From Ruegeria atlantica (GTDB lineage: Bacteria; Pseudomonadota; Alphaproteobacteria; Rhodobacterales; Rhodobacteraceae), in NCBI RefSeq assembly GCF_001458195.1, contig NZ_CYPU01000070.1:1-64000 (forward strand): a stretch of DNA of 64,000 nucleotides. Reading direction: 5' to 3'. The position numbers and the translations under genes were made by a program. Shown here one piece after another: positions 1 through 64,000 of the stretch. The notes beneath the pieces were generated by a model. That model ran no database searches. It was not told the origin of the DNA and was given only the letters and a program-made list of their open reading frames with translations. Numbering within the stretch: position 1 is the first letter of the stretch; each line of letters starts with the position of its first letter.

Positions 1-242
1 GCGTGGCCGGGGCAGTCGACGTGCGCATAGTGACGCGTGTCGGTCTCGTATTCCACGTGGGCGGTCGAGATGGTGATGCCACGTGCTTTTTCTTCAGGCG
101 CGCCGTCAATCTGATCATACGCTTTGAAGTCACCGAAATACTTGGTGATTGCTGCGGTCAGCGTGGTCTTGCCGTGGTCAACGTGGCCAATCGTGCCGAT
201 GTTGACGTGCGGCTTATTACGCTCAAACTTTTCCTTTGCCAT
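1..242 (-). CDS. tuf: Elongation factor Tu, N-terminal part (cut by window edge)
   Basis: EF-Tu is the GTPase that carries aminoacyl-tRNA to the ribosome. Only the first 80 or so residues are in the window. They begin [20 protein letters not shown] and contain the P-loop GHVDHGKTT, the switch I segment around RGITIST, and the start of the DCPGH motif at the edge. The ATG is at 240-242, preceded by a purine-rich stretch. It is the last of three minus-strand genes seen here (parC, lipoprotein, tuf). The gene upstream is not fusA, so this is probably the tuf copy separate from the rpsG-fusA operon, but what lies beyond the edge cannot be seen. Confidence 0.97.
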
Positions 243-303
243 TCCTCAGGCGCCCTTTTGCGATTGGGGGGACCCGTGGTCCCGTGGTTACATCTGCGCG
301 CGC

Positions 304-332
304 GAGATATTTGGTTCAAAGGGGAAAATCAA
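304..332 (-). promoter_or_regulatory. Candidate promoter of tuf
   Basis: On the minus strand TTGATT (332-327) and TATCTC (309-304) are separated by 17 bases, which fits a sigma-70 promoter. Transcription would start near 297 and give a leader of about 55 bases. That leader holds a perfect tandem copy of the 8-mer ACCACGGG (plus-strand positions 273-280 and 281-288). Confidence 0.4.
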
Positions 333-355
333 GCACATCCTGCGTTAAAAGCTGG

Positions 356-949
356 TTAAGACGCCGGATTTTGGGTGACCTCGACGGATTCCAACGGCTG
401 GATCAGGTCGGGGCGCTTGTCGAACCAGCCGTTGTCCTTGTGTTCCTCGGCCAGCCATTCCTCGACACGATCGGCTACCTTGAGCGCCAAACCGTCCATT
501 TGCTCTTCTCTGGTGCGGGTATGCCCGGATCCTGTAAGTGCGCTTTCACCGGTCGTGTCTTCAAGAACCTGAAACTGTTTGCCTTTAGCCAGAAACTCTT
601 TTTTGCGCACGTCGTAAACATTCACCAGAACGATTGCCGTGCTTTTGGGGTTGTAGATCACCGGCACACCCGGAGGGGCCAGCATAAACCCCTCAAGACT
701 GATTCCTATGTCGTATTCCTGGGCACCCTCATACCTGCCAAGCCGAATATTGACGGCGTTCTGAATAGCGTCTTCCCACTCTTTAGGCGTCGCTTCCCGC
801 GACACCGGCCCCTTCCGAGCCTTTTCTGCAAAAGCATAATTGACGCGCAATTTGAATTCGCCCAGCGACTCAGGCTCTTCGTAAACCTGTGTCTGCGTGC
901 ACGCACCCATCAGGGCCAGTCCGGTAATCAGGGTCAAAGCTCGCAACAT
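356..949 (-). CDS. Hypothetical lipoprotein
   Basis: This 197-residue protein has a short type II signal peptide with lipobox LMGAC near residues 13-17, so Cys17 is probably lipidated and the protein anchored to a membrane facing the periplasm. The remainder is hydrophilic, mixed alpha/beta, with no catalytic motif I recognise. A segment around residues 95-135 (IYNPKSTAIVLVNVYDVRKK) looks like beta strands. It lies between parC and tuf on the same strand, 97 bases after parC. I cannot assign a function. It may be lineage-restricted. Confidence 0.75.
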   Translation of the reverse strand: MLRALTLITGLALMGACTQTQVYEEPESLGEFKLRVNYAFAEKARKGPVSREATPKEWEDAIQNAVNIRLGRYEGAQEYDIGISLEGFMLAPPGVPVIYNPKSTAIVLVNVYDVRKKEFLAKGKQFQVLEDTTGESALTGSGHTRTREEQMDGLALKVADRVEEWLAEEHKDNGWFDKRPDLIQPLESVEVTQNPAS

Positions 950-1046
950 TTTCTCGTCTCGATATGCCTGTTTTTCTTTGATCTAGCGCAACCACACGGC
1001 TTGTGCCAAGCCGTATCGGCAGAAATCCACTTGCCAGCGCGCTTAC

Positions 1047-3395
1047 TCACGAAAACTTATAGTCGCGCGGGAAACCATAAGGCGCTTTTTTCCCAACACT
1101 GGCCCGTTTGGCCAGCCACTGTGACATGTCCGCCTCGTGACGCGTTTTGTCACCGCCCATGGACCACCTCAACCCTTCTTCCCAGTTGAAGGTCGTGATG
1201 TCGGACAGGCCACCATCCAGTTCCAGTGTGCCCTGTCGGCCGCGCGCCATATTGTATTTTTGCAGGCGTACGCCCTTACCGCGCCCCATTTCGGGCAGCT
1301 CTTCCACTGGGAACACCAAGAACTTGCCGTTCTGCGACACGACCGCGACGTGATCGCCCGAAACGGGCTTACAGATCATCGCCGTCTCATCAGCTTTGAC
1401 GTTCAGCACCTGCTTACCGTTGCGGGTCTGGGCCAGCACGTCATCTTCGGGCACCATGAAACCGTTACCCGCGTCTGACGCCACCAACAGCTTGCGCCCT
1501 GGCTTGTGGATCAGGATGTCGATGATCTGTGCCTCATTCGGCAGGTCGACCATCAGGCGCAGCGGTTCGCCCATACCGCGCCCACCCGGCAGATTGGCGG
1601 CGCTGAGCGTGTAGAATCGTCCGTTCGAGGCAAACACCAACAAGCGGTCAGTCGTCTCAGCGTGGAATATGAAACGCGGGCCGTCGCCGTCCTTGAACTT
1701 TAACTCGCGCTTCAGGTCGATGTGACCGGTCATGGCACGTATCCAGCCCATCTGAGAGCAGACAACCGTAATCGGTTCTTTGTCGATCATTGCCTCAAGC
1801 GGCACTTCTTCAACCTGCCCGGCTTCGGCAAATTGGGTTCGGCGTGCGCCACCTTCATAGTCTTTGCCAAAGGTCTTCTTGGTCTCTTTCAACTGCTCGG
1901 CGATTTTGGCCCATTGCAGGGCCGGGTCGGCCAGCAGGTCCTCGAGATTGGCGCGTTCCAACATCAATGCGTCACGTTCGCGGACCAGTTCCATCTCTTC
2001 CAGACGGCGCAAGCTGCGCAGGCGCATGTTGAGGATCGCATCGACCTGAAGCTCGGACAATTCACCCTCGCCCGGCTTGGGCGACACATAGTCCGCCTCG
2101 CTGGTGGCGCGGATATGGTCGATGCCCCAATCCTCGCGCATCAACGCGGCTTTGGGGTCGTCGTCGTAGCGGATGATGTCGATCACACGATCCAGGTTCA
2201 GGAAAGCGACGATAAAGCCTTCCAGTACTTCCAGACGGTGATCGATTTTGGCCATACGGTGACGCGAACGGCGCAGCAGTACCTCTTGCCGGTGATCAAG
2301 GAAGGCGCGCAGCACTTCCTTCATCGAACAAACCTTGGGCGTCACTCCGTCGATCAGCACGTTCATGTTCAGGCTGAATCGAACCTCAAGGTCCGAGCTG
2401 CGGTAGAGCATGCCCATCAAAACCTCAGGGTCCACGTTCTTGGAGCGCGGTTCGAGGATCAGGCGGATGTCATCGGCTGATTCATCGCGAACATCGGCAA
2501 GGATCGGGATTTTCTTGGTCTGGATCAGTTCCGCGATCTTTTCGATCAGCTTGGATTTTTGAACTTGATAAGGGATCTCGGTGACAATGATCTGCCACTG
2601 GCCGCGGCCCAGATCTTCAACCTCATATTTGCACCGCAGGCGGAACGATCCGCGCCCGGTGCGATAAGCCTGCGCAATATTCTCTGGGGGCTCGACGACA
2701 ATGCCACCGGTCGGGAAATCCGGACCCGGCACATAGTTCAGCAACGTATCATCGCGGGCATCCGGCACCTTGATCAGATGCAGACAGGCATCACACAGCT
2801 CGGCAATATTGTGCGGCGGGATGTTCGTTGCCATGCCCACCGCGATTCCGCTGGACCCATTGGCCAGCAGGTTCGGAAACTGCGCCGGCAGTACGACCGG
2901 CTCGGACAGCGTGCCATCATAGTTGTCGCGGAAATCGACGGCGTCTTCGTTCAGCCCCTCAAGCAACGCTTCGGCCACGATGGTCATCCGCGCCTCTGTG
3001 TAACGTGAGGCCGCCGGGTTATCACCGTCGATATTGCCAAAGTTACCCTGCCCGTCGACCAGCGGGTAGCGAACGTTGAAATCCTGCGCCAGACGCGCCA
3101 TCGCATCGTAGATCGCGGCATCGCCATGCGGGTGATAGTTACCCATCACGTCGCCGGAAATCTTCGCGGATTTACGGAACCCGCCCGTCGCGCTGAGTCG
3201 AAGCTCGCGCATCGCATAGAGGATTCGCCTGTGCACAGGCTTCAGCCCATCGCGCGCATCAGGCAATGCCCGGTGCATGATGGTGGACAGCGCATAGGTC
3301 AGATAGCGTTCGCCAATCGCGCGGCGGAGCGGTTCAGCTATCTCGCCCCCATTGTCGGGGGCCTCCATATTGGGGTCGTCGATCGTATCGTTCAT
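1047..3395 (-). CDS. parC: DNA topoisomerase IV subunit A
   Basis: ParC is the breakage-reunion subunit that, with ParE, decatenates daughter chromosomes. The 782-residue protein has the type IIA core near the N-terminus, with the active-site tyrosine in AASRYTEAR (Tyr132), then a coiled-coil gate and a C-terminal beta-pinwheel region. The quinolone-determining segment reads [13 protein letters not shown]: Ala stands where E. coli ParC has Ser80, and Asp where it has Glu84. I chose ATG 3395 (MNDTIDDPN); an in-frame ATG at 3416 would add seven residues. The lack of the longer acidic GyrA-type tail and the sequence itself favour ParC over GyrA. Confidence 0.93.
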
Positions 3396-3548
3396 ATATG
3401 ATGTGATACGCCGCAAGCGCGCGCTGGTAAAGCAATCAGCTTAGATTTTGCTGGGGACAAGTCGCGCTTTTTGCAACAGGGGGAGACAAGTCCCGGAATT
3501 CCCCCGGTTTTCGACTCGGACCGCGAAATATGGTAGGCTGTCTTCATT

Positions 3549-3574
3549 AGACTGCTGCCAAAGACTGCTGCCAA
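3549..3574 (+). repeat. Perfect tandem duplication of a 13-bp unit
   Basis: The unit AGACTGCTGCCAA occurs at 3549-3561 and again, without a gap, at 3562-3574. It ends 36 bases before the start codon of the SH3-domain gene, so it lies in that gene's promoter or leader. It could be a slippage product or a doubled protein-binding site. Confidence 0.9.
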
Positions 3575-3610
3575 TTTCTTGTACCTGACGATTGACTTGG
3601 GGGATGCGCC

Positions 3611-4222
3611 ATGACGCGCCTTATTATTTTGACTTTCACCGCACTTGGCTGGTGTTTTTACGTTATGAGCGGCGGACCAGATTTCGAACCGCGCGGCTTG
3701 CGGAGCGATCAACCCGTGCGCGTTGCTTCTGTACCCCAACCTGCGGAGGTAGCACCCACCCGGGCAGAAGAACTTGTGACCAGTGTGGCCGTACGGGCTC
3801 CGACCGTGCGTGCTCAACCCCAACCTGAACCCGAAGAGATCGTGCAAATCGTGGCCGAACCAGCCAGCCTTCAGTCTCTGTCCGGCATCTCGGTGTTCGA
3901 TGATCAGAGCGCAAACATCACGCTTGCTTCGCTGGAAGACGGCGTAGCGGGATTGCGTCAGACCGATGATGCGCCCCTGCCGGAAACATCAGAGGCCGCG
4001 GCGATTCCCGAACCTGAAAAAGACATCCGCGAAATCTCGGGAACGCGGGTGAACATGCGCGATGGGCCTGGCACCATATACCCAATTGTCGGCAAAGCTG
4101 CCATCGGACAAAAGGTCGAAGTACTGAGCGATTCCGGAACCGGCTGGCTGCGCCTGCGCGTGTTGCCCGCGCAACAGGTCGGTTGGATTTCCGCCTCACT
4201 GGTTCGAAAAATTCAAAACTGA
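3611..4222 (+). CDS. Membrane-anchored or secreted bacterial SH3-domain protein
   Basis: The 203-residue protein starts with a hydrophobic segment (about residues 3-20) that could be a signal peptide or anchor. A long Pro/Glu/Ala-rich linker follows (about 30-135), then a C-terminal bacterial SH3 (SH3_3) domain. Its hallmark is VNMRDGPGTIYPIVGK, ending in VGWISASLV. Such domains commonly bind peptidoglycan or other envelope components, so a periplasmic role is inferred. No enzymatic domain is attached. It is divergent from parC and has the tandem 13-bp repeat just upstream. The start at 3611 gives the hydrophobic N-terminus. Confidence 0.8.
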   Translation: MTRLIILTFTALGWCFYVMSGGPDFEPRGLRSDQPVRVASVPQPAEVAPTRAEELVTSVAVRAPTVRAQPQPEPEEIVQIVAEPASLQSLSGISVFDDQSANITLASLEDGVAGLRQTDDAPLPETSEAAAIPEPEKDIREISGTRVNMRDGPGTIYPIVGKAAIGQKVEVLSDSGTGWLRLRVLPAQQVGWISASLVRKIQN

Positions 4223-4291
4223 CGCTGCACCGTCATTGTCCTGACCCTCACCTCGCAATAGCTTTGGCCTGAATTGAAGGTCAGGAAGATC

Positions 4292-5119
4292 ATGCAGAAA
4301 ACCATTCTTATCACCGGCTGCTCGTCCGGCATCGGTCTGGACGCGGCACACGGTATGCGTGCGCGCGGCTGGCGTGTCTTTGCATCCTGTCGCCAGCAGC
4401 GTGATTGCGACCGGCTGCGCGCGCAAGGCTTTGAAAGCCCGCGCATCGACTATACCGACGCCGCAAGTATCGCATCAGGCCTGACCGAAGTGCTTGAGGC
4501 CACCGGAGGTACCTTGGATGCGCTGTTCAACAACGGTGCGCACGGCTTGCCGGGCGCAGTTGAAGATCTGCCGACCGAAGGGCTCCGCGTGATATTCGAG
4601 GCCAACTTCTTTGGCTGGCATGAACTCACCCGACTGGTGATTCCTGTCATGCGCGAGCAGGGGCACGGGCGAATCGTTCAGAATTCGTCGGTTCTGGGCC
4701 TGGTGGCCTTCCCATGGCGCGGCGCATATGTCGCCACAAAGTATGCCATTGAAGGTCTTACCGACACGCTGCGTCTGGAACTTGCCGGAACGAATATCAA
4801 GGCCATCCTGATCGAACCCGGCCCAATCACGTCGAAAATCCGCGAGAATTCGATCCCCTTCTTCGAGCGTTTCATCAACTGGGAGAACTCGGCTCTGCGC
4901 GAAAAATACGAGGCTTCGCTGTTGAAAAGACTGTACGAATCCTCAGGCCCGGATCGTTTCGAACTGCCTGCATCAGCGGTGACAGAAAAGCTGGCCCACG
5001 CGGTTGAATCAAAAAGGCCGCGCGCGCGCTACTATGTCACTACGCCAACCTATATCGCCGGATATCTGCGCCGCCTTTTGCCCACCCGCACCATCGACCG
5101 CATTCTGTCGGACGTCTGA
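4292..5119 (+). CDS. Short-chain dehydrogenase/reductase (classical SDR)
   Basis: This is a 275-residue NAD(P)-dependent oxidoreductase with a Rossmann fold. Visible motifs are the cofactor loop ITGCSSGIG at the N-terminus, NNGAHG (the NNAG equivalent), the catalytic Ser in NSSVLG, and the YxxxK pair in YVATK. Substrate cannot be told from sequence; the best resemblance is to SDRs acting on lipids, retinol or steroids (COG0300/YbbO type). The start ATG 4292 has AGGAAG a few bases upstream and is preferred over the in-frame TTG at 4274. It follows the SH3 gene by about 70 bases. Confidence 0.88.
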   Translation: MQKTILITGCSSGIGLDAAHGMRARGWRVFASCRQQRDCDRLRAQGFESPRIDYTDAASIASGLTEVLEATGGTLDALFNNGAHGLPGAVEDLPTEGLRVIFEANFFGWHELTRLVIPVMREQGHGRIVQNSSVLGLVAFPWRGAYVATKYAIEGLTDTLRLELAGTNIKAILIEPGPITSKIRENSIPFFERFINWENSALREKYEASLLKRLYESSGPDRFELPASAVTEKLAHAVESKRPRARYYVTTPTYIAGYLRRLLPTRTIDRILSDV

Positions 5120-5199
5120 GGCGAAATTACCCGTTCGCTTTTCATGTACATGAGGCTAGATGATAGCCAAACGAAACAAGAAACGCGGACGGTGTGCTT

Positions 5200-5403
5200 A
5201 TGGACCTTTTGATGGTCATTTTGCTGTTGGCCATGGCGGCGGTCGTCGTCGTGCTGGCGATCGGCATCTCCAATTTCGGCAAAAGCGGCAAAGCTGCTGC
5301 GATGAAAAGCAACAAGATGATGCGCCTTCGCATCCTGTTCCAGTTCATTGCTGTGGTGCTGATCGTGCTCTACGTCTACCTGCGCGGACAAGGAGCTCAA
5401 TAA
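5200..5403 (+). CDS. Small twin-transmembrane protein, HIG1 domain
   Basis: The 67-residue protein has two membrane helices (about residues 1-22 and 43-62) joined by a basic loop containing SNKMMRLRILFQ. This is the pattern of the HIG1/hypoxia-induced family; alphaproteobacterial and mitochondrial members associate with respiratory complexes. Its stop codon directly abuts the ATG of the adenosyltransferase gene, so the two are co-transcribed. A GTG six bases upstream is an alternative start. A link to cytochrome oxidase is known only from relatives and is inferred here. Confidence 0.8.
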   Translation: MDLLMVILLLAMAAVVVVLAIGISNFGKSGKAAAMKSNKMMRLRILFQFIAVVLIVLYVYLRGQGAQ

Positions 5404-5976
5404 ATGGTCGTTCTGAACAAGATTTACACCCGCACCGGCGATGATGGAAAAACTGCGCTGGGCAACGGCGAACGGGTCGCCAAGTATTCTGGTCGCGTGG
5501 CCGCGTATGGGACCGTTGACGAACTGAACGCTTTTGTTGGCGTTGCTCGGACCGAGGCGGAAGGCGACGTCGATGCCGCCCTAGCGCGCATTCAAAACGA
5601 CTTGTTCGATCTGGGCGCAGATTTCTGTCGCCCCGACATGGAAAAAGACGCCGAGGCCGACTACCCGCCCCTACGCATCGTTGCATCTCAGATTGATCGG
5701 TTGGAAGCCGAGATTGACGTGATGAACGAAACGCTAGAGCCGCTGCGCAGCTTCATCTTGCCCGGCGGGTCGCGTCTGGCAGCGAATCTGCATGTCTGCA
5801 GAACCGTATCCCGCCGTGCCGAACGCCTTGCGGTCGAATTGACCAACATGGAGCCCGTGAACGCAGTCGCGGTGAAATACCTCAATCGTCTGAGTGACTG
5901 GTTTTTTGTTGCCGCCCGCTGCGCCAACGAAAACGGCACTGCGGACGTTTTGTGGGTTCCGGGCGCAAACCGCTGA
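5404..5976 (+). CDS. pduO: Cob(I)yrinic acid a,c-diamide adenosyltransferase, PduO type
   Basis: This enzyme transfers the 5'-deoxyadenosyl group of ATP to cob(I)alamin to make adenosylcobalamin. The 190-residue length matches the PduO/MMAB family. The ATP-binding N-terminal motif (YTRTGDDGKTALGNGERV) and the helical-bundle segments are present, including CRTVSRRAERLAVEL and the C-terminal NRLSDWFFVAAR. AdoCbl is needed by the mutases of the ethylmalonyl-CoA pathway, consistent with mcd elsewhere in the window. The gene abuts the HIG1 gene. The 264 bases after it, up to etfB, hold no gene I can support. Confidence 0.93.
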   Translation: MVVLNKIYTRTGDDGKTALGNGERVAKYSGRVAAYGTVDELNAFVGVARTEAEGDVDAALARIQNDLFDLGADFCRPDMEKDAEADYPPLRIVASQIDRLEAEIDVMNETLEPLRSFILPGGSRLAANLHVCRTVSRRAERLAVELTNMEPVNAVAVKYLNRLSDWFFVAARCANENGTADVLWVPGANR

Positions 5977-6240
5977 AGTTGGCGCGGGATCCGGCGGATC
6001 CTGCAGCGACCAGCAAAGCAAAACCCCAGCCAAACGGGTGTGGCCCAAAGCTCTGGCACCGGCCACCAAAGCAATAAAATATCGCGCCGTTGCGTCAAAA
6101 TACATGAAACGCGACGTCTCAAGTTCATGACGTGACGATTTTGCCCTGTTGCAGCGTGAACTGAGACGCTATTCAGTCCCCCGAGAGCATTGGTGGAGTC
6201 GCTTCGCGGCTTACCGTTTTTTGTGAGGAGCAAGCGCAAA

Positions 6241-6999
6241 ATGAAGGTACTCGTGCCTGTCAAACGCGTGATTGACTATAATGTGAAAGTTCGCGTGAAA
6301 GCGGACGGTAGCGGTGTTGATCTCGCCAATGTCAAAATGTCGATGAACCCGTTCGACGAAATCGCTGTGGAAGAAGCGATTCGCCTGAAAGAAGCAGGCA
6401 AGGCTGACGAAATCGTTGCGGTTTCGATTGGCGTCAAGCAATCGCAGGAAACCCTGCGCACCGCACTGGCCATGGGTGCTGACCGCGCCATTCTGGTTGT
6501 TGCCGCCGATGACGTCCATCAAGACATCGAACCGCTGGCCGTTGCCAAGATCCTGGCCAAAGTGGTCGAGGAAGAGCAACCCGGCATCGTTTTGGCTGGT
6601 AAGCAAGCGATCGACAACGACATGAACGCTACCGGTCAGATGCTATCGGCCCTGCTGGGCTGGTCGCAAGGCACCTTCGCGTCCGAACTGGACATCGAAG
6701 GCGACAGCGCCAAGATCACCCGTGAAGTAGACGGCGGCCTGCAGACCATCAGCGTCAAGATGCCGACCATCGTCACTGTTGACCTGCGCTTGAACGAGCC
6801 GCGCTATGCGTCTCTGCCGAACATCATGAAGGCGAAGAAAAAGCCGCTGGACGAGAAAACCGCCGCCGATTACGGCGTCGACGTCACCCCGCGTTTGGAA
6901 GTCGTCAAAACCGAAGAGCCGCCGGCACGTGCTGCTGGTATCGTCGTCGGCTCGGTTGATGAGCTGGTTGAGAAACTCAAAGAAGCGGGGGCTGTGTAA
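6241..6999 (+). CDS. etfB: Electron transfer flavoprotein beta subunit
   Basis: EtfB pairs with EtfA to carry electrons from acyl-CoA dehydrogenases to ETF:ubiquinone oxidoreductase. The 252-residue protein begins [20 protein letters not shown] and contains the AMP-binding region around NDMNATGQ and the signature [20 protein letters not shown]. The ATG 6241 is preceded by GTGAGGAGCAAG, a good ribosome site. The in-frame upstream extension from 6190 lacks family similarity and is rejected. The gene overlaps etfA by one base. It is a plausible electron acceptor for the Mcd enzyme encoded at 19.4 kb. Confidence 0.97.
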
Positions 7000-7928
7000 T
7001 GGCTGTTCTTCTTCTCGCAGAAGTCAACAATGGCGAACTGGCGATGGACGCCACCGCCAAGGCTGTCACTGCCGCAAAGGCACTGGGTGACATCACCGTT
7101 TTGGCCGCGGGCGGTTCTGCCGCTGCTGCCGGTGAGGCCGCCGCCAAGATCGACGGTGTGTCCAAGGTACTGGTTGCCGAAGACGCGTCGCTGGGCCACC
7201 GCCTAGCTGAATCGACCGCGGCCCTGATCGTCGGTCTGGCTGATGGTTATGAGCACATCGTTGCTCCTGCCACCACCGACGCCAAGAACGTGATGCCGCG
7301 CGTTGCAGCCCTGCTGGACGCGATGGTGATCTCCGATGCATCTGGCGTGGTTGACGGCTCGACTTTTGAGCGTCCGATCTATGCGGGCAACGCGATCCAG
7401 ACCGTGAAGTCACACGATGCCAAAAAAGTCGTCACCTTCCGTACCGCGTCCTTTGACGCGGCTGGCGAAGGCGGCTCGGCTGCGGTTGAGACCATCTCGG
7501 TTGGTGACAACCCAGGTCTGTCGTCATGGGTCGAGGACAAGGTTGCCGCGAGCGACCGTCCGGAACTGACCTCGGCTGGCGTTGTTGTCTCGGGCGGCCG
7601 TGGTGTCGGCTCGGAAGAGGACTTCAAACTGATCGAAAGTCTGGCTGACAAGCTGGGTGCCGCTGTCGGCGCATCGCGCGCCGCCGTGGACTCGGGCTAT
7701 GCACCGAACGACTGGCAGGTCGGTCAGACCGGTAAGGTTGTTGCACCCGACCTTTATGTCGCGATCGGCATTTCAGGCGCGATTCAGCACCTAGCTGGTA
7801 TGAAAGACTCGAAAGTCATCGTTGCGATCAACAAGGACGAAGAAGCGCCGATTTTCCAGGTTGCGGATTTTGGGCTGGTTGCAGATCTGTTCCAGGCCGT
7901 ACCCGAACTGACCGAGAAACTCGGCTAA
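6999..7928 (+). CDS. etfA: Electron transfer flavoprotein alpha subunit
   Basis: EtfA binds FAD and forms the heterodimeric electron carrier with EtfB. The 309-residue protein has the N-terminal alpha/beta domain and the conserved FAD domain, with [20 protein letters not shown] and the motif [19 protein letters not shown]. The start ATG shares its A with the last base of the etfB stop codon, a sign of translational coupling. A strong intrinsic terminator follows 33 bases after the stop, so etfBA is a complete transcription unit at its 3' end. Confidence 0.97.
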
Positions 7929-7961
7929 CCGCTGGCTTAGCTTTTTCATCGCGAAATTTTG

Positions 7962-7990
7962 AAAGGCCCGCTAATTGGCGGGCCTTTTTT
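7962..7990 (+). terminator. Intrinsic terminator of etfBA
   Basis: AAAGGCCCGC (7962-7971) pairs with GCGGGCCTTT (7978-7987) around a six-base loop and runs into six T residues. It lies between the converging etfA and DUF6473-like genes. Confidence 0.9.
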
Positions 7991-7991
7991 A

Positions 7992-8813
7992 TTAATGCAG
8001 ATTGCGTATTGGCCCCATCAAAGCTGCCGCAATCGCCCGATGGGCAGCTGGGCCAATCATGTGCTCTGCCATTGGTTGTTGCAGTGTGCCGAACAACATG
8101 TCCACAATCTCGTCAGACTGACCGCACACATGGGTTTTGACGTCGACGATATCCGTGCAGGATTTGCCAACGACCTGGATCATCTGATCCGTTACGCCGA
8201 CATCAGCGAAGTCAATGTGATGCGCGCCCTGCTCTCCTCGAAGGACCTGCAGCCGCAAGAGGATCACCGGGGTTTCCAGGGCTTGCAAAAAATCACCGAT
8301 CTTCCGAACCCAGTTTCGGCGCAGTTCGTCCAGAACAACTTCGATGCGCGCGTCGCGAACCTTTTGCAGGCAGGTCATCAGGTGGCGCACGAAATGAACC
8401 TCTGTGAAGTCGATTTCGGGATACAGGCTGATCAAATCCTTCGTTGGCGCCAAAAACCGATCGTTACGCCTGGAATGAACGCGATAAAATTGGTTGGACT
8501 GCCCAAGAAGCCCTGGCGCCTGCATGACGCAGATATCTGCGCCCCTTAGCAAATTGCACAACCCCCTGTCATCGCACAACGCGTCAACGCCGCTGAACAG
8601 ACATCCAAAGTTCAGAACGCGTCTTTCGAGCCCGTCCTCGAGAATAGCTGAGAATGGACGGTCGACGAATCGCCCAAATGTCTCATCCCCGCCAACGCAA
8701 GCTGCGTAAGGTTGATCCAGAACACGCCGAGCACCGCGAAACCAAAACCGCGATCCTTCATATTGGCAAACCTCATGCCCGGGTCCCCCCGAGCCTGTTT
8801 GATGATAGCTCAT
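7992..8813 (-). CDS. DUF6473-like protein with degenerate SGNH-like features
   Basis: The 273-residue protein begins MSYHQTGSGGPGHEVCQYEG. I recognise it as the Rhodobacteraceae family annotated DUF6473 from conserved stretches such as RGARRVLDQPYAACVGGDETFGRF, here split: FRGARR (26-31) and GGDETFG (41-47), then VLNFGCLFSGVDAL and NQFYRVHSRRNDRF. The first blocks resemble those of SGNH/GDSL esterases, but the nucleophilic Ser position is Asp here. Function is unknown. The start ATG 8813 has GGGTGAG upstream; a longer frame to 9134 would run into the divergent dehydrogenase gene and is rejected. It converges on etfA across a shared terminator. Confidence 0.8.
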   Translation of the reverse strand: MSYHQTGSGGPGHEVCQYEGSRFWFRGARRVLDQPYAACVGGDETFGRFVDRPFSAILEDGLERRVLNFGCLFSGVDALCDDRGLCNLLRGADICVMQAPGLLGQSNQFYRVHSRRNDRFLAPTKDLISLYPEIDFTEVHFVRHLMTCLQKVRDARIEVVLDELRRNWVRKIGDFLQALETPVILLRLQVLRGEQGAHHIDFADVGVTDQMIQVVGKSCTDIVDVKTHVCGQSDEIVDMLFGTLQQPMAEHMIGPAAHRAIAAALMGPIRNLH

Positions 8814-8975
8814 ATCACTCACCCATTTTTCACCCGGTTGCCATCTTGCAGCCGCAAGTCTTGAGAAAATCCTAATGTGCGCATTTGAAGCAAAATCGAA
8901 CGGTCGGATCCCCTTGCCGCCCGCCCCGATCTGTCGATACTGTCGCCGTATCCCGAGACATAAAGGCACCTGAAC

Positions 8976-9851
8976 ATGGATGTAAAATCGGTCGGAGTGA
9001 TTGGCGCAGGTCAGATGGGCAATGGCATTGCTCATGTTCTGGCGCTGGCAGAGTATGACGTTCTGCTGAACGATGTCTCGCAGGACGCGCTGGACAGCGC
9101 CGTGGCGACGATTGAAGGCAATCTGGCCCGACAAGCATCAAAAGGCAAAATCTCGGACGAAATGATGCAAGCCACGCTGAGCCGGATCAACACGACGTTG
9201 GAGCTGCCCCAGTTGGGTCAGACCGATCTGGTGATCGAAGCCGCGACCGAGCGGGAAGCAATCAAACAGGCGATTTTCGAAGACCTGCAGCCGCATCTTC
9301 TGCCCCATACGATTCTGACATCCAACACGTCCTCAATCTCGATTACCCGCCTGGCCAGCCGAACGGATCGGCCGGAACGCTTCATGGGGTTCCACTTTAT
9401 GAACCCGGTGCCCGTGATGCAGCTGGTCGAGCTGATCCGGGGGATTGCCACGGATGAAGAGACGTTCAAATCATGTAAAGCGGTTGTGGACCGGCTTGGC
9501 AAAACCGCAGCTAGTGCGGAAGACTTCCCGGCCTTCATCGTGAATCGCATCCTGATGCCGATGATCAATGAGGCCGTATATACTCTCTACGAAGGGGTCG
9601 GCAGCGTACAGTCGATTGATCAATCGATGCGGCTAGGCGCAAACCATCCAATGGGCCCGCTGGAACTGGCTGATTTCATTGGGTTGGACACATGTCTGGC
9701 GATTATGAACGTGTTGCACGACGGGTTGGCAGACACCAAGTATCGGCCCTGCCCACTGCTGACAAAATACGTCGAAGCAGGCTGGCTTGGCCGTAAGACC
9801 GAACGCGGGTTTTATGATTACAGAGGTGAAACACCGGTCCCAACGCGCTAA
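8976..9851 (+). CDS. hbd: 3-Hydroxybutyryl-CoA dehydrogenase
   Basis: This enzyme interconverts (S)-3-hydroxybutyryl-CoA and acetoacetyl-CoA using NAD(P). The 291 residues include the Rossmann loop VIGAGQMGNGIA, the catalytic His region GFHFMNPVPVMQLVE, and the C-terminal helical domain with ANHPMGPLELADFIGLD. The family's usual length is about 290. Placement next to etfBA is common in Rhodobacteraceae and fits butyrate, polyhydroxybutyrate or ethylmalonyl-CoA metabolism. It is divergent from the DUF6473-like gene with 162 bases between them. Confidence 0.93.
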   Translation: MDVKSVGVIGAGQMGNGIAHVLALAEYDVLLNDVSQDALDSAVATIEGNLARQASKGKISDEMMQATLSRINTTLELPQLGQTDLVIEAATEREAIKQAIFEDLQPHLLPHTILTSNTSSISITRLASRTDRPERFMGFHFMNPVPVMQLVELIRGIATDEETFKSCKAVVDRLGKTAASAEDFPAFIVNRILMPMINEAVYTLYEGVGSVQSIDQSMRLGANHPMGPLELADFIGLDTCLAIMNVLHDGLADTKYRPCPLLTKYVEAGWLGRKTERGFYDYRGETPVPTR

Positions 9852-9867
9852 AGGGGCCCAGGCCCCT
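9852..9867. terminator. Compact GC hairpin between converging genes
   Basis: AGGGGCC (9852-9858) and GGCCCCT (9861-9867) form a short, strong hairpin directly after the hbd stop. There is no T tract. It could act as a weak terminator or processing barrier for either converging transcript. Confidence 0.45.
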
Positions 9868-9901
9868 CGCCCGGGATATTATGAGCCAAATGAAGAGCGG
9901 A

Positions 9902-10801
9902 TCAGGAATCGCGTGATTTACCAAGCGCCATTGTGCGTTTTCTGAGCCACGCCATGAAACCGCGCGGATCACTTTCCAGCAGCTTCATATCCTCGTCCGA
10001 AATCGGCTCGCCAATCACCGGAGATTGCGGCTTGTTGCAAGAGCGAACGATCTCATGCAGCAGCAGCCCCTGTCGTAGGATCGGCGACAGCTTGTTGGCA
10101 ATCTGATAGGCGCGTGAATTGCTGCCCGGAAAGAAAATCGGAACCACCTGCGCGCCGGATCGGCGGATCATCTTGGCGGTAAACACATTCCATTCCTGCT
10201 CTTGCGCAGGACCGAACCAGTCGTCCGAGGACATCACCACACCCGACGGGAACAGCGCAACCACGCCACCTTCCTTCAGGTGTTCCATCGCCTTGCCACG
10301 CATCTCAAGCATTTTGGCTTGCGCTTCGGGGTCGTGTGGAAAAGGAACCGGGATCATGAACGAAGTCGCGGCCTCATCCAGTCCGGTCAGGACCGAGCGG
10401 GTCAGGATGCGGTAATCATTGCGAACCTGCCCGATCAATTCGGCCAGTATCATGCCGTCGACCATGCCATGCGGGTGATTGGCCACGACGATCACAGGCC
10501 CTTTTTTCGGGATATTTGCATATTGGTCCTGCGGCGTGGTCAGGTTGATTCCCATGACCTCAAGCGCACCGCCCCAGAACCTTTGACCACGATAGTATTC
10601 GTTCTTTTTTTCGAACTTATTGACCATCCGCAGAATGGTTAGCTTACCCGTACACCATTCGATGGCGCGGATAGCTGTAGACGTCCAAGCATCATCGAAG
10701 GAATTCGCATAGGTCAGGGTTCTACGATCATAGATTTCGCCCTGATCTTCCGTCCCGTCCACCACCGGGCCTGTCTTGGTCTCGTGCGTCGTTTGCGCCA
10801 A
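9902..10801 (-). CDS. Lysophospholipid acyltransferase family protein (PlsC-like)
   Basis: The 299-residue protein carries the acyltransferase HX4D motif in NHPHGMVDG (about residues 110-118). Downstream blocks include VALFPSGVVMSS (the FPEG-like block) and VVPIFFPGSNSR. This places it in the glycerophospholipid acyltransferase superfamily, acting at the inner face of the membrane, probably on lysophospholipids or ornithine lipid precursors. The exact substrate cannot be told. No long membrane helix is evident. It lies 39 bases downstream of ptsH on the same strand and may be the last gene of that operon. Confidence 0.85.
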   Translation of the reverse strand: MAQTTHETKTGPVVDGTEDQGEIYDRRTLTYANSFDDAWTSTAIRAIEWCTGKLTILRMVNKFEKKNEYYRGQRFWGGALEVMGINLTTPQDQYANIPKKGPVIVVANHPHGMVDGMILAELIGQVRNDYRILTRSVLTGLDEAATSFMIPVPFPHDPEAQAKMLEMRGKAMEHLKEGGVVALFPSGVVMSSDDWFGPAQEQEWNVFTAKMIRRSGAQVVPIFFPGSNSRAYQIANKLSPILRQGLLLHEIVRSCNKPQSPVIGEPISDEDMKLLESDPRGFMAWLRKRTMALGKSRDS

Positions 10802-10840
10802 TTCCTGGTTTTCCCGTTCTTCGTATCGCGACTGGCAGGA

Positions 10841-11110
10841 TTAGAACCCTTCCCCGAACTTTCCGTTCACAAGGGTTTCCAATGCATCCGCCAACGCCTC
10901 AGCATCCGGTCCGGACGTCTCGACGTCAATAGTCGTTCCGCGAGACGCTGCCAACATCAAAAGACCCATGATGCTGTCCCCTGATGCAGAAAGTCCGTCT
11001 TTGGACACCTCTGCCTGCGCGTCAAACCCCTCAACTACTTCGACCAACTTAGCCGAGGCGCGGGCGTGCAGGCCTTTTTCATTGATTATTTTCAAGCTTC
11101 GGTTGGTCAT
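10841..11110 (-). CDS. ptsH: HPr phosphocarrier protein
   Basis: HPr is the small phosphocarrier between enzyme I and EIIA proteins. This 89-residue protein has the active His in GLHARASAKL (about His15) and the regulatory serine in SGDSIMGLLML (about Ser46), the site phosphorylated by HprK encoded 1.3 kb upstream. No sugar permease (EIIB/EIIC) is nearby, so the role is more likely regulatory than sugar uptake. It follows the EIIA gene by 17 bases and belongs to the hprK-rapZ-EIIA-ptsH operon. Confidence 0.95.
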   Translation of the reverse strand: MTNRSLKIINEKGLHARASAKLVEVVEGFDAQAEVSKDGLSASGDSIMGLLMLAASRGTTIDVETSGPDAEALADALETLVNGKFGEGF

Positions 11111-11127
11111 TCTTAATCAATCCGGTC

Positions 11128-11520
11128 TTAATCTAACGTCACGTTTTGGGCATTTATATATTTGCGTCCAGCCTCCATCGCCCGCCGGACCGCATCCCCG
11201 ATCGGCAGGTGGCGACTTTTGGCCAATTTAATCAACATAGGCAGATTTGCACCGTAAAGAATACGCCGATCCTGCGGCGTACAGGCCTTCAGACTTAGAT
11301 TCGACGGGCTGCCGCCGAATAGATCCGTGACAACAACCACACCGTCGCCGACATCGACGCCGTCAGCGGCGGTGCAGATTTCTGACTGCTTGGCTTCCCG
11401 GTCGTGGTCAGCCTCAATCGAGATTGCGGCCAGGCCCGGTTGATTTCCGACAACATGCTGCATTGCGGCCAGATATTCCTGAGCCAGCCCGCCATGTGCT
11501 ACGAGTACGATCCCGATCAA
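11128..11520 (-). CDS. PTS EIIA component, mannose family (regulatory type)
   Basis: A free-standing 130-residue EIIA of the mannose family, with the phosphorylated His in LVAHGGLAQEYL (His9) and the conserved VTDLFGGSPSNL motif. In alphaproteobacteria such EIIA proteins work with HPr and HprK without a transport complex and signal carbon or energy state. Its start overlaps the end of rapZ by four bases, which suggests coupled translation. The name manX or ptsM is used for relatives; I leave the symbol blank. Confidence 0.92.
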   Translation of the reverse strand: MIGIVLVAHGGLAQEYLAAMQHVVGNQPGLAAISIEADHDREAKQSEICTAADGVDVGDGVVVVTDLFGGSPSNLSLKACTPQDRRILYGANLPMLIKLAKSRHLPIGDAVRRAMEAGRKYINAQNVTLD

Positions 11521-12410
11521 TCCAGCCTCTCATTCAACGATCGACGTTCCATTTCGCGGTGCCTAATTGCCACTTGCTGCCCTTCCTGTGCAAGGGCGTT
11601 TGCGACCGCTTCTGCAGTTGCGACCGATCTGTGTTGCCCTCCGGTACACCCGAAGGCCACCGAGAGATGCGCTTTGCCTTCGGCGCGGTAGGCCGGAAGC
11701 AACAATTTCAGCAGATCGACAACACGGTCAAAAAACGGCGCGTAATTCGCGTCAGACCGTACATAGCGCGCCACGTCCTGGTTTCGACCATCTTCGGCTC
11801 GCAATTCCGGGCGCCAGAAGGGATTCGCCAGAAACCTGCAATCAAAAACCATGTCCAATCCGTGCGGCAAGCCGCGTTTGTACGAAAAAGATTCGATGGA
11901 TACCGCCAGATGTCGACCGCCTTCCGGAGCGAACCAATGCTCGACCTCCTTGCGTAGCTGGTGAACGTTAATCTGGCTGGTGTCGATCAGAATGTCCGCA
12001 ATTTCTCTGATCGGGGCCAACAGCTCTTTTTCCTGCAGTACACCGGCTTCAGGGCCTGCATCGGCCGCGACCGGATGGCGCCTTCGGGTTTCCGAAAACC
12101 GCCGCAGCAGCACTTCGTTTCGGCAATCCAAATAGAGAACCGTCAACTCGACCTGCTCGGTCCGCCGCAGCCGCATAACAAGATCAATGAACCCGATGGT
12201 CGAGAAATCGCGATTTCGGGCATCGATGCCCAACGCCATTGGCCGATCGTTTTCCGGACCGTCCAACAAACGCATCAAAAGGCCCATCGGCAAATTGTCG
12301 ATGGCTTCGAACCCCAAGTCTTCAAGCACACGGATCGCCGTTGTCCGCCCAGCACCCGAAGGGCCGGTGATCAGAACGATCCGCCGCTGTTGTTTCATTT
12401 GCTGGGCCAT
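11517..12410 (-). CDS. rapZ: RapZ/YvcJ-family nucleotide-binding adapter
   Basis: RapZ-family proteins are P-loop NTPases; the E. coli member targets a small RNA for RNase E cleavage. The 297 residues include the Walker A variant GPSGAGRTT (Arg in place of the usual Lys), DNLPMGLL, and the C-terminal signature GCTGGQHRSVA. Whether the RNA-adapter role holds in alphaproteobacteria is not known from sequence. It overlaps hprK by 16 bases upstream and the EIIA gene by four bases downstream. Confidence 0.92.
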   Translation of the reverse strand: MAQQMKQQRRIVLITGPSGAGRTTAIRVLEDLGFEAIDNLPMGLLMRLLDGPENDRPMALGIDARNRDFSTIGFIDLVMRLRRTEQVELTVLYLDCRNEVLLRRFSETRRRHPVAADAGPEAGVLQEKELLAPIREIADILIDTSQINVHQLRKEVEHWFAPEGGRHLAVSIESFSYKRGLPHGLDMVFDCRFLANPFWRPELRAEDGRNQDVARYVRSDANYAPFFDRVVDLLKLLLPAYRAEGKAHLSVAFGCTGGQHRSVATAEAVANALAQEGQQVAIRHREMERRSLNERLD

Positions 12411-12865
12411 TCCGGGTTCACGCGCCCCATTTTCATCAGTTGCATCAATGCCGAAGCCAAGTTGGGGACGCCGCGCCCGCGAAGCAGGGGCACAGTTTGC
12501 CCAAGGGCGCGGATCGAGATCGGATCTGGCAAACGTACTTCTTCCCGCTGGTCCATATCCACCACATAGCGCAAGCCCACTGGTCCTACAGGTGGCGCGC
12601 GCAACAATCCGATACCGCGGGCCTCAATAACGCCTCGGATATTTTGGGCCGCATCAGCAGTCACTTCACCGCCGTTATTACGTAAAGCCACGCGGTCATC
12701 ACCGACAAGTTCGGCACCCAGTGCCATCATCTGCAAGACCAGCTCAGATTTTCCCGCTCCTGACGCGCCAACAATCAGCAGACCGCGCCCGCCAACAGCC
12801 ACGCAGCTGGCGTGGAGTATGGCACTGTCCTGTTTTTCCAGATCATAGATTGACGGGGCGCTCAT
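12395..12865 (-). CDS. hprK: HPr kinase/phosphorylase, short alphaproteobacterial form
   Basis: HprK phosphorylates HPr on its regulatory serine. This 156-residue version carries only the kinase core: Walker A GASGAGKSELVLQM near residue 33 and the segment IEARGIGLLRAP, with an Asp pair at LVGDDRVAL. The N-terminal domain of the roughly 310-residue Firmicutes enzymes is absent, which is normal for alphaproteobacteria. It starts three bases after the chvG stop codon, tying the two-component system to the PTS genes. Confidence 0.92.
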   Translation of the reverse strand: MSAPSIYDLEKQDSAILHASCVAVGGRGLLIVGASGAGKSELVLQMMALGAELVGDDRVALRNNGGEVTADAAQNIRGVIEARGIGLLRAPPVGPVGLRYVVDMDQREEVRLPDPISIRALGQTVPLLRGRGVPNLASALMQLMKMGRVNPEWPSK

Positions 12866-12868
12866 GAT

Positions 12869-14578
12869 TTACACGGGCAAGCCAACTACAAAGCGCGCGC
12901 CTAGTGGGTCCGAGGTGATATTGGCATCGGTAGGCCGGATGTTTTCGGCCCAGATCACACCACCATGTGCTTCGACAATCTGTTTGGAGATTGCCAGCCC
13001 CAGGCCCGAGTTGTTTCCGAAGTGCTCGGCGGGACGCTCGGAATAGAACCTTTTGAAGACCTTGGTCAGGGCCTGCTCCGGAATACCGGGGCCGGTGTCT
13101 TCGACAACGACCAGCACCCTGTTTTCGCGCCGCCGGACCCAGACACGAATCGCATCGCTTTCGTCACAGAACGAAGTAGCATTGGTGATCAGGTTGACAA
13201 AGACCTGCGCCAGTCGCGCCTCCAGTCCATTGATTATGATTGGATTGGACGGCAGATCGGTTATATAGTCGATCCCTTTGGCCCGTGCATCTTCACCCAG
13301 ATGCTGGCTTATATTGCCAACCAGCTTCACCAGATCAAAGGGCTCTTCTTCTTCCTTGACCAGTTCGGCATCCAGACGGGACGCGTTCGAGATATCGCTG
13401 ACCAGACGGTCCAGACGGCGAACGTCATGTTCGATAACACCCATCAATTTTTCACGTTGGTCATCGCGTTTGACCATTCGTAACGTTCCAACAGCTGATT
13501 GAAGGCTGGCCAGAGGGTTCTTGATCTCATGCGCGACATCAGCGGCGAACTGTTCGTTCGCGTCAATTCGGTTGTAGAGCGCGGACACCATGCCCCGCAG
13601 TGCGCGGCTTAGAAGACCAATTTCATCCGGACGCGCGGTCAGGTCGGGGATGCGGATACGGCCAGGATTTACTCCGGCGCCCCGGTCCTTGCCCAGTTCG
13701 GCGGCCGCCGCAAGATCCGCCAACGGGTTTGCGATGGTTGAGGCTAGAACAAGGCTAAGTCCGATCGACACAAGAAGCGCGACAATAAACATCTGAAGTA
13801 TGCGCTCCTGCTCGCGACGGGCGAGGGCGTCAATCTCTCCGGATGGACCGGCCATGGCAACGGCCCCTACGGCGACGCTATCCTGCAGGATAGGGACGGC
13901 TGCAACGATGACCGTTTCGCCAAAGTAATCCTTGACGGCCTGCACCTGCATCTGCCCCTGCAGCGCGCCGGGCACTATGGTCTGAACCCTTTGCGCCAGC
14001 GTCGGCGCTTCGCTGGGTTCTGTGGCGGTGAACACGCGCGACAAACCCGTCCACACGGCGTTCAATGCGTCGCTGATCAAAGTACTGCCGGTCTGAACCT
14101 CGGACTCGGACGCCAACAGTGCCTGCTCGGACGCTGCGCCACGCGCCCATCCAATCAGTGTTCCGCGCGCGTCATAGACAAAGACTTCGCCCCCTTGGGG
14201 CAGGGTAAGGCCCTCCAGCGTGTCCTTTACGTCCAGTGCGCCGGCATCCTGCGACAGGCCGGACGCTGTCCGGCGCAGCTGTGCTTCGAACACGTTGCTG
14301 ACCAGCTGCGCATCCCCGATCAGGTTGCGCGCGGTCTGCTGAACCTGTTCATCGCGGGAATCGTCCAAATACAGCAACCCGGTGACCAGCGTTACCAAGG
14401 CGATCAGGTTGAGCGTGATGATCTTACGCGCAAGCGGCGAGCCGCGCATTGCAAACAGGCCGCGGCGGCGGCGCGCGTGCCGAAGTTCGGCTGACTTGGG
14501 ATCCTGCGGGATGACCCAATCATCCCCCAGAACGACATCACCGTCCCGCAATTCGCTGGTTTGTTCTGTATCGCGCAC
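12869..14578 (-). CDS. chvG: Sensor histidine kinase ChvG (ExoS type)
   Basis: ChvG senses acid and envelope conditions in alphaproteobacteria and phosphorylates ChvI. The 569 residues contain a basic cytoplasmic N-terminus, a membrane helix near 53-71, a periplasmic sensor region to about 260, and a second helix (FIVALLVSIGLSLVLAS). A HAMP linker, HisKA with ADVAHEIKNPLAS, and an ATPase domain with VVEDTGPGIP and NNSGLGLAIS follow. It is 32 bases downstream of chvI. The arrangement chvI-chvG-hprK divergent from pckA is a known alphaproteobacterial synteny. Confidence 0.94.
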   Translation of the reverse strand: MRDTEQTSELRDGDVVLGDDWVIPQDPKSAELRHARRRRGLFAMRGSPLARKIITLNLIALVTLVTGLLYLDDSRDEQVQQTARNLIGDAQLVSNVFEAQLRRTASGLSQDAGALDVKDTLEGLTLPQGGEVFVYDARGTLIGWARGAASEQALLASESEVQTGSTLISDALNAVWTGLSRVFTATEPSEAPTLAQRVQTIVPGALQGQMQVQAVKDYFGETVIVAAVPILQDSVAVGAVAMAGPSGEIDALARREQERILQMFIVALLVSIGLSLVLASTIANPLADLAAAAELGKDRGAGVNPGRIRIPDLTARPDEIGLLSRALRGMVSALYNRIDANEQFAADVAHEIKNPLASLQSAVGTLRMVKRDDQREKLMGVIEHDVRRLDRLVSDISNASRLDAELVKEEEEPFDLVKLVGNISQHLGEDARAKGIDYITDLPSNPIIINGLEARLAQVFVNLITNATSFCDESDAIRVWVRRRENRVLVVVEDTGPGIPEQALTKVFKRFYSERPAEHFGNNSGLGLAISKQIVEAHGGVIWAENIRPTDANITSDPLGARFVVGLPV

Positions 14579-14610
14579 GAGCCCCGGTTACCCCTAGTAT
14601 TTGGCCACGC

Positions 14611-15315
14611 CTATTCTTCGTTGTATCTGTACCCAATTCCGTACAGTGTTTCGATCGCCGAAAACTCGGAATCTGCGGCGCGCATTTTCTTGCGCAGTCG
14701 CTTGATGTGACTGTCGATCGTACGATCGTCAACATAGACCTGATCGTCATAAGCCACATCCATCAGCTGATCGCGGCTTTTGACAAAGCCCGGACGCTGA
14801 GCCAACGCTTGCAACAAAAGGAATTCGGTCACGGTCAAAGATACGTCCGAGCCCTTCCAGCTAACCGCATGGCGCAAAGGATCCATCCGCAGATCGCCGC
14901 GCTCCATAACCTTGGCGTCACCTGTGTTGGCGGTCGTCACATCGCCAGTTGTCGCCTCTTGCCGGCGCAGCAGTGCGCGGATGCGTTCAACCAATAGACG
15001 CTGAGAAAAAGGTTTCTTGACGTAATCGTCCGCGCCCATGCGCAGGCCGAGAACCTCGTCAATTTCGTCATCCTTGGATGTAAGGAAAATCACCGGCATC
15101 TGGGTTTTCTGCCGAAGACGCTGCAACAGGTCCATCCCGTCCATCCGCGGCATCTTTATGTCCAGAACAGCCATATCGGGCAGTTTCTTGTTGAAAGCGT
15201 CCAGCGCTGCCTGCCCATCATTATAAGTCTCAACCTCGAACCCTTCGGCTTCGAGCGTCATGGATACGGACGTCAGAATATTTCTGTCGTCGTCCACCAA
15301 TGCAATCTTCGACAT
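14611..15315 (-). CDS. chvI: Response regulator ChvI (OmpR family)
   Basis: ChvI is a 234-residue transcription factor with an N-terminal receiver (acidic pocket LVDDDRN, phospho-acceptor Asp52 in [11 protein letters not shown], conserved Lys in VKKPFS). A C-terminal OmpR winged helix follows, with [16 protein letters not shown] and [15 protein letters not shown]. It leads the operon chvI-chvG-hprK-rapZ-EIIA-ptsH. In related bacteria ChvI controls envelope, motility and acid-response genes. The 346-base region upstream is shared with pckA. Confidence 0.95.
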
Positions 15316-15661
15316 CGGGTTAACCCCTATTCCTGCTCACTCACGCAATAATTCGCTTATTAGTAGGGCATCTTTGTCGTTTTTATGACCGCGAATCAAT
15401 CCGTATCTGCGAATCGTGCGATTGTTATCACACAGATGCGGCAAAAAAGCCGTTAATGAGAGCGTAAAAGCGCCTTGTTTTCTGGCGAGAAATTAGTGGT
15501 GGCGCTAAACTTTGACTTGGTTGCGCTAACTGCGCCAAACCGTCCTGTTCATGCCCCAAACGACCATGTTAAGACCCGCGCATCCGCCGGTTTTCCCGGT
15601 ATACTGCCCCAAGAGCGCCCCCGGCCCAATTGCCGGCGCGCCGCCACAGGAGAAGAAACGC
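15316..15661. promoter_or_regulatory. Divergent chvI / pckA control region
   Basis: These 346 bases hold no gene. Near pckA there are three same-direction copies of a GCGCTAA-like word: GCGCTAAAC (15502-15510), GCGCTAACT (15523-15531) and GCGCCAAAC (15532-15540). The first two are 21 bases apart, about two helical turns. Their GCGC core resembles the centre of LacI-family operators, and the LacI-type regulators PckR and CceR are known to control pckA in alphaproteobacteria. The operator reading is inference. The sequence next to chvI is AT-richer. Confidence 0.45.
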
Positions 15662-17260
15662 ATGACATCTGGACGGGTTAACCCGCAATTCCGCCTCGAA
15701 GATCAGGGCATCGAGGGTCTGGGCAATGTCTATTACAACTTCATGGAACCGGCGCTGATCGAAGAGGCGCTGAAGCGCGGCGAAGGCACTCTTGGCAATG
15801 GCGGAGCTTTCCTGGTCACCACAGGCAAATTCACCGGTCGTTCGCCCAAGGACAAACACGTCGTCAAAACCGACAGCGTTGCCGATAACATCTGGTGGGA
15901 AAACAACGCCGCGATGACCCCCGAGGGTTTTGACGCGCTATATGTCGATATGATCGAGCATATGAAGGGCCGTGATTATTTCGTGCAGGATCTCGTCGGC
16001 GGCGCCGATCCCGCCTATTCAATCAATGTGCGCATGGTCACCGAACTGGCATGGCACAACTTGTTCATCCGCCACTTGCTGCGCCGCCCGGATCGCGAAG
16101 ATCTGGAAGAGTTCGTTGCAGATTTCACCGTCATCAACTGCCCAAGCTTCCAGGCCGACCCGGCCAAGCATGGCTGCCACAGTGAGACCGTGATTGCGCT
16201 GAACTTCGACCGCAAGCTGATCCTGATCGGCGGTACGGAATACGCGGGCGAGAACAAGAAATCGGTCTTCACCCTGCTGAACTACATGCTGCCTGAAAAA
16301 GGCGTGATGCCGATGCATTGCTCAGCCAACCACGCTGTTGGCAACCCGGTCGACACCGCGGTGTTCTTTGGCCTGTCCGGCACCGGCAAAACCACCCTGT
16401 CGGCAGACCCTGCCCGCACGTTGATCGGCGATGACGAGCATGGCTGGTCGGATCGCGGCACCTTCAACTTCGAAGGCGGTTGCTATGCCAAGACCATCAA
16501 TCTGAACGCCGAAGCCGAGCCGGAGATCTACGCGACCACCAGCAAATTCGGCACTGTGATCGAGAACATGGTCTTCGACCCCGAAACCAAGGAACTGGAT
16601 TTCGAGGATGACTCGCTGACCGCGAACATGCGCTGCGCCTATCCGCTGGAGTATATCTCGAACGCCTCGAGCAGCGCGCTGGGTGGGCACCCCAAGAACA
16701 TCATCATGCTGACCTGTGATGCATTTGGTGTTCTGCCTCCGATCGCACGGCTGACCCCGGCGCAGGCGATGTACCACTTCCTTTCGGGCTTCACGTCGAA
16801 AGTGGCGGGGACAGAGCGTGGCGTCACCGAACCTCAGCCCACCTTCTCAACCTGCTTTGGCGCGCCCTTCATGCCGCGTCGCCCGGAAGAGTATGGCAAC
16901 CTGTTGCGCGACAAGATCGCCCAGCATGGTGCGACTTGCTGGCTGGTGAACACCGGCTGGACCGGTGGTGCCTATGGTGTTGGCAGCCGAATGCCGATCC
17001 GCGCAACCCGCGCGTTGCTGACAGCTGCCTTGGAAGGATCGCTGCGCGACGCCGAGTTCCGCAAAGACGCCAATTTCGGCTTTGACGTCCCGGTATCCGT
17101 TCCCGGCGTGGCCGAAGTTCTGCTGGATCCGCGACGCACCTGGGATGACCAGGCCGTATTCGACAAGCAAGCGGAAAAACTGGTGCAGATGTTTGCAGAG
17201 AACTTTGAGCAGTACCTGCCCTTTATCGATGATGACATCAAAGCCGTAGCAATCGGTTGA
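15662..17260 (+). CDS. pckA: Phosphoenolpyruvate carboxykinase (ATP)
   Basis: PckA converts oxaloacetate and ATP to phosphoenolpyruvate, CO2 and ADP, the first step of gluconeogenesis. The 532-residue protein has the family's usual length. Key motifs are the P-loop [11 protein letters not shown], the metal site IGDDEHGW, and the substrate-binding region around [12 protein letters not shown] near the N-terminus. ATG 15662 has CAGGAGAAG upstream and is chosen over an in-frame ATG at 15551. It is divergent from chvI and ends in a strong terminator. Confidence 0.97.
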
Positions 17261-17264
17261 AATC

Positions 17265-17290
17265 AAAGGGGGCGGTTTTCGCCCCCTTTT
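17265..17290 (+). terminator. Intrinsic terminator of pckA
   Basis: AAAGGGGGCG (17265-17274) pairs with CGCCCCCTTT (17280-17289) around a five-base loop, followed by T residues. It begins four bases after the pckA stop. Confidence 0.9.
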
Positions 17291-17404
17291 CTTTTGCCCA
17301 GGCGAGTAACCTCTCTGTAATCTTCCTGTGGTTGTATAATGCGCAATGCATATACAAATTCGTTGCTCGCTGCAGCAGATTGCAGTACTTCACTGTGTCA
17401 TTAT

Positions 17405-17504
17405 GACGAAAAAGCCCGGCGCTTGCGCACCGGGCGTGAAGAAAAAGACCTTGGGGACACTTATGAGCGCGCACTCACATTCGCGATTTGAGCAACCTAA
17501 TCAA
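17405..17504 (-). ncRNA. Candidate intergenic small RNA downstream of pckA
   Basis: On the minus strand a near-consensus sigma-70 promoter (17538-17511) is followed about 70 bases later by a GC-rich hairpin and a T run. The hairpin is GCCCGG / CCGGGC (plus 17414-17419 and 17430-17435), with five T residues on the minus strand (plus 17413-17409). The predicted RNA is about 100 nt, starts near 17504 and contains a C/U-rich stretch (GGTCTTTTTCTTC) just before the hairpin. No open frame on the minus strand explains the signals. It matches no RNA family I recognise. Transcription is inferred, not shown. Confidence 0.5.
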
Positions 17505-17510
17505 ATATCT

Positions 17511-17538
17511 AGTGTAATCCATCGGGGATGGGTGTCAA
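17511..17538 (-). promoter_or_regulatory. Sigma-70-like promoter for the candidate small RNA
   Basis: TTGACA (17538-17533 on the minus strand) is a perfect -35 element. TACACT (17516-17511) is a fair -10, with a 16-base spacer. The only downstream signal on that strand is the hairpin terminator at 17435-17409. Confidence 0.5.
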
Positions 17539-17627
17539 TATGAGACGTGCTGGAAAAATTCTGTTTCAGCGAGTTTCTAACTTTCGCTCCAACGCGAAAG
17601 GCGGCAAGGAAAACAACAGGTAGGCAA

Positions 17628-17918
17628 ATGACGGAAATCTCGAAACTGACCGAACTTCGCAAATTGATGCAGAGTATGGAACGGACCCTTGGACTGGAGC
17701 AACTCTCTCCGGTTGAGCGTGACATTTATTATGCGGCCGAGGAACTGTCGAAAGCCGATCAAGAAGTCCGCACGTTCGGTTTGATCGAGCACACCCTTGT
17801 TCAGAGCGTCTCGCGTCCGACATTTTTCCGCGCGTTGAAATCGCTGGTCCAAAAGGGCTATCTGTCCCAAAGCGGCAATGCCAACCGGGGGCGGTATATC
17901 GTGCATGCGCCCAGGTGA
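17628..17918 (+). CDS. Small winged-helix (MarR-like) DNA-binding protein
   Basis: The 96-residue protein has an N-terminal helix (SKLTELRKLMQSMERTLG) followed by a winged helix-turn-helix. The recognition helix is probably SVSRPTFFRALKSLVQKGYL and the wing SGNANRGRYIV. It consists of little more than the DNA-binding domain, so ligand sensing is not apparent. ATG 17628 follows CAGGTAGGC and is preferred over an extension from 17547. It is 33 bases before a membrane-protein gene and probably co-transcribed with it. The target genes are unknown. Confidence 0.7.
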   Translation: MTEISKLTELRKLMQSMERTLGLEQLSPVERDIYYAAEELSKADQEVRTFGLIEHTLVQSVSRPTFFRALKSLVQKGYLSQSGNANRGRYIVHAPR

Positions 17919-17951
17919 CACCGCTAACCTGCGTGTTGATGGCTAATAATC

Positions 17952-18494
17952 GTGCGCAGATGGGCCTCTGACACTTTCTTCGCCTCACTGGCTTACATAG
18001 TTGCATCATTCCTCACTTTCGAGGTCTTGATGCCGCTGCAAAACGTGTTCTTTCCTGAATACCCAAGCCGGGCCAGCCTGCTGTTCCTGCCTCACGGGGT
18101 AAGGGTCCTGGCAGCGTGGCTACTGGGGTGGCGCGCGATTTTCGCATTGTTGCCGGGTGTCTTTGCAGTTTTCGCATTTCTGGGGGGGGCGGATGTCTTC
18201 TTACCCAGCCGCTTGTTGGCAATTGTCATCGCGGTCACAACGGTTCCTACCGTGTTCTACCTGCTCAAATGGGCAGGTTGGGACTTGTTTCCCAGACCTG
18301 ATCGCAAACCCTGCTGGCTGTGCGTCATGGGTGTCGGCGTGATCACGTCGTTCCTGGCATCCGCCATGACAAACATGAGCTTTGGCAGCGCAGGGGTAGA
18401 GTACATCGCCTTTCTGATCGGCGATATCTCGGGGCTATTTTTCCTGATGCTGGGGCTTTACTTCACGTTTCGGTTTATGGACCGCAGAACTTAA
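17952..18494 (+). CDS. Polytopic membrane protein, MASE1-like
   Basis: This 180-residue protein has about five hydrophobic helices. The stretch RASLLFLPHGVRVLAAWLLG resembles the core of MASE1-type sensor domains (FLPxGxRxLAaWL), but no signalling domain follows. It starts at GTG 17952, 33 bases after the winged-helix gene, and its end overlaps the converging tauE-like gene by four bases. A stand-alone membrane sensor working with the small regulator is a possible role but is only inferred. Confidence 0.65.
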   Translation: MRRWASDTFFASLAYIVASFLTFEVLMPLQNVFFPEYPSRASLLFLPHGVRVLAAWLLGWRAIFALLPGVFAVFAFLGGADVFLPSRLLAIVIAVTTVPTVFYLLKWAGWDLFPRPDRKPCWLCVMGVGVITSFLASAMTNMSFGSAGVEYIAFLIGDISGLFFLMLGLYFTFRFMDRRT

Positions 18495-19255
18495 CCCATC
18501 AGACCGCGGCGCAGCAGGTTCAATCCTGCGGCCAACAGCACAACCAAAGTCACTTTGCGAAACAGCTCCTGATCGATTCTCGATTGCAACTGCATGCCCA
18601 CCCACATCCCGATCACCGCCGGAACGATCAGGGCAGCCGAAAACGGCGCGGTGTCGGCCCGCAGGATACCTGATCCCATATGGGCGACCATCAGGGCAAT
18701 TGCACCCAGCCCATAGATGACCCCCTGCACCCGCATTTGCACGGCTTTCGGCGTGTTCAGGGCCGTCAGGTACGCCACTGTTGGCGGTCCCCAAATACCG
18801 GACATACCACCGACAAACCCTGCGACGGCCCCGATCAAAACTTCTATTCTGGCCGATGGTTCTTTCAGCAACAACTTCACACCCAGGACCTGGATCAAGG
18901 CAAAGAACGTGACCGGAACGCCAATCATCAACAGGAAGGTCGATGTCGGCACCAAAGTGACCAGCTTGGCTCCGACCAGAAGGAACACCAAGCCCACGAT
19001 TAGAAAGATGCGAAACTCCCTGACCGACGACACGGCCGCGGAAACACCCTGTCCCAAAGCCTGAAAGGCATTAGTTACCAGTGTCGGAAGGATCAGTCCC
19101 GCGATGGCCAGCTCGGGCGGTAGAAAGACACTCAACCCTGAAACCATAACCATCGGCATGGCAAAACCGACGATACCTTTGACCCACCCAGCCAGAAACG
19201 CAACGCTCAGAGCCAGCAGAAGATCCTGTGGAGGTAGTAAAGAAAACAATGTCAT
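18491..19255 (-). CDS. TauE/SafE family anion exporter
   Basis: The 254-residue integral membrane protein has the DUF81/TauE-SafE pattern: an N-terminal repeat with AGWVKGIVGFAMPMV and a second repeat with GAVAGFVGGMSGIWGPPTVAYL, in all about seven or eight helices. Members move sulfite, sulfoacetate or organic anions across the inner membrane; the substrate here is not predictable. It is divergent from mcd with a dyad-rich 145-base intergenic region and overlaps the MASE1-like gene at its 3' end. Confidence 0.85.
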   Translation of the reverse strand: MTLFSLLPPQDLLLALSVAFLAGWVKGIVGFAMPMVMVSGLSVFLPPELAIAGLILPTLVTNAFQALGQGVSAAVSSVREFRIFLIVGLVFLLVGAKLVTLVPTSTFLLMIGVPVTFFALIQVLGVKLLLKEPSARIEVLIGAVAGFVGGMSGIWGPPTVAYLTALNTPKAVQMRVQGVIYGLGAIALMVAHMGSGILRADTAPFSAALIVPAVIGMWVGMQLQSRIDQELFRKVTLVVLLAAGLNLLRRGLMG

Positions 19256-19323
19256 GGCCCCCTGATATCATTCCTGACGGGCGCTGCACTGCAAAAACAC
19301 TCGAGAAATATTAGAACTTTTTT

Positions 19324-19362
19324 GCAACGTAATACGTATTTTTGTTGCGCTGCACGTGCAGC
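19324..19362. promoter_or_regulatory. Cluster of palindromes between tauE and mcd
   Basis: Within 40 bases lie ACGTA-A-TACGT (19327-19337), GCAAC (19324-19328) with its inverse GTTGC (19344-19348), and the perfect 14-base palindrome GCTGCACGTGCAGC (19349-19362). A TTTTGCAA word at the left end resembles half-sites (TTTGCAAA) reported for ScfR/RamB-type regulators of acyl-CoA genes. These are probable operators for mcd or tauE. Confidence 0.5.
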
Positions 19363-19400
19363 ATGATATGACCAGACGACACGAGAAAAGGACACGATTC

Positions 19401-21092
19401 ATGGCCCATGACGGACAGGATATGACCCAGATGACGACACCTGCGATTTTGCCCGATCTTCTGACGCTGACCCGTGCGGCCGCACCCGCCGTTGAAACAG
19501 TGTTTGAGCGTGCGCGTGAGTCGGTGCGCGGTATGGTTTCCGCTGATGGCCGTGTATCCGGTGCCTTGATCGAAGCCAATCAAACTGCCGCCCATGGCTT
19601 GTCATGGCTGGCCACATATTCTCAGTCCCTGAAACAGATGCAACGCTGGGCCGAGGCGCTGGAGGCCGAAGGTAAGTTCGGTGAAATCGAACAGTTGCTG
19701 CACCAAATCGCCTTTGGCGAATACCTACACCAGGTTGCGGGCGGCATTCCGATGAACCAGGGCGAAGTCGTGCGCCTGCAGGACATGGGTCTTGGCTGGG
19801 ACGCGCTGTCCGGTTTTCAGATCCCCGAAATTCAAACGTTGATGGCGCAGGCCAATTCTCAGACCGCCCGCAGCCGTCTGGTCAAGCTGATGGAAGATCA
19901 GGCAGGTGCCACCATCTTCGGTGCCTCGGGTCTGGACGAAGAGCTTGAGATGATCCGTGACCAGTTCCGCCGCTATGCGGTCGAAAAGGTCGAGCCCCAC
20001 GCTCATGACTGGCACCTCAAAGACGAACTGATCCCGATGGAAGTCATCGAGGAACTGGCGGAAATGGGTGTCTTTGGCCTGACCATCCCCGAAGAATTTG
20101 GCGGCTTCGGCTTGTCCAAAGCCTCGATGTGCGTCGTGTCCGAGGAATTGTCGCGCGGTTATATCGGCGTGGGCTCTCTTGGTACACGCTCCGAGATCGC
20201 GGCCGAGCTGATCATCGCGGGCGGCACCGATGAACAAAAAGCCAACTGGTTGCCTAAACTGGCCAGCGCCGAAATTCTGCCGACAGCCGTTTTCACCGAA
20301 CCAAACACTGGCTCGGATCTGGGCAGCCTGCGTGCACGTGCGGTCAAGAACGCGGACGGTGACTATGCGATCACCGGCAACAAAACCTGGATCACCCACG
20401 CGGCACGTACCCATGTGATGACGCTGCTGGCCCGGACCAACCCGGACACCACCGATCACCGCGGTCTGTCCATGTTCCTTGCGGAAAAGACCCCGGGCTC
20501 AGACGAGAACCCCTTCCCCACGCCCGGCATGACCGGCGGTGAGATCGAAGTTCTGGGTTATCGCGGAATGAAGGAATACGAGCTGGGCTTTGACGGCTTC
20601 AAGGTCAAGGGCGAGAACCTTTTGGGCGGTGAAGAAGGCAAAGGCTTTAAACAGCTGATGGAAACCTTCGAAAGCGCGCGCATTCAAACCGCTGCCCGCG
20701 CCATTGGCGTGGCCCAAAGCGCGCTGGATATCGCGATGCAATACGCGCAGGACCGCAAACAGTTCGGCAAGTCGCTGATCAACTTCCCCCGCGTGTCCGG
20801 CAAACTGGCCATGATGGCGGTCGAGATCATGATTGCACGTCAGCTGACCTACTTCTCGGCTTGGGAAAAGGACCATGGGCATCGCTGCGACCTTGAGGCC
20901 GGCATGGCCAAGCTGCTTGGCGCTCGTGTGGCCTGGGCTGCGGCTGATAACGGTCTGCAAATCCATGGCGGCAACGGTTTTGCGCTGGAGTACAAGATCA
21001 GCCGCGTTCTGTGTGACGCGCGCATTCTAAACATTTTTGAAGGGGCTGCCGAAATTCAGGCACAGGTTATTGCACGGCGTTTGCTGGGCTAA
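19401..21092 (+). CDS. mcd: (2S)-Methylsuccinyl-CoA dehydrogenase
   Basis: Mcd oxidises (2S)-methylsuccinyl-CoA to mesaconyl-CoA in the ethylmalonyl-CoA pathway for acetate assimilation, passing electrons to ETF. The 563-residue protein has an N-terminal extension of about 170 residues not found in ordinary acyl-CoA dehydrogenases (GLSWLATYSQSLKQMQRWAE is typical of Mcd). The FAD-binding ACAD core follows, with TEPNTGSDLGSLRARA, WITHAART and the C-terminal LQIHGGNGFALEY and IFEGAAEIQAQ. ATG 19401 follows AAAGGA; an upstream ATG at 19356 is rejected. The extension makes this assignment more likely than a generic acyl-CoA dehydrogenase. Confidence 0.85.
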   Translation: MAHDGQDMTQMTTPAILPDLLTLTRAAAPAVETVFERARESVRGMVSADGRVSGALIEANQTAAHGLSWLATYSQSLKQMQRWAEALEAEGKFGEIEQLLHQIAFGEYLHQVAGGIPMNQGEVVRLQDMGLGWDALSGFQIPEIQTLMAQANSQTARSRLVKLMEDQAGATIFGASGLDEELEMIRDQFRRYAVEKVEPHAHDWHLKDELIPMEVIEELAEMGVFGLTIPEEFGGFGLSKASMCVVSEELSRGYIGVGSLGTRSEIAAELIIAGGTDEQKANWLPKLASAEILPTAVFTEPNTGSDLGSLRARAVKNADGDYAITGNKTWITHAARTHVMTLLARTNPDTTDHRGLSMFLAEKTPGSDENPFPTPGMTGGEIEVLGYRGMKEYELGFDGFKVKGENLLGGEEGKGFKQLMETFESARIQTAARAIGVAQSALDIAMQYAQDRKQFGKSLINFPRVSGKLAMMAVEIMIARQLTYFSAWEKDHGHRCDLEAGMAKLLGARVAWAAADNGLQIHGGNGFALEYKISRVLCDARILNIFEGAAEIQAQVIARRLLG

Positions 21093-21122
21093 CCGGAATT
21101 AGGCATCCCGTTTCCCCAACTA

Positions 21123-21155
21123 GACCCGGTCTTGTGCCGGGTCATTTTCTTTGTT
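21123..21155 (+). terminator. Intrinsic terminator of mcd
   Basis: GACCCGG (21123-21129) pairs with CCGGGTC (21137-21143) around TCTTGTG and is followed by ATTTTCTTT. It lies 31 bases after the mcd stop. Confidence 0.85.
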
Positions 21156-21308
21156 CCGAACTCCAGTTTGAAATTCACGCCGTCTGTTCTGTGACAGGAT
21201 AGAGACCTTTCTGATCCTCAATCGAAAAAACTTCCCCCTTTGCTTTTTGTTGAAACCCCTTTAGGGCACGCTGCGACCCAAACCGGGCCCAAGGATGGTG
21301 ATGACAGA

Positions 21309-21863
21309 ATGACCCGACTATTTTTTGCGCTTTGGGCGACCGTTGCAGCCCTGATACTGGGCGGATGCGCCACAACCCAGCCTGTGGCGGGCTACACCGA
21401 GGTGGACGAGCTGGCACTGGCGATCGAAAACCTTGGACCCCAAGTCGATCCCGCCGAGGCACAAAAGGCCGCCACCATCGCCTACACCTATTCGCAGCAA
21501 CTGAAGCGGGATTGGAACGTCACAGACCCGGCGATTATCCATAACGCCAAGGTCATCAACGGGTTCCGGGAAAAGGGATTGTGCAACGACTGGGCGCAGG
21601 CCATGACCCGCCGCCTGCAGCAGGAAAACTTCCGAACTTTGGACGTGCACTGGGCTACGTCGCCCCCAACCGCCTTTCGGATCATCCACCATTCTGCCGC
21701 TATCAGCGCCAAAGGAGACACGATGAAAGATGGCATCATCCTTGATCCATGGCGCAACAGCGGTGCACTGTTTTGGGATCAGGTAACTGACGACACCAGA
21801 TACAATTGGCGGCCGCGCCTGGACGTTCGCGAAGAACTTATCAACGGTGAGATCCCCTACTAA
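21309..21863 (+). CDS. Lipoprotein with a transglutaminase/papain-like Cys-His-Asp pattern
   Basis: The 184-residue protein has a lipoprotein signal with lipobox LGGC (Cys20). The mature part contains GLCNDWAQAM (Cys92), RIIHHSAA (His127/128) and IILDPWRN (Asp146). Order and spacing resemble the catalytic triad of the transglutaminase-like cysteine protease superfamily, where GxCxxxA begins the active-site helix. An envelope amidase or protease role is possible but only inferred. ATG 21309 is the start that yields the signal peptide. A META-domain gene follows 49 bases later. Confidence 0.7.
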   Translation: MTRLFFALWATVAALILGGCATTQPVAGYTEVDELALAIENLGPQVDPAEAQKAATIAYTYSQQLKRDWNVTDPAIIHNAKVINGFREKGLCNDWAQAMTRRLQQENFRTLDVHWATSPPTAFRIIHHSAAISAKGDTMKDGIILDPWRNSGALFWDQVTDDTRYNWRPRLDVREELINGEIPY

Positions 21864-21912
21864 TCTGGCTTCGCCGGTTCCCTCGGCACCAGTAAGAAAG
21901 TAAGACACCCGA

Positions 21913-22305
21913 ATGATGCGTCTGATCCTGACACTGCCTTTGATTGGCCTGTTTCAATGCGACAGGGACGAATCTGTTGCCGCCTACGGCGCCGCGGACC
22001 AGACTTGGGTGCTGCAGGAAATCGACGGGCAGCCTTTCGAGGCCAGCGCCATTTTGCGGTTCCCCGAAGAGGGCAAGATCGCGGGTAACGCCCCTTGCAA
22101 CAGTTATAGCGGCACCCTGAACGCGCCCTACCCCTGGTTTGAGATTATGGACCTGACCGCAACACGTGCGGCCTGTGCCGGGCTTGAGGCCGAAGGCTTC
22201 TATTTCGCTGCGCTGATTGCGATGACGCAGTCCGAAGTATCCGGCGACCTGTTGATACTGCGCAATGATGACGGGCACGAAATGGTGTTCAAAGCCGCCG
22301 AGTGA
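21913..22305 (+). CDS. META-domain protein (HslJ-like), secreted
   Basis: The 130-residue protein begins with a hydrophobic signal ([15 protein letters not shown]) that may be a lipoprotein signal ending at Cys16, though the lipobox LFQC is weak. The rest matches a META/HslJ domain: [18 protein letters not shown], the [10 protein letters not shown] motif, and a conserved second Cys in TRAACAGLE. Such proteins are small envelope proteins of unclear function, some linked to stress or antibiotic tolerance. Its last 17 bases overlap the end of the converging recO. Confidence 0.78.
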
Positions 22306-23014
22306 ACTGATCCACAAATCTTGCCCGCGCATCCGGCAAGGGGTTATGCCCCAGGGACGGGGCTAGATGGTGTTCCAGAAAGTAACCGGTGGTTTTCAAC
22401 CCTGCGGCAATCTCAGCGTCCGGCGCTTGCCCCTCACCGCGCAAACAGGGTGGCAGGGGCAACAGCTTATCCGCCCATTCGCCAGCCCCATCGGCGCTAA
22501 CGGCTCGACCAGTCTTGGGGGAGACATAGACCAACCAATCCGCCGCCCCTGTCACAGCACAGGCCGACAGGTCCAGGCCAAAGCCCAGTTCTTCAAGCAA
22601 CGCCAATTCCCAGCGCAGGTAAGCTAGCGGCCAGATTTCGTCCTGCCCCAGCAGATCCAACAACTGTTCGGTCTGTTTGTAGATCGCTGGATGCGGTTCA
22701 CGCTCGGGCAGGCAAAAGGACAACAGCGCAACGGACGCGTTCAATCCTGCCAACGCCATCCGACCCGAAAATGCCGCTGCTGCGCGTGAACGCAAAGGTT
22801 CAACCTGAAAAGCGCCAAGATGTTCTTCCAACCGCGCCCGCCACAAAACATCAAGCTGCGCACCGGGTTGCAGGATCGGGGCGATCTTGCGACTGGTCCC
22901 TCCGCGCACGACGCCTGCATGACGACCGTGGCCTTCGGTGAAGACCTCGATAATCGCCGCCGTTTCGCCATGCCGACGAGACGTCAGAAGGATGCCGTGA
23001 TCGCGCCAGTCCAA
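22289..23014 (-). CDS. recO: DNA repair protein RecO
   Basis: RecO helps load RecA onto SSB-coated DNA in the RecFOR pathway. The 241-residue protein has the N-terminal OB fold ([20 protein letters not shown] and [12 protein letters not shown]) and a helical C-terminal domain with [20 protein letters not shown]. In most alphaproteobacteria recO directly follows era. Here 2.4 kb of other genes separate them, although strand and order are kept. The 3' end overlaps the META-domain gene by 17 bases. Confidence 0.9.
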
Positions 23015-23110
23015 ATCAGGCTCCTTTCGTCTCAGGCCCGCCCCCGGTTTGCAACAGATCGCAAGGCGGAAACATCCGCAAGGGGGCAGGCATCCAACTG
23101 GTCTTTGGGA

Positions 23111-24010
23111 TTAGAACCGGGCCCTGAAAGCCACCCCGACCAACGGCGCGGTTTCATAGTTTTGGCGGCTGAGTTCCGTGCCGTTCGCATCATCCAGTGT
23201 AAGACGCCCATCCAATTCTGCGCCTGCGAAAACGTTAAGCGAAATGCCGGGATTGGGATTGTAGCCAAAGGAAACCACCACTGGAATACTTTTGTCCTCG
23301 CCTATCCCGTTTGGGGCCAGCCCTTCCTCATCAAGCCGGAACCGAATGCGCTCAGAGCGAGCAGAAAGGCCGAGGGTCATCGTGTCATTCAGCGCATAGC
23401 TGAGTGTCAACCCCGGCCCCTGCGTTGCGCCAATCCCCGAGCCGGTATTCAGGTTCCAACGGTCATTGATATCCCAATCCACCAGAAGCGCCGGAAAAAA
23501 ATCGATATCATCGTCTTCGAACTGCGAAAACGCTCCAAACGCAGGGCCGATGGTCAGGCTCTCGCTTAACTTCCAGGCAATACCAGCGAAGACACCATAA
23601 GTTCTGCCGTCCGCCGCATCAGCGCCGCTCTGGTAGTCCCAGCGGACCTGCGGTGACACGAAAACGCTTGCAGTATTGCCGGCACGAAATCGAACTGGAA
23701 CAGAGATTCTGATGTCGCGGATGTCCTCCCACGGTTGGTTATCCGCCTGACTAAAGTTGTAATCGAACCTGCCGATGCTTGCTGACAGCCCAACCGAGGT
23801 TCCACCATTCAGATTATACAAAGCGGTTGTTCGCAAAAACGCCCGGCTGGCCGAGAACTCCCCGCCTTCACTCAGGTCCGCGTTGCTTTGATAAGCGGTC
23901 AACCCATCGATTTGATAGACCCATCCCAACCTCTGCTGCGCAAAGGTGGGCGAAGTCACCATGCCCAAGGCAAGGATCGTTGAACAGCAGGCCAAAGTGA
24001 AGGTTTTCAT
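23111..24010 (-). CDS. Putative outer-membrane beta-barrel protein
   Basis: This 299-residue protein has a Sec signal peptide (MKTFTLACCSTILALGM, cleavage near TFAQ) and then a series of amphipathic strands with alternating hydrophobic residues. It ends in VGVAFRARF, a C-terminal Phe typical of outer-membrane barrels. There is no plug or ligand domain that I recognise. It resembles DUF6268-type barrels in general build. It sits between recO and the ABM-like gene, on the recO strand. A surface pore or adhesin-like role cannot be separated. Confidence 0.7.
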   Translation of the reverse strand: MKTFTLACCSTILALGMVTSPTFAQQRLGWVYQIDGLTAYQSNADLSEGGEFSASRAFLRTTALYNLNGGTSVGLSASIGRFDYNFSQADNQPWEDIRDIRISVPVRFRAGNTASVFVSPQVRWDYQSGADAADGRTYGVFAGIAWKLSESLTIGPAFGAFSQFEDDDIDFFPALLVDWDINDRWNLNTGSGIGATQGPGLTLSYALNDTMTLGLSARSERIRFRLDEEGLAPNGIGEDKSIPVVVSFGYNPNPGISLNVFAGAELDGRLTLDDANGTELSRQNYETAPLVGVAFRARF

Positions 24011-24231
24011 CTTTTTTCAACTCGATAGGGGCAAGGATACATTCTCAGATAGCATTCTGTCGGACACGATCAAATGATTGAAGGGAACTGATTTGTAGAG
24101 TGTGACAGCGAAGTCGAAGACAGACCCTGCGCACTGGTTTTTGCTCACCACCTAAACAATGGCCGCCAGAAAAGACCTGAGATTGCGCTGTAACTCTCAT
24201 CTATGGTCAATAAGTTACCAATCTCGTTTCC

Positions 24232-24276
24232 TTGACAACGCGGGGTTGCCACCCTTTATTTAACAAAATAGTTAAA
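24232..24276 (+). promoter_or_regulatory. Candidate promoter with overlapping inverted repeat
   Basis: TTGACA at 24232-24237 is a consensus -35 with AT-rich -10 candidates around 24255-24262. The inverted repeat TTTAAC (24259-24264) / GTTAAA (24271-24276) overlaps the presumed -10 and lies 12 bases before the start codon. This fits a repressor operator in front of the ABM-like gene. The rest of the 278-base gap (24011-24288) shows nothing else. Confidence 0.45.
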
Positions 24277-24288
24277 CAGGAGGTCACG

Positions 24289-24594
24289 ATGCGAGGCATA
24301 ACCATTACATATTCCTTCGATGGCAACGAAGCCGAATGGCAGGCCACCATCCGCACATTTATCGAGGCAATCAACGCCGACCCTGAGGCGGCTGGAAAAT
24401 TCACCTATCAGGTTGCGGTCGCTGATGACGGAAAGTCCCGGGTTCACTGGGGCCGCTGGGACAGCGCCGAGACATTGGCTCATGTGCAATCGCAACCCTA
24501 TTTTCAGGCCTTCGCACCCAAAGTAAAGCAATTCGCCGGTGAAACATTGACCACCACCGGGCACGATATCACGCTTAAAAGCAGCGGCTGGTGA
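24289..24594 (+). CDS. Small protein with ABM-like ferredoxin fold
   Basis: The 101-residue protein starts at ATG 24289 after a strong ribosome site (CAGGAGGTCACG). Its pattern, including ITITYSFDGNEAEW, then VHWGRWDSAETLAHVQSQPY and a C-terminal beta strand, resembles dimeric alpha/beta-barrel proteins of the antibiotic biosynthesis monooxygenase (ABM) type. These act as small monooxygenases or ligand-binding dimers. No substrate can be proposed. It stands alone between minus-strand genes and probably has its own regulated promoter. Confidence 0.6.
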   Translation: MRGITITYSFDGNEAEWQATIRTFIEAINADPEAAGKFTYQVAVADDGKSRVHWGRWDSAETLAHVQSQPYFQAFAPKVKQFAGETLTTTGHDITLKSSGW

Positions 24595-24622
24595 CGCCTT
24601 GGCACCGGATCGTGGCGGCTGG

Positions 24623-24946
24623 TCAAAACGTTAAACCGACGTGGATCAGGATGCCCACAACCATCAGGACATTCAGCACCATCGAGATACCGTTGCCCAC
24701 GTAAATAGGCAGCTTGCCGACCACCAGCCCGTAGGCGAACCATAAGAATGACAGCACAGCAAAGAGCGACCAAGACAGCAGAGACTGGCCGGTCGCGTGT
24801 TGTGAATGCGTGAAGTACAACTTGATCAACTGCGGCAGCGTGGCAAAAGGGCCGACAATGCCAATGAAGACCATGAAGCCTTCAAACCGATGCATCCAAT
24901 GACCAAGTTCTGATTTTTCAAGCTTTTCAGCAAGTGTTTCGGCCAT
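24623..24946 (-). CDS. SemiSWEET-like PQ-loop membrane protein
   Basis: The 107-residue protein has three membrane helices after a short amphipathic N-terminus. The first helix carries GPFATLPQLIKLYF, the PQ motif of the PQ-loop/MtN3 superfamily, followed by SLLSWSLFAVLSFLWFAYG and GNGISMVLNVLMVVGILI. Three helices match a SemiSWEET half-transporter, which dimerises to move sugars. Substrate is not predictable. It is one of the genes lodged between era and recO. Confidence 0.78.
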   Translation of the reverse strand: MAETLAEKLEKSELGHWMHRFEGFMVFIGIVGPFATLPQLIKLYFTHSQHATGQSLLSWSLFAVLSFLWFAYGLVVGKLPIYVGNGISMVLNVLMVVGILIHVGLTF

Positions 24947-25050
24947 ACATACAGCTATTATCTATTCAAACGGTGCGGCGATCCTCGCCGACAGAGTGCG
25001 GGTAAAATAGACGTTTTGGTCCGAGCGACCAAGACCCGTTGAACGGCTGG

Positions 25051-25380
25051 CTAGTCCAATCCCTCATCGCCCAGCAGATGCCGACCCTGCCGGTCCTCGA
25101 CCTCGATCACCCAAAGATCGGGGTCAAAACTGCGTTGCCGGGAGATGGCATCGTCAACCTCTGCTTCGGCGCCAGAGGAAAGCTCGACCCATTTGCGTTC
25201 ACCGCTCATCAGATCAAAACTGCGTTGGAACGCCACCGCTTGCCCATCCAAGGTGTTTAGTTTGACCAACACCGCGCCCGCTGTGTCGTCGCCATGTGCC
25301 ACGACAAAAGCCGGGATTTCCTGAAACCGTAGCCTTGCCAAATAGGCGTGGACCCAAAAATCAGCCGTCAGGCGGGTCAT
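25051..25380 (-). CDS. DUF1491 family protein
   Basis: The 109-residue protein matches the alphaproteobacterial DUF1491 family, with TADFWVHAYLARLR at the N-terminus, a central AGAVLVKLNTLDG segment and DPDLWVIEVEDRQGRHLL at the C-terminus. Function is unknown. Its start codon overlaps the end of era by four bases, so it is translationally coupled to that GTPase gene, which suggests a link to ribosome assembly or RNA metabolism without proving one. Confidence 0.85.
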   Translation of the reverse strand: MTRLTADFWVHAYLARLRFQEIPAFVVAHGDDTAGAVLVKLNTLDGQAVAFQRSFDLMSGERKWVELSSGAEAEVDDAISRQRSFDPDLWVIEVEDRQGRHLLGDEGLD

Positions 25381-26285
25381 GCGTTTCCGTCTTTGAAATC
25401 CAGACCCATTTCCGAGTAACGCTCGGATTCCTCGAGCCAGTTCGGGCGCACTTTGACTTGCAGGAACAGATGTATCTTGCGGTCCAGGAACTCTTCCAAC
25501 TCGGCCCGCGCGGCTTGGCTGACCGCCTTGATCGTCTCGCCCTTTTTGCCCAGCACGATGCCTTTGTGACCGTCGCGCATGACATAGATGATCTGGTCGA
25601 TCTTGGCAGAGCCGTCTTTGCGCTCTTCCCAGTTTTCGGTCTCGACCGTCAGCTGATAGGGCAACTCCTGATGCAGGCGCAGGGTCAGTTTCTCGCGCGT
25701 CATCTCAGCCGCGATCATGCGCAGGGGCAGATCGGCGATCTGATCCTCGGGATACAGCCACGGGCTTTCGGGCAATTCCGCAGCCAGCCATTTGCGCAGA
25801 TCCTCAACGCCATAGCCCTTTTCGGCGGAAATCATAAAGGTTTCGGAAAACGGGTAGCGTGCGTTCAGGTCACTTGTCAGGGCCAGCAGCACCTCAGACT
25901 GGACTTTGTCGATCTTGTTGATCGCCAGCGCAACCTTTCGGCCCTGACCGATCTCTTCCAGGCCTTCGAGGATACGCTCGACCCCTTCGGTGATGCCGCG
26001 ATGTGCCTCGATCATCAGAACGACGACATCTGCATCCGCCGCTCCGCCCCAGGCCGCGGCAACCATGGCGCGATCCAAACGACGACGCGGTTTGAACAGG
26101 CCGGGTGTGTCTACAAAGACCAGCTGCGCATCGCCTTCCATTGCCACACCGCGAATGCGGGTACGGGTCGTCTGAACCTTATGCGTCACGATCGAAACCT
26201 TGGCCCCGACCATGCGGTTCAGCAGGGTGGATTTGCCTGCGTTGGGCTCTCCGATCAGGGCGATAAATCCGGCGCGTTTGGGCAT
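25377..26285 (-). CDS. era: GTPase Era
   Basis: Era binds 16S rRNA and assists 30S subunit maturation. The 302-residue protein has the G motifs GEPNAGKST (G1), DTPGL (G3) and NKID (G4), and a C-terminal KH domain with the GXXG-type loop in IVLGKKGETIKAVSQAAR. Length is normal. In related genomes rnc-era-recO are contiguous; here rnc lies 2.2 kb upstream across a plus-strand oxidase gene. It overlaps DUF1491 by four bases. Confidence 0.96.
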   Translation of the reverse strand: MPKRAGFIALIGEPNAGKSTLLNRMVGAKVSIVTHKVQTTRTRIRGVAMEGDAQLVFVDTPGLFKPRRRLDRAMVAAAWGGAADADVVVLMIEAHRGITEGVERILEGLEEIGQGRKVALAINKIDKVQSEVLLALTSDLNARYPFSETFMISAEKGYGVEDLRKWLAAELPESPWLYPEDQIADLPLRMIAAEMTREKLTLRLHQELPYQLTVETENWEERKDGSAKIDQIIYVMRDGHKGIVLGKKGETIKAVSQAARAELEEFLDRKIHLFLQVKVRPNWLEESERYSEMGLDFKDGNA

Positions 26286-26442
26286 GTGTCTGGCGTTCCT
26301 GGTTGCAAGTGCGCACCCCTATAGCAGAAAGGCCGCGCGGGCCAGAGGGATTTGTCGCATTGCGGTCATGCAAAATCGGTGGCACGCCTATTCCAAGCCG
26401 CGCCAAATCCAGCCAGGCAACCATCGAAAAATGAGGCAAGAC

Positions 26443-27819
26443 ATGAAACGTCGCGAGTTTCCTTTGGGCAGCGGGGCCGCTGCCGGCGCGCTGGGTCTGG
26501 GCGGTTTCGGGTTGGCGCAGGGGACGCCGGAGTTGACCATTCAACCAGCAAGCTTTGCCCTGCGGGATACGGTGACGACCGGAATGGTCAGCCTGTCCCC
26601 TAACGCACCGCCGCCGGTATTGTATGGCAAGCAAGGGGAAGTGATGCGGCTGCCGGTGCGCAATACGCTGTCGGAATACACGGCAATGCACTGGCACGAG
26701 ATGCGGATCGCGAACAACATGGACGGCGTCCCTTACCTGACCCAAATGCCATTGGGTGAAGGTGAGGCCTTTCACTATGACTTCACTCCGCCCGATGCAG
26801 GCACCTACTGGTATCATCCACATTGCATGACGATGGAGCAGATGGCCCACGGTTTGACGGGCGTCATGGTGATTACAGAACCCGAAGACCCCGGATTTGA
26901 CAGCGAACAGGTGATCAACCTGCGCGATTTTCGGTTGGATGAAGATGGTTCGTTTCTGCCCGCCTATACCCAGCGCGGCGCGGCACGGGCCGGAACCTTT
27001 GGCAACGTCCACACCGCTAACTGGGTGCAGAGTCCTGTCTACGATCATGCCGCAGGCAGTCTGGTGCGACTGCGAGTCGTAAATACGGACACAACGCGTA
27101 TCTACAAACTGCATCTTGAGGGCGGCGATGCACGGATTATCGCGTGGGATGGCCATCCGCTTGAGATTAACATCCCGATGCCCAGCGCTGATGAGCCGCT
27201 TCTTGTCGGGCCCGGTCAGCGGGTGGATTTTGCGGTTGCAATGCCCGGCGACGAGGGGCGCAGCGTTGCGCTGATGGCAAAATTGCCCGGTCAGCCGCAC
27301 AGACCTATGGCACAGCTGCGCGCAATCGAATCATCAGCGTCACGAGACCTGCAAGAGTTGCGCCCTCTGCCCGTCAACCCGGTCGCGAAACCCGTTCTGA
27401 CCAATGCCGAGCTGCACGAGTTTGTATTTGGCTGGACCCCCGAAGGTGGTGAACCCAACAACGGGTTCTGCGGCTCGCTGGGGTATAACTTCTGGTCCAT
27501 CAATCGCAAACCATGGCCCGGCGACGCGGCGCAGGGTGTTGGGCCTTTGGCAACGCTGGAAATGGGCAAAAGCTATGTCCTTCGGCTGCGAAATGAATCT
27601 CCTAACTTGCACCCGATCCACCTGCACGGATTGGCTTTTGTGCCGATACGGTCGAACCTGCGCCAACTGCCGCCTCTGATGAACGACACGATGCTGTTGC
27701 TAAAAGACGAGGTTGCCGAGATCGCGCTGGTCGCTGATAACCCGGGCGACTGGGCGTTCCACTGTCATGTCATCGAGCACCAAAAGACCGGGCTGACTGG
27801 ATTTATCCGGGTGGTCTGA
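26443..27819 (+). CDS. Multicopper oxidase (periplasmic)
   Basis: This 458-residue oxidase has all four copper-ligand blocks: HWH (83-85), HPH (125-127), HPIHLHG, and HCHVIEHQKTGL near the C-terminus, where the type 1 axial position appears to be Leu. The N-terminus MKRREFPLG carries twin arginines and a small hydrophobic run, suggesting Tat export. Such enzymes oxidise Cu(I), Mn(II) or phenolics. ATG 26443 is preferred; ATG 26431 is also possible, and frames extending further upstream are not homologous. It is transcribed against its neighbours and sits between rnc and era, so it was probably inserted there. Confidence 0.88.
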   Translation: MKRREFPLGSGAAAGALGLGGFGLAQGTPELTIQPASFALRDTVTTGMVSLSPNAPPPVLYGKQGEVMRLPVRNTLSEYTAMHWHEMRIANNMDGVPYLTQMPLGEGEAFHYDFTPPDAGTYWYHPHCMTMEQMAHGLTGVMVITEPEDPGFDSEQVINLRDFRLDEDGSFLPAYTQRGAARAGTFGNVHTANWVQSPVYDHAAGSLVRLRVVNTDTTRIYKLHLEGGDARIIAWDGHPLEINIPMPSADEPLLVGPGQRVDFAVAMPGDEGRSVALMAKLPGQPHRPMAQLRAIESSASRDLQELRPLPVNPVAKPVLTNAELHEFVFGWTPEGGEPNNGFCGSLGYNFWSINRKPWPGDAAQGVGPLATLEMGKSYVLRLRNESPNLHPIHLHGLAFVPIRSNLRQLPPLMNDTMLLLKDEVAEIALVADNPGDWAFHCHVIEHQKTGLTGFIRVV

Positions 27820-27847
27820 GGGGCGAGCTAGACGCTCCCCAGGCATT

Positions 27848-28324
27848 TCATGCGCTCTGGCGCTCAATCAAGCGCAAGACGGCAACCATGACGATCCCGT
27901 AAAAAACATGCCCAATCAACGCGACCCAGGTGATCGCCGAGAAGTTTAGGAAAGTCGGCAATCCGGACAAAGTTGTGATCCCACCCAGGGCAAAAACCCA
28001 AAGGCCAAACCCATAGATGGCCGAGGCCGCGAACATATGAACGGGGCCAAAGACCTTAACCCATATCGGCTTGAAGATCAGAAACCACCCCAGCGGGTAC
28101 GCAATCAGACCTACAAGATAGAAATGCACGAAGAAGCCAAGGAAGGCATTGCTGGGCAGGCCGAGACTGGCCAGCAGGCTTTGGGCCAGCCCTTCGGGCG
28201 ACAGATTGGCCCAGCCGATGCCGGGGCTGACAACCTGCCCCCAGAAATCGAAGGCGATCGTGGCGATAAAACCGGCGATAAACAGAAAGCCGATATTCAC
28301 GGTGGTCAGTTTTGCGCTTTGCAT
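27848..28324 (-). CDS. Four-helix membrane protein of unknown function
   Basis: The 158-residue protein has four predicted membrane helices, beginning at about residues 8, 60, 92 and 128. Conserved-looking loop residues include FDFWGQ in the first segment and HFYLVGLIAYPLGW in the second. I cannot assign it; the build resembles small DUF-type membrane proteins such as DUF6789. It converges with the multicopper oxidase gene, 28 bases away, and is on the strand of rnc. Confidence 0.6.
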   Translation of the reverse strand: MQSAKLTTVNIGFLFIAGFIATIAFDFWGQVVSPGIGWANLSPEGLAQSLLASLGLPSNAFLGFFVHFYLVGLIAYPLGWFLIFKPIWVKVFGPVHMFAASAIYGFGLWVFALGGITTLSGLPTFLNFSAITWVALIGHVFYGIVMVAVLRLIERQSA

Positions 28325-28480
28325 TTGAATGCCTCAACTCATTGTATCCGTTTCGCTTTGACCCATTGCTCAAAAGTAAGCGCCAAAGCGGATGACCTTC
28401 AGATACGACTGCGGCCCGAGGTCCGCCATAGGCCTCAAGTTAGATTGAGAATTGTGACATAAACGGATTGCGAAGCTTTG

Positions 28481-29158
28481 TTATTTCAACTGATCCAGCA
28501 GCGCTTTCGCGGCAGCTTGTTCTGCCTGACGTTTCGACCCCGCCGTCGCCTGAGCCTCGGCGCCGTCCTGCAATCGTGCGGCAATGGTAAACACTGGGGC
28601 ATGGTCGGGGCCGCTGCGCTTGACCTCGACGTAAGCGGGCGGCTTTTGCCCGCGCGCCTGCGCCCACTCCTGTAGCGAGGTTTTGGCGTCGCGCGCATCC
28701 GCTTCAACGTTGTGGACGCGATCCCCCCACAGTCGCAGGATGACGTCGCGCGCGGCCTCGAAACCGGCATCGCGATAGATTGCGGCGATCACAGCCTCCA
28801 TCGCGTCACCCAGCAGGGCCTGTTTGCGGCGCCCGCCTGACAGCATCTCGGACCGGCCCAGTTTCAGCACCACGCCAAGATCGATTTGCCGGGCCACATC
28901 GGCACAGGCCTCTTTGCGGACCAACGCGTTGAACCGAGGGGCCAACTGCCCTTCGGATGCTTTTTTGTCGGCCTCCAGCAGGGCGGTTGCCATGACAAGA
29001 CCCAGAACCCGATCGCCCAGAAACTCCAATCGCTGATTGTCGGGTCGTGTCGAGGACGAGACCGATCCATGGGTCAGTGCGCGCACCAGCAGTTCAGGGT
29101 TCGAGAATTCGTACCCCAGACGCTGCTGGAACGCCTTTATCTCGGTCGAAAGCTTCAA
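28481..29158 (-). CDS. rnc: Ribonuclease III
   Basis: RNase III cleaves double-stranded RNA in rRNA processing and RNA decay. The protein has the catalytic signature [15 protein letters not shown] and the second acidic block [19 protein letters not shown]-terminal dsRNA-binding domain ends in [18 protein letters not shown] favour a TTG start at 29158, giving [15 protein letters not shown] as in related enzymes; the TTG overlaps the lepB stop codon (TTGA). An ATG at 29191 would add 11 residues and overlap lepB by 37 bases. Confidence 0.95.
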
Positions 29159-29994
29159 TTGACCGCCTTGAAGAAGCGATCCCCGCGCCATGTCCAGAAG
29201 AACAGCATTGACCGGCCAGCGGATGAGAACAGGATGCGATCAGCCCGCCCGATCAGGTCTTCGTAAGGCACATAGCCTACGCCACCTGCGGATTGCGGCA
29301 CGCGGCTGTCGCTGGAGTTGTCGCGGTTGTCCCCCATGAAGAAGTAATGCCCTTCGGGAACCGTGTAGATACCGGTATTGTCAGCCGCCTGGTTGCCGAT
29401 GTTCAGCACTTCGTAAGACACACCGTTTGGCAGTGTTTCGATCATACGCGATTTTTCGCAGACACCGCCAAAGCCGACAGGACCGTTTTCGCAGCGTGGG
29501 CGCAAACCTTGCGAGCCTTGTGGTTCGGCAACTTCGGTGAACACACCATCTGGCTGTTGTTGTACCGGTGTGCCGTTCAGGATGATCTGACCGTCCCGCA
29601 CCTGAATGCGGTCCCCGGGCAGACCAATCAGACGTTTGATATAATCACGACCACTGACGGGGTGGCGGAAAACAATGACGTCACCGCGTTCGGGGTCGCC
29701 GCCCCAGATACGAGTGTTTTCATCGCTCTGCATCCAGCCGCAGAGATCTTCGGCGTCAACATTCAGGCCGACGCTTGGGATGATCAGGCTGGGGCAAGAC
29801 GCGTAGGAATAACCGTAAGACATTTTGTTGACGAACAGGAAATCGCCGATCAACAAGGTGGGCTTCATCGAACCCGACGGAATCCAGAATGGCTGGAACA
29901 GGATCGTGCGGAACACGCCCGCGATCAGCAGGGCATAGACGATGGTTTTGATCGTCTCCCACACGGCGTTACCTGTTTTGGCTTCCTCGGCCAT
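29155..29994 (-). CDS. lepB: Signal peptidase I
   Basis: LepB removes signal peptides from exported proteins at the outer face of the inner membrane. The 279-residue protein has one N-terminal membrane helix, the catalytic Ser in [12 protein letters not shown], the catalytic Lys in [13 protein letters not shown], and the C-terminal box [12 protein letters not shown] Cys-containing insert around residues 165-185 is present. It is followed by rnc with overlapping stop and start codons, and preceded by acpS with a 57-base gap. Confidence 0.96.
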
Positions 29995-30051
29995 ACTGCT
30001 CTCCGGTCGTTTATTCGTTGGGGTGCTACATGCGGGTCGGTTGGGGGCAAG

Positions 30052-30471
30052 TCAAGGCTGCGCAGGCGCATCGTGAAGCGGGCGCGCCTCGATCACCACG
30101 AATGCCTGCGCCCAAGGGTGATCGTCGGTCAGGGTGACGTGGATGATGGCCTCATACCCTTCGGGCGTCATCTCTTTCAGTCGATCTGCCGCCCACCCGG
30201 TGACATGCATCACAGGCTGACCGGTGCGCAGATTGGTCACCGACATATCCTTCCAGGCAATGCCCATGGCCAGACCAGTGCCCAGCGCCTTAGAGCATGC
30301 CTCTTTTGCAGCCCAGCGTTTGGCATAGGTTCCGGCGACATCAGCGCGTCGTTCGGCTTTGCTCTGTTCGATCTCAGTGAATACACGGTTGCGAAACCGG
30401 TCTCCGAACCGGTCCAATGTGCCCTGAATGCGGTCGATATTCGCGAGGTCTGTGCCGATGCCGAGGATCAT
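30052..30471 (-). CDS. acpS: Holo-[acyl-carrier-protein] synthase
   Basis: AcpS transfers 4'-phosphopantetheine from CoA to acyl carrier protein. The 139-residue protein has the metal-binding Asp in [14 protein letters not shown] and the motif [15 protein letters not shown], both diagnostic. It overlaps the preceding membrane-protein gene by four bases and precedes lepB, keeping the pdxJ-acpS-lepB-rnc order with two extra genes between pdxJ and acpS. Confidence 0.95.
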
Positions 30472-30923
30472 TGCTCTTGGACTTTTCGATTACGTCTGGC
30501 CATCGCTCTCAATTCGGCCTTTATGGCGAGTGGAAATATCGCAATGTTTGAAATAAATGCCACTGTCGTCAGAAACACCATCAATTCCACTATATGGCCG
30601 CTGCGGTGCCAATCATAGAACCGGTACATTTTTATTGGTCCTAAGCCGGACTTCGCCAATAAATAGTAAGCGGCATAATTCACTAAATAGAAAATGGCTG
30701 TCGCCAGAAACGCAAACGTCAATAATTCGCTCCAACCCGGCATACTTCCGGCGGAAGCGGCAACGACTCGGCCTGTGACAGCGGCTGCCAGAATGGCGGA
30801 CAGAACCGGAATACCCACATTTGAGAAATCAATTCCAGTCAGCGCAAGCAGCAGCACAATAGAGATGGGCAGCAGAAATCTGATGATTACCAGCCAAAGC
30901 GTGTATCTCCACACGTTTTCCAT
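30468..30923 (-). CDS. Hypothetical four-helix membrane protein
   Basis: About 151 residues with four hydrophobic helices and a basic C-terminus ([14 protein letters not shown]). I do not recognise a family. The region is more AT-rich than its neighbours by eye (many AAT, ATT and TTA codons), which may point to a recently acquired gene. ATG 30923 has GGAGG upstream at 11 bases; in-frame TTG codons at 30929 and 30941 are alternatives. Its end overlaps acpS by four bases. Confidence 0.6.
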
Positions 30924-30974
30924 CTTCAAAATTGCCTCCAATAATCGATTTGAAGTGTTGTATTTACGTAGCCC

Positions 30975-31598
30975 TTACGACAACCGCACCGTCAAAATCT
31001 TGTAACTCGCCACTCCAAAGAACCCAGCAAACGCAAAATCGAACCAGCGGCGGGCGCGGCGGTAGGCTCGCACCATGCGTTCCGAAGAGAAGAGAAAGGC
31101 ATAGCCGGTGAAGATCAGCAACGATCCTGCGTATAGCATGGCGAAATAGCCCAACAACATCGAAAGGCTGGCATCATTCGGAGCGACGATGGCATAGATC
31201 GACCCCCAACTCAGGATCGCCTTAGGGTTGGTCAGGTGAATGGCGGCGCCCTTGGCAAAGATTGTGCGAAAAGAGCCGGTGACAGGGTTGCCTATAGCAA
31301 CCTCATCAGGCGTCATCGCCCGGCGCAGCGCCTTGATCGCCAACCAGCCCAAATAGGCCACCCCCACATAGCGGATGACCTCGAACACCCAGACATTGGC
31401 CAGCATGATCGCCGATAAACCCAGCGCGGCGGCGATGCCCCACGCGGCAGAACCAGCACAAATGCCCAAAGCAAACACCAGGCCAGCGCGGCGACCTTCG
31501 TTCATTGCGGTTCCGGCAATCCCCATTGTTGCAGGCCCCGGAGAGCCACCGGCCATAAGCCAGGCAAACCAGATGGCAACAAAACCGGGGGTGATCAT
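30975..31598 (-). CDS. LysE/RhtB family amino-acid exporter
   Basis: A 207-residue inner-membrane protein with about six helices and the family signature near the N-terminus ([20 protein letters not shown]), then [16 protein letters not shown]. Relatives export lysine, threonine or homoserine lactone; the substrate here is not known. The start overlaps the pdxJ stop by four bases, so it is expressed with that operon. Confidence 0.88.
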
Positions 31599-32341
31599 TC
31601 GCGCGCCTCATCCATTAGACGCCGCATCTCGGCCATGGCAGGCGTGAGGCCGCGAAAGATCGCCTCGCCAATAAGGAAGTGCCCGATGTTCAGCTCGCGG
31701 ACTTCGGGGAATGCCGCGATCGGTTGTACGGTGTCATAGGTCAGGCCGTGGCCCGCGTGCACCTCAAGGCCCAGTGAATGTGCAAAAACGGACATTTCGC
31801 GCAGGGCTTCCAACTCACTGTTGGCTTTGTCGTCGTGGTCATCGGCCATGGCATCGCAATATGCACCGGTGTGCAGCTCGATCACTTCGGCGCCGATACG
31901 ATGCGCCGCCTCGATCTGGCGCTGATCAGCAGCGATAAAGATCGACACACGACACCCGGCATCGCGCAGCGGAGCGATAAAATGAGCCAACTTGTTTTCC
32001 TCGCGCGCGACTTCCAGCCCGCCTTCGGTGGTGCGTTCCTCGCGCTTTTCAGGGACGATGCAAACCGCATGCGGCTTATGCCGCAAGGCAATTTTCTGCA
32101 TCTCGGGCGTCGCGGCCATCTCAAAGTTTAACGGCACCGACAGGACCTCCATCAGGCCATCGATATCAGCGTCCGAGATATGGCGACGGTCTTCGCGCAG
32201 ATGCGCGGTAATGCCGTCAGCCCCGGCCTCTTCCGCCAGCTTGGCGGCACGCAGCGGATCAGGATAGGCCCCGCCCCGCGCGTTGCGAACCGTGGCCACG
32301 TGGTCGATATTTACGCCAAGACGCAAGTGGTTGTCAGACAT
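31595..32341 (-). CDS. pdxJ: Pyridoxine 5'-phosphate synthase
   Basis: PdxJ condenses 1-deoxyxylulose 5-phosphate with 3-amino-2-oxopropyl phosphate to make pyridoxine phosphate. The 248-residue TIM barrel includes [32 protein letters not shown], the [11 protein letters not shown] loop and [11 protein letters not shown]. The gene starts the cluster that continues to acpS, lepB and rnc and overlaps the upstream DUF2062 gene by eight bases. Confidence 0.96.
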
Positions 32342-33032
32342 CGCTCGAATCCTTCTTAAGGCCCTGGTCTGAACCTAGGGCATTCATCAATGGAACGGCA
32401 GGCTTAGTTTCGGCCAAGCGTTTGATTTCGTCAAACTTTGCCTTGATCTTGTCGCGACGGCGCTGCTGATAGGTGCGGATCAGCGGCAAACTGAGATAGG
32501 AGCAGATTACACCCGCCAGAATGCCCGGAAGAACGCCGCCAATCATGTAGGGAAAGAACACCTCGTTATAGAAGATGCTGAGCCCATGCCAGTCCGCGAC
32601 ACGGTCGGTGAACATGGCAATAAAGTTGTTCTTCAGGTCTCCCATTGCATCTGTGAACTTGCCCATCAGACCATGCGTGTCGCCTTTGTGGAACTTGGTT
32701 CCCAGCAGGAAATGCCCGGTCTGCAGGCAAACCACGCCGATTGGCACATAGGTGAGTGGGTTGCCAAAGAATGTTCCACTCAGAGCCGCCAGAATATTGC
32801 CGTTCAGCAGCCGCGCCACCACAGCAGCGACCAGAAAATGCAATCCGTAGAACGGAGTGAATGAGGCAAAGACGCCTGCCCCGATTCCACGCGCAATGCG
32901 CTCGGGGGAATCCGGCAGCCTACGAACACGATGCTTTACATAGTGAAAGGCCCGCGTCCATCCACCACGGGGATAGACGAATTCAGACGCGATCTGGACA
33001 GGCGAGCGTCGGTCTCGGCGCTTAAATACCAC
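32334..33032 (-). CDS. DUF2062 membrane protein
   Basis: The 232-residue protein matches DUF2062, with [26 protein letters not shown], here split: [15 protein letters not shown] and [10 protein letters not shown], followed by [14 protein letters not shown]. Two or three membrane helices are present and both ends are basic. Function is unknown; the domain is frequent next to rsh and pdxJ in alphaproteobacteria. It lies 16 bases after the rsh gene and overlaps pdxJ by eight bases. Confidence 0.85.
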
Positions 33033-33048
33033 TCCTGATCACCCCTTC

Positions 33049-35181
33049 TCAGCCAGCCGCTACTGCGGTTTTGGTCCTGTCCCTATAGCGTTCGACCGCG
33101 GCGACGTCGCTTTCGGCCTCAAGCATAAGCATCAGCGAATGCAACTGTTCCAGGTCACGCAATTCGACACTGACCAGAAGGCGGTAAAAATCCGGTTTGC
33201 GGTCGACAAACTCCAGGTTCGAAATATTTGCCTTTTTCTCGCCTATCAACGTACAAATGCGGCCCAGCACCCCGGCATCATTGCCAATCGTGACGTCCAG
33301 AGTCGCACCATGAACGGCCGGGTGCGTGCCAGAATGCCAGTGCAGATCAACCCAGCGATCTGGTTCGCTTTCGAACTCGGACAGGCGGTCGCAATCGATT
33401 GCGTGCACCACAACGCCCTTGCCGCGATAGGTAATGCCGACGATGCGTTCGCCAGGCAAAGGCTGACAACAGGGCGCGCGGTCGAATTTCTGGCCGGGTT
33501 CAAGGCCGATCACCGCGCGGCGCGGAGAAATGGCATCACCGTCATCCTGGGTAAGTTCAGGGTAAACGGCGCTGACCACATCATGCGCCGTCAGCTCGGC
33601 GCTGCCGAGACGCGCCAGCAATTCGTGACGATCCTTCAGGCGCAGGTGTTTCGCAGCGGTATCCAGCGCCTTGTCGGTAGCCTTTCGACCGACATGTTCG
33701 AAACCGGAACGCGCAAGTTCCTTGCCCAGCTTGATGAACCGCTCGCGGTCGACCTCGCGCAGCGCACGCCGAATGGCGGTCCGGGCCTTGCCGGTCACTG
33801 CAATCTCAAGCCACGTTACCTGAGGCGTCTGGCCGTCAGCGGTAATTACATCCACCGACTGACCATTCTTGATCCGCGTCCACAGTGGCACACGGATGCC
33901 GTCCACCTTGGCGCCAACACAGGCATGTCCAATGCGCGTATGGATCGCATAGGCGAAATCAATCGGCGTAGCCCCACGCGGCAGCTTGACAACATCACCC
34001 TTGGGCGTGAAGCAAAACACCTGGTCCGAGTACATTTCCAGTTTGACCGCTTCGAGGAAATCTTCGTGATCTTCCTCACTGTCGAACTGTTCAGTAAGGT
34101 TCGCAATCCACTTGGCCGGATCAACGGCAAAAGGGTTTTCCGAGCGGACACCGTCGCGGTACGACCAATGCGCCGCAACGCCGGTTTCTGCCACATCATG
34201 CATCTGACGGGTGCGGATCTGAACCTCGACCCGTTTCCCGTCGCGGCCGGAAACTGTTGTATGGATCGAGCGATATCCGTTCGATTTCGGCTGGCTGATA
34301 TAATCCTTGAACCGACCCGGCACCGCGCGCCAGCGCTGGTGAATGGCACCCAGCGTCCGGTAACAATCTTCCTCGGACCGGGTAATGATGCGAAAACCGT
34401 AAATGTCGGACAGGCGCGAAAAGCCCTGATCCTTTTCCTGCATCTTGCGCCAGATCGAATATGGCTTTTTGGCGCGACCAAACACTTCGGCTTCGATGCC
34501 CGCCTTTTCCAGCTCGTGCCGCATGTCGCCGGTGATCCGATGAATCACGTCGCCGGTTTCACGTTGCAAGGTGATAAAGCGGCGAATGATCGACTGGCGA
34601 CCTTCGGAATTCAGAACGCGGAAAGCAAGATCCTCAAGCTCTTCGCGCATCCACTGCATACCCATGCGACCCGCGAGCGGCGCATAAATATCCATCGTCT
34701 CGCGTGCCTTCTGCACCTGCTTTTCCGGGCGCATTGCCTTGATTGTACGCATGTTGTGCAAACGGTCGGCCAGCTTAACCAGAATAACCCGCAAGTCTTT
34801 GGACATGGCCATGAACAGCTTGCGGAAATTCTCGGCCTGTTTGGTCTCGCGGCTGGACAGCTGCAGATTGGTCAGCTTGGTGACGCCATCGACCAGCTTG
34901 GCAACCTCTTCCCCGAACAGTTCGGACACTTTGCCGTAATTGGCCTTGGTGTCTTCGATCGTGTCATGCAGCAACGCCGTAATGATCGTCGCATCATCCA
35001 GACGCTGTTCGGTCAGGATGGCGGCCACGGCAACAGGATGCGTGAAATAGGGTTCGCCTGAATGGCGGAACTGACCGTCATGCATCTGCTTTCCGAACTC
35101 ATATGCTCGGGCGATGCGGTCAGCATTAGTCTTGGGGTTGTAGTTGCGGACCAGCGCAATCAGGTCGTCTGCAGAAATCAT
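33049..35181 (-). CDS. rsh: Bifunctional (p)ppGpp synthetase/hydrolase (RelA/SpoT homologue)
   Basis: This single long RSH enzyme makes and degrades (p)ppGpp in the stringent response. The 710 residues contain an HD hydrolase domain (FTHPVAVAAIL and LLHDTIEDT) and a synthetase domain (YRSIHTTVSGRDG, EVQIRTRQMHDVAETG). A TGS domain (VFCFTPKGDVVKLPRGATPIDFAY, split around VVKLP) and a C-terminal ACT domain follow. Both catalytic halves look intact. It follows rpoZ by 26 bases, an arrangement shared with gammaproteobacterial rpoZ-spoT. Confidence 0.95.
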   Translation of the reverse strand: MISADDLIALVRNYNPKTNADRIARAYEFGKQMHDGQFRHSGEPYFTHPVAVAAILTEQRLDDATIITALLHDTIEDTKANYGKVSELFGEEVAKLVDGVTKLTNLQLSSRETKQAENFRKLFMAMSKDLRVILVKLADRLHNMRTIKAMRPEKQVQKARETMDIYAPLAGRMGMQWMREELEDLAFRVLNSEGRQSIIRRFITLQRETGDVIHRITGDMRHELEKAGIEAEVFGRAKKPYSIWRKMQEKDQGFSRLSDIYGFRIITRSEEDCYRTLGAIHQRWRAVPGRFKDYISQPKSNGYRSIHTTVSGRDGKRVEVQIRTRQMHDVAETGVAAHWSYRDGVRSENPFAVDPAKWIANLTEQFDSEEDHEDFLEAVKLEMYSDQVFCFTPKGDVVKLPRGATPIDFAYAIHTRIGHACVGAKVDGIRVPLWTRIKNGQSVDVITADGQTPQVTWLEIAVTGKARTAIRRALREVDRERFIKLGKELARSGFEHVGRKATDKALDTAAKHLRLKDRHELLARLGSAELTAHDVVSAVYPELTQDDGDAISPRRAVIGLEPGQKFDRAPCCQPLPGERIVGITYRGKGVVVHAIDCDRLSEFESEPDRWVDLHWHSGTHPAVHGATLDVTIGNDAGVLGRICTLIGEKKANISNLEFVDRKPDFYRLLVSVELRDLEQLHSLMLMLEAESDVAAVERYRDRTKTAVAAG

Positions 35182-35207
35182 CCGGTCCGCACCTTTATCT
35201 TTGGGGA

Positions 35208-35561
35208 TTACCCCTGGCCTTGAGCCTCCATCAGAGCGCGCAGCAGCTTCTCTTCCGACATATCGTCATCGGCAGGTTTGTCCGATTCCGCCCCCATCAA
35301 CAGAGCCATCTGATCTTCTTCCGGCTCGTCGACCTCAATCTGGGTCTGGTTAGCCTCGATCAGGCGCTCGCGCAGTTCATCCGCGCTTTGGGTTTCGTCC
35401 GCAATCTCGCGCAGCGACACGACGGGATTCTTGTCATTGTCACGGTCGACGGTGATAGGGCCGCCGGCAGAAATCTCGCGCGCACGATGGGCGGCAAGCA
35501 TCACCAGTTCAAACCGGTTAGGAACCTTGTCTACGCAATCTTCAACCGTCACGCGGGCCAT
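35208..35561 (-). CDS. rpoZ: RNA polymerase omega subunit
   Basis: The 117-residue omega subunit starts [20 protein letters not shown] and has the conserved [14 protein letters not shown] helix; an acidic tail of about 50 residues follows. Omega supports beta' folding and, in proteobacteria, forms part of a ppGpp site. It is directly upstream of rsh and has a plausible promoter at 35601-35629. Confidence 0.95.
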
Positions 35562-35600
35562 GGGCGCTCTCCGTTACTGAATCCATGTCAGGAAGAGGTT

Positions 35601-35629
35601 TATCTAAGGGCGAATCCCCGCCTTGACAA
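35601..35629 (-). promoter_or_regulatory. Candidate promoter of rpoZ-rsh
   Basis: On the minus strand TTGTCA (35629-35624) and TAGATA (35606-35601) are spaced by exactly 17 bases. The start of transcription would be near 35594, leaving a leader of about 33 bases before the rpoZ ATG. Confidence 0.45.
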
Positions 35630-35654
35630 GCAAGAAATGCTGCAATTGCACCGT

Positions 35655-36212
35655 TCACACAGCCGTGACCGCCGCAATATCCGCCGCAGGCAGGTCTGCC
35701 AGCATTTCGGTTACCGTCCGGCCCAGCACAGGATGTCGCCAATCCGGAGCTACGTCCGCCATCGGAACAAGTACAAAAGCACGATCTTGCAGGCGCGGAT
35801 GCGGAAGAATCAGCCGATCCGGCGCCTTTTGCGTCTGTTCCTGTGCTGGCAGGGTCAGCCAGCTATCATATACGGTGCGATCCGGCAGAACCAATTCATC
35901 ATAGCACACCAGATCCAGATCCAGCGTTCGCATACCCCATCGCTGCACCCTTTCGCGGCCAAACTGATGCTCAATCTGGTGAAGCAGGTGCAACAAATCG
36001 GCTGGTGTCCTGTCCGTTTCGATCGCTGCAGCCGCGTTAGTATAGTCGGGCCCGGCACCTGCCGGGAAGCACGGGGTCTCAAAAAAACGGCTGACGGCAC
36101 GAATCACCACCCCTTGACGCAACATCGCGTCAAGTGCGCTTTGAAGTGTCACCTTGGGGTCAATACCTCTCAATTTGAGATTTGCGCCCAGCGCGATAAC
36201 CGCTTTTGACAT
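35655..36212 (-). CDS. folK: 6-Hydroxymethyl-7,8-dihydropterin pyrophosphokinase
   Basis: FolK transfers pyrophosphate from ATP to 6-hydroxymethyl-dihydropterin in folate synthesis. The 185-residue protein starts MSKAVIALGANLKLRG and has the HPPK signature WGMRTLDLDLVCYD and LILPHPRLQDRAFVLVP. No aldolase or DHPS domain is fused. ATG 36212 is chosen; ATG 36233 would add seven residues. It is divergent from the NYN gene and upstream of rpoZ on the same strand. Confidence 0.94.
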   Translation of the reverse strand: MSKAVIALGANLKLRGIDPKVTLQSALDAMLRQGVVIRAVSRFFETPCFPAGAGPDYTNAAAAIETDRTPADLLHLLHQIEHQFGRERVQRWGMRTLDLDLVCYDELVLPDRTVYDSWLTLPAQEQTQKAPDRLILPHPRLQDRAFVLVPMADVAPDWRHPVLGRTVTEMLADLPAADIAAVTAV

Positions 36213-36365
36213 AGATTTGTACGTTCCATTCACTATATTCGGCGAATTGCATGCTTGCGATACGACCGAAATGGCCTAATTATAGAAGATCAGCGCGCCG
36301 CATATTTCCAAATTCCCACTCACGTAACACCACGGCGTCCTGTATTGTACCGGAAGGACCTATTT

Positions 36366-36938
36366 ATGTTCTATAAAGACGAACGGCTAGCGCTGTTCAT
36401 CGACGGCTCGAATCTTTATGCGGCCGCAAAAGCACTGGGGTTTGACATCGACTACAAATTGCTGCGCCAGGAGTTTATGCGCCGCGGCAAGATGCTTCGG
36501 GCTTTTTACTATACGGCGCTATTGGAAAACGATGAGTATTCCCCGATCCGCCCCTTGGTTGACTGGCTGCATTACAACGGCTTCACCATGGTGACAAAAC
36601 CGGCGAAGGAATACACCGACAGCATGGGGCGTCGGAAAGTCAAAGGTAACATGGATATCGAACTGACGGTCGACGCCATGGAACTGGCACCACGTGTCGA
36701 TCATATCGTGTTGTTCTCGGGCGATGGGGATTTCCGCCCGCTGATTGCCAGCTTGCAACGTCAGGGCGTGCGCGTTTCGGTGGTTTCGACCATCCGGAGC
36801 CAGCCGCCGATGATCTCGGACGAGCTGCGCCGCCAGGCTGACAACTTCATCGAACTTGAAGACCTGCGCGACGTGATCGGGCGACCTCCGCGTGAAATGC
36901 CCATGGAGCCACGCAGCGTTGCTGCGGGTGGACAGTAA
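36366..36938 (+). CDS. NYN-domain (LabA/DUF88) putative RNase
   Basis: The 190-residue protein has a PIN-like NYN fold with four acidic clusters that could bind metal: LALFIDGSNLYAAAK, the DIELTVDAMEL segment and VLFSGDGDFRPL. Relatives include LabA of cyanobacteria and are thought to be RNA nucleases. No partner domain is fused. ATG 36366 follows GGAAGGACC and is preferred to an upstream extension. A strong terminator follows, so it is probably monocistronic. Confidence 0.88.
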   Translation: MFYKDERLALFIDGSNLYAAAKALGFDIDYKLLRQEFMRRGKMLRAFYYTALLENDEYSPIRPLVDWLHYNGFTMVTKPAKEYTDSMGRRKVKGNMDIELTVDAMELAPRVDHIVLFSGDGDFRPLIASLQRQGVRVSVVSTIRSQPPMISDELRRQADNFIELEDLRDVIGRPPREMPMEPRSVAAGGQ

Positions 36939-36974
36939 GACCCGGCCACTCACCAACCCCGGGGGAAGAAATTA

Positions 36975-37011
36975 GCGCGGTCAGGCTGTACCAACCTGGC
37001 CGCGCTTCTTT
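36975..37011 (+). terminator. Intrinsic terminator of the NYN gene
   Basis: GCGCGGTCAGG (36975-36985) pairs with CCTGGCCGCGC (36995-37005), with one G-U pair, around a nine-base loop, followed by TTCTTT. Confidence 0.85.
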
Positions 37012-37131
37012 AACTAAAAGCAGGTACTGAAACACCTGCTGGCTAGCAGTGATTCATGTCAGATCAATGACAATGTCCTGTCTGGACCATAGCCGGGAAA
37101 AGACTTACCTGTGGCCTATGGAGACCAAGAC

Positions 37132-38082
37132 ATGACCAAGCCGCCCCTTACCCTTTACCTTGCCGCACCACGCGGGTTCTGCGCCGGTGTCGACCGGGCG
37201 ATCAAGATCGTTGAAATGGCGCTGCAGAAATGGGGTGCCCCGGTCTATGTGCGGCATGAGATTGTGCACAACAAATTCGTCGTAGATGGTCTGCGCGAAA
37301 AGGGTGCGGTTTTTGTCGAAGAGCTGGACGAGTGTCCTAACGACCGACCCGTTATCTTTTCAGCGCATGGCGTACCGAAATCCGTTCCCGCGTCGGCGGC
37401 CCAGCGGGAAATGATCTACGTCGATGCCACCTGCCCGCTTGTCTCCAAGGTTCATGTCGAGGCGCAGCGCCATGCTGAAGCCGGATTGCAGATGATCATG
37501 ATCGGGCACAAGGGCCATCCGGAAACCATCGGCACCATGGGCCAATTGCCTGACGGCGAAGTGCTGCTGGTTGAAACCGTTGATGACGTGGCCTCGGTTC
37601 AGGTGCGCAATCCGGAAAAGCTGGCATTTGTCACCCAGACTACGCTTTCAGTGGATGACACCAAGGACATTATCGCGGCCCTCGAAGCCCGGTTCCCGGC
37701 CATCGTTGGCCCGCATAAAGAGGACATTTGCTACGCCACCACGAACCGGCAAGAGGCTGTTAAGGCCGTGGCTCCGAAATCGGATGCTTTGCTGGTTGTA
37801 GGCGCACCGAACTCGTCGAACTCGCGTCGGCTGGTCGAGGTTGCTGCGCGCGCCGGATGCAACTATGCGCAATTGGTGCAGCGCGCCCACGATATCGACT
37901 GGCGGGCGCTGGAAGGCATCTCAACCATCGCCATTACCGCAGGCGCGTCAGCACCCGAGGTGCTGGTGAATGAGGTGATTGACGCTTTCAACAACCACTA
38001 TGACGTAACGGTTGAACTGGTCGAAACTGCCGTCGAAAATGTCGAATTCAAAGTGCCTCGCGTCCTGAGGCAAACCGCATGA
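37132..38082 (+). CDS. ispH: 4-Hydroxy-3-methylbut-2-enyl diphosphate reductase
   Basis: IspH is the last enzyme of the MEP isoprenoid pathway and carries an Fe-S cluster. The 316-residue protein has the three cluster cysteines in [20 protein letters not shown] and [11 protein letters not shown], plus the TTLSVDDT and [11 protein letters not shown] motifs. ATG 37132 is preceded by GGAG; the in-frame GTG at 37111 is less likely. It begins a tightly packed run of five plus-strand genes ending with the TRIC channel. Confidence 0.97.
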
Positions 38083-38531
38083 GAGGCGTCCCCAGAGCGC
38101 CGTTGGTTCTGGCGCTGGCGGGGCTGATCCCGTTCATTTGGGGCGCGCTGACCTCCTTGAACGGCGATTTGCAGGATTGGGGCAGGCAAGAGCTTGGGTC
38201 GCGGTTCGTCGGGCCTTATATTCAACTGTTCTACGGCTCGGTGATCTTAAGTTTTATGTCCGGTGTTCTGTGGGGGTTCGCCACCAAGACCTCGGGCAGT
38301 AAGGCAGCGACATGCTATGTGCTGTCAGTCCTCCCGGCGCTTTGGGCGTTTTTCATGACCGGCGGTGGACCTGTCGAGGCGGGCATCAACCTGATGTACG
38401 GCTTCGCCGGTTTGCTGGTGTTGGATGCGATATTTGCATATTGGCGGCTGACCCCAACATGGTGGCTGAGGCTGCGCGTTCTGCTGACAGCCATCGTCCT
38501 GATATGCCTTGCCGTAGGAGTGTACCTGTGA
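38079..38531 (+). CDS. DUF3429 membrane protein
   Basis: The 150-residue protein has four or five hydrophobic helices and the pattern [14 protein letters not shown] near the N-terminus with [17 protein letters not shown] in the middle, which fits DUF3429. Function is unknown. It overlaps ispH by four bases and the methyltransferase gene by four bases, so all three are translationally coupled. Confidence 0.82.
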
Positions 38532-39115
38532 CCGATCGCAAGACAATTGATGCCTACACTACGCGTGTTGCCGAGTATCTGAGCGTCCCATTGCCGCCCG
38601 AACAGATCGAAGCGCGTATGGCCTTTGCCGAAGCGGTTGCGCCGGGTGGCTATGTGCTGGACCTCGGCTCGGGCCCTGGGGCGGATAGCATGTTTTTCCT
38701 GCGTGAGGCGCTGCGGGTTCGGGCATTGGATGCGACGCCGGCCTTTGTGGAACACGCCCGCGAAAATGGCGTAGATGCGCATGTCAGTACATTTGACGAT
38801 GTGACCGAAACGGCCACGTTTGACGGCATCTATGCCAGTTTTTCGCTGCTGCATGCCCCTCGCAAGGATTTCCCGCGCCATTTGGCGGCCATCCACCGGG
38901 CATTGAAGCCCGAGGGTATCTTTTTCCTTGGCCTGAAACTGGGAACCGGTGAACACCGCGACGACATTGATCGCTATTACACCTATTTCTCACAGACCGA
39001 GATCGAAGAGGCGCTAGCCGAGGCAGGGTTCACAATTGACCGGATTACAACCGGAGTGGGCAAGGGTCTGGCCGGGTCTTATGACGGCTTTATTCTGGTG
39101 ATCGCCCATGCCTGA
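38528..39115 (+). CDS. SAM-dependent methyltransferase
   Basis: A 195-residue class I methyltransferase starting at GTG 38528 ([18 protein letters not shown]). SAM-binding motif I is [12 protein letters not shown], with the acidic residue at [16 protein letters not shown] and a later [12 protein letters not shown] segment. The substrate cannot be told. Start and stop overlap both neighbours (four bases with DUF3429, eight bases with rnhA). Confidence 0.85.
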
Positions 39116-39575
39116 GTTGTTTGCCTATACCGATGGTGCCTGTTCGGGCAATCCTGGCCCGGGGGGCTGGGGCGTGCTGATGCGCGCGATGGACGGCGAA
39201 AAAGTCATGAAAGAGCGCGAGTTGAACGGCGGCGAGGCTGAAACCACCAACAATCGCATGGAATTGCTGGCAGCGATCAGCGCGCTGGAAACGCTGGAGC
39301 GGGCCTCGAGGATCACCGTGGTAACCGACAGCGCCTATGTGAAGAATGGCGTCACCGGCTGGATTTTCGGCTGGAAGCGCAACGGCTGGAAAACCTCGAA
39401 CAAGAAGCCGGTCAAGAATGTCGATCTGTGGCAGCGACTGGACGAGGCGCAGGCGCGCCATGACGTGACCTGGGAATGGGTCAAGGGCCATGCAGGCCAT
39501 CCCGAAAACGAAAAAGCCGACGAGCTGGCCCGCGCGGGCATGGCCCCGTTCAAACCCAAAAAGGCGCAAACATGA
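39108..39575 (+). CDS. rnhA: Ribonuclease HI
   Basis: RNase HI degrades the RNA of RNA-DNA hybrids. The 155-residue protein has the catalytic residues in [18 protein letters not shown] (Asp), [13 protein letters not shown] (Glu), [10 protein letters not shown] (Asp) and [12 protein letters not shown] (Asp). Length is standard for bacterial RNase HI. It overlaps the methyltransferase gene upstream and the TRIC gene downstream. Confidence 0.97.
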
Positions 39576-40195
39576 GCGGTCTGGCACTGCTCGACTATGC
39601 CTCAGTTCTGGTTTTTGCCCTGACGGGTGCATTGGTGGCTAGCCGGGCACAGCTGGATTTGGTGGGTTTTGCCTTTATGGCCTGCCTGACTGCTGTGGGC
39701 GGCGGAACCGTCCGCGACCTGCTGTTGGACCGGCACCCGGTGTTCTGGGTCGGTCAACCGGACTATATCCTGATCGCCACAGCGGCAGCTGTGGTGGTGT
39801 TTTTCACCGCCCATTTGGTGGAAAGCCGATACAACTTGCTGGTCTGGCTGGACAGTTTCGCTCTGTCGATTGCCGCGGCAGCAGGTGCTGGCGCAGCCTT
39901 GTCGCTGAACCAATCCGGTGTCATCGTTGTGCTGATGGGCGTCACAACGGGCTGCCTTGGCGGCTTAATGCGGGACGTGGTCTGCAACGAAGTGCCACTG
40001 GTTCTGAAACAGGGTGAGCTCTACGTCTCTTGCGCGTTTGCCGGGGCTTTTGCCGCTGTGATTGCGACCCGACTTGGTTTCGACGAGCTGGCCACACTGG
40101 CCGCATGTGCGTTGATCTGCTGGGCATTGCGGGCGGGATCATTGGTGTTTGGCTGGCGGCTTCCGGTTTACAAGGCGCGCCCGCCGCGGCAATAA
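39572..40195 (+). CDS. TRIC-type (UPF0126/YadS) cation channel protein
   Basis: The 207-residue protein has seven predicted helices and two related halves. Each half carries a TRIC motif: [20 protein letters not shown] in the first and [21 protein letters not shown], here cut to [16 protein letters not shown], in the second. Bacterial homologues form trimeric K+-permeable channels. It overlaps the rnhA stop by four bases (ATGA). Confidence 0.9.
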
Positions 40196-40249
40196 ATGGG
40201 TGCAAAATGTTCGATCTGCATTTCCTGTGGCACAGAAGTGAGAACTGAA

Positions 40250-40852
40250 ATGAAATTCACTTTCCTCATTTTTGTCGCCTCACTGCCTCTTCTGGGTGCG
40301 TGTGCAGAGCGATACGACGCGGTCAGCTTCGTTGTACAGGGCGACGAAATCGTTGCTTCGGGGGCTATTGATCACACGACACTCAGCGCTTTTGAAGAAA
40401 TCACTGCGGCCAATCCCGAGATCAAGACACTTGTACTGCAGAACATCGAAGGCTCGGTCGATGATGATGCAAATGTCGTTTTCAGCCGCGTTGTTCGGGA
40501 CGAAGGGTTCGATACTGTGGTGCCCTCAAACGGCTTGGTCGCCTCTGGTGGCACCGATCTGTTCCTGGCAGGCAATCGTCGCACTCTGGAACCTGGCGCA
40601 TGTGTCGGGGTTCATAGCTGGGGCGGCGGCGGATATGTGGCTGCCAACCTGCCCGAAAACCACCCCGAGCACGATCGCTATCTCGACTATTTCAATGATA
40701 TTGGTGTCGACCCGGCCTTTTATTGGTTCACGCTTGATGCAGCGTCCGAGGACGAAATGCACTGGATGTCAGCAGAGGAAGCCAATCGCTTCAATATGGC
40801 GACGCGCAATTCCAAATCGTTGGGATCAACAGTGATTTGCGACGAGCGGTAG
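40250..40852 (+). CDS. Lipoprotein with ClpP/crotonase-like fold (COG3904 type)
   Basis: The 200-residue protein has a lipobox LLGAC (Cys18). The segment LVASGGTDLFLAGNRR followed by GACVGVHSWGGGG resembles the active-site region of ClpP-fold serine proteases, with Ser99 and His122 in the positions of the catalytic Ser and His. Similar periplasmic proteins are grouped in COG3904. An envelope protease role is inferred; the acid residue of a triad is not identified. ATG 40250 is the start that gives the signal peptide. Confidence 0.72.
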   Translation: MKFTFLIFVASLPLLGACAERYDAVSFVVQGDEIVASGAIDHTTLSAFEEITAANPEIKTLVLQNIEGSVDDDANVVFSRVVRDEGFDTVVPSNGLVASGGTDLFLAGNRRTLEPGACVGVHSWGGGGYVAANLPENHPEHDRYLDYFNDIGVDPAFYWFTLDAASEDEMHWMSAEEANRFNMATRNSKSLGSTVICDER

Positions 40853-40858
40853 CCACGC

Positions 40859-41095
40859 TCAACGTCGTAGATAGGTCTGCCAGATCCAGATCACCAGCAG
40901 AGCCCCCAGAACGGCACCCACAAAACCGGACAACCATCCTGCCACGGTGATCAAGGCCCGCAACAGAAATCCGCCAACCAGTGCACCAACGATGCCAATC
41001 AACATGGTTGTGGGGATGTTGGCCTCGATCCGCATTAAACGGGTGGCCAGGAACCCTGCGGCGGCTCCGATAACAATCAGGGCGATGACAGGCAT
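40859..41095 (-). CDS. GlsB/YeaQ/YmgE family membrane protein
   Basis: This 78-residue protein has three short hydrophobic segments with glycine-rich turns (IVIGAAAGFLATRLM, MLIGIVGALVGGFLL and WLSGFVGAVLGALLVIWIW), the pattern of transglycosylase-associated stress proteins (GlsB/YeaQ). The precise function is unknown; relatives are stress-induced. It begins one base after a similar small gene, and the pair is probably one transcript. Confidence 0.85.
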   Translation of the reverse strand: MPVIALIVIGAAAGFLATRLMRIEANIPTTMLIGIVGALVGGFLLRALITVAGWLSGFVGAVLGALLVIWIWQTYLRR

Positions 41096-41096
41096 G

Positions 41097-41345
41097 TCAC
41101 TTCCTCCAATGGGTCGGCACGATGATCAGCGCGCCGACGGATGACACAATAGCGTTCAATCCCGGGGACCCAAAAGCAAGGTTAAACCCGAACATCCTGC
41201 CAAACATGATCTGAGCAAAGAAAAACAGAAAGGCACCGCCGATACAAATGATGATAGATTGCAGATAGCCGTTTCGGGTAAACCCGGTTTTTTCCGCGAG
41301 GCTTCCAACGACGGCTGCGATCAACACCGTCCCCATCAAAGTCAT
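41097..41345 (-). CDS. Small GlsB-like membrane protein
   Basis: About 82 residues with two or three hydrophobic segments (LMGTVLIAAVVGSLAEKTG and LQSIIICIGGAFLFFFAQIM). It resembles the GlsB/YeaQ family more weakly than its neighbour. ATG 41345 is used; a TTG at 41351 in frame has AAGGA nine bases before it and may be the real start. It lies between fmt and the GlsB gene, all on the minus strand. Confidence 0.65.
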   Translation of the reverse strand: MTLMGTVLIAAVVGSLAEKTGFTRNGYLQSIIICIGGAFLFFFAQIMFGRMFGFNLAFGSPGLNAIVSSVGALIIVPTHWRK

Positions 41346-41365
41346 GTACAAGTCTGTTATTCCTT

Positions 41366-42271
41366 CTAAATCCGGCTTCCCTTGGCCACAGGCCAGCCCC
41401 GCAGAAAGGTTTCCTTATACTGTGCGCCTTTGCCCGCCCGTTGCAGGCGCAACAGATCAACGGCACCCTCGCCGCAAGCTATTGTCAAGGCATCGTCCAG
41501 AGCTTCGCCGGGTACGCCCTGCCCCTCGGCCAGACGCGACGCCAGTAGTTTCACGCGGTCTCCGTCAATCTCGGTCCAGGCACCCGGGAACGGGGACAGA
41601 CCGCGGATCTGCCGATCGACCTCGGCTGCGGGCCGGGACCAGTCAATCCGTGCCTCTGATTTGTCGATCTTAGCGGCATAGGTCACACCGACCTCGGGCT
41701 GCGGCTCGGGCGTCAGATCCGGCAGGTCATGCAAAGCCTCAACGATCAGTTTGGAGCCCATTATCGACAGCCGGTCATGCAACTGGTCGGTGGTTTCCTC
41801 GATCCCGATATCAGTTGCTTCGCGCATAAGAACCGGGCCTGTGTCCAACCCGGCCTCCATCTGCATGATGCAGATACCGGTTTGCGCATCGCCGGACATG
41901 ATGGCGCGATGGATCGGGGCCGCCCCGCGCCAGCGCGGCAACAGGCTGGCATGGATATTCAGACATCCCTGGGCAGGCGCGTCCAGAATGTGCTGCGGTA
42001 GGATCAGGCCATAAGCGACCACCACAGCCACATCTGCGTTCAGTGCAGCAAAGGCATCCTGTTCATCTGACGATTTCAGAGACACCGGATGGCGGACAGT
42101 CAGGCCTAACGCTTCGGCCCGTGCGTGAACCGGTGTCGGTCTGTCCTTTTTGCCCCGACCAGCCGGGCGCGGGGGCTGGCAATACACGGCGACGATATCA
42201 TGCCCAGCTTCGACCAGCGCATCCAGAACCGGAACCGAAAAGTCGGGCGTACCCATGAATACAATGCGCAT
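41366..42271 (-). CDS. fmt: Methionyl-tRNA formyltransferase
   Basis: Fmt formylates initiator Met-tRNA. The 301-residue protein has the N10-formyl-tetrahydrofolate domain with [15 protein letters not shown], the catalytic segment [20 protein letters not shown], and a C-terminal tRNA-binding barrel. It is the third gene of def - def-like - fmt, with two bases between it and the def-like gene. Confidence 0.97.
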
Positions 42272-42273
42272 CT

Positions 42274-42768
42274 CTACCCCAGCTTTTTGGCTTTGCGCAG
42301 CAGCATGTCCCGTTTGACCTTGCTGAGCCGGTCGAAATACATCTTCCCGTTCAGATGGTCGATCTGGTGCTGTACGCTTGTGGCCTCGATCCCGACAAAG
42401 TCGCGGCGATCCACCATCCCCTGCTCATTCAGAAACTTGACCGTCACCGCGCGTGGGCGCTTCACCTTGGCCGAAACACCAGGCAGGTTCGGGCTCGCCT
42501 CATCATGTTCGCGCAATTCGATTGAGCTGTGCAGGATTTCAGGGTTGGCCAGACGCACAGCCTTACCCCGTTTGGTCGAGCCGTCCACCACAGCCAGCCG
42601 CAACATGACGCCGATCTGCGGCGCGGCAAGGCCAACACCGGGCATCGCTTCCATCGTGTCGATCATGTCGTCCCAGATGGCACGGATTTCATCGGTAATC
42701 TCGGCGACGTCCTCCGCCTTGGTGCGCAGGCGTTTATCGGGCCATGGCAGGCAGGTGCGAGCGGTCAT
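42274..42768 (-). CDS. Deformylase-like protein lacking catalytic residues
   Basis: The 164-residue protein is a paralogue of the adjacent deformylase. Motif I ([10 protein letters not shown]) is intact, but motif II, EGCLS in active enzymes, reads EASPN, so the metal-binding Cys is replaced (Ser92 in alignment). Motif III HEIDH reads HQIDH, so the catalytic Glu is Gln135. The two metal His residues (134, 138) remain. A canonical deformylase reaction is therefore unlikely. Conservation of the fold and of coupling (four-base overlap with def, two bases to fmt) argues for a retained function, perhaps nascent-chain binding, which is inference. Confidence 0.85.
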
Positions 42769-43283
42769 GCGCGGGCTTGCTCGCGCTTTAGTTTCTGCAT
42801 CTTTCGCGTGATCATCTGCCGTTTCAGCGGCTTGAGATAGTCGATGAACAGCTTGCCGTTCAAATGGTCGATCTCATGCTGAACACAGGTCGCCCACAGG
42901 CCGTCGAATGTTTCCTGTTGCAAGTTGCCATCCTGGTCGATCCACGTGACATCAACCACTTTGGGGCGCGTGACTTCGGCGAATTGCTCGGGGATCGACA
43001 GGCAGCCTTCCTCGTAGACATTGGTCTCATCGGACGAGGCGATGACCTCGGGGTTGAACATGATCAGCGGACGCGGGGCTTCGCCCTCTTCCTTAATGCA
43101 GTCCAACACGATCAACCGATCCAGCACGCCGATCTGAGGCGCGGCCAGACCAACGCCAGGCGCGTCATACATCGTCTCCAGCATGTCGTCGGCCAGCTTG
43201 CGCAGCTCGTCGCTGATATCTGCCACGGGCGCGCAGACCTTTTTCAGGCGGGGGTCGGGATGGATCAGGATATTACGTTTCAT
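42765..43283 (-). CDS. def: Peptide deformylase
   Basis: Def removes the formyl group from the N-terminal Met of new proteins. The 172-residue protein has all three motifs: [20 protein letters not shown] (metal Cys94) and QHEIDHLNGK (His136, Glu137, His140). It heads the operon with its degenerate paralogue and fmt. Confidence 0.97.
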   Translation of the reverse strand: MKRNILIHPDPRLKKVCAPVADISDELRKLADDMLETMYDAPGVGLAAPQIGVLDRLIVLDCIKEEGEAPRPLIMFNPEVIASSDETNVYEEGCLSIPEQFAEVTRPKVVDVTWIDQDGNLQQETFDGLWATCVQHEIDHLNGKLFIDYLKPLKRQMITRKMQKLKREQARA

Positions 43284-43377
43284 GGGGTTGATTTAGGCCA
43301 TCCCGCACTGCACCGCAACGCCCCCCTTGCACCCGCTGGAATTGTAGCTAGCTTTCGTCCGGACAGATGGAGCAGAC

Positions 43378-44550
43378 ATGACTTTCAACGACCTGATCGA
43401 CCGCCGGGGAACCAACAGTTCAAAATGGGATAAGATGGATCAAATCTACGGTGTGCCCCCGCAGGACGGGTTGGCCATGTGGACGGCAGACTCCGATTAC
43501 CCAACAGCGCCTTGCGTGATTGATGCGGTTCGAAAAGCGGCAGACCATGGGGTCTTTGGGTATTCGTGGATTCACCCGGAATATCTGGCATCGATTCAGT
43601 GGTGGATGAAGAACCGCCATAGCTGGGACATCGACACCGATTGGGTGCTGACTTCACAGGGGTTAGGCAATGCGATCGCCCTGTCTTTGGATGTCTGGAG
43701 CGAACCCGGCGACGGCGTCGTAATCTTCAGCCCCGTCTACCATGAGTTTGCCCACAAGGTGAACAAATCGGGACGTCGCGTTGTCGAGTGCCCGCTAGTT
43801 CGCCAAGGCGAAACCTATGGCCTGGATCTGGACGACGCTCAGTCGCGCCTGGACGGGTCGGAAAAGCTGTTGCTGTGGTGCTCGCCGCAAAACCCCTCGG
43901 GCCGGGTGTGGACACCGGATGAATTGCGTGCCGTGGCCGCATTCGCCGAACGTAATGGGTTGATTTTGGTCTCGGATGAGATCCACCACGATCTGGTTTA
44001 TCCTGGCAATACGTTCGTGCCGATGGATTTGGCTGCGCCGGATGCGCGGCCGTGGACCGTGACCCTGACTGCGGCGTCCAAGACATTTAACATCGCCGGT
44101 CAACGCACCGGTAACATGATCATTCCGGACCCCAAACTGCGCGCGGCCATGCGGCACCGCATTCAGACGCTGGACTATGACCCCAGCGCGTTGGGCGTGA
44201 CGATGATAACTGCCGCCTATTCGCCCGAGGGTGCGGCATGGGTTGACGAACAGGTCGCGCATCTGGCGGGCAACTGCCAGGTCTTTGACGCAGCAATCGC
44301 CGAGATCCCTGGTCTGTGGTCCATGCCATTGCAGGCTACTTATCTGGCTTGGATAGAATTCTCAGGAACCGGCATGACCCATGAAGAGTTTGTCCGCCGC
44401 CTGCGCGAAGATGCCAAAATCGCAACGTCCTCAGGCCCCGGTTTCGGCGCAGGTGGTGAGACCTTCGAACGGTTTAACTTGGCCACTCAGCGTGCACGGG
44501 TCGAAGAGGCATGCGCCCGGCTAAAGCATGCATTTGCTGATTTGCAGTAA
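43378..44550 (+). CDS. PatB/MalY-family PLP-dependent C-S lyase
   Basis: The 390-residue fold-type I PLP enzyme has the PLP lysine in LTAASKTFNIAGQRTGN, the NPSGRVWT segment and DEIHHDLVY, all typical of MalY/PatB cystathionine beta-lyases and related aminotransferases. The N-terminus, with RRGTNSSKWDKM and MWTADSDYPTAP, also fits that family. The likely reaction is cleavage of cystathionine or cysteine conjugates. It is divergent from def. Confidence 0.88.
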   Translation: MTFNDLIDRRGTNSSKWDKMDQIYGVPPQDGLAMWTADSDYPTAPCVIDAVRKAADHGVFGYSWIHPEYLASIQWWMKNRHSWDIDTDWVLTSQGLGNAIALSLDVWSEPGDGVVIFSPVYHEFAHKVNKSGRRVVECPLVRQGETYGLDLDDAQSRLDGSEKLLLWCSPQNPSGRVWTPDELRAVAAFAERNGLILVSDEIHHDLVYPGNTFVPMDLAAPDARPWTVTLTAASKTFNIAGQRTGNMIIPDPKLRAAMRHRIQTLDYDPSALGVTMITAAYSPEGAAWVDEQVAHLAGNCQVFDAAIAEIPGLWSMPLQATYLAWIEFSGTGMTHEEFVRRLREDAKIATSSGPGFGAGGETFERFNLATQRARVEEACARLKHAFADLQ

Positions 44551-44558
44551 ACGAGGCA

Positions 44559-44579
44559 GCCAACGGCGATGTCGTTGGC
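44559..44579. terminator. Hairpin between converging genes
   Basis: GCCAACG (44559-44565) and CGTTGGC (44573-44579) form a stem that can extend inward by two pairs. It lies eight bases after the patB stop and seven before the end of the opposing gene. No T tract is visible, so activity as a terminator is uncertain. Confidence 0.5.
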
Positions 44580-44586
44580 CCTGTCC

Positions 44587-44940
44587 TCAATCCTTGTGCC
44601 CAAGTAACGCAATCGGCGCGTCCGGCGCGCGGTAGAAATCCAGCGGAGCCTTGTCGGCTGCGGCCGTGCTGCGCTTGAACTCGTACCGCATTTCGCCTGC
44701 TTCATCCTCATCCGCGATGATTAGGCATTGGTACAAGTGACTGACACCATCATAGATATCCACAAGCCCGCGCAGTTGAGGCGTGGTTTCGGCTTCAACT
44801 GTAAATCCGCCTTTCCACAATCGAAGAATCTTGTAGGTATTGTCGCCAATTTCGACACGAAGGCGGCTGATCTTTTTCAATCCTGCGATTCGCGCCGCAT
44901 CCAATTCGGCAGTAATTTCCTTTGAAACATAAGTACTCAT
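44587..44940 (-). CDS. Conserved hypothetical protein, possibly PilZ-like
   Basis: The 117-residue protein starts at ATG 44940 after GGGGGAGATA, a strong ribosome site. It is predicted to be beta-rich, with SRLRVEIGDNTYKILRLWKG, then TTPQLRGLVDIYDGVSHLY and MRYEFKRST. The layout is reminiscent of a small PilZ-type barrel, but the RxxxR and D/NxSxxG motifs are not convincingly present. I cannot assign a role. It is divergent from the glutathionyl-hydroquinone reductase gene. Confidence 0.65.
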   Translation of the reverse strand: MSTYVSKEITAELDAARIAGLKKISRLRVEIGDNTYKILRLWKGGFTVEAETTPQLRGLVDIYDGVSHLYQCLIIADEDEAGEMRYEFKRSTAAADKAPLDFYRAPDAPIALLGHKD

Positions 44941-45050
44941 AAAAATATCTCCCCCGGCAGTGTATTCTATTGTGAGGCGCAAATTGTAAAAATCCAGTGA
45001 ACCTGATCACAGTCAGCGCCGGGATTTCAATTTGTTGCACAGAAATCCCA

Positions 45051-45080
45051 ATCCTTCCTGTGCGTATGCGCAGGAAGGAT
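45051..45080. promoter_or_regulatory. Strong hairpin upstream of the hydroquinone reductase gene
   Basis: ATCCTTCCTG (45051-45060) and CAGGAAGGAT (45071-45080) are perfect inverse copies; the ten bases between can also pair with G-U pairs. No T tract follows on either side (two T residues at most). It lies 75 bases before the start codon, so it may be an operator or an RNA leader structure. Confidence 0.6.
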
Positions 45081-45155
45081 GCGCGCGCCCTCGCATAGGA
45101 ACGCCCCATGTACCCGCCTATGTTTGGCGCAGACGCTTTTCGGAGGGCATGAGCA

Positions 45156-46145
45156 ATGGGCCTGTTGGTCGACGGTAAATGGCACGACACTTGGTATGAC
45201 ACCAAATCCACGGGCGGCGCGTTCAAACGCAGCGCCGCGCAGTTTCGCAATTGGCTGACGGCAGATGGCAGCGCCGGACCATCGGGCAAGGGTGGCTTCA
45301 ACGCTGAAACCGACCGCTACCACCTCTATGTCAGCCTGGCCTGTCCATGGGCGCACCGCACTCTGATCTTCAGGGAACTGAAAGGTTTGAACAAGCACGT
45401 CTCAGTCTCGGTGGTACATCCCGACATGCTGGACAAAGGCTGGACCTTCGAGACTGATGACTACGGCGCAACCGGGGACACACTGTACGGTCTGGGCTTT
45501 GCTCACCAGATTTACACCAAGGCCGACCCGACATATTCGGGTCGTGTCACAGTGCCGATCCTGTGGGACAAGAAACAGCAGACGATCGTTTCGAACGAAA
45601 GCTCGGAAATCATCCGCATGTTCAACTCGGCCTTTGACGGGATTACCGGCAACGCCGACGATTATTGGCCCGAAGCGATGCGCGATGAGATCGAAGAGGT
45701 GAATGCGCGCATCTATTCCAACGTCAACAACGGCGTCTACAAATCCGGCTTTGCCACCAGCCAACAAGCTTATGACGCCGCCGTGGACCCGCTGTTTGAA
45801 ACGCTGGACTGGTTAGAGGATCGTTTGGCTTCAAAACGTTATCTGATGGGTGATCGCCTGACCGAGGCTGACTGGCGGTTGTTCACGACGCTGATCCGGT
45901 TCGATCCCGTCTATCATCTGCATTTCAAATGCAACCGGCGGCGGCTGATCGATTACCCGAATCTTTGGGCTTATACGCGCGAGTTGTATCAATGGCCGGG
46001 CGTCGCTTCGACGGTGAACATGCATCACATCGTGCGCCACTATCACTATAGCCACGAAAGCATCAACCCGCATCGGATCATCCCGACCAACCCGGTTTTG
46101 GACTACATGGAACCGCACGGGCGCGGTCAGCGGCCCGCCGCGTAA
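45156..46145 (+). CDS. Glutathionyl-hydroquinone reductase (Xi-class GST)
   Basis: These enzymes reduce glutathionylated hydroquinones. The 329-residue protein has the Cys-type active site SLACPWAHRTL (Cys63) and the C-terminal GST domain with LMGDRLTEADWRLFTTLIRF and DYPNLWAYTRELYQ, as in YqjG/ECM4. The length matches. It has a strong hairpin in its upstream region, and its 3' end overlaps the opposing receiver gene by 19 bases. Confidence 0.92.
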   Translation: MGLLVDGKWHDTWYDTKSTGGAFKRSAAQFRNWLTADGSAGPSGKGGFNAETDRYHLYVSLACPWAHRTLIFRELKGLNKHVSVSVVHPDMLDKGWTFETDDYGATGDTLYGLGFAHQIYTKADPTYSGRVTVPILWDKKQQTIVSNESSEIIRMFNSAFDGITGNADDYWPEAMRDEIEEVNARIYSNVNNGVYKSGFATSQQAYDAAVDPLFETLDWLEDRLASKRYLMGDRLTEADWRLFTTLIRFDPVYHLHFKCNRRRLIDYPNLWAYTRELYQWPGVASTVNMHHIVRHYHYSHESINPHRIIPTNPVLDYMEPHGRGQRPAA

Positions 46146-46489
46146 TGCTCGACCATCGCCGCCAGATCTTCTGGCGGCGTGCCGCTTTGCACATAAGCGC
46201 ACGCGTTTGGACTGTGGGCAAAGATCGATCCGTCTGAAAAAAAGGTCGTGTTGGTAACAAAGATCACCCGCGCCTCGGGGCGGCGATAGCTGGCGAAATC
46301 AGCCACTGCCAATGCGCTGCCATTTTCCAGCACCAGATCCAACACGATGATATCGAAATCCGTGCCATACAACGCAAGGATCGCAGCCTCTTGTCCGGCA
46401 ACAAGCGTCACTTGGGCGCCTTGCCGCTCCAGATATCTTTTCCAGACCCGACCAAGGTCGGGGTTACTCTCAACAATCAGTACATTCAT
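46127..46489 (-). CDS. Stand-alone atypical receiver-domain protein
   Basis: The 120-residue protein has a receiver fold (MNVLIVESNPDLGRVWKRYL) with the phospho-acceptor position retained (Asp51 in IVLDLVLENG). The acidic pair is reduced to Glu7-Ser8, and the conserved Lys near residue 103 is absent (YVQSGTPPEDL). No output domain is attached. It may be phosphorylated poorly or work without phosphorylation. The start at 46489 is the one consistent with the fold. It overlaps the reductase gene by 19 bases at the 3' end. Confidence 0.78.
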   Translation of the reverse strand: MNVLIVESNPDLGRVWKRYLERQGAQVTLVAGQEAAILALYGTDFDIIVLDLVLENGSALAVADFASYRRPEARVIFVTNTTFFSDGSIFAHSPNACAYVQSGTPPEDLAAMVEHYAAGR

Positions 46490-46671
46490 TTGCAACAACC
46501 TCGGCACTTGGTAGAGTGTGCGGTGCCGACCCCCGTGGTTTGTGATCACGCTTATTCCTTAACAAAGTGTTAACGGTGCCGGTCAACCGGGCCGATCACG
46601 CGGATTTGCTTGTGCAAGCGGCAAAAATCCGCTTGAAGCACAACAAACGCCCAATTCTGACGAGAACACCG

Positions 46672-47637
46672 ATGGCAGGCCCAAACTCAGATTTGAACCC
46701 CCGTGCCGCGCGCGACCATGGCGGCGGGCTGGACGGTGCTATCGCCCGGTTCGGCGGGGCACGCGACAATTGGCTGGACCTGTCCACCGGCATCAACCCA
46801 CACCCGTATCCGGTGTCGGGACTGAACCCGTCGGATTGGGCCGCGCTGCCGGATCATGGCGCGTTCGAACGGCTGTCTGCCGCAGCACGCCAGTTCTGGT
46901 CTGTTCCCGAAGGTGCCGCGATTCTGCCCGCGCCCGGCGCATCAGCAGTAATCGCCCGCATGCCTGCCCTTGCGGAGACGGGTCGGGTTCAGATCACAGC
47001 ACCTACCTACAACGAACACGCGGCAGCTTTCTCCGCGCAGGGTTGGACAGTTCAATCGAACGGTCCAGCCGAGGCCCGCGTCCTTGTGCACCCGAATAAT
47101 CCGGATGGACGTATCTGGACCGTAGAGGACGCCGATGCTCCCCTGACCGTGATTGATGAGAGTTTTTGTGACGTTTGCCCTGACGCATCCCTAATTCATT
47201 TGGCCGAGCGGCCCGGTGTGATCGTGTTGAAAAGTTTCGGCAAGTTCTGGGGCTTGGCCGGGCTACGGCTGGGATTTGCAATTGGCCACCCTGACCTGAT
47301 CACAAAGCTGAACGATTTGACCGGGCCGTGGTCTGTCTCTGGCCCTGCCCTTCGGATCGGGGAACGGGCGCTGCGGGACACGGACTGGGCCAAAGCAACC
47401 CGTCAGCAGTTGGCGGCAGCGACAGAACAGCTAGACCGGATCATGACCGGCAAGGGGGCAAAACTGGTCGGCGGCACCACGTTGTTCCGCCTTTATGACG
47501 TCGACGATGCCGCCGCTTGGCAGGCCAAGCTGGCCCGCTCCCATATCTGGAGCCGCATATTCCCCTACTCAAACACTTATCTGCGCCTTGGCTTGCCGCC
47601 TGCAGACGGATGGCGTCAGCTTGAGGCCGCGTTGTGA
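46672..47637 (+). CDS. cobD: L-Threonine-O-3-phosphate decarboxylase (cobalamin synthesis)
   Basis: This PLP enzyme makes (R)-1-amino-2-propanol phosphate for the cobalamin nucleotide loop. The 321-residue protein has [13 protein letters not shown] near the N-terminus and [21 protein letters not shown] and the PLP lysine region [18 protein letters not shown], all typical of the CobD (Salmonella) / CobC (Pseudomonas) family. ATG 46672 is used rather than upstream starts. It overlaps cbiB by four bases. I found no B12 box of a cobalamin riboswitch in front of it. Confidence 0.92.
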
Positions 47638-48554
47638 GCACAGCTTTTCTGCTGGTTTGCGCCATGTGTCTGGACGCGGCGCTTGGAGAGCCAGATTGGA
47701 TCTGGTCGCGCATTCGTCATCCGGCAGTGATAATCGGCACTGTCATCGGCTGGTTGGACCTGCGCCTGAACCGCAGAACGAATAGGCGCTTGAAAGGCGT
47801 GGCCATCGTGCTGCTGCTGATCTTTGGCGCAGTGATTCTGGGCCGCACGCTGACCTTGTTTGGGCCGGTGATCGAAATCGTCCTTGCCGCAATTCTGCTG
47901 GCACAGAAGTCACTGGTGACCCATGTCCGCGATGTCGGTGACGGGCTGCGCACCTCCTTAACCGAGGGCCGCGCCAAAGTCGCCATGATCGTTTCGCGCG
48001 ATACGCGGGACATGACCGAGGCGCAGGTCGCGCAATCTGCGATTGAGAGCGCTGCCGAAAATCTCAGCGACGGCGTAATTGCGCCCGCCTTCTGGTTTCT
48101 GGTCGCGGGCCTGCCGGGGTTGCTGATCTACAAGGCGGTCAACACCGCCGATAGCATGATCGGCTACCGGTCAGAAAAGTACCGCGACTTCGGCTGGGCC
48201 GCGGCGCGTCTGGACGATTTGTTGAACCTCATTCCCGCCCGTCTGACCTGCGTGATGATCGTGGCGCTGTCCGGTCAATGGGCGCGCTGGCCAGAAATGG
48301 TCGCGGATGCACGTCGCCATATCTCACCCAACGCCGGTTGGCCCGAGGCCGCGATGGCGCGCGCCTTAAACGTCGCCCTTGCCGGGCCGCGCAGCTATGA
48401 CGGACAGGTCCGCGATCTGGCCTGGGTCAACGGTGATGCGCCACGTAACATCGGCGCGCCGGAGATTTTCCGCGCATGTGACATGCTATGGCGGGTTTGG
48501 GGGCTTGCGCTGGGGCTCGTGTCGGTGTGGGTTGGGGTCAGCTTTATTTTCTGA
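47634..48554 (+). CDS. cbiB: Adenosylcobinamide-phosphate synthase
   Basis: CbiB attaches the aminopropanol phosphate made by CobD to adenosylcobyric acid. The 306-residue membrane protein starts with GTG 47634 and has the N-terminal [20 protein letters not shown], then [20 protein letters not shown] and [14 protein letters not shown]. These are hallmarks of the CbiB/CobD family. The order cobD-cbiB with coupled start and stop is common. Confidence 0.94.
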
Positions 48555-48565
48555 CGGACCCTAAA

Positions 48566-49729
48566 ATGCGTTTACTCTCGGGCATCATTGCCGCCACCCT
48601 GCTCGCCTCTCCCGCCCTGGCCCAATGTGGCGGCGGGTTCAATTCCTTTGTGAAGGGTCTGAAGGCCGAGGCCGTTCAGCAAGGGTTCGATAAATCCACC
48701 GTGAACAGCTTTTTCAAAGGTGTTCAGCAGGACAGCGCGGTTCTAAAGGCGGATCGGGCGCAAGGCGTGTTCCAAATACCGTTCATCGATTTTTCCCGCC
48801 GCCTGATCTCGCAGAACCGGATAGATCGCGGCAAATCCATGTCTCGCAAATACGCTGCAGTGTTTGACCGGATTGAGCGGGAATATGGCGTGTCGCGCGG
48901 TGTACTGCTGGCATTCTGGGCGTTCGAGACCGACTATGGCGCGGTACAAGGTGACTTCAACACCCGCAACGCTCTGGTCACTCTGGCGCATGACTGCCGC
49001 CGACCTGAGTTGTTCCGACCACAGGTTTTTGCAGCCATCGAGCTCTACAGCCAAGGGGATTTTGACCCCAACCGTACAACCGGTGCCTGGGCAGGTGAGA
49101 TCGGTATGGTGCAGATGTTGCCCCGCGACATTCTGGAAAATGGCGTGGACGGGGATGGCAACGGCAAGGTCTCATTAAAAACCTCGGCCCCGGATGCGCT
49201 GATGTCGGGCGGCAAGATGCTGTCGCATCTGGGCTGGCGTCCGGGTGAACCATGGCTGCAGGAGGTGACTGTTCCCGCCCAGATGGACTGGTCCCTGTCC
49301 GGCCGCGGCAAGTCGCGGTCCGTATCAGAGTGGCAGGCGATGGGCGTTCAGGCGCGCAGCGGATCATTGGCCAACCTGCCCGCATCGCTGATCCTGCCGC
49401 AGGGTCGCAACGGCCCTGCATTTTTGGCCTACCCAAACTTTGACGTCTATTTCGAATGGAACCAGAGCTTTGTTTATGTCCTGACCGCCGCCTATTTCGG
49501 TACGCGGTTGGAGGGCGGCCAAATCTATGACGCAGGTTCCCCGCCACAAGGCCTGTCGGGCGCGCAGATGAAGCAATTGCAGACCAAGCTTCAAGCGCGT
49601 GGGTATAATGTGGGCAAGATCGACGGCATTCTGGGCGCGGGTACTCGGGCTGCCGTTCAGGCCGAACAGGCACGGCTGGGGTTGCCCGCGGATGCGTGGC
49701 CAACAGCTGATTTGCTCAACCAGTTATGA
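48566..49729 (+). CDS. Lytic murein transglycosylase B-like protein with PG-binding domain
   Basis: The 387-residue protein has a signal peptide ending near SPALAQ and a MltB-type transglycosylase domain with the catalytic Glu in AFWAFETDYGAVQGDF and WAGEIGMVQMLPRDILENGVD, here given in part as GEIGMVQMLPRDIL. A C-terminal PG_binding_1 domain (LKQLQTKLQARGYNVGKIDG, offset by a residue) follows. It cleaves peptidoglycan glycan strands in the periplasm. No lipobox is evident, unlike E. coli MltB. It lies 11 bases after cbiB. Confidence 0.9.
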   Translation: MRLLSGIIAATLLASPALAQCGGGFNSFVKGLKAEAVQQGFDKSTVNSFFKGVQQDSAVLKADRAQGVFQIPFIDFSRRLISQNRIDRGKSMSRKYAAVFDRIEREYGVSRGVLLAFWAFETDYGAVQGDFNTRNALVTLAHDCRRPELFRPQVFAAIELYSQGDFDPNRTTGAWAGEIGMVQMLPRDILENGVDGDGNGKVSLKTSAPDALMSGGKMLSHLGWRPGEPWLQEVTVPAQMDWSLSGRGKSRSVSEWQAMGVQARSGSLANLPASLILPQGRNGPAFLAYPNFDVYFEWNQSFVYVLTAAYFGTRLEGGQIYDAGSPPQGLSGAQMKQLQTKLQARGYNVGKIDGILGAGTRAAVQAEQARLGLPADAWPTADLLNQL

Positions 49730-49734
49730 GCCCC

Positions 49735-49762
49735 GATGCGTCCCGCACAGACGGGACGCATC
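49735..49762. terminator. Eleven-base perfect hairpin between converging genes
   Basis: GATGCGTCCCG (49735-49745) and CGGGACGCATC (49752-49762) form a perfect stem with a six-base loop, between the transglycosylase stop and the end of the amidotransferase gene. There is no T tract, so it may be a bidirectional, non-canonical terminator or stabiliser. Confidence 0.6.
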
Positions 49763-49781
49763 CGGACGCAACACCACAGAG

Positions 49782-50579
49782 TTATGCAACCTCGGCGTGG
49801 TGATGCGGCGCTTTTCGTTCAAACGTGTGTGAAGTCAACGCCTTTCCCCGCGTTTCAATCGCCGTATTGGCAGGGATTTCAGTCCATTCGCCGCTATTCG
49901 CGTCCAAGGGTTCGGACGAAACAATGAACCCATCCTCACACGCCTTGTAGTGGAGGCTTGGGGCAAAGCGGTCCGAGGCATATCGGGCGGCAAAAAGGCG
50001 ATCGCCGTCCGACCAACAAGCGGCAAAGCGAAGATATGGCATCGTACCCCGGCGTCGTGACAGGTCTTCGACACGTTGGACTGCCCGCTCCATGGCGCCG
50101 ATCGGATCGACATCCAGACCTTCGCCATGGGCAATCAGGAAAATCGCTTCGCTTTCGGTTGCGCCAAGCCGGTGGCTGTAGAGGTCAGGTGGGATCATCC
50201 CGTCCAGCTCCTGCCGGATACGGTCATGCCCTCCGGCCTGCCCATTATGCATAAAACTCCATTTTCCAACACCAAACGGGTGGCAGTTGTTCCGCGAGGT
50301 TGCGGTACCCGTTGATGCCCGCACATGGGCCAGAAAGAGATGCGACCGGGTGTGATGCGTAAGCTGTTTCAGGTTGGCATCCGACCAGGCGGGGTTAGTG
50401 TCCTTGTAAAAACAAGGCGTCTCACGTTCGGAATACCAGGCAAGGCCAAATCCGTCTGCATTGATCGGCGTCTTACCGATCAGAGCATTTCGGCTCTGAA
50501 TTACAAGCGATTGCTCTTGGTTCAGAACCAATTCATCTAGATAACGCTTTGCGCCTGCCCAAGCCAGAAATCGGCACAT
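49782..50579 (-). CDS. Class II glutamine amidotransferase (YafJ/EgtC-like)
   Basis: The 265-residue protein starts MCRFLAWAGAKRYL, with the N-terminal nucleophile Cys2 exposed after Met removal. It also has NADGFGLAWYS, HVRASTGT, SFMHNGQAGG and a later ATESEAIFLI. These match stand-alone Ntn glutamine amidotransferases such as YafJ and EgtC. Partner and product are unknown; no ergothioneine genes are nearby. The 179 bases upstream hold nothing I can name. Confidence 0.88.
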   Translation of the reverse strand: MCRFLAWAGAKRYLDELVLNQEQSLVIQSRNALIGKTPINADGFGLAWYSERETPCFYKDTNPAWSDANLKQLTHHTRSHLFLAHVRASTGTATSRNNCHPFGVGKWSFMHNGQAGGHDRIRQELDGMIPPDLYSHRLGATESEAIFLIAHGEGLDVDPIGAMERAVQRVEDLSRRRGTMPYLRFAACWSDGDRLFAARYASDRFAPSLHYKACEDGFIVSSEPLDANSGEWTEIPANTAIETRGKALTSHTFERKAPHHHAEVA

Positions 50580-50758
50580 CTGTTAGCCCCATTGAGTATG
50601 AATTTTTCAGATCATACCACCGGCTCAGATAAGAAAACCCACCATTCTTCTCGGGCATTCGGTATTGTTTCGATCAAATGACAACGCAAAACGCGAATCT
50701 CAAATCAACTAATGCCCTACTTGGATCCGATGCCTGATCGTCGAAGCGGCTACCAAAC

Positions 50759-51109
50759 TCATTCAGGCCGGACCGGGTATCGGTCGCCTTTCTCGTCAAT
50801 CAAAACTAGGCGCTTACCGCTGCGTACATAGAGATCGCAGCGGCTGAACCCGTTACGATACGCGATGCAGACACTGCCGTCGTCGGCAATGGAATATGTC
50901 CCAAACGCGGAATCCCCGCTGGCGTAGGTAAAGGAATAAGCCCCACCAGCCGAAAACTTGGACTGTCCGTCGTCATAGAAGGTCAGCGTTCGCCCCGCGA
51001 GGGCGTCCAGCTCGGCAGATGAAAGCGGGACATCTCCGGGTTTTGTTGGCCATTCCACCGCCACAACCGGGCTGGCAGCCAACAAGGCAAAGATCAGATA
51101 TCGGGTCAT
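50759..51109 (-). CDS. Small secreted hypothetical protein
   Basis: The 116-residue protein has a short signal peptide (MTRYLIFALLAASPVVA) and a compact beta-rich mature part, including AGRTLTFYDDGQSKFSAGGA and DGSVCIAYRNGFSRCDLYVR with two cysteines that could form a disulfide. It has no family that I recognise. It is 54 bases downstream of smc on the same strand and could be co-transcribed with it. Confidence 0.65.
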   Translation of the reverse strand: MTRYLIFALLAASPVVAVEWPTKPGDVPLSSAELDALAGRTLTFYDDGQSKFSAGGAYSFTYASGDSAFGTYSIADDGSVCIAYRNGFSRCDLYVRSGKRLVLIDEKGDRYPVRPE

Positions 51110-51163
51110 GCTGCCACCTTAACCCGCCACGCAGCGATTGAGGCATAACGTTGCAGTGAACGA

Positions 51164-54100
51164 TCAGGCGACCATCTGTTCGGCCTTTTTCAGATCGACC
51201 GAAACCAACTGGCTGACGCCCTGTTCCTGCATGGTCACGCCAAACAGCCGGTCCATCCGCGCCATGGTCACCGCGTGGTGGGTGATGATCAGGAAACGAG
51301 TGTCCGTCTGGCGGCACATTTCGTCCAGCAGGTCGCAGAAACGGGTAACGTTGGCGTCATCCAGTGGCGCGTCGACCTCATCCAGCACACAGATCGGCGC
51401 GGGGTTGGCGAGGAAGACGCCAAAGATCAGCGCGGTCGCCGTCAAGGTCTGCTCGCCGCCCGAAAGCAGGCTGAGAGTGGATAGCTTCTTGCCCGGTGGC
51501 TGGCACATGATTTCCAGCCCGGCATCCAGCGGATCGTCGCTTTCGACCATGACCAGATTGGCCTCACCGCCACCAAACAGGTGCTTGAACAGCATGGCAA
51601 AGTTCGAATTCACCTGCTCAAACGCGGTCAAAAGACGCTCACGGCCTTCCCGGTTAAGGCTGGCAATCCCACTGCGCAGGGCCTTGATCGCTTCTTCCAG
51701 ATCAGCCTTTTCGGTGTTCAGCGTATCGAACTCTTCCTGAACTTCCTTGGCGTCTTCTTCGGCCCGCAGGTTCACCGCACCCATCGCGTCTCGCTGGCGC
51801 TTGTGGCGGTTTACTTCGGCCTCCAGCGCGTCGGCTGCAGGCATCTGGTCGGGGTTCACATCCAGTTGGTTCAGCAACTGGTTCGGCGTCAACTGCTGAT
51901 CTTCAGCGATCCGCTCAGCAGCTGCCACGACGCTTTCTTTGGCTGCGTCACAGCGCGCCTCAGCCGCTGCACGGGATTCGCGGGCTTCAGACGCCAAACG
52001 TTCAGCTTCTCGCTCGGCCAGCACGACTTCGCGCTGCTGCGTCTCAGCCTCGGCAAGCTTGTCGGCGGCCTCGGCACGCCGGGCCTCGGCTGTCTCGATC
52101 AACTCGTTCAGTTCTTCGCGGGCTTCGGCGATCTCACCCGGGGCGGCCATCGCCTCAGACAGTTCTTCCTCAGAGCTTTCCTTGCGTTCGACCAATTCCG
52201 CGATACGTTTTTCTGCTGAATCCAGCCGGTGCCGCCAGCCACTGAGGTCCTTCGTCACTTCCTGGGCCCGCCGGGTTCGTGCCTCGCCTTCACGGCGCAG
52301 CTCATCATGGGATGAGCGATGGGTCAGCATGGTGATCCGCGCGGCCTCAACCGTCTGTTTGATATCCTCGACCTGCACGCGCGCGCTGTCGACGTCACCC
52401 AGGCCGGCCAGAGCGCCTTCGGCCTCGCGCAGTTGCGCGCGGGCAGACATGGCATCATCCTTGTGTCTGTCAACGGCAAGGGTAAGCGTTTCCAGTCTGC
52501 CCTGCGCCAGATTGCGGTCAGCCTCGGCCCGGCTCAGCCCGCGCGCGGATTCCGCCATCCGCTGATCAGCAGCGCGGCGGGCTTCACGTGCGCGGCGGTC
52601 TGCCTCGGTGACATCCGCCAGTTGCTGCGACAGCGCCTCATGTGCCGCGCAGGCACCATCAGCCTGCGCTTCGGCGCGGGTAAGCTCCTGTTTCAGAGCT
52701 TCAAGCTTGTTGAGCTGCTCCAACCGCAAGGCTGCAGCGCTTGGCGCATCTTCGGCCCATGCCCGGAACCCGTCCCAACGCCACAAGTCACCCGAACGTG
52801 ACACCAGACGCTGCCCCGGCTTTAATGAGGCTTGCAGCCGCGCGCCCTGATCCGCATCAACCAATCCGATCTGAGCAATCCGGCGGCTCAGGCGGTCTGG
52901 GCCCGAGACATGCAACGCCAATGGTTCTGCCCCATCGGGCAGGGGCTGATCTGCATCGTAGCCTGACACCTGCACCCAGCCGGATGGTCCATCGGCATCG
53001 ACCAACGGTGTACGCAGGTCGTCAGCCAGTGCCGCCCCCAGCGCCTTTTCATAGCCGGGCTCGACCCGCAGCAGATCCAAGACCTGCCCGCCTTCGGCGG
53101 TATCCCGTTCGACCAGCTTGGCCAAGGCGGATGTCTCGGCGCGGATCGCGCCCAGTTCACCCTCGGCCTCAGACCGCTGAGCGCGTGCTTCGGCTTCTCT
53201 CGCTTGCGTTTCATTGCGCAGCTCGTCCGCTGCGGCCAGCGCTTCGTCGGCGGCCTCAGCGGCCTCGCGCGCTTCTTCCTCACCCACTTGCGCTTCCTCA
53301 AACGCTTCACTGGCGCGGGTCAAAGCATTGCGGGCGCCGTCTACCGCAGCACGGGCTTTCTCTTCTTCGCCTTCGGACCGGGTCAGCGTCTTGCGGCTGT
53401 CTTCGACCAAACGCTGAGCCGACTGGTGACGCGCCACAAGACGCGCCACATCTTCGGTTTCCTGCGACAGGTGATCTTCTCGATCTTGCAGCACGGATGC
53501 GGCTTCGCGCGCGATCTCGGCGGCCTCAGCCACTTTGTCGTCATGCCCATCTGCCGCTTTGGCCAGTTCGCGCGCTTCCCATTCCAGGCGCTCAATCATC
53601 TGGCCCGCGTCCCGGTTCAGGCCGGTTTCGCGTTCGATATCGTTGGCCAATTGCTGAATTCGGTTGGTCAGCGTCTCGATCGTCTGACGCGCACGGGTTT
53701 CCTGATCAGCCAGTTGGTCGCGCTGTACCTGCTGTCGTTGCAAGACGGCGGCGGCGATTGCCTCTTCCTCGCGCAGAGGCGGCAGAGTTTCCTCGATTTC
53801 AGACCGCTTGGCGCTGGCGGCGCGGGCTTCGGCCTCCGCGCGCGAGGCTTCGGTGATCCGCTCGCGCAAGACGTCTTCGGCCTGTTGGCGGGCCATGTCA
53901 GCCTCTTTCCAGCGGCGATAGAGCAGCATGCCTTCAGCCTGCCGTAGTTGCTCCCCAATCTCACGGTACCGCGCCGCCTGACGCGCCTGCCGCGCAAGCT
54001 GCGCCAATTGGGTGCCAAGCTGTTCGAGAACGTCATCCACACGGGTCAGGTTGGATTCGGTGCCCTTCAGCTTAAGCTCCGCCTCATGGCGGCGCTGATA

Positions 54101-54619
54101 AAGGCCCGAGATACCGGCCGCCTCTTCCAGAATGCGGCGACGCGCGCGGGGCTTGGCGTTGATCAGCTCGGCAATGCGGTTCTGCCCCACCAGTGCAGGT
54201 GAATGCGCGCCGGTAGAGGCATCGGCAAATAGCATCTGGACATCGCGCGCCCGAACATCTTTGCCGTTGGTCTTGTAAGCGCTGCCGACATCGCGGGTGA
54301 TGCGGCGCACAATTTCCAACTGATCGCTGTCATTGAACCCCGAAGGCGCCAAACGTTCCGAGTTATCCATCGTCAGGACAACTTCGGCAAAGTTGCGGGC
54401 CGGACGCGTTGCGGCCCCAGCAAAGATCACATCCTCCATCGCGCCACCGCGCATGGATTTGGGGCGGTTTTCACCCATTACCCAACGTAACGCTTCCAGA
54501 AGATTGGACTTGCCGCAACCATTCGGGCCCACCACACCGGTCAACCCATCCGCGATAATCAGATCGGTCGGGTCAACAAAGCTTTTGAAGCCGGTGAGTT
54601 TAAGTTTGCTGAACCGCAA
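51164..54619 (-). CDS. smc: Chromosome segregation ATPase SMC
   Basis: SMC, with ScpA/ScpB, organises and segregates the chromosome. The 1151-residue protein has the N-terminal Walker A (GPNGCGKSNLLEALRWVMGE) and two long coiled coils separated by a hinge near residues 500-620. The C-terminal head has the signature LSLLSGGEQTLTA and Walker B ICVLDEVDAPLDD. All ATPase motifs are intact. The upstream region has two GANTC sites and a DnaA-box-like 9-mer. scpA and scpB are not in the window. Confidence 0.97.
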   Translation of the reverse strand: MRFSKLKLTGFKSFVDPTDLIIADGLTGVVGPNGCGKSNLLEALRWVMGENRPKSMRGGAMEDVIFAGAATRPARNFAEVVLTMDNSERLAPSGFNDSDQLEIVRRITRDVGSAYKTNGKDVRARDVQMLFADASTGAHSPALVGQNRIAELINAKPRARRRILEEAAGISGLYQRRHEAELKLKGTESNLTRVDDVLEQLGTQLAQLARQARQAARYREIGEQLRQAEGMLLYRRWKEADMARQQAEDVLRERITEASRAEAEARAASAKRSEIEETLPPLREEEAIAAAVLQRQQVQRDQLADQETRARQTIETLTNRIQQLANDIERETGLNRDAGQMIERLEWEARELAKAADGHDDKVAEAAEIAREAASVLQDREDHLSQETEDVARLVARHQSAQRLVEDSRKTLTRSEGEEEKARAAVDGARNALTRASEAFEEAQVGEEEAREAAEAADEALAAADELRNETQAREAEARAQRSEAEGELGAIRAETSALAKLVERDTAEGGQVLDLLRVEPGYEKALGAALADDLRTPLVDADGPSGWVQVSGYDADQPLPDGAEPLALHVSGPDRLSRRIAQIGLVDADQGARLQASLKPGQRLVSRSGDLWRWDGFRAWAEDAPSAAALRLEQLNKLEALKQELTRAEAQADGACAAHEALSQQLADVTEADRRAREARRAADQRMAESARGLSRAEADRNLAQGRLETLTLAVDRHKDDAMSARAQLREAEGALAGLGDVDSARVQVEDIKQTVEAARITMLTHRSSHDELRREGEARTRRAQEVTKDLSGWRHRLDSAEKRIAELVERKESSEEELSEAMAAPGEIAEAREELNELIETAEARRAEAADKLAEAETQQREVVLAEREAERLASEARESRAAAEARCDAAKESVVAAAERIAEDQQLTPNQLLNQLDVNPDQMPAADALEAEVNRHKRQRDAMGAVNLRAEEDAKEVQEEFDTLNTEKADLEEAIKALRSGIASLNREGRERLLTAFEQVNSNFAMLFKHLFGGGEANLVMVESDDPLDAGLEIMCQPPGKKLSTLSLLSGGEQTLTATALIFGVFLANPAPICVLDEVDAPLDDANVTRFCDLLDEMCRQTDTRFLIITHHAVTMARMDRLFGVTMQEQGVSQLVSVDLKKAEQMVA

Positions 54620-54635
54620 AGGCCGCTCGTCCCAT

Positions 54636-54724
54636 GATTCCTATATCTGGAAGTCTGCGCAACCCATTGGGGGTGAGTCAACGGAGTAACGCAGGATATG
54701 GGATTTCACGCCAAGTTATCCACA
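54636..54724 (-). promoter_or_regulatory. smc upstream region with GANTC sites and a DnaA-box match
   Basis: Between smc and the next gene are two CcrM-type methylation sites, GATTC (54636-54640) and GAGTC (54675-54679). TTATCCACA at 54716-54724 is a perfect match to the consensus DnaA box. Together they suggest cell-cycle control of smc, which is inference. Confidence 0.45.
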
Positions 54725-54758
54725 ATATCTTGCCAAAATACGCAAAAAAGCGCGTATC

Positions 54759-55154
54759 TCAGTAAGGAGCGCACTCAAAAACCTGATAGCCATAGTCTTC
54801 ATAGTAGCCATAGTCGGTGCATTCATAGGGACGGCGAAGAAGGCTGCCGAAAATCAGCTTTTCCCCCAATTCCCGGTCACAACCTAGAATGCCCACGGTG
54901 ACCGCAGCGTCGCCCAGAACATGCAACAACGGGCAACCCGACACCTGTGCCATAGCCAGTGCTGCCCGGTCGCGAATGGGGCCAAGGCGCGGAGCATATT
55001 GAGAGTTGATGCGTACGGCCTCGGCCAGTTGATCGCGGACCCGCACATCAAATACACTGCCGTTCACCGCCACACGGGTCGCAGGCACATCGCGAAAGTG
55101 GGGCGTGCCGGCCGAGCAAGCGGCCAGCACTAGAAGGGACAGATACCGGATCAT
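54759..55154 (-). CDS. Hypothetical lipoprotein
   Basis: The 131-residue protein has lipobox LAAC in MIRYLSLLVLAACSAG, so it is probably membrane anchored. The mature part contains VRVRDQLAEAVRINSQYAPR and an acidic, tyrosine-rich tail with cysteines (YECTDYGYYEDYGYQVFEC). No family is recognised. It lies between the aminotransferase and smc on the same strand, 23 bases after the former. Confidence 0.7.
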   Translation of the reverse strand: MIRYLSLLVLAACSAGTPHFRDVPATRVAVNGSVFDVRVRDQLAEAVRINSQYAPRLGPIRDRAALAMAQVSGCPLLHVLGDAAVTVGILGCDRELGEKLIFGSLLRRPYECTDYGYYEDYGYQVFECAPY

Positions 55155-55177
55155 ACCCCAGCAATGCGCCATCAAGG

Positions 55178-56398
55178 TTAACAAAACCTTTCCGCCGGGC
55201 AGGCGCGCAGAACCTCGCCCAATCGCCGAATACCTACGCGGATTGTATCCTCATCCGAGTTCGAGAAACTCAACCGGATTGTGTTGGTTCCGCTGCCGTC
55301 CGGGAAAAAGGCTCCACCCGGGACAAAGGCGACTTTGACCGTGTCCAGCGCCCGGGCCAACAGTTCGGCCCCGTTTGTACCGACCGGCAATGTCAACCAC
55401 ACGAACATGCCACCTTCCGGCTTGGTCCACTGCACGCCATCGGGCATATGGTCCTCCAACGCCTGCAACATGGCGTCGCGGCGAGCACCGTAGACACGAC
55501 GCAGCATCGGGATATGCGTGTTGAAACAAGCCCGTGCCACCTGGTCAATGGCCATCTGGTTGATGGTTGCCGAATGCAGATCGGCAGCCTGTTTCATCAA
55601 CACCAATTGAGAAATCACTGGCTTTGCCGCCACGACCCAACCAACCCGCAACCCCGGAGACAAGGTTTTCGAAAAGCTTCCACAATAGATCGTGCGGCAA
55701 TCCTCAATCGACCCTTTGCGCGCCAATTCCAGTGCCAGAACCGAGGGGATGGCATCCCCGTCATAACGCAGGGCCTGATAGGCGCCATCCTCGATCACCG
55801 CACAGTTCAACTCATCTGCCAGATCCAGCAGCGCTTCTCGCCCCCGCAGATCCACGGTTTCGCCTGTCGGGTTGGCGAAATCAGGCGAGAGATAGGCAAA
55901 TTTGACCGCGCCTTCGCCCGCTGACGCCGCGTATTCTGCCGCGCCCCGGTTGCCATTGATGCTGAGTCGGTCAAAACGTGGTTCATAGGCATTGAATGCG
56001 GCCAATGCGCCCAGGTAGGTCGGCCATCCGACCAGCGCAGTATCACCCGGCGACAGATAGAGTTTACCCAGATAATCCAGTGCCTGCTGCGAGCCTGATG
56101 TGATCAGGATGTTCTCAAGCCCGCATTCCACTCCGATTGAACGCATGTGGTCGACGAGCCATTCCCGCAGCGGGACGTAACCTTCGCTGACGGAATATTG
56201 TAGCGCCTGAGCCTGCTGGTCAGGCCCCAACGCAGCTTGAAAGGCGGCCGCGAACCCTTCGGCTGGAAACAACGCGGGATCGGGGATGCCGCCTGCAAAA
56301 GAGATGATCCCCGACTGATCCAACAGCTTTAACAATTCGCGTATCTCAGACGCTTTCATCCGGGATGCCCGCGTGGCGAACAATTCGTGCGTAGACAT
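55178..56398 (-). CDS. PLP-dependent aminotransferase (2-aminoadipate / LysN-like)
   Basis: The 406-residue class I/II aminotransferase has FAGGIPDPALFPAEGF, then ITSGSQQALDYLGKLYL and the PLP lysine in GSFSKTLSPGLRVGW. The FAGGxPxPxxFP start is typical of 2-aminoadipate and broad-specificity aminotransferases related to LysN, ARO8 and MocR C-terminal domains. It is divergent from a GntR/FCD regulator, which is a candidate controller. Confidence 0.9.
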   Translation of the reverse strand: MSTHELFATRASRMKASEIRELLKLLDQSGIISFAGGIPDPALFPAEGFAAAFQAALGPDQQAQALQYSVSEGYVPLREWLVDHMRSIGVECGLENILITSGSQQALDYLGKLYLSPGDTALVGWPTYLGALAAFNAYEPRFDRLSINGNRGAAEYAASAGEGAVKFAYLSPDFANPTGETVDLRGREALLDLADELNCAVIEDGAYQALRYDGDAIPSVLALELARKGSIEDCRTIYCGSFSKTLSPGLRVGWVVAAKPVISQLVLMKQAADLHSATINQMAIDQVARACFNTHIPMLRRVYGARRDAMLQALEDHMPDGVQWTKPEGGMFVWLTLPVGTNGAELLARALDTVKVAFVPGGAFFPDGSGTNTIRLSFSNSDEDTIRVGIRRLGEVLRACPAERFC

Positions 56399-56514
56399 GA
56401 GTCTCCTCCGCTCTCAGTCACGGCCAGCGTAGAGAGGAACATCAAAAAGTCAACAATACTGACCTAATATTTTAGACCACGTGACCCCGCATTCTTGAAC
56501 CTCGCCGCCATCCG

Positions 56515-56533
56515 TGGTCATATCATTTGACCA
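56515..56533. promoter_or_regulatory. Candidate GntR/FadR-type operator
   Basis: TGGTCA (56515-56520) and TGACCA (56528-56533) form an inverted repeat with a seven-base spacer, similar to TGGT-N-ACCA sites bound by FadR/PdhR/LldR-type regulators. It lies 20 bases before the GntR start and about 115 bases from the aminotransferase start. Confidence 0.55.
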
Positions 56534-56553
56534 ATTTCCGGAATGACGCCCGC

Positions 56554-57321
56554 ATGCCATTTCAAAAAGTTCAGACCGAAAAGCTTTCAATCGCGGTAGT
56601 TCGCCAGATTGAACTGCTGATACTGCGCGGCATACTGCGCCCCGGCGAACGTCTGCCCGCCGAACGCGAATTGGCCGAGCGGCTGGGCGTATCCCGGCCG
56701 TCCCTGCGCGACGCGATCGCGGACCTGCAAAGCCAAGGGTTGCTGACAGCAAAAGCAGGATCCGGGATCTATGTGGCCGAGGTTCTGGGCTCAGCCTTCT
56801 CCCCGGCGCTGATCCGGCTGTTCGGCAGCCATGACGAGGCGGTGTTCGATTACCTCTCGTTCCGGCGCGACATGGAAGGGTTGGCGGCCGAACGCGCGGC
56901 CCGGTTAGGGTCGGACAGCGACCTGAAGGTGGTACAGACGATTTTTGCAAAGATGGAAGCCGCCCATACCAGCAATGCGACCGAAGATGAGGCGCAGCTG
57001 GACGCGCAATTCCACATGGCTATCATCGAGGCCAGCCATAATGTGGTCATGTTACATATGATGCGGTCAATGTTCGATCTGTTGCGGCAAGGCGTGTTCT
57101 ATAACCGCCAGATGATGTTCCAGCAGCAAACTACGCGCGAGGCCATCCTGGACCAGCACCGCGCCATCAACACCGCGCTTCAGGCACGCGACCCGGCCGC
57201 TGCCCGTGCCGCTGTCGACATGCACTTAACCTATGTCGAACAATGTCTTTGGGACGGGAAGAAGGCCGAACGCAACGAAGACATCGCCAAACAAAAATTG
57301 ATGCACGAGGCCGAAGATTAG
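56554..57321 (+). CDS. GntR-family (FadR/FCD) transcriptional regulator
   Basis: The 255-residue regulator has an N-terminal winged helix (LRPGERLPAERELAERLGVS and RPSLRDAIADLQSQGLL). The C-terminal all-helical FCD domain has metal-ligand candidates in DAQFHMAIIEASHN and DMHLTYVEQ. It resembles PdhR/LldR-like proteins; the effector is probably a carboxylate. ATG 56554 is used; a TTG at 56527 lies inside the presumed operator. It is divergent from the aminotransferase. Confidence 0.9.
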   Translation: MPFQKVQTEKLSIAVVRQIELLILRGILRPGERLPAERELAERLGVSRPSLRDAIADLQSQGLLTAKAGSGIYVAEVLGSAFSPALIRLFGSHDEAVFDYLSFRRDMEGLAAERAARLGSDSDLKVVQTIFAKMEAAHTSNATEDEAQLDAQFHMAIIEASHNVVMLHMMRSMFDLLRQGVFYNRQMMFQQQTTREAILDQHRAINTALQARDPAAARAAVDMHLTYVEQCLWDGKKAERNEDIAKQKLMHEAED

Positions 57322-57328
57322 GCGGGCG

Positions 57329-58582
57329 TCAACGCTCTGATATTGCGCCAAATCCATACTCAGTGCTATCAGCGATCTCTTCATAGAGCGCCTGATATTG
57401 GCCAGCGACCACAGCCTCTGCAAAGCTGTCCACGGCATGTTGCCGGGCAGTACCTGACATGGCCAACCCGGTTTCATTGTGGCGATTCTGGAGGATCGAG
57501 ATAACACCTCGTGCGAGGTCTTCTGCCTCGAATGGGCGCGCCAAATACCCCAGGCTTTGATTTGGAACCAGATCCGACAGCCCACTGGTTTTGAAACCTG
57601 CGACCGGAACGCCACAGCACATGGCCTCGACACCTGTATATCCCAGCACTTCGCGCCGGGATGGCAACACAAAGACATCTGCAGCCGAATAAATGCGCTT
57701 CAGCACCCGGTTATCGCTAATCCGCCCCATGAAATGGATCGGATAAGGAAATTCGGCATCGATCTTGTCGCTACCAAATACAACTGCCTGAACATCAGGA
57801 ACGGCGGAATGCACCCGTCGCATAGCTTCGACAAGGTGGGCAAAGCCTTTGTTGGGATCCTGAGTCGCTTGGACGGCACCAAACAATACCAGCGGAGCGT
57901 CCTGAGGCAGCGACAGATCAGCGCGCGCCTGGGCTTTTTCGACAGGTGCCCAGAAATCGGTATCGATTGCGTTGGGGATCACGGTGACAGGCCAATCGCG
58001 CATCAACGCACTTTGCCGAACACAGTCAGCCAGCCAATTGCTGGGGCAAACGATCTGAAAAGGTTTTTTCCAATGCGCGGCTTTTCTTTTCCAGACCCAG
58101 CGGTTCAGGTCAAACCCACTGAATTCGGATGACACGTAACCATCACGCCATCTGTCCAGCTCGCTCACATGTTCGGCCCCGGAGAACGGCCACATGTCAT
58201 GAAACGTCCAGACCACGGGATGTTTCACCGCCCCGATCTCGGCAATCGAAATCATGTCGGAATTCACCCAATGCAAATTCAAAATTTGCGACGGTTGGCT
58301 GTTCAGATACGCGGCCAGACCCGAGCTTGCCAGACCAAGAGACGCCAACCCGTTGACCTGAGTTCTTGCATATTTCTTTCGCAGATGACGTGCGTACTCA
58401 CGCTGGCAAAGCCGCTTTAGTGTTTTCCGCGGCGCGAATTTTGTGATCCGATCCTCGTCCGGGCCATCGACGACGGTCATGTGCGAATTCGTCCCTTTGG
58501 ACAGCAAGGCAAGATGCAGCCTGTGGGCAGCGATGGCGGCACCTCCGCCAGAATAGCTATGGCTAATATGGTTTACGCGCAT
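57329..58582 (-). CDS. Glycosyltransferase, GT4 family
   Basis: The 417-residue GT-B enzyme begins MRVNHISHSYSGGGAAIAAH and carries the donor-binding C-terminal motif in SRREVLGYTGVEAMCCGVPV, typical of GT4. The donor is probably a nucleotide sugar used for surface polysaccharide or LPS. ATG 58582 fits the Rossmann start; an upstream extension to 58675 is rejected. It is 93 bases downstream of a second glycosyltransferase and seven bases from the converging GntR gene. Confidence 0.85.
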   Translation of the reverse strand: MRVNHISHSYSGGGAAIAAHRLHLALLSKGTNSHMTVVDGPDEDRITKFAPRKTLKRLCQREYARHLRKKYARTQVNGLASLGLASSGLAAYLNSQPSQILNLHWVNSDMISIAEIGAVKHPVVWTFHDMWPFSGAEHVSELDRWRDGYVSSEFSGFDLNRWVWKRKAAHWKKPFQIVCPSNWLADCVRQSALMRDWPVTVIPNAIDTDFWAPVEKAQARADLSLPQDAPLVLFGAVQATQDPNKGFAHLVEAMRRVHSAVPDVQAVVFGSDKIDAEFPYPIHFMGRISDNRVLKRIYSAADVFVLPSRREVLGYTGVEAMCCGVPVAGFKTSGLSDLVPNQSLGYLARPFEAEDLARGVISILQNRHNETGLAMSGTARQHAVDSFAEAVVAGQYQALYEEIADSTEYGFGAISER

Positions 58583-58675
58583 TGGAACAAATTTCGTGAG
58601 GATGTCCGACGTACAAACGTCAGAGCCTTTGGATTGTCGTCGCCAACTGACATCCCCATTTTCAAATGACGCCAA

Positions 58676-59611
58676 TTAACCAAGAAGTTTAGCCCCCAGC
58701 CTTCTGATCTTGCGTCTTAAACGGGTCAAACGATCCGGTCTATAGCTGAAATGCGCCCGCAGCGCCTCGAGCGCGACCTTGTCTTCGGTGACATCGTCGG
58801 GAAGTGGCAGGTCAAAGTCATGGCAGAGATCTTTTGGCTTAACCTCGTCCACTGGTCCGCAATGGGTACCAGACCCGTCCAGGCCGATATTCTCGGCAAA
58901 AGACCTGCAAGGCGACAGACAAAGGCCATCCTGCCCGAAAATCGTTGCGTACCAGAAAATCGCCCAGGTCCGAATGTCACCGCGCAAATTGCCTTGTACC
59001 TGACCCCATAAATCCTCGGCCCCGCTCAGGTTGAACCGATGAATGTCATCATCGGAAAACTGCTGAACCAGTTTTTTCGGGTCGCGTTCGAAATGCTGCC
59101 AGCGGTCGGCCCAGCTGGCCCATCCCCAACAGCTCATGAAGCGCCAGAAAACCGCACCACGCCGATCCAACAAGGGAGGAAGGTCTTCGTTGAATCCTGC
59201 GATATGCCAGACCCGCGGGTCATCTTGGTATCGATCCAGCGCGCGGTTCATGTAGGTGAGAAACGCGGACGAGGTCACAATGTCATCTTCTACAACAATC
59301 GCCCTGCCATAAGTTTGCATCGTCGCGGTAACGCCTTCCTGAATCGACTGGGCCAACCCGGCGTTAGCATCACGTGCGCGCAATGTAAGGGTGGCAAAGC
59401 CTGTCTGCGCTTCAATCACTTTGCGGGTTTCCGCAACCGGGATAACATCATCTGCCGAACGCGGCCCATCTAGATAAGCAATTACATCGGTGCGCGCAGC
59501 CAAAGGCGACGCAGCAAGCGCCCGCAAAGTCCGCTCAGTGTGATCGGGTCGGTTGAAAGCGAACAGACAGACCGGTGCTGGATCGGCAATCGCAGGTGCT
59601 GTGTCAATCAT
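58676..59611 (-). CDS. Glycosyltransferase, GT-A (GT2-like)
   Basis: The 311-residue protein has a GT-A fold start (APVCLFAFNRPDHTERTLRAL) and the metal-binding acidic motif in AIVVEDDIVTSSAFL. The aromatic segment FWRFMSCWGWASWADRW is seen in bacterial GNT-I-like glycosyltransferases. Donor and acceptor are unknown. It probably forms a pair with the GT4 gene for an extracellular glycan. A terminator of the ATP synthase operon separates it from atpF. Confidence 0.82.
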   Translation of the reverse strand: MIDTAPAIADPAPVCLFAFNRPDHTERTLRALAASPLAARTDVIAYLDGPRSADDVIPVAETRKVIEAQTGFATLTLRARDANAGLAQSIQEGVTATMQTYGRAIVVEDDIVTSSAFLTYMNRALDRYQDDPRVWHIAGFNEDLPPLLDRRGAVFWRFMSCWGWASWADRWQHFERDPKKLVQQFSDDDIHRFNLSGAEDLWGQVQGNLRGDIRTWAIFWYATIFGQDGLCLSPCRSFAENIGLDGSGTHCGPVDEVKPKDLCHDFDLPLPDDVTEDKVALEALRAHFSYRPDRLTRLRRKIRRLGAKLLG

Positions 59612-59675
59612 AGCAACTCTCCGTCAGGTTTCGCGCAGGGTATTTCACGCCAAAAACATCGCCAAGAGCAGTTCC

Positions 59676-59712
59676 CTAAGAAAAGAAACCCGAAAGCGTT
59701 CAGCCTTCGGGT
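59676..59712 (-). terminator. Intrinsic terminator of the atpIBEF'F operon
   Basis: On the minus strand ACCCGAA (59712-59706) pairs with TTCGGGT (59694-59688), followed by TTCTTTTCTT. It lies about 30 bases after the atpF stop. Confidence 0.85.
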
Positions 59713-59742
59713 CACTCTTTGTCGAAACGGCGTTGGAAGCTA

Positions 59743-60303
59743 TCAATGCAGCTTGTCACCAACATCCGCGATGGCCGCGTCGATCAGCTTGTTCGCCTGT
59801 GCCGCGGTCATTTGCTTGGCCAGAACCGCGTTGGCAGCCGATACCGCAACGGTGATAGCCTGATCGCGGACTTCCTTGACAGCTGACGCCTCAGCCGAAG
59901 CGATCTGGTCCTTAGCTGCTGCCAGACGGCGGGCGATGGATTTCTCCAAATCGACCTTTGCCTGTTCTGCCGCCAGAATAGCGTCTTCCTTGGCTGCAGC
60001 CACGATGGCATCCGCTTGGGTCTGCACTTCACGCTGCTTGCGCTCGTACGAGGCCAACAGGCTGCGTGCCTCATCATGCAGGGCGCGGGCTTCGTCCAGT
60101 TCGGACTTGATGCCGTCGGCGCGATTGTCCAGCGCGCCACCAATCATGCCCGGAACCTTGAAATAGAACAGGACCGCGATGAAAACGATGAAGCCCAGAG
60201 TGACCACAAAGTCGGTGTTGCCAAGCGAGAAGAACGGGCCGCTTGCAGCCAGCGCGGGGCTGGCGGCGCCGACGGTCAGGATAAGGGCAAGAGTATTCCG
60301 CAT
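59743..60303 (-). CDS. atpF: ATP synthase F0 subunit b
   Basis: Subunit b is half of the peripheral stalk that holds F1 to F0. The 186-residue protein has a signal-like N-terminus (MRNTLALILTVGAASPALA), one membrane helix (LGFIVFIAVLFYFKVPGMIG) and a long Ala/Glu/Lys-rich coiled coil. The signal-like segment is common in rhodobacterial b subunits. It follows the b' gene by five bases and ends the operon. Confidence 0.93.
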   Translation of the reverse strand: MRNTLALILTVGAASPALAASGPFFSLGNTDFVVTLGFIVFIAVLFYFKVPGMIGGALDNRADGIKSELDEARALHDEARSLLASYERKQREVQTQADAIVAAAKEDAILAAEQAKVDLEKSIARRLAAAKDQIASAEASAVKEVRDQAITVAVSAANAVLAKQMTAAQANKLIDAAIADVGDKLH

Positions 60304-60308
60304 GTCAC

Positions 60309-60860
60309 TTATCCTTTCGTCTGCGCGTCAATTGCACTGTCGATGGCTTTGGCATCTGCCTCGCCGCCCAGTGCTGTAACCAGTTCAGCTGCCGTATCCT
60401 TGGCAACCACTTGAATGCTTTCCAGCGCGCCGGCACGAATATCGGCAATTGCCTTTTCCGATTCAGCCGCCTTTGCAGCGATTTCCAAGTCTGCCTTGGC
60501 AATCGCGTCATCCAGACCAGACTGAATTTCAGCGCGGGCTTCCGCTGCGATACGCTGTGCCTCAGAACGGGCATCGGCCAGCGCCTTGTTATAGGCCTCT
60601 TCAGCCTCGACCGCTTTGGCCTTCAGATCTTCGGCCGCAGCCAGGTCATTTGTAATGGTCCCCTGACGTTCCGCCAGGATTGCCGCGATGCGGGGCAAGG
60701 CCACGCGAGACAGGACCAGAAAGATGACGACCAGCGTGATGACCAGCCAGAAAATCTGGTTGGGAAACCAATCGAAGCAGAGCTGCGGCATACCGATGGC
60801 CGAGCCGTAGGCGTCGACGCAGGTGCCAGCTACTTCTTTGGCAAGGGGTTCAGTCGCCAT
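60309..60860 (-). CDS. atpG: ATP synthase F0 subunit b'
   Basis: This 183-residue protein is the second, diverged b subunit found in alphaproteobacteria and photosynthetic organisms. It has one membrane helix ([20 protein letters not shown]) and a coiled coil with [20 protein letters not shown]. With b it makes a heterodimeric stalk. It lies between atpE and atpF. The symbol atpG follows usage for b' in this group; elsewhere atpG is the gamma subunit. Confidence 0.92.
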
Positions 60861-60946
60861 GATGTCCTCCGTCGGAACGTTGTCTTTACAACAGGTGGGC
60901 CGCTATGGCTTGGGCCCACCTGCGCGTAAGGATCAGGTTCCGCAGA

Positions 60947-61171
60947 TTAGACGGCGAACATCAGCAGCAGCGAGACCAGGAATGCGAAGATCCCCAGGGC
61001 TTCTGCGAATGCGATACCGATGAACAGGGTTGCGGTCTGCGAAGCAGCCGCCGAAGGGTTGCGCAGGGCGCCGGCCAGGAAGTTGCCTGCTACGTTGCCC
61101 ACCCCGATTGCGGCTGCGCCGGAACCGATTGCTGCCAGGCCTGCGCCGATGTGTGCGAGATCGCCTTCCAT
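60947..61171 (-). CDS. atpE: ATP synthase F0 subunit c
   Basis: Subunit c forms the proton-driven ring. The 74-residue protein has two helices with a glycine-rich first helix ([19 protein letters not shown]), a polar loop RNPS, and the proton-carrying Glu57 in [11 protein letters not shown]. No Na+-binding signature stands out. Strong ribosome site spacing fits the high expression expected for the ring. Confidence 0.97.
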
Positions 61172-61219
61172 GATGTTTCTCCTTACGAATTGGAAGTTTC
61201 GATGTTTGGGTATCGGACC

Positions 61220-61978
61220 TTAGTGCGAAGGATGCAGCGCATCTTTCAGGTAAACACAGGTCAGAATGGTGAAGACGTAGGCCTGAATAAAGGACACGAG
61301 GACCTCGAGGCCGTACATTGCGGTGATCGCCAGAACGGACACCGGTGAGATCACGGCAATCGCGGCAAAGCCTGCGAAAACCTTGATAACCGCGTGGCCT
61401 GCCATGACGTTACCGGCAAGACGAATGGAGTGGCTGACCGGACGCACGAAGTACGAGATCAGCTCGATGATCGCCAGGACAGGGCGCAGTGCCAGCGGTG
61501 CGCTGGACACCCAGAACAGACCCAGGAAGCTTGCGCCGTTCTTGACGAAACCCAGAACGGTTACGGTCAGGAACACAGCCAGCGCCAGCGGGATGGTCAC
61601 GGCGAAATGCGATGTGGTGGTGAAAGACATGGGCAACATGCCCAGGAAGTTCGCGCAGACGATGAACATGAACAGGGTCATGACATAGGGGAAGTACTTC
61701 ACGCCTTCCTTGCCGCAAATGTCTTCCAGCATCTTGTAGATGAAGCCATAGGCCAACTCAGCAACAGACTGCATCCGGGTCGGAACAATGGCGCGTTTCG
61801 AGGTACTGAGAACCAGCAGGGCAAAGATCGCCGCAATAGCCAGAAACAACCACAGAGTCACGTTGGTCGGCGTGTACCACGCAATCGCACCGTCACCGAA
61901 AAGCGGTTTAACGATGAACTGATCCATCGGATGGAAAACCAGGCTGCTGCCTTCTGCTGCGGTGGTCTCAGTTGCCAC
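61220..61978 (-). CDS. atpB: ATP synthase F0 subunit a
   Basis: Subunit a forms the proton half-channels beside the c ring. The 252-residue membrane protein has the essential Arg in [14 protein letters not shown] and the last-helix segment [18 protein letters not shown]. It is two bases after atpI and precedes atpE. Confidence 0.97.
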
Positions 61979-61980
61979 GT

Positions 61981-62319
61981 TCAGTCCCTCTCGTCCTTAT
62001 CGGCCGCCTCAGCAGCCGCTTGTTTCTCCTGAACCTCTTTCGCGCTGCGGAGCATAACCTTCACGCCCGCGACAAGGCCCAGCAATGTGAACAGCACCAG
62101 GAAGATCGGGATTGTCCCGAGCAGGCTGTCCAGCCCGTATCCGATGCCAAATCCGATCCCAAGACCGGAAACCATTTCGATGACCATCCTCCAGGCAAGC
62201 TCGCCCCCGGACACGTCAGCATCCGCACGAGGCTTTGGCGCTTTGGCCTTTTTCGCCGCTGTGATCTTGGCCTCCAGCTGCGCCATACGCTGCTTTTGGT
62301 CATCATCGGTCACGGGCAA
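61981..62319 (-). CDS. atpI: ATP synthase subunit I (AtpI)
   Basis: AtpI assists c-ring assembly. The 112-residue protein has a charged N-terminus ([20 protein letters not shown]) and two membrane helices ([15 protein letters not shown] and [19 protein letters not shown]), matching Atp-synth-I of alphaproteobacteria. It is the first gene of the F0 operon and has a candidate promoter at 62344-62372. Confidence 0.9.
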
Positions 62320-62343
62320 TTCCCTCGCACAGTCTTGGGTAGG

Positions 62344-62372
62344 GTGCTAAGGGGCGCAAGGCACAGAGTCAA
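62344..62372 (-). promoter_or_regulatory. Candidate promoter of the F0 operon
   Basis: On the minus strand TTGACT (62372-62367) and TAGCAC (62349-62344) are 17 bases apart, giving a start near 62337 and a leader of about 18 bases before atpI. Confidence 0.45.
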
Positions 62373-62497
62373 CGGTGTTAAATGTCCGACTTGCCGCAGG
62401 TTAAGTAATTGATTTTATGCAATTTATTCATGAAGTTGAAGCGCCATTAAGATGTCCCGATCCATCGGCGCGCGTAAAAACCCCTCAATTCGTATAT

Positions 62498-62513
62498 TCA
62501 ACCAAATGGTTGA
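62498..62513 (+). promoter_or_regulatory. Candidate ArsR-type operator
   Basis: TCAACC (62498-62503) and GGTTGA (62508-62513) are perfect inverse copies with a four-base spacer, 31 bases before the regulator's start codon. Position and form suit autoregulation by the winged-helix protein encoded downstream. Confidence 0.6.
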
Positions 62514-62544
62514 CCAAAACCGGGCGCTGTGATTGAGCGATAGC

Positions 62545-62880
62545 ATGTCCAATGACCTCGATACCGTTTTCGCGGCCCTCGCCGACCCGACCCGCCGCGC
62601 CATCCTTGCGATGCTGCTTGAGGATGACATGGCCGTCACCGACGTCGCCGACCCGTTCGAGATGTCGCTGGCCGCGATCTCGAAACATCTGATCATCCTG
62701 ACCAAGGCCGGGTTGATCAGCCAGGAAAAGCGCGGGCGGGTGAAGTGGTGTAAGCTGGAACCGGATGCGCTGCGCGCGGCATCCGTCTGGATGCAGGGGT
62801 TCGGTCAGTTCGAACCGGTCAATCTGGATGCGTTTGAACGATTTCTGGAAGTCGAACTACCAGCAACAGACGATCCCTAG
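62545..62880 (+). CDS. ArsR/SmtB-family transcriptional regulator
   Basis: The 111-residue protein has the ArsR winged helix with FAALADPTRRAILAMLLED, then DPFEMSLAAISKHLIILTKAG as recognition region and a wing around EKRGRVKWCKLEP. No metal-binding Cys pair is seen, so it belongs to the metal-independent group usually paired with SRPBCC (AHSA1) genes. Such a partner is absent here; the next gene is on the other strand. ATG 62545 is used. Confidence 0.88.
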   Translation: MSNDLDTVFAALADPTRRAILAMLLEDDMAVTDVADPFEMSLAAISKHLIILTKAGLISQEKRGRVKWCKLEPDALRAASVWMQGFGQFEPVNLDAFERFLEVELPATDDP

Positions 62881-62882
62881 AC

Positions 62883-63296
62883 CTATCTGACGACAAACAC
62901 CGATACTTTGGCATGCTTGGCCAGATATCCGGCATGGCTGGAAAAGATGTGGTCCGTGATGCGCGGTGCGTGCGTCCCAACGACGATTAGGTCGGCCCCA
63001 ATCTCTTCAGCGGCGCGGGTCAAATCACCGTCGACCTCTGCAGCTACATCTACCGAGTGGATGTTGCGCGCTGAAACCTCGGAGCCACTCTGCTCAGTAA
63101 GTTGATCCACAATGGCTTGCAGCTCGGTGCTGATCTTCGCGTCTGAATGCGTGACGTCGCCCGGCTGGGTTCCGGTCACGCTGACGATTGTGATCCGGGC
63201 GTTTTGCCATCTCGCCATTTGCGCAGCGACATCCAGAGCTTTACGAATTTCCGGTGGCAGATGAATATCGACCGGGATCATAATGTGACTAAACAT
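62883..63296 (-). CDS. Universal stress protein (UspA family)
   Basis: The 137-residue protein has the Usp alpha/beta fold, starting MFSHIMIPVDIHLPPEIRKA. The ATP-binding motif GADLIVVGTHAPRITDHIFSS is split by its length: GADLIVVGTHAPR, then HIFSSHAGYLAKHAKVSVFV. These match the G-2X-G-9X-G-S/T pattern only partly. It is a cytoplasmic stress protein of undefined role. It ends two bases from the converging ArsR gene. Confidence 0.88.
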   Translation of the reverse strand: MFSHIMIPVDIHLPPEIRKALDVAAQMARWQNARITIVSVTGTQPGDVTHSDAKISTELQAIVDQLTEQSGSEVSARNIHSVDVAAEVDGDLTRAAEEIGADLIVVGTHAPRITDHIFSSHAGYLAKHAKVSVFVVR

Positions 63297-63402
63297 GGCA
63301 TCTTCCTCCTGCCGCCGATGTTAGCGGGCTCAGGAATAGAGTACTTTGATCTGTCTCATGTAGATGACTCCGACCATTTCATTCGGTTTGGCCGGTTCCC
63401 AG

Positions 63403-63681
63403 CTAGCCTTCCTGACTATACTCGACGCCGATGATCACACCCGTTGCATCCGCAAGACACAACCACGGTGCCTGAGCGCCAGTGACCTCAATTGTTGTGA
63501 TTGTTCCAGTCGGCACGGACTCGGTCGAAACCGCGTTGACGTCAGCGGCCTGAACACCAGTCTCAGCCGACACGAGTGCCTCACAACTGCCTTGAAGGTC
63601 GGTCTCCGACGACCCCTGCCCCCCTCCTTGCGTACAGGCGGATAACATCGCACCGACGACAAATAGAATAGCTTGCTTCAT
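63403..63681 (-). CDS. Small lipoprotein, hypothetical
   Basis: The 92-residue protein has lipobox LSAC in MKQAILFVVGAMLSACTQGG, followed by a Gly/Ser-rich linker and a compact domain with two Cys (QGSCEALVSAETG and PWLCLADATG), perhaps disulfide-bonded. Similar small YP_-type lipoproteins occur in rhodobacteria, but I do not recognise a named family. An ATG one codon upstream (63684) is an alternative start. Confidence 0.65.
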   Translation of the reverse strand: MKQAILFVVGAMLSACTQGGGQGSSETDLQGSCEALVSAETGVQAADVNAVSTESVPTGTITTIEVTGAQAPWLCLADATGVIIGVEYSQEG

Positions 63682-63743
63682 CATTCCCTCCAGGATGGTT
63701 CATCAGACCCGAGGGTTGTTAGATTACGGCCAAATGGCAAGGG

Positions 63744-64000
63744 TCATTCCGAGATCGGTGCAGTGTCTTTCGCAGGTTGCTCTTCGCTTTTGAGCAGCAG
63801 AACCAGCGCGATCGCGGTTAAAACGACACCAACCAGCACCATGACAGTTGGCGCAGGCCGCCCAAGCGCGATTTCCCACAGGATCACCCAGCTGGGGATC
63901 AGATAAGTGTAGGCCATAACCTTGGCCGACGGCAGGCGTAGCGCTGCAAACTGGACCAGAACGAAACTGGAGGCCGTTGCGAAGATAGAAAGATACAGCA
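63744..64000 (-). CDS. EamA/DMT-family transporter, C-terminal part (cut by window edge)
   Basis: The minus strand from the window edge to a TGA at 63746-63744 encodes about 85 residues. They include VLVQFAALRLPSAKVMAYTY, LIPSWVILWEIALGRPAPT and the last helix VLVGVVLTAIALVLLL. This is the end of a ten-helix drug/metabolite exporter of the EamA type. The start and substrate lie outside the window. Confidence 0.75.
   Translation of the reverse strand, partial: LYLSIFATASSFVLVQFAALRLPSAKVMAYTYLIPSWVILWEIALGRPAPTVMVLVGVVLTAIALVLLLKSEEQPAKDTAPISE

Follow-up and report, generated by a model that had tools for sequence, protein, structure and literature searches.

Deformylation is essential and is usually seen as the single job of one enzyme. 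Deformylases of type 1 are mostly known as monomers; Glu133 (E. coli numbering) is the general base of deformylase, and the backbone NH of Leu91 helps to hold the formyl oxygen, an NH that a proline does not have. In docking work the ligand was hydrogen-bonded to the Leu91 backbone and to Gln50 (PMC4964514), and in Salmonella Cys90 is reported to be needed for activity, with serine at a second cysteine (Cys130, probably the position of Cys129) halving it (PMC7683392). Def of E. coli, of type 1B, contacts uL22 through L149, K150, R153 and K157, and 23S rRNA through K160 and R163 (PMC12690207). Accessory deformylases of type 3 have been described from S. aureus, S. pneumoniae, trypanosomatids and archaea as inactive or weakly active (PMC12690207; PMC5591237); they are paralogues with altered motifs, and those of S. 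aureus and S. pneumoniae occur beside an active copy. An accessory deformylase of type 1b, Def2 of V. cholerae, is active, lies on chromosome 2 away from def-fmt, and is described with a changed pattern of ribosome contacts that includes Met153 (PMC12690207). Lamberioux et al. found clustered deformylase genes in 98.1% of Rhodobacterales reference species, with three genes in 62.5% of these, and called the rationale of this clustering "elusive" (Lamberioux et al., 2025; PMC12690207). The gene characterized here is one member of that Rhodobacterales cluster.

The window, a stretch of 64,000 nucleotides from Ruegeria atlantica (contig NZ_CYPU01000070.1), carries the gene at 42274..42768 on the minus strand, between def and fmt. 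The def gene (42765..43283, minus strand) encodes a canonical peptide deformylase with EGCLSIP and HEIDH motifs, and the methionyl-tRNA formyltransferase gene fmt (41366..42271, minus strand) matches TIGR00460 with 279 bits. The gene of interest runs from ATG to TAG over 164 codons for amino acids with no internal stop; its start codon overlaps the def stop by 4 nt (42765..42768, minus strand) and its own stop lies 2 bases from the fmt ATG, which agrees with the description in the initial annotation of an open frame coupled to both neighbors. The same 4-nt overlap with an upstream deformylase stop was found in 120 of 175 loci measured, taking as start codon the in-frame start closest to the aligned N-terminus. 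Its product matches Pfam Pep_deformylase (PF01327) along its length with 141.4 bits against a cut-off of 22.8, and a PF01327 search of the source genome, whose nearest relatives are Ruegeria (98% identity to Ruegeria sp. A3M17), recovered only this gene and def. We refer to canonical Def proteins as class A, to orthologs of the window gene as class C, and to a third paralog, encoded between A and C in other genomes, as class B. The product also scores 129.2 bits against the NCBIfam equivalog TIGR00079, "peptide deformylase" (cut-off 103.95), a threshold passed by all five other class C proteins scanned. Class C proteins are therefore probably annotated as active enzymes, and deformylase tallies for these genomes are probably inflated by a protein that lacks the activity.

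By profile and by fold the class C protein belongs to the deformylase family. An AlphaFold2 model built with 44 class C rows reached a pLDDT of 94.6 and a pTM of 0.90, and superposed on the solved deformylase 5j46 with a TM-score of 0.92 and on E. coli 1lru with a Z-score of 26.7 and an rmsd of 1.4 over 161 residues. The C-terminal tail is predicted to fold as an alpha-helix (residues 150-163; 42280..42321, minus strand), as in type 1 enzymes. Motif I, GVGLAAPQ (residues 44-51; 42616..42639, minus strand), is intact. Motif II reads EASPNLP (residues 90-96; 42481..42501, minus strand), with the metal ligand Cys90 replaced by Ser92 and Leu91 by Pro93, and motif III reads HQIDH (residues 134-138; 42355..42369, minus strand), with the catalytic Glu133 replaced by Gln135 and both histidines kept. 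Neither the metal cysteine of EGCLS nor the glutamate of HExxH that mark an active deformylase is present. The initial annotation had recognized a deformylase paralog beside an intact Def, with motif I kept, EASPN for EGCLS and HQIDH for HEIDH, all of which is borne out; the two broken motifs it counted are in fact part of four replaced active-site positions, Cys129 having become Ser131 as well. Seven sites are fixed in class C for residues used neither by class A nor by 27 other alphaproteobacterial deformylases (W32, M42, A59, S92, P93, S131, and Q135). Four of the seven are these active-site positions and M42 sits two residues ahead of motif I, so that the fixed changes cluster at the catalytic center. 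On this evidence class C very likely lacks ordinary deformylase activity.

Class C thus shares with E. coli Def the predicted fold, motif I, both metal-binding histidines, the C-terminal helix and the cluster with fmt, and differs from it in the replacement of the metal cysteine, Leu91, Cys129, and Glu133. The changes described for type 3 proteins fall in motifs I and II (PMC12690207; PMC5591237), whereas in class C motifs II and III are changed and the Gly and Gln of motif I are kept in 97 of 97 orthologs, so that class C fits that description at motif II only. Class C further differs from type 3 as described in its place within the def-fmt cluster, in having type 1 enzymes as its best solved relatives, and in its predicted C-terminal helix. 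Like class C, Def2 of V. cholerae has Met153 in its ribosome-contact pattern, but it is active and encoded away from def-fmt (PMC12690207). Inactive accessory deformylases are already known elsewhere; within open-license full text we found no report of a fixed pseudoenzyme among the deformylases of Rhodobacterales, and the sections and passages of PMC12690207 considered here mention neither a fixed pseudoenzyme member of the cluster nor the loss of the ribosome helix in another.

When 120 genomes of the same family were searched (117 with a match) and the sequences sorted into the three classes, a full class C ortholog was found in 97, the source genome included, and a fragment at a contig end in one more. 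Class C was not detected in 22 genomes. A single Def is present in 18 of these and A together with B in one, and no deformylase was detected in the other three, which are 82, 91, and 83% complete; given these 22, class C is dispensable in some lineages. Genomes without class C had a median size of 3.45 Mb (n = 18) against 3.9 Mb for those with it (n = 98, fragment included), a difference in rounded sizes that was not significant (p = 0.053). All 97 full orthologs carry Ser for Cys90, Pro for Leu91, Ser for Cys129, and Gln for Glu133, as do all 80 class C proteins from named genomes; the named loci were chosen from many for their high similarity to the query, and over the stretch compared four of the 80 are identical to one of the 97. 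Thus each of the 177 ortholog rows read is altered at these four positions, and the alignment of orthologs proposed by the initial annotation as a check turned up no row retaining either the Cys or the Glu. Every one of the 97 class C rows keeps Gly45, Gln50 (Gln51 of motif I in window numbering), Glu88, His132, and His136, and the cysteine, leucine, and glutamate are intact in 105 of 105 class A and 51 of 51 class B rows. Two rows of one genome (L103) labeled as class C had been set aside, one being class B and the other a contig-end fragment of C. In an order-level sample, which repeats some of the family genomes and in which all 149 genomes carry the window's own family code, class C was present in 146 by score, motifs not being read individually; the other three have one deformylase each.

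A wider alphaproteobacterial family, such as one including the "deformylase-like" proteins of Rhizobiales, was not supported. Among 237 alphaproteobacterial genomes from outside the family the best match scored 191.1 bits, against 280.3-308.4 bits for three family genomes in the same search, and the 27 best outside matches, the only ones read, all have the cysteine, leucine, and glutamate. Nor did a plasmid origin find support: 716 plasmid records matched, only one with more than 60% identity, a 1.58-Mb Pseudorhodobacter replicon, and mobility is unsupported. One record titled Nocardioides marinus (L158; JAHVJD010000009.1) holds a class C gene 87% identical to the query; a Rhodobacteraceae genome (L142) gives exactly the same class scores, and the title is probably wrong. 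In Pseudophaeobacter leonis 306 (L193, about 1466-2000), def is split over two frames with B and C open, perhaps through a sequencing error.

In a tree of 149 rows made by a quick method, the 41 class C rows formed one clade (SH-aLRT 100) and the 30 class B rows another (SH-aLRT 98), indicating that class C is of single origin within the sampled Rhodobacteraceae. The class C stem is 1.17 changes per site long, and mean pairwise distances within classes, from 100 random pairs each, were 0.96 for C, 0.75 for A, and 2.49 for B. A long stem followed by modest divergence is the pattern of a burst of change and then constraint. The C stem joins single-deformylase lineages with weak support (50 at that node). 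Single-copy Defs are scattered among the Defs of genomes that carry class C (13 changes over the tree, of which starred branches force at least 4), which suggests that the single-deformylase lineages may have lost class C repeatedly. Across 17 Ruegeria-like genomes the median dN/dS (Nei-Gojobori) was 0.075 for class C and 0.081 for Def, and across the 80 named genomes it was 0.199 for C, 0.167 for Def, and 0.44 for B; the estimates use pairs with dS between 0.15 and 1.2 and rows longer than 140 amino acids, and the pairs are not independent and have a median dS near 0.9. Of 163 alignment columns in the family, 49 reach 95% identity in class C against 65 in Def, and 25 against 46 reach 99%. Across the family class C is hence somewhat less constrained than Def; the dead copy is nonetheless held nearly as firmly as Def and changes far more slowly than B, a paralog with an apparently intact catalytic site.

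A pseudogene in neutral decay, or a sequencing error, can in practice be dismissed as an account of this gene. The loss of catalytic residues is all that speaks for it; the frame is open, dN/dS in near relatives is as low as that of Def, and by score the gene was detected in 146 of the 149 genomes in the order sample. Moreover, decay would give different residues in different lineages, so the identical replacements in 97 of 97 orthologs argue against it. Class C is almost certainly conserved and under selection, judging from its sequences. The proposal in the initial annotation of a conserved pseudoenzyme, rather than a pseudogene, is thus well supported by substitutions fixed in both samples and by purifying selection close to that on Def, and the dN/dS comparison it had called for gave no sign of neutral decay.

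In all 97 class C rows, positions 150, 157, and 160 (E. coli numbering) are Lys or Arg and position 151 is Arg, and the modeled C-terminal helix corresponds to the one by which E. coli Def binds the ribosome. Two of the E. coli contacts are not matched: at the position of Arg153, 91% of class C proteins have Met, as do 81% of class A and 81% of the other alphaproteobacterial deformylases, and the position of Arg163 is a gap or varied in class C and absent from the window protein. The tail carries a net charge of +6.6 in class C, against +8.1 in class A and +7.0 in the 27 other alphaproteobacterial proteins; in class B it is -0.8. Class B (for example L006:1010-1501, with copies in 51 other family genomes) lies between def and C, carries Arg at the second position of motif I in 51 of 51 rows (GRGLAAPQ type), evolves fast, and has lost the basic helix. 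It was detected in at least 52 of the 120 family genomes, having been sought only in fetched stretches and with BLAST, and none was found in the source genome. Class C accompanies it in 51 of the 52, once as a fragment; with one genome having B and no C, 47 having C and no detected B, and 18 having neither, the association is significant by Fisher's test (p = 9e-5, ignoring phylogeny). Class C has thus retained the likely docking helix but not the catalytic residues, whereas B has retained the catalytic residues but not the basic helix. In one class B protein, from an uncultured Pelagimonas (L190), the Cys and HExxH motifs are also lost (ENALSVP and QVMDH), and B can accordingly decay while C stays intact.

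Among the three roles suggested by the initial annotation, namely binding of nascent N-termini, of the ribosome exit or of Def itself, a role at the ribosome exit fits best and receives indirect support from the conserved basic helix. Binding of nascent N-termini would be compatible with the conservation of the pocket residues. Excess of either Def or methionine aminopeptidase lowers the binding of the other to the ribosome (reviewed in PMC8185961), and given this competition a third occupant could pace both. Class C would dock in the manner of E. coli Def, through its basic helix and close to uL22/uL32; once docked, it would occupy the site or hold the formyl-Met end of the chain without cutting, and would thereby pace how readily Def and methionine aminopeptidase reach the nascent chain. 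We tentatively favor, at somewhat less than even odds, such a role for class C at the ribosome exit, where it would be a competitor that does not cut, or a reader of formyl-Met chains. Counting against it, the basic helix could be kept merely for stability or for general RNA binding. A fuller scheme is conceivable, but we regard it as unlikely: Def would perform bulk deformylation on the ribosome, C, with its docking helix and formyl-Met pocket, would serve as a brake or reader slowing the deformylation of certain nascent chains, and B, in genomes that have it, would work off the ribosome on other formylated substrates. If true, such a division among up to three paralogs would amount to a pseudoenzyme layer controlling N-terminal processing in most of one bacterial order.

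Other roles would account for parts of the same evidence. The conservation of the pocket residues Gly45, Gln50, Glu88, His132, and His136 in every ortholog, with the catalytic residues specifically replaced, and the common gene cluster with def and fmt would also suit a reader or trap away from the ribosome, whose inactive pocket would take up formyl-Met peptides or released N-termini and leave them uncut, either to protect them or to sense formylation, with the helix purely structural. We think this rather unlikely: with the cysteine lost and Leu91 changed to Pro, metal binding and the backbone hydrogen bond should weaken and affinity should drop, and the presence of the basic helix in C and not in B would be left unexplained. 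The 4-nt overlap with an upstream deformylase and the near-constant company that B keeps with C could instead point to a partner subunit that pairs with Def, or with B in genomes that encode it, and tunes the stability, metal loading or activity of its partner, as some pseudoenzymes do. This, too, seems improbable, type 1 deformylases being mostly known as monomers. The correlation of distances between A and C controlling for fmt (0.39) was not above that between C and fmt controlling for A (0.42; 90 genomes), and that between B and C was 0.07 (44 genomes); the distances did not separate the readings, and the suggested binding to Def gained no specific support. It is highly improbable that class C serves as a decoy for natural deformylase inhibitors such as actinonin, which hold the metal that class C would be expected to bind poorly. 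Such inhibitors have nevertheless been proposed to select accessory deformylases (PMC12690207). Finally, class C could still be an enzyme, a hydrolase with altered chemistry based on Ser, two His, and Gln, acting on formyl-peptides or another substrate and perhaps with another metal. Both metal-binding histidines are unchanged in 97 of 97 rows, the replacements are fixed rather than random, and in T. brucei, type 3 deformylases whose motifs are altered have been reported as active (PMC12690207). We hold this to be a poor prospect, since the metal cysteine, the catalytic glutamate, and Leu91 are lost jointly and Cys90 alone was required in Salmonella (PMC7683392).

That an inactive copy is under nearly the same constraint as the live enzyme, in one gene cluster with it across most of a bacterial order, implies an unrecognized regulatory or binding role early in protein maturation. 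Class C also supplies part of the reason for the clustering of two or three deformylase genes in Rhodobacterales, which the 2025 description of the cluster did not settle (PMC12690207). A separate feature was seen in the canonical Def of these bacteria, where position 97 (Arg97 in E. coli, Phe101 in the window Def) is Tyr in 74% and Phe in 26% of the family sample, and likewise in the 27 other alphaproteobacterial proteins. Among V. cholerae deformylases, Arg97Tyr has been linked to lower susceptibility to actinonin (PMC12690207), and the bacteria studied here may thus have a naturally reduced sensitivity to it.
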